From contig JALVIU010000067.1 of the NCBI GenBank assembly GCA_027028665.1, positions 1-5,823 on the forward strand: a stretch of 5,823 bases of DNA. Direction: 5' to 3'. Numbering within the stretch: the stretch's first letter is position 1; every line of letters begins with the position of its first letter. The position numbers and the translations under genes are program-made. Source of the DNA: Candidatus Atribacteria bacterium. Lineage in GTDB: Bacteria > Atribacterota > JALVIU01. This document shows positions 1-5,823 of this stretch, piece after piece. The notes under the pieces were generated by a model that saw nothing but the letters and a program-made list of their open reading frames with translations, was not told the origin of the DNA and made no database searches.

Positions 1-491
1 CCTTCAAATTGTATAATCATTTTATTAGGGAAGTTCGAATTTACATACACAGTACCTTCCCAGACAGTTTTCTTTTCTTTGTTGCAGAAAATCAATATAT
101 ATTTAGTTGCATCTGAATTTACAAGAGAATCAAGATCCAGATTCATATCAAAAGTAAGTTCAAGTGCATAGTAAAGATTAATAGTGAAGACCCCGCTTCT
201 CTGAACTGTAAAGAATGTAGCATTCTGGAGTGTACCCTTTTCTTCCACAGGCGTCTCTGTTGGTGTAGGTGTAGGAGTTGCTGTTGATGTAGGTGTGGGA
301 GTTGCTGTTGGTGTTCCAGTTGGTGTTCCAGAAGGGGTGGCGGTTGGACTCTCTGTAGCAGTAGTGGTCGCTGTTTCTGTAACAGTGGCGGTTGGAGTTT
401 CTGTAGCAGGTGGTGTTGTTACATTATTACATCCTACAACAAAAAGAAAGCCAAGAACCAAAAATATAGCAATAATTGGTAGTTTTTTCAT
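1..491 (-). CDS. Thr/Pro-rich lipoprotein, N-terminal part (runs off left edge)
   Basis: The visible 163 residues start with a type II signal peptide: MKKL, a hydrophobic stretch (residues 5-19) and a lipobox VVGC with the lipidated Cys at 21. Asn at +2 does not suggest inner-membrane retention. Residues 25-81 form a low-complexity Thr/Pro/Ala/Glu linker made of 8-residue repeats. A more ordinary, beta-rich segment follows from about residue 86. Its stretch with LTFDMNLDLDSL loosely resembles the start of bacterial Ig-like (Big_5/SbsA-type) domains, but this is only a guess. The start at 491 is preferred over the in-frame ATG at 497, because AGGAGG at 499-504 is 7 nt from 491 and only 1 nt from 497. 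The product should be anchored to a membrane with the linker as a spacer to an exposed domain. The frame is still open at base 1, so the C-terminus and function are unknown. Confidence 0.85.
   Translation of the reverse strand, partial: MKKLPIIAIFLVLGFLFVVGCNNVTTPPATETPTATVTETATTTATESPTATPSGTPTGTPTATPTPTSTATPTPTPTETPVEEKGTLQNATFFTVQRSGVFTINLYYALELTFDMNLDLDSLVNSDATKYILIFCNKEKKTVWEGTVYVNSNFPNKMIIQFE
264..408 (-). repeat. 24-bp tandem repeats coding the Thr/Pro linker
   Basis: Two blocks share the same 24-bp period. Bases 385-408, 361-384 and 337-360 encode the successive octapeptides ATETPTAT, VTETATTT and ATESPTAT. Bases 288-311 and 264-287 differ at two positions and encode ATPTPTST and ATPTPTPT. 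(The protein frame is offset by about one base from these repeat boundaries.) Between the blocks, 309-332 holds two copies of a 12-bp unit encoding GTPT. Unit length is a multiple of three, so gain or loss of a copy keeps the frame. This suggests growth by slippage or unequal exchange and possible length variation between strains. Confidence 0.85.
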
Positions 492-498
492 ACTCATC

Positions 499-504
499 CC
501 TCCT
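499..504 (-). promoter_or_regulatory. Ribosome binding site of the lipoprotein gene
   Basis: The minus strand reads AGGAGG here. It lies 7 nt from the ATG at 491 but only 1 nt from the ATG at 497, so it decides for the downstream start. Confidence 0.75.
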
Positions 505-518
505 TTTTATTTTTAATA

Positions 519-527
519 ATTTTACCA
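519..527 (-). promoter_or_regulatory. Possible extended -10 promoter of the lipoprotein gene
   Basis: The minus strand reads TGGTAAAAT, an extended -10 element (TGn plus a 5/6 match to TATAAT). No good -35 is seen at 17 nt; TTGTGG lies 20 nt upstream. Transcription would start near 512 and leave a leader of about 20 nt. The surrounding DNA is nearly all A and T, so chance matches are likely. Confidence 0.4.
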
Positions 528-573
528 TATTTTTATTAAAATAGCCACAATTTATAAGAAATTTATGAAAATT

Positions 574-1284
574 TTACTCTTTTCCATATACCCGCCTAAG
601 GATTAGTAAATCTTTAAAGAAACTTACTACATTTGAAGTAGCTACACTACTTACATCAGATACTCTTATCTGAACCGGGATATCATTTACCTTAGCATCT
701 AATTTCTTAAGTAAAATGGCAATTTCCACTTCAAATGCAAATCCTGGAATCTTTGCTTTCCTTAGTTTATCAATCTTTTCTAAAATCTCTCTTTTATATA
801 TTTTTGCACCAGTTTGGGTATCTTTTACATCTATATTGAAGAGTAGATGTATAAATAGATTAATAAGTCTACTACTTAAGTTCCTTATAAAACTTCTATT
901 TACTCTGGAGAATTTATGATATTTATTGGCATAAACCATATCCCACTCTTCTCTATTTATCTTTGTATATAAATCTTTTATTATAGAAGGATCTATATCA
1001 TTATCTGCATCTATATATAATACATAGTGACCTTTCGCCTCTTTGAGTCCGCGAAATATTGCATATCCCTTTCCTCTATTTTTATCCAGATACAACACCT
1101 CTACATCCAGAGATGCAAGTTCATCTAAATCTTTCTTGTACTTATCATCTCCACTTACTATGATAATTTCAAAAGGAATACCTAAATTCTTCACCACCTT
1201 TCTTTTCAAAAGGGTATCTTTTTTGATATTTTTCTCGTTATATGCAGGTATTATTATGGTAAGTTCTACTGTTTCTTTTTGCAT
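574..1284 (-). CDS. GT2 family polyprenyl-phosphate hexose synthase-like glycosyltransferase
   Basis: This 236-residue soluble enzyme matches the DPM1/ALG5-like branch of glycosyltransferase family 2, which moves a hexose from a nucleotide sugar to dolichyl or undecaprenyl phosphate at the cytoplasmic face. Visible motifs are IIIPAYNE (10-17), KNRGKG (68-73), the DxD metal site in DADND (92-96), DTQTGAK (155-161) and FEVE (184-187). This order is typical of dolichyl-phosphate glucosyl- or mannosyltransferases. There is no C-terminal membrane segment, so it resembles the single-domain forms. One oddity is that the usual VDDGS after the second strand is replaced by IVSGDD (42-47). The start overlaps the end of the upstream membrane-protein gene by 19 bp. 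GGAGAG at 1287-1292 serves as ribosome binding site, so the two are probably translationally coupled. The donor sugar cannot be read from sequence. Confidence 0.9.
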   Translation of the reverse strand: MQKETVELTIIIPAYNEKNIKKDTLLKRKVVKNLGIPFEIIIVSGDDKYKKDLDELASLDVEVLYLDKNRGKGYAIFRGLKEAKGHYVLYIDADNDIDPSIIKDLYTKINREEWDMVYANKYHKFSRVNRSFIRNLSSRLINLFIHLLFNIDVKDTQTGAKIYKREILEKIDKLRKAKIPGFAFEVEIAILLKKLDAKVNDIPVQIRVSDVSSVATSNVVSFFKDLLILRRVYGKE

Positions 1285-3065
1285 ATCTCTCCATAAGAGT
1301 ATATATAAGTAATATCATCATGATATAAAGGCTTTATCCCGGAAAATAGTGTTTTTGCAAGCTCATTTGCATCTATATTTAAATCTATAAATTTATCTTT
1401 CCCCCTAAGAAACACATATTTGAGATTGTGTTTTTTCATAATTTTACATAGCCTTTTTCTTGCAAGCAGTGGCTTACTTTTATAAGTTTTTAGGAAAGAA
1501 TAATATTCTGATCTTCTCTTATATGTATTATATCCTGCGGACATGGCAAAATAATCCCATCCAAAGAATATTCGCCTGCCTGCCATTTCAATAGAAGAGA
1601 CATCATAGGTGATATTTAAAAATTTATCTTTTGGATCAGTATGGGATAGGATCCATTTAGATACAGGATTATAGTTTTCTTTTTCCCACATAATAGCATA
1701 GCTATTAAATATAGGTGAATAATCGAGTACAAAATTAAAAAGAAGCATAAAAATTATAATAAAAAGAAAGGTTTTCGCTAAAATTTTTGCCTTTAAAAGT
1801 TTTACAAAAACATATGCGGTATACATCTCCCATATAAGAATACTAAAGTTTATAAACTTATGGTTAATGGCAACTTCAAGGGAGAATACTACAATGTTTG
1901 CCATAGCAAATACTATCCAGGAAAGGAGGAAAATAGAGATATTGGCCAATTTAATATTTTCACTGCCCTCTTTAAGGGAGAGTATAAATCCTATAATTCC
2001 AAGAAAAGGTAATATACCCAGATTTGCCAGAGTATAAATAAGCCACTTAAGAAATCCGGATATTTTGAGAGGTCTAAGGGCTTTAGAGGATGTATATAGG
2101 AATCCTAAAAATATTCTGATAACTTTTAATCCGTCAGGCCTTGTAAATTGAGAATATGCAAGTTCTAAAAAGAAGAGTACAAGCAAAAAAGAAGCCAAAA
2201 TCCCCAGGGAAAGATATAGGAGTTCAAATATCTGAGGTTTCAAATTTGTAGGATTTTCTTGTTTTTTATTTTTTAGCCATAAAAAGAATAGATGAACAGT
2301 CTTTACACCTATATAGATGCCCCAGAAGAGGAGAGTAATAATAAGCATGCCCTTATGAATATAAACAAGAGAAATCAATATAATCATATTAAGAAAAATA
2401 ATAAACAATTTTTTTAAGAGATTATCTACTTTATAAAACATAAAAGCTATGAGATAAATGGATAAAAAGGTAAGTGCAAATCCCATGGCAAGATGTCTTT
2501 GATTTAGGTATATATTAAGATTCCAGAATGCGGATATAATAGACCCATCCCAGGGGCCAAAGCATACGTAAAATTTAAGTTTTGGGATATCTATAAGCCA
2601 ATTTTGGCCATGTTTTAAGATATATACCAACCACACAAAGGAAAAATCAAAAAATGGCAAAAGAACTGCTATGTAAGGGGCAATTTTATCATTAGTTATA
2701 TATTTTGTAATAAGATACATGAAAAATAAAAAACCTAAAAATCCTGTTATGCTTAAGATATTTACTGAATAGGAGAAGGGAAGCCCCAGTCTTTCTAAAA
2801 ATGCAGCCATAATGTGGAAACCGTAATGATAGTTAATTTTTTCCCCAACAAATAGGGGGTACTCTATAGGATGAAAGTTTCCTCCATATAAAAAAGATTT
2901 TATTATAGGAATATGGGCCATAAAATCACTATGAATAAATGAATGTACATATGTATATCTTTTGGTTTCGTGAAGTGTAAAGAACATTATAAAAGATATA
3001 AAAAATATAATGGTGCTCCAAAATATTAGGGGAAGAAAAGAGACCTTTTTTATTTTTTTATCCAT
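1266..3065 (-). CDS. Polytopic membrane protein, probable GT-C type glycosyltransferase
   Basis: The 599-residue protein has a first membrane helix at about 10-30, then many hydrophobic helices (roughly 11-13) up to about residue 455, and a soluble C-terminal region at about 461-599. The first outside loop holds an acidic motif, SDFMAH (46-51), then YHYGFH (79-84). An Asp in this loop is the hallmark catalytic position of GT-C enzymes such as PMT and ArnT, which use lipid-phosphate-linked sugars outside the membrane. A later NQRH motif and a C-terminal region that begins with a SKWILSHTDPKDKFL-like segment also fit bacterial GT-C architecture. The family is not identified more precisely. The frame opens at a TTG at 3089, but the ATG at 3065 is chosen: AAGGGAG lies 9 nt upstream of it, and TTG has only a weak site. 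The next gene encodes the enzyme type that makes its expected donor. Confidence 0.7.
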   Translation of the reverse strand: MDKKIKKVSFLPLIFWSTIIFFISFIMFFTLHETKRYTYVHSFIHSDFMAHIPIIKSFLYGGNFHPIEYPLFVGEKINYHYGFHIMAAFLERLGLPFSYSVNILSITGFLGFLFFMYLITKYITNDKIAPYIAVLLPFFDFSFVWLVYILKHGQNWLIDIPKLKFYVCFGPWDGSIISAFWNLNIYLNQRHLAMGFALTFLSIYLIAFMFYKVDNLLKKLFIIFLNMIILISLVYIHKGMLIITLLFWGIYIGVKTVHLFFLWLKNKKQENPTNLKPQIFELLYLSLGILASFLLVLFFLELAYSQFTRPDGLKVIRIFLGFLYTSSKALRPLKISGFLKWLIYTLANLGILPFLGIIGFILSLKEGSENIKLANISIFLLSWIVFAMANIVVFSLEVAINHKFINFSILIWEMYTAYVFVKLLKAKILAKTFLFIIIFMLLFNFVLDYSPIFNSYAIMWEKENYNPVSKWILSHTDPKDKFLNITYDVSSIEMAGRRIFFGWDYFAMSAGYNTYKRRSEYYSFLKTYKSKPLLARKRLCKIMKKHNLKYVFLRGKDKFIDLNIDANELAKTLFSGIKPLYHDDITYIYSYGEICKKKQ

Positions 3066-3074
3066 GCAATATAT

Positions 3075-3081
3075 CTCCCTT
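3075..3081 (-). promoter_or_regulatory. Ribosome binding site that sets the GT-C start at 3065
   Basis: The minus strand reads AAGGGAG here, 9 nt from the ATG at 3065. The alternative TTG start at 3089 would place this site inside the coding region and has only a weak AAAGAG upstream. Confidence 0.7.
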
Positions 3082-3111
3082 TTTCTCAAAACAGACTCTT
3101 TAATAATTTTT

Positions 3112-3120
3112 ATTATAACA
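3112..3120 (-). promoter_or_regulatory. Extended -10 promoter for the GT-C/GT2 pair
   Basis: The minus strand reads TGTTATAAT, a perfect extended -10 (TGn-TATAAT). The hexamer 17 nt upstream is a poor -35, which extended -10 promoters tolerate. The predicted start of transcription is near 3105, giving a leader of about 40 nt before the ATG at 3065. It lies in the 99-bp gap after the DUF364 gene, so the two glycosyltransferase genes probably form their own unit. Confidence 0.6.
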
Positions 3121-3164
3121 TATAAGTATATCAGAAAATAAAAAAGGTTTGTTTAATAATAATG

Positions 3165-3896
3165 TTATTTCTTTATTACGGAAATTTTTTTTGCATATTT
3201 TAATACCTGCCGTGTACCACCTCCCTGACTTATAATTTCAAGAATTTTCATGTTATTCACAGGTTTAGTACCTGAGATCATATCGACATGTTCTAAAATA
3301 TAAGGAGAAAAATTGGCACTTGGGCCCAGGAGAATCTTCTTTGCATTTCCTGCCCATTTTACAATATCTAAAAAGGTTCTATTTATAAGGGTTGTAGCGG
3401 TTATTATAACCACATCACACATAGGGAGGATATCACGGGCAGCCCAGTCTGGATATGCATCCATAAATGGTTTTTTTTCAAATATGTAAAGCCTTTTAAC
3501 CATGGGTTTAAGAGTTTTTATTACTGGATCAAATCTTCCTACCATTCCTACAGTTTTATCTTTAAAATCAAACCACTCTGTTACATCTCCTTCCATATTA
3601 CTCTCTATTTCTGAATTTATAATAGCATTAACTGTGGCAAGACCAATAGAGCTACTTATAGTACCTGGGTAAAACCAGAGCTGGGCAAGATCATAAGCAG
3701 TAAGGCCTCTAAACTTACCCGCTTTATCCATTACGCTACAGGTAGGAGGGAGCTCATCTCTTAATGTGTAGGATAACCCCAATTTTCCATCATCTAAAAG
3801 TACCCCAATATATCCTATACCTACACGTACATCCTCTATTACCCTCTCTTTTAATTCTCCTTCTATACTTTCTACAATTTTTCTAAAAATGTTCAT
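3165..3896 (-). CDS. DUF4213/DUF364 putative metal-chelation protein
   Basis: The 243-residue protein has the two-part layout of the DUF364 (putative heavy-metal chelation) family. Residues 1-95 match the DUF4213 N-terminal region, with DVRVGIGYIGVLLDDGKLGLSYT (22-44) as its typical opening. Residues 110-235 form a Rossmann-like DUF364 domain with VGMVGRFDP (115-123), CDVVIITATTLINRT (159-173) and GPSANFSP (190-197). No signal peptide or membrane segment is seen, so it should be cytoplasmic. Family members are thought to bind metals or a small ligand, but no reaction is established as far as I know. AAAGGAG at 3903-3909, 6 nt from the ATG, overlaps the stop codon of the upstream NifU-like gene. 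The 11-nt gap between the two genes argues for co-transcription and probably linked roles. Confidence 0.85.
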   Translation of the reverse strand: MNIFRKIVESIEGELKERVIEDVRVGIGYIGVLLDDGKLGLSYTLRDELPPTCSVMDKAGKFRGLTAYDLAQLWFYPGTISSSIGLATVNAIINSEIESNMEGDVTEWFDFKDKTVGMVGRFDPVIKTLKPMVKRLYIFEKKPFMDAYPDWAARDILPMCDVVIITATTLINRTFLDIVKWAGNAKKILLGPSANFSPYILEHVDMISGTKPVNNMKILEIISQGGGTRQVLKYAKKISVIKK

Positions 3897-3907
3897 GGCT
3901 TGCTCCT

Positions 3908-4273
3908 TTATTTCTCTGGAAATGTCTTTAATAGATCTGAGATAAGCTCATAGACACGGGGAGACTCTCCTCCCAAAATAGCATTGATATTATCCAGGCT
4001 CATGGCCTTTACCTCTTTCAAGCTTTTGCCCTCTGCAAATCTACATATAATATCAGAAGCTATATAAGAAGGAGGGATACAATAGTTGCATATATATGTA
4101 ATTTCTTCTATAATATCTCCCTTCTTTTTTATGTAAAATACTATATCATCTGAGCTTCCTGCTCCTTTACATCCCTCACCTTCTATTTTGATATCATAAT
4201 CAGAAAGCTCACCCTTTCTGGGGAATCCCTCCTTTTTTATCTTTTCGAAATATGTCCTCATAACTTCATCCAT
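3908..4273 (-). CDS. IscU/NifU-like small protein with altered cysteine set
   Basis: The 121-residue protein aligns by eye with the IscU/NifU N-terminal scaffold fold. The stretch SSDDIVFYIKKKGDIIEEITYIC (40-62) parallels the GDV...IKV...I.D..F..YGC of IscU. IASDIICRFAEGKSLKEV (71-88) parallels its second conserved block. Cysteines are at 35, 62, 65 and 77. Cys35 and Cys62 fall near the first two cluster ligands of IscU, and Cys65 makes an extra CxxC. The third ligand, in the HCS motif of IscU, is missing: the equivalent region reads SPRVYEL (104-110). It may be a divergent Fe-S or metal-binding protein and not a standard scaffold. An in-frame ATG at 4312 is rejected because it lies upstream of the predicted transcription start; AGGAGG at 4280-4285, 6 nt from 4273, fixes the start. 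It is co-transcribed with the DUF364 gene. Confidence 0.7.
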   Translation of the reverse strand: MDEVMRTYFEKIKKEGFPRKGELSDYDIKIEGEGCKGAGSSDDIVFYIKKKGDIIEEITYICNYCIPPSYIASDIICRFAEGKSLKEVKAMSLDNINAILGGESPRVYELISDLLKTFPEK

Positions 4274-4279
4274 TTTGTA

Positions 4280-4285
4280 CCTCCT
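4280..4285 (-). promoter_or_regulatory. Ribosome binding site that sets the NifU-like start at 4273
   Basis: The minus strand shows a perfect AGGAGG, 6 nt before the ATG at 4273. The longer frame from 4312 would translate through it. Confidence 0.8.
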
Positions 4286-4303
4286 ATTGTTAGTATTATT
4301 TCG

Positions 4304-4332
4304 ATTATACATTATTTCGCAAATATTTACAA
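4304..4332 (-). promoter_or_regulatory. Sigma70-type promoter for the NifU-like/DUF364 unit
   Basis: On the minus strand TTGTAA (4327-4332, 4/6 match to the -35 consensus) is followed after 17 nt by a perfect TATAAT (4304-4309). The start of transcription is expected near 4297, leaving a leader of about 24 nt. This is the best-formed promoter in the window. Confidence 0.7.
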
Positions 4333-4454
4333 GATATCAAAACATATACAACTTTTCATAGTATGCCCTTATGTATTTAAAAATGAAGGTTTCTAAAGAT
4401 TCTATACCAGAAAGGGGTTATAAATTATACAAACAAACTTCCTAAAAAGAATAA
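4333..4454. other. Non-coding stretch between the glycosidase gene and the promoter
   Basis: These 122 AT-rich bases follow the stop of the glycosidase gene. I see no RNA gene and no hairpin with a T-run. The best inverted repeat, TATACC with GGTTATA (about 4403-4422), is short, needs a bulge and lacks a following T-run, so it is not called a terminator. Confidence 0.5.
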
Positions 4455-5823
4455 TTATATAGCAAACTTCAAGGCTATAGGAACCGGCCTTCTAAATTCA
4501 AGGCCCGGGATGCCCCTTCTCTCAGAGAATGTAAAAAACCTACCACCTAAAAGATATACCTGGGCAGAGCCCCCACCATCAAGATTTATCGCATTTTCTG
4601 CATTATATTCATACATGGTCTCTGCAAGCTCAGAAAGGGTAAAACCTTTACTATCAAATCCAGGAATATATGTATTTTCATTTGTCCCCTGTACAAAAAG
4701 GATCGAAACCCTGCCCCCTTCATCTATTCCAAGACCTACACGTGCTGCATGTTTCTTTCCCCAAACAGCGGGAAACACAGTAGGGGGAAAGGAGATAGGT
4801 TCTCCTTTGTAAAAGGGATCGTCAACAAATGTGGCAATCTCTCTATCCCTTATAAGCCATGGGCCACCCTGTACAGAAAAAACCACGCTCTCCTCTCTCG
4901 AAAATTTATAGGCCACCTCTTGACCCAAAGGGGCAAAATCTTTATAGGTGTGTATTACAAATCCCCCATCAGGGATATCTAACCCACCACCTTTTTTGTA
5001 TCCTACCAGCCTGTTGTTTACTATAGCAATTGAATTTCCTCTTTCATCTCGTGGAGTAGTTTCAAGATCAGGCCTTGAGTAAATTTTGCAGTTCTTACCA
5101 TCCTGAAAAACTATATTATCTATCACAATCTTAAGATCACTCAATGATACTTTTTTTACCTTTACTTTACCATTTTTATATAAAAATATAGAAGATCTAT
5201 TAAACATATAGGGAAGTTTTACCTTATCATCTATAGTAAGGCCACCTATGGGCTCTCCCAGAAGGGAGTGATGTGATAAAAGGTCAGAAAGTTCCATAAG
5301 GAAAAAATGGGAATTTGTGATAAGTGAGGTCTTTGAAAGAGAAGGATCTAAAAAACCTATCCATGGATGTATCACAAAAAACCTCAAAGGGTAACCCTCT
5401 TTTATAGAAGAAAGCACCTTATCTTTACTGTTTTTATTTAGAAAATTGGCCCATATAGGGTCTTTGGATGAAAAATCCTTACCATCCCATAAAAGCTCCC
5501 CATCCTTATAAAGGGTATTTAATGTATATTGGAGTGAAGATAATGAATCAAAAAGTCTCTCTCCTTCTTTTGTTTCATTGTAAAGGGGTAAATCTTTATA
5601 GGAGATAGAAGGGGATATAAAAACAGGAGAGATATCGTAGTGTTTTTTCTTCATCACATAGTTTACAACAAGGTCAAATACATTGTAAAATACATTTTCA
5701 TTTATATAAGGATGGAGTCTTTCTGCCCCCTTAAAGGGAAATTGAATAAATACAAAATTGGTAAATTCTCCTTTGTCATAAAATCTTTTTCCAATGCGAT
5801 AATATACCTCGCCAATCCTATTT
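4455..5823 (-). CDS. Phosphodiester glycosidase (NAGPA-domain) protein, C-terminal part (runs off right edge)
   Basis: The visible 455 residues end in a NAGPA domain (PF09992), the family of N-acetylglucosamine-1-phosphodiester alpha-N-acetylglucosaminidase. Bacterial members cleave sugar-phosphodiester bonds and are often linked to cell-wall or exopolysaccharide turnover. Counting from base 5822, hallmarks are GGP (319-321), AAR followed by GLGID (359-366), the GFTLSELAETM helix (393-403), AINLDGGGS (411-419; DNA 4566-4592) and the closing RRPVPIAL (444-451). The domain probably starts near residue 150. The part before it is not recognised. The first start codon in the window is a GTG at 5657 with an ATG at 5654, but neither has a ribosome binding site. 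The frame stays open to the edge with protein-like sequence (FVFIQFPFKGAERLHPY, residues 24-40). The true start and any signal peptide or anchor must therefore lie beyond 5823. Confidence 0.88.
   Translation of the reverse strand, partial: NRIGEVYYRIGKRFYDKGEFTNFVFIQFPFKGAERLHPYINENVFYNVFDLVVNYVMKKKHYDISPVFISPSISYKDLPLYNETKEGERLFDSLSSLQYTLNTLYKDGELLWDGKDFSSKDPIWANFLNKNSKDKVLSSIKEGYPLRFFVIHPWIGFLDPSLSKTSLITNSHFFLMELSDLLSHHSLLGEPIGGLTIDDKVKLPYMFNRSSIFLYKNGKVKVKKVSLSDLKIVIDNIVFQDGKNCKIYSRPDLETTPRDERGNSIAIVNNRLVGYKKGGGLDIPDGGFVIHTYKDFAPLGQEVAYKFSREESVVFSVQGGPWLIRDREIATFVDDPFYKGEPISFPPTVFPAVWGKKHAARVGLGIDEGGRVSILFVQGTNENTYIPGFDSKGFTLSELAETMYEYNAENAINLDGGGSAQVYLLGGRFFTFSERRGIPGLEFRRPVPIALKFAI

Follow-up and report, generated by a model that had tools for sequence, protein, structure and literature searches.

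The three cysteines of IscU are treated as near-invariant. To our knowledge, the minimal Fe-S system SMS (SmsCB) contains no U-type protein, and we know of no function that has been assigned to the DUF364 family. In IscU the cluster ligands are three cysteines (C37, C63 and C106 in E. coli) plus either Asp39 or His105 (PMC13423590). SufU holds zinc with conserved Cys and Asp ligands while a mobile Cys takes the persulfide, and His354 of Mtb SufS is zinc-capturing (PMC10216065). In M. jannaschii the SmsCB machinery works with sulfide, can do without a desulfurase and depends on a C-terminal C239/C242 pair (PMC12192291). Genes of the DUF364 family occur near genes for Fe, W, V and Mo transport, and a role in metal chelation has been proposed for the family (PMC2954201).

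In this paper we describe a window of 5,823 nucleotides, which is an entire 5.8-kb contig of a 1.79-Mb assembly (413 contigs, about 90% complete). It encodes a variant IscU/NifU-fold protein of 121 aa, P0001 (3908..4273, minus strand), followed by P0002 (3165..3896, minus strand), a 243-aa protein with DUF4213 and DUF364 domains from a putative heavy-metal-chelation family. The IscU/NifU family itself is known, and the best label for P0001 is a new, altered-ligand variant of this U-type scaffold family, with a putative function. The reading that we prefer, and to which we give about an even chance, is that P0001 would be a divergent U-type scaffold or carrier for an Fe-S cluster or metal, with a relocated third thiolate, next to DUF364 in one lineage. 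If the third Cys has indeed been relocated in a natural variant that two unrelated bacteria share, the scaffold site would prove open to rebuilding, and the variant would allow the ligand positions important for assembly to be told apart from those important for release.

By profile alone the assignment of P0001 to the family is weak, with a Pfam NifU_N (PF01592) score of 14.3 bits, below the curated cut-off of 22, and a TIGR03419 match at E 0.0024. The IscU/NifU fold is nevertheless confirmed by the relative P0003, which lies above the same cut-off (25.6 vs 22 bits), by profile-profile comparison with canonical NifU (hhalign, E 9e-11), by a genome-sample search in which the loci examined encode canonical NifU/IscU-type proteins, and by the predicted structure. 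An AlphaFold2 model built from a two-sequence alignment (pLDDT 84.9, pTM 0.82) was used instead of the single-sequence model, which was poor (pLDDT 50.7) yet indicated the same fold. In a Foldseek search with the model the best 50 matches are all IscU or SufU chains, with E values down to 2.8e-7. The best VIA-align score is to holo-IscU 2z7e_B (Z 12.5, rmsd 2.5 A over 114 residues), and comparison with SufU structures gives Z values of about 9-11. Among the structures of the PF01592 scaffold family, 2z7e is the IscU of A. aeolicus and 4eb5 that of A. fulgidus. The original prediction of an IscU/NifU-like fold, made from the letters of the window, is therefore borne out over nearly the whole chain, even with a sub-threshold Pfam score of its own. 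The model is least secure in the insert after Cys35 (residues 35-40, pLDDT < 50).

The ligand columns were read from a MAFFT L-INS-i alignment of P0001 with 25 homologue rows, in which E. coli IscU is present twice. Cys35 (codon 4169..4171, minus strand) occupies the column of the canonical first ligand Cys (E. coli C37), Asp42 (4148..4150, minus strand) that of the canonical Asp (D39), and Cys65 (4079..4081, minus strand) that of the canonical second ligand Cys (C63); all 25 rows carry Cys, Asp and Cys, respectively, in these columns, and phmmer and hhalign place Cys65 in the same register. The distance from the second Cys to the column of the third is also IscU-like. P0001 departs from IscU and NifU in having a 5-residue insert between Cys35 and Asp42, and in an extra cysteine, Cys62 (4088..4090, minus strand), which lies three residues before the second ligand Cys at the position of E. 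coli T60, forms a CxxC with Cys65, and is matched by Cys in only 1 of the 25 other homologue rows. A further departure is at Glu109-Leu110 (codons 3944..3949, minus strand), which replace the canonical His105-Cys106. Glu109 stands in the His105 column and Leu110 in the Cys106 column, where Cys is found in 24/25 rows. With Cys35, Asp42 and Cys65 in canonical columns, P0001 lacks no ligands other than the His-Cys pair, and Cys62 is a gain; from the alignment, Cys62 likely replaces the third thiolate. Since the third Cys is a defining ligand of IscU and is missing on testing, P0001 is not classed as a functional IscU. Cys35, the CxxC at 62-65 and the lack of an HC motif near residue 105 had all been read correctly in the original prediction, which had missed the canonical columns and overlooked Cys77, also present in P0001.

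A different register was obtained with default MAFFT and canonical NifU, in which Cys62 would fall in the second-ligand (C63) column. We consider this alternative the less likely one: Cys65 is the choice of phmmer, hhalign and MAFFT L-INS-i alike, and it requires fewer gaps. Two NifU-like proteins found elsewhere also have unusual sites. One, at locus L033 (G234:C281), has a CxxC (FQCLGC) together with an HC motif, and could be an intermediate between the canonical site and that of P0001; the other, a protein of 120 aa at locus L041 (G348:C9), keeps the His but carries Val where the third ligand Cys would be (KRHVALLV).

In the preferred reading, the metal site of P0001 would be formed by Cys35, Cys62 and Cys65 together with the conserved Asp42, the third Cys having in effect left the C-terminal helix (His-Cys) for the end of the third strand, where it makes the CxxC. 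The most likely role of the protein would be to bind one metal ion or a labile Fe-S cluster and hand this on, and a U-type carrier function is our best-supported guess. A bolder proposal, which we consider somewhat unlikely, is that proteins with the third Cys in a third-strand CxxC constitute a separate class of U-type scaffold with a different site, which in the lineage of the window would feed the DUF364 enzyme. If that were so, the third-strand CxxC site would perhaps be more stable or competent for [4Fe-4S], and the cluster or metal would be supplied to the DUF364 enzyme.

A single true relative of P0001 was found, P0003, on contig JAMOTN010000010.1 (MAG bacterium isolate 4571-419; about 28-30% identity, E 3e-12). 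Its host is of an unrelated lineage in a different phylum from that of the window and is the only genome of that phylum in the collection. The two proteins have the Cys35, Asp42, Cys62 and Cys65 columns in common (TYxCxxC) and both have lost the His-Cys pair, the Cys106 column being occupied by His in P0003. A ligand set different from that of IscU, as had been suggested for P0001, is thus plausible, given that a Cys and a CxxC without HC are kept at this level of identity. P0003 differs from P0001 in that CxD (C-P-D) is kept after the first Cys, the insert is two residues shorter, and the NifU_N cut-off missed by P0001 is reached. The gene contexts differ as well: P0003 is encoded immediately after a SufS-type cysteine desulfurase (TIGR01979 E 1e-97), whereas P0001 precedes DUF364. 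The position of P0003 directly after the desulfurase ties the subfamily to Fe-S or sulfur handling.

A search of 49 genomes from the phylum of the window gave no homologue of P0001 at E 0.001; with the limit relaxed to E 0.1, a few of these genomes showed weak matches, apparently to ordinary NifU/IscU-like proteins. Searches of viral contigs and of plasmids returned no homologue. When the genome collection was scanned with the two-member alignment of P0001 and P0003, the contig of P0003 was the sole return, and profile scans of further genome samples, which are largely overlapping sets, gave no third member. The other matches in those scans had far lower scores, and the ones that were aligned are of canonical NifU/IscU type. 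The subfamily therefore rests on two sequences.

This narrow distribution is one of the points that suit a reading in which P0001, a NifU-fold protein in decay or put to another use, would have no metal site and might, for instance, serve the DUF364 enzyme as a regulatory or protein-binding subunit; the others are the insert in the active-site loop and the loss of a third Cys that nearly all homologues keep. Against it, Cys35, Asp42 and Cys65 are kept, Cys62 is common to the distant relative, and the open reading frame is intact, with its own ribosome site and a promoter-like site. Simple decay is unlikely because P0003, in an unrelated bacterium, has also lost the His-Cys pair and gained the CxxC. 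Recurrence of the ligand pattern argues for selection, thin as two sequences are, and we hold decay or repurposing to be distinctly unlikely.

The desulfurase beside P0003 invites comparison with SufU. P0001 could be a SufU-like sulfur-transfer or zinc protein, with a structural Zn on Cys and Asp and with Cys35 accepting the persulfide. SufU shares the fold of P0001 and its Cys and Asp active-site columns, and the sole relative of P0001 adjoins a SufS-type enzyme. P0001 nevertheless lacks both the third Cys and the insert that SufU-type rows carry ahead of it, its spacing between the second Cys and the third-Cys column being that of IscU, and no cysteine desulfurase was identified in the genome of the window. 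The SufS encoded next to P0003 also differs from the usual partner of SufU in the absence of the zinc-capturing His: in an alignment to 9ddd it has Arg at the position of His354 of Mtb SufS, and for this reason a SufU mechanism is not favoured at that locus. We therefore regard the SufU-like reading as unlikely. In MIS-type systems a scaffold is paired with a cysteine desulfurase; the desulfurase is absent from the window, where none adjoins P0001, and such a pair was seen only at P0003, with an enzyme of SufS type.

The preferred reading, in which P0001 is a carrier with a relocated thiolate, can be set against the Fe-S machinery of its own genome. In this assembly, which is about 90% complete and was searched one family at a time, no other NifU_N protein was found. 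SufC, with a C-terminal CELC (a CxxC), and SufB are encoded side by side elsewhere in the genome, and the SufB scores best with SmsB, below the cut-off of that model. No cysteine desulfurase was identified in the assembly; the best Aminotran_5 protein was examined and resembles aspartate-glyoxylate or pyridoxamine-pyruvate aminotransferases, not a desulfurase. Because the assembly is incomplete to this extent, a desulfurase or a canonical IscU could sit in an assembly gap. The genome is like the SMS system in having SufC with the C-terminal CxxC beside SufB and in having no identified desulfurase, and P0001 would be an addition to such a system, not a member of it. As SmsCB can use sulfide, a U-type carrier beside SmsCB-like machinery is possible without a desulfurase, a suggestion that depends on the incomplete assembly. 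P0001 would then act beside a minimal SufB/SufC machinery without need of a cysteine desulfurase, and since machinery of this kind needs none, sulfide would be the sulfur source.

All protein-coding genes recognised in the window are on the minus strand. The claim that P0001 and P0002 are tightly spaced, with an 11-nt gap, is exact (3897..3907, minus strand). The gap contains the Shine-Dalgarno sequence AGGAG of P0002, whose longer form AAAGGAG overlaps the TAA stop codon of P0001 as well as the gap. P0001 has a Shine-Dalgarno sequence of its own, AGGAGG (4280..4285, minus strand), located 6 nt before the ATG, which backs a start at the ATG at 4273. A promoter-like site, TTGTAA-17-TATAAT (4304..4332, minus strand), ends 30 nt ahead of the P0001 start codon and is the best upstream match in a consensus scan (10/12). 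What had been described as a well-formed promoter is well formed as a site, and as evidence it is weak, because promoter-like sites as a class are no commoner in this AT-rich window than in shuffled sequence (21 found vs 26.8 expected). Around the pair lie genes for a protein with a NAGPA-type glycosidase domain, for a family 2 glycosyltransferase and for a large protein that has no Pfam match and looks membrane-like by eye; no metal-related gene is among them. At 3-497 the window also encodes a short lipoprotein-like protein, in which a Thr/Pro-rich repeat linker (TPTGTPTATPTPT...) comes after a hydrophobic N-terminal stretch that ends in Cys.

The assignment of the second gene to DUF4213/DUF364 holds, both domains of P0002 scoring above the curated cut-offs (61.2 vs 23.5 and 117.4 vs 23 bits; PF13938 E 1.2e-16, PF04016 E 5.5e-34). 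Its solved relatives are 3l5o and 3npg. The Rossmann-like domain of P0002 can be aligned with those of the family (Dhaf4260, 3l5o; 3npg), including conserved Gly, Glu and Thr positions. P0002 has a NifU-fold protein as its neighbour, whereas elsewhere the family is found with transporter, Mo-cofactor or thioredoxin genes. With a neighbour of a fold linked to known metallo-chemistry, this DUF364 member offers a concrete subject for biochemical testing. If the preferred reading is right, P0002 would be co-transcribed with P0001 and would probably handle either the metal of P0001 or a small ligand of that metal, as a lineage-specific partnership.

A stronger proposal, made in the original prediction, is that the pair forms a true two-component metal module, in which P0001 would carry a metal or cluster that the DUF364 protein makes, loads or uses. 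The arrangement of the genes, on one strand with an 11-nt gap, separate Shine-Dalgarno sites and one promoter-like site, would suit such a module, as would the thiol, Fe-S or Mo genes that tend to accompany DUF364 elsewhere, including upstream thioredoxins at L099 and L105. When open reading frames within about 3 kb of DUF364 in either direction, or as far as the contig reached, were searched with profiles, a NifU-like neighbour was found at 0/58 other DUF364 loci. No DUF364 gene lies next to P0003, which adjoins the SufS-type desulfurase; a distant DUF364 member of its host genome lies on a separate contig. The adjacency of P0001 and P0002 is thus found in one lineage, its conservation as a module is not supported, and by the criterion that the original prediction set for itself, adjacency kept in related genomes, the module claim fails on present data, from collections that lack close relatives; we think such a module improbable. 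A weak phmmer match beside DUF364 at locus L024 turned out to be a thioredoxin. A link to the selenium-associated Sao genes was rejected, a weak SaoX profile match in one same-phylum locus being the only match.

Sulfur- and metal-related genes nevertheless recur around DUF364, so a NifU-fold neighbour fits as a lineage-specific arrangement. Thioredoxins occur near DUF364 in 4/58 loci, twice directly upstream in the position held by P0001 (L099 and L105). The thioredoxin-like proteins adjoining DUF364 are at L099:2649-2972, L105:2587-2892, L091:3674-4009 and L094:2914-3252, and twice they overlap or abut the DUF364 start. L-cysteine desulfidase-like proteins (SDH_alpha) are encoded near DUF364 in three loci (L096:1243-2286, L120:1699-2784 and L079:2527-3570), that of L096 within a cluster of MinD-ferredoxin, Nitro_FeMo-Co and MBL-fold genes; MinD-ferredoxin and Nitro_FeMo-Co genes stand beside DUF364 in one locus. 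In the phylum of the window, a molybdopterin-binding-domain protein is linked to a divergent, more weakly matching DUF364 subgroup in 14 loci (L086, L087, L129, L127, L133, L085, L122, L121, L082, L126, L123, L080, L132 and L124), a conserved operon whose role is perhaps Mo/W- or sulfur-related. Several of these loci also encode a second DUF364 protein and an NMT1-type substrate-binding protein, and the molybdopterin-binding-domain protein of L086 has a Cys-rich C-terminus, FCSICSACHYPYCYFGR.
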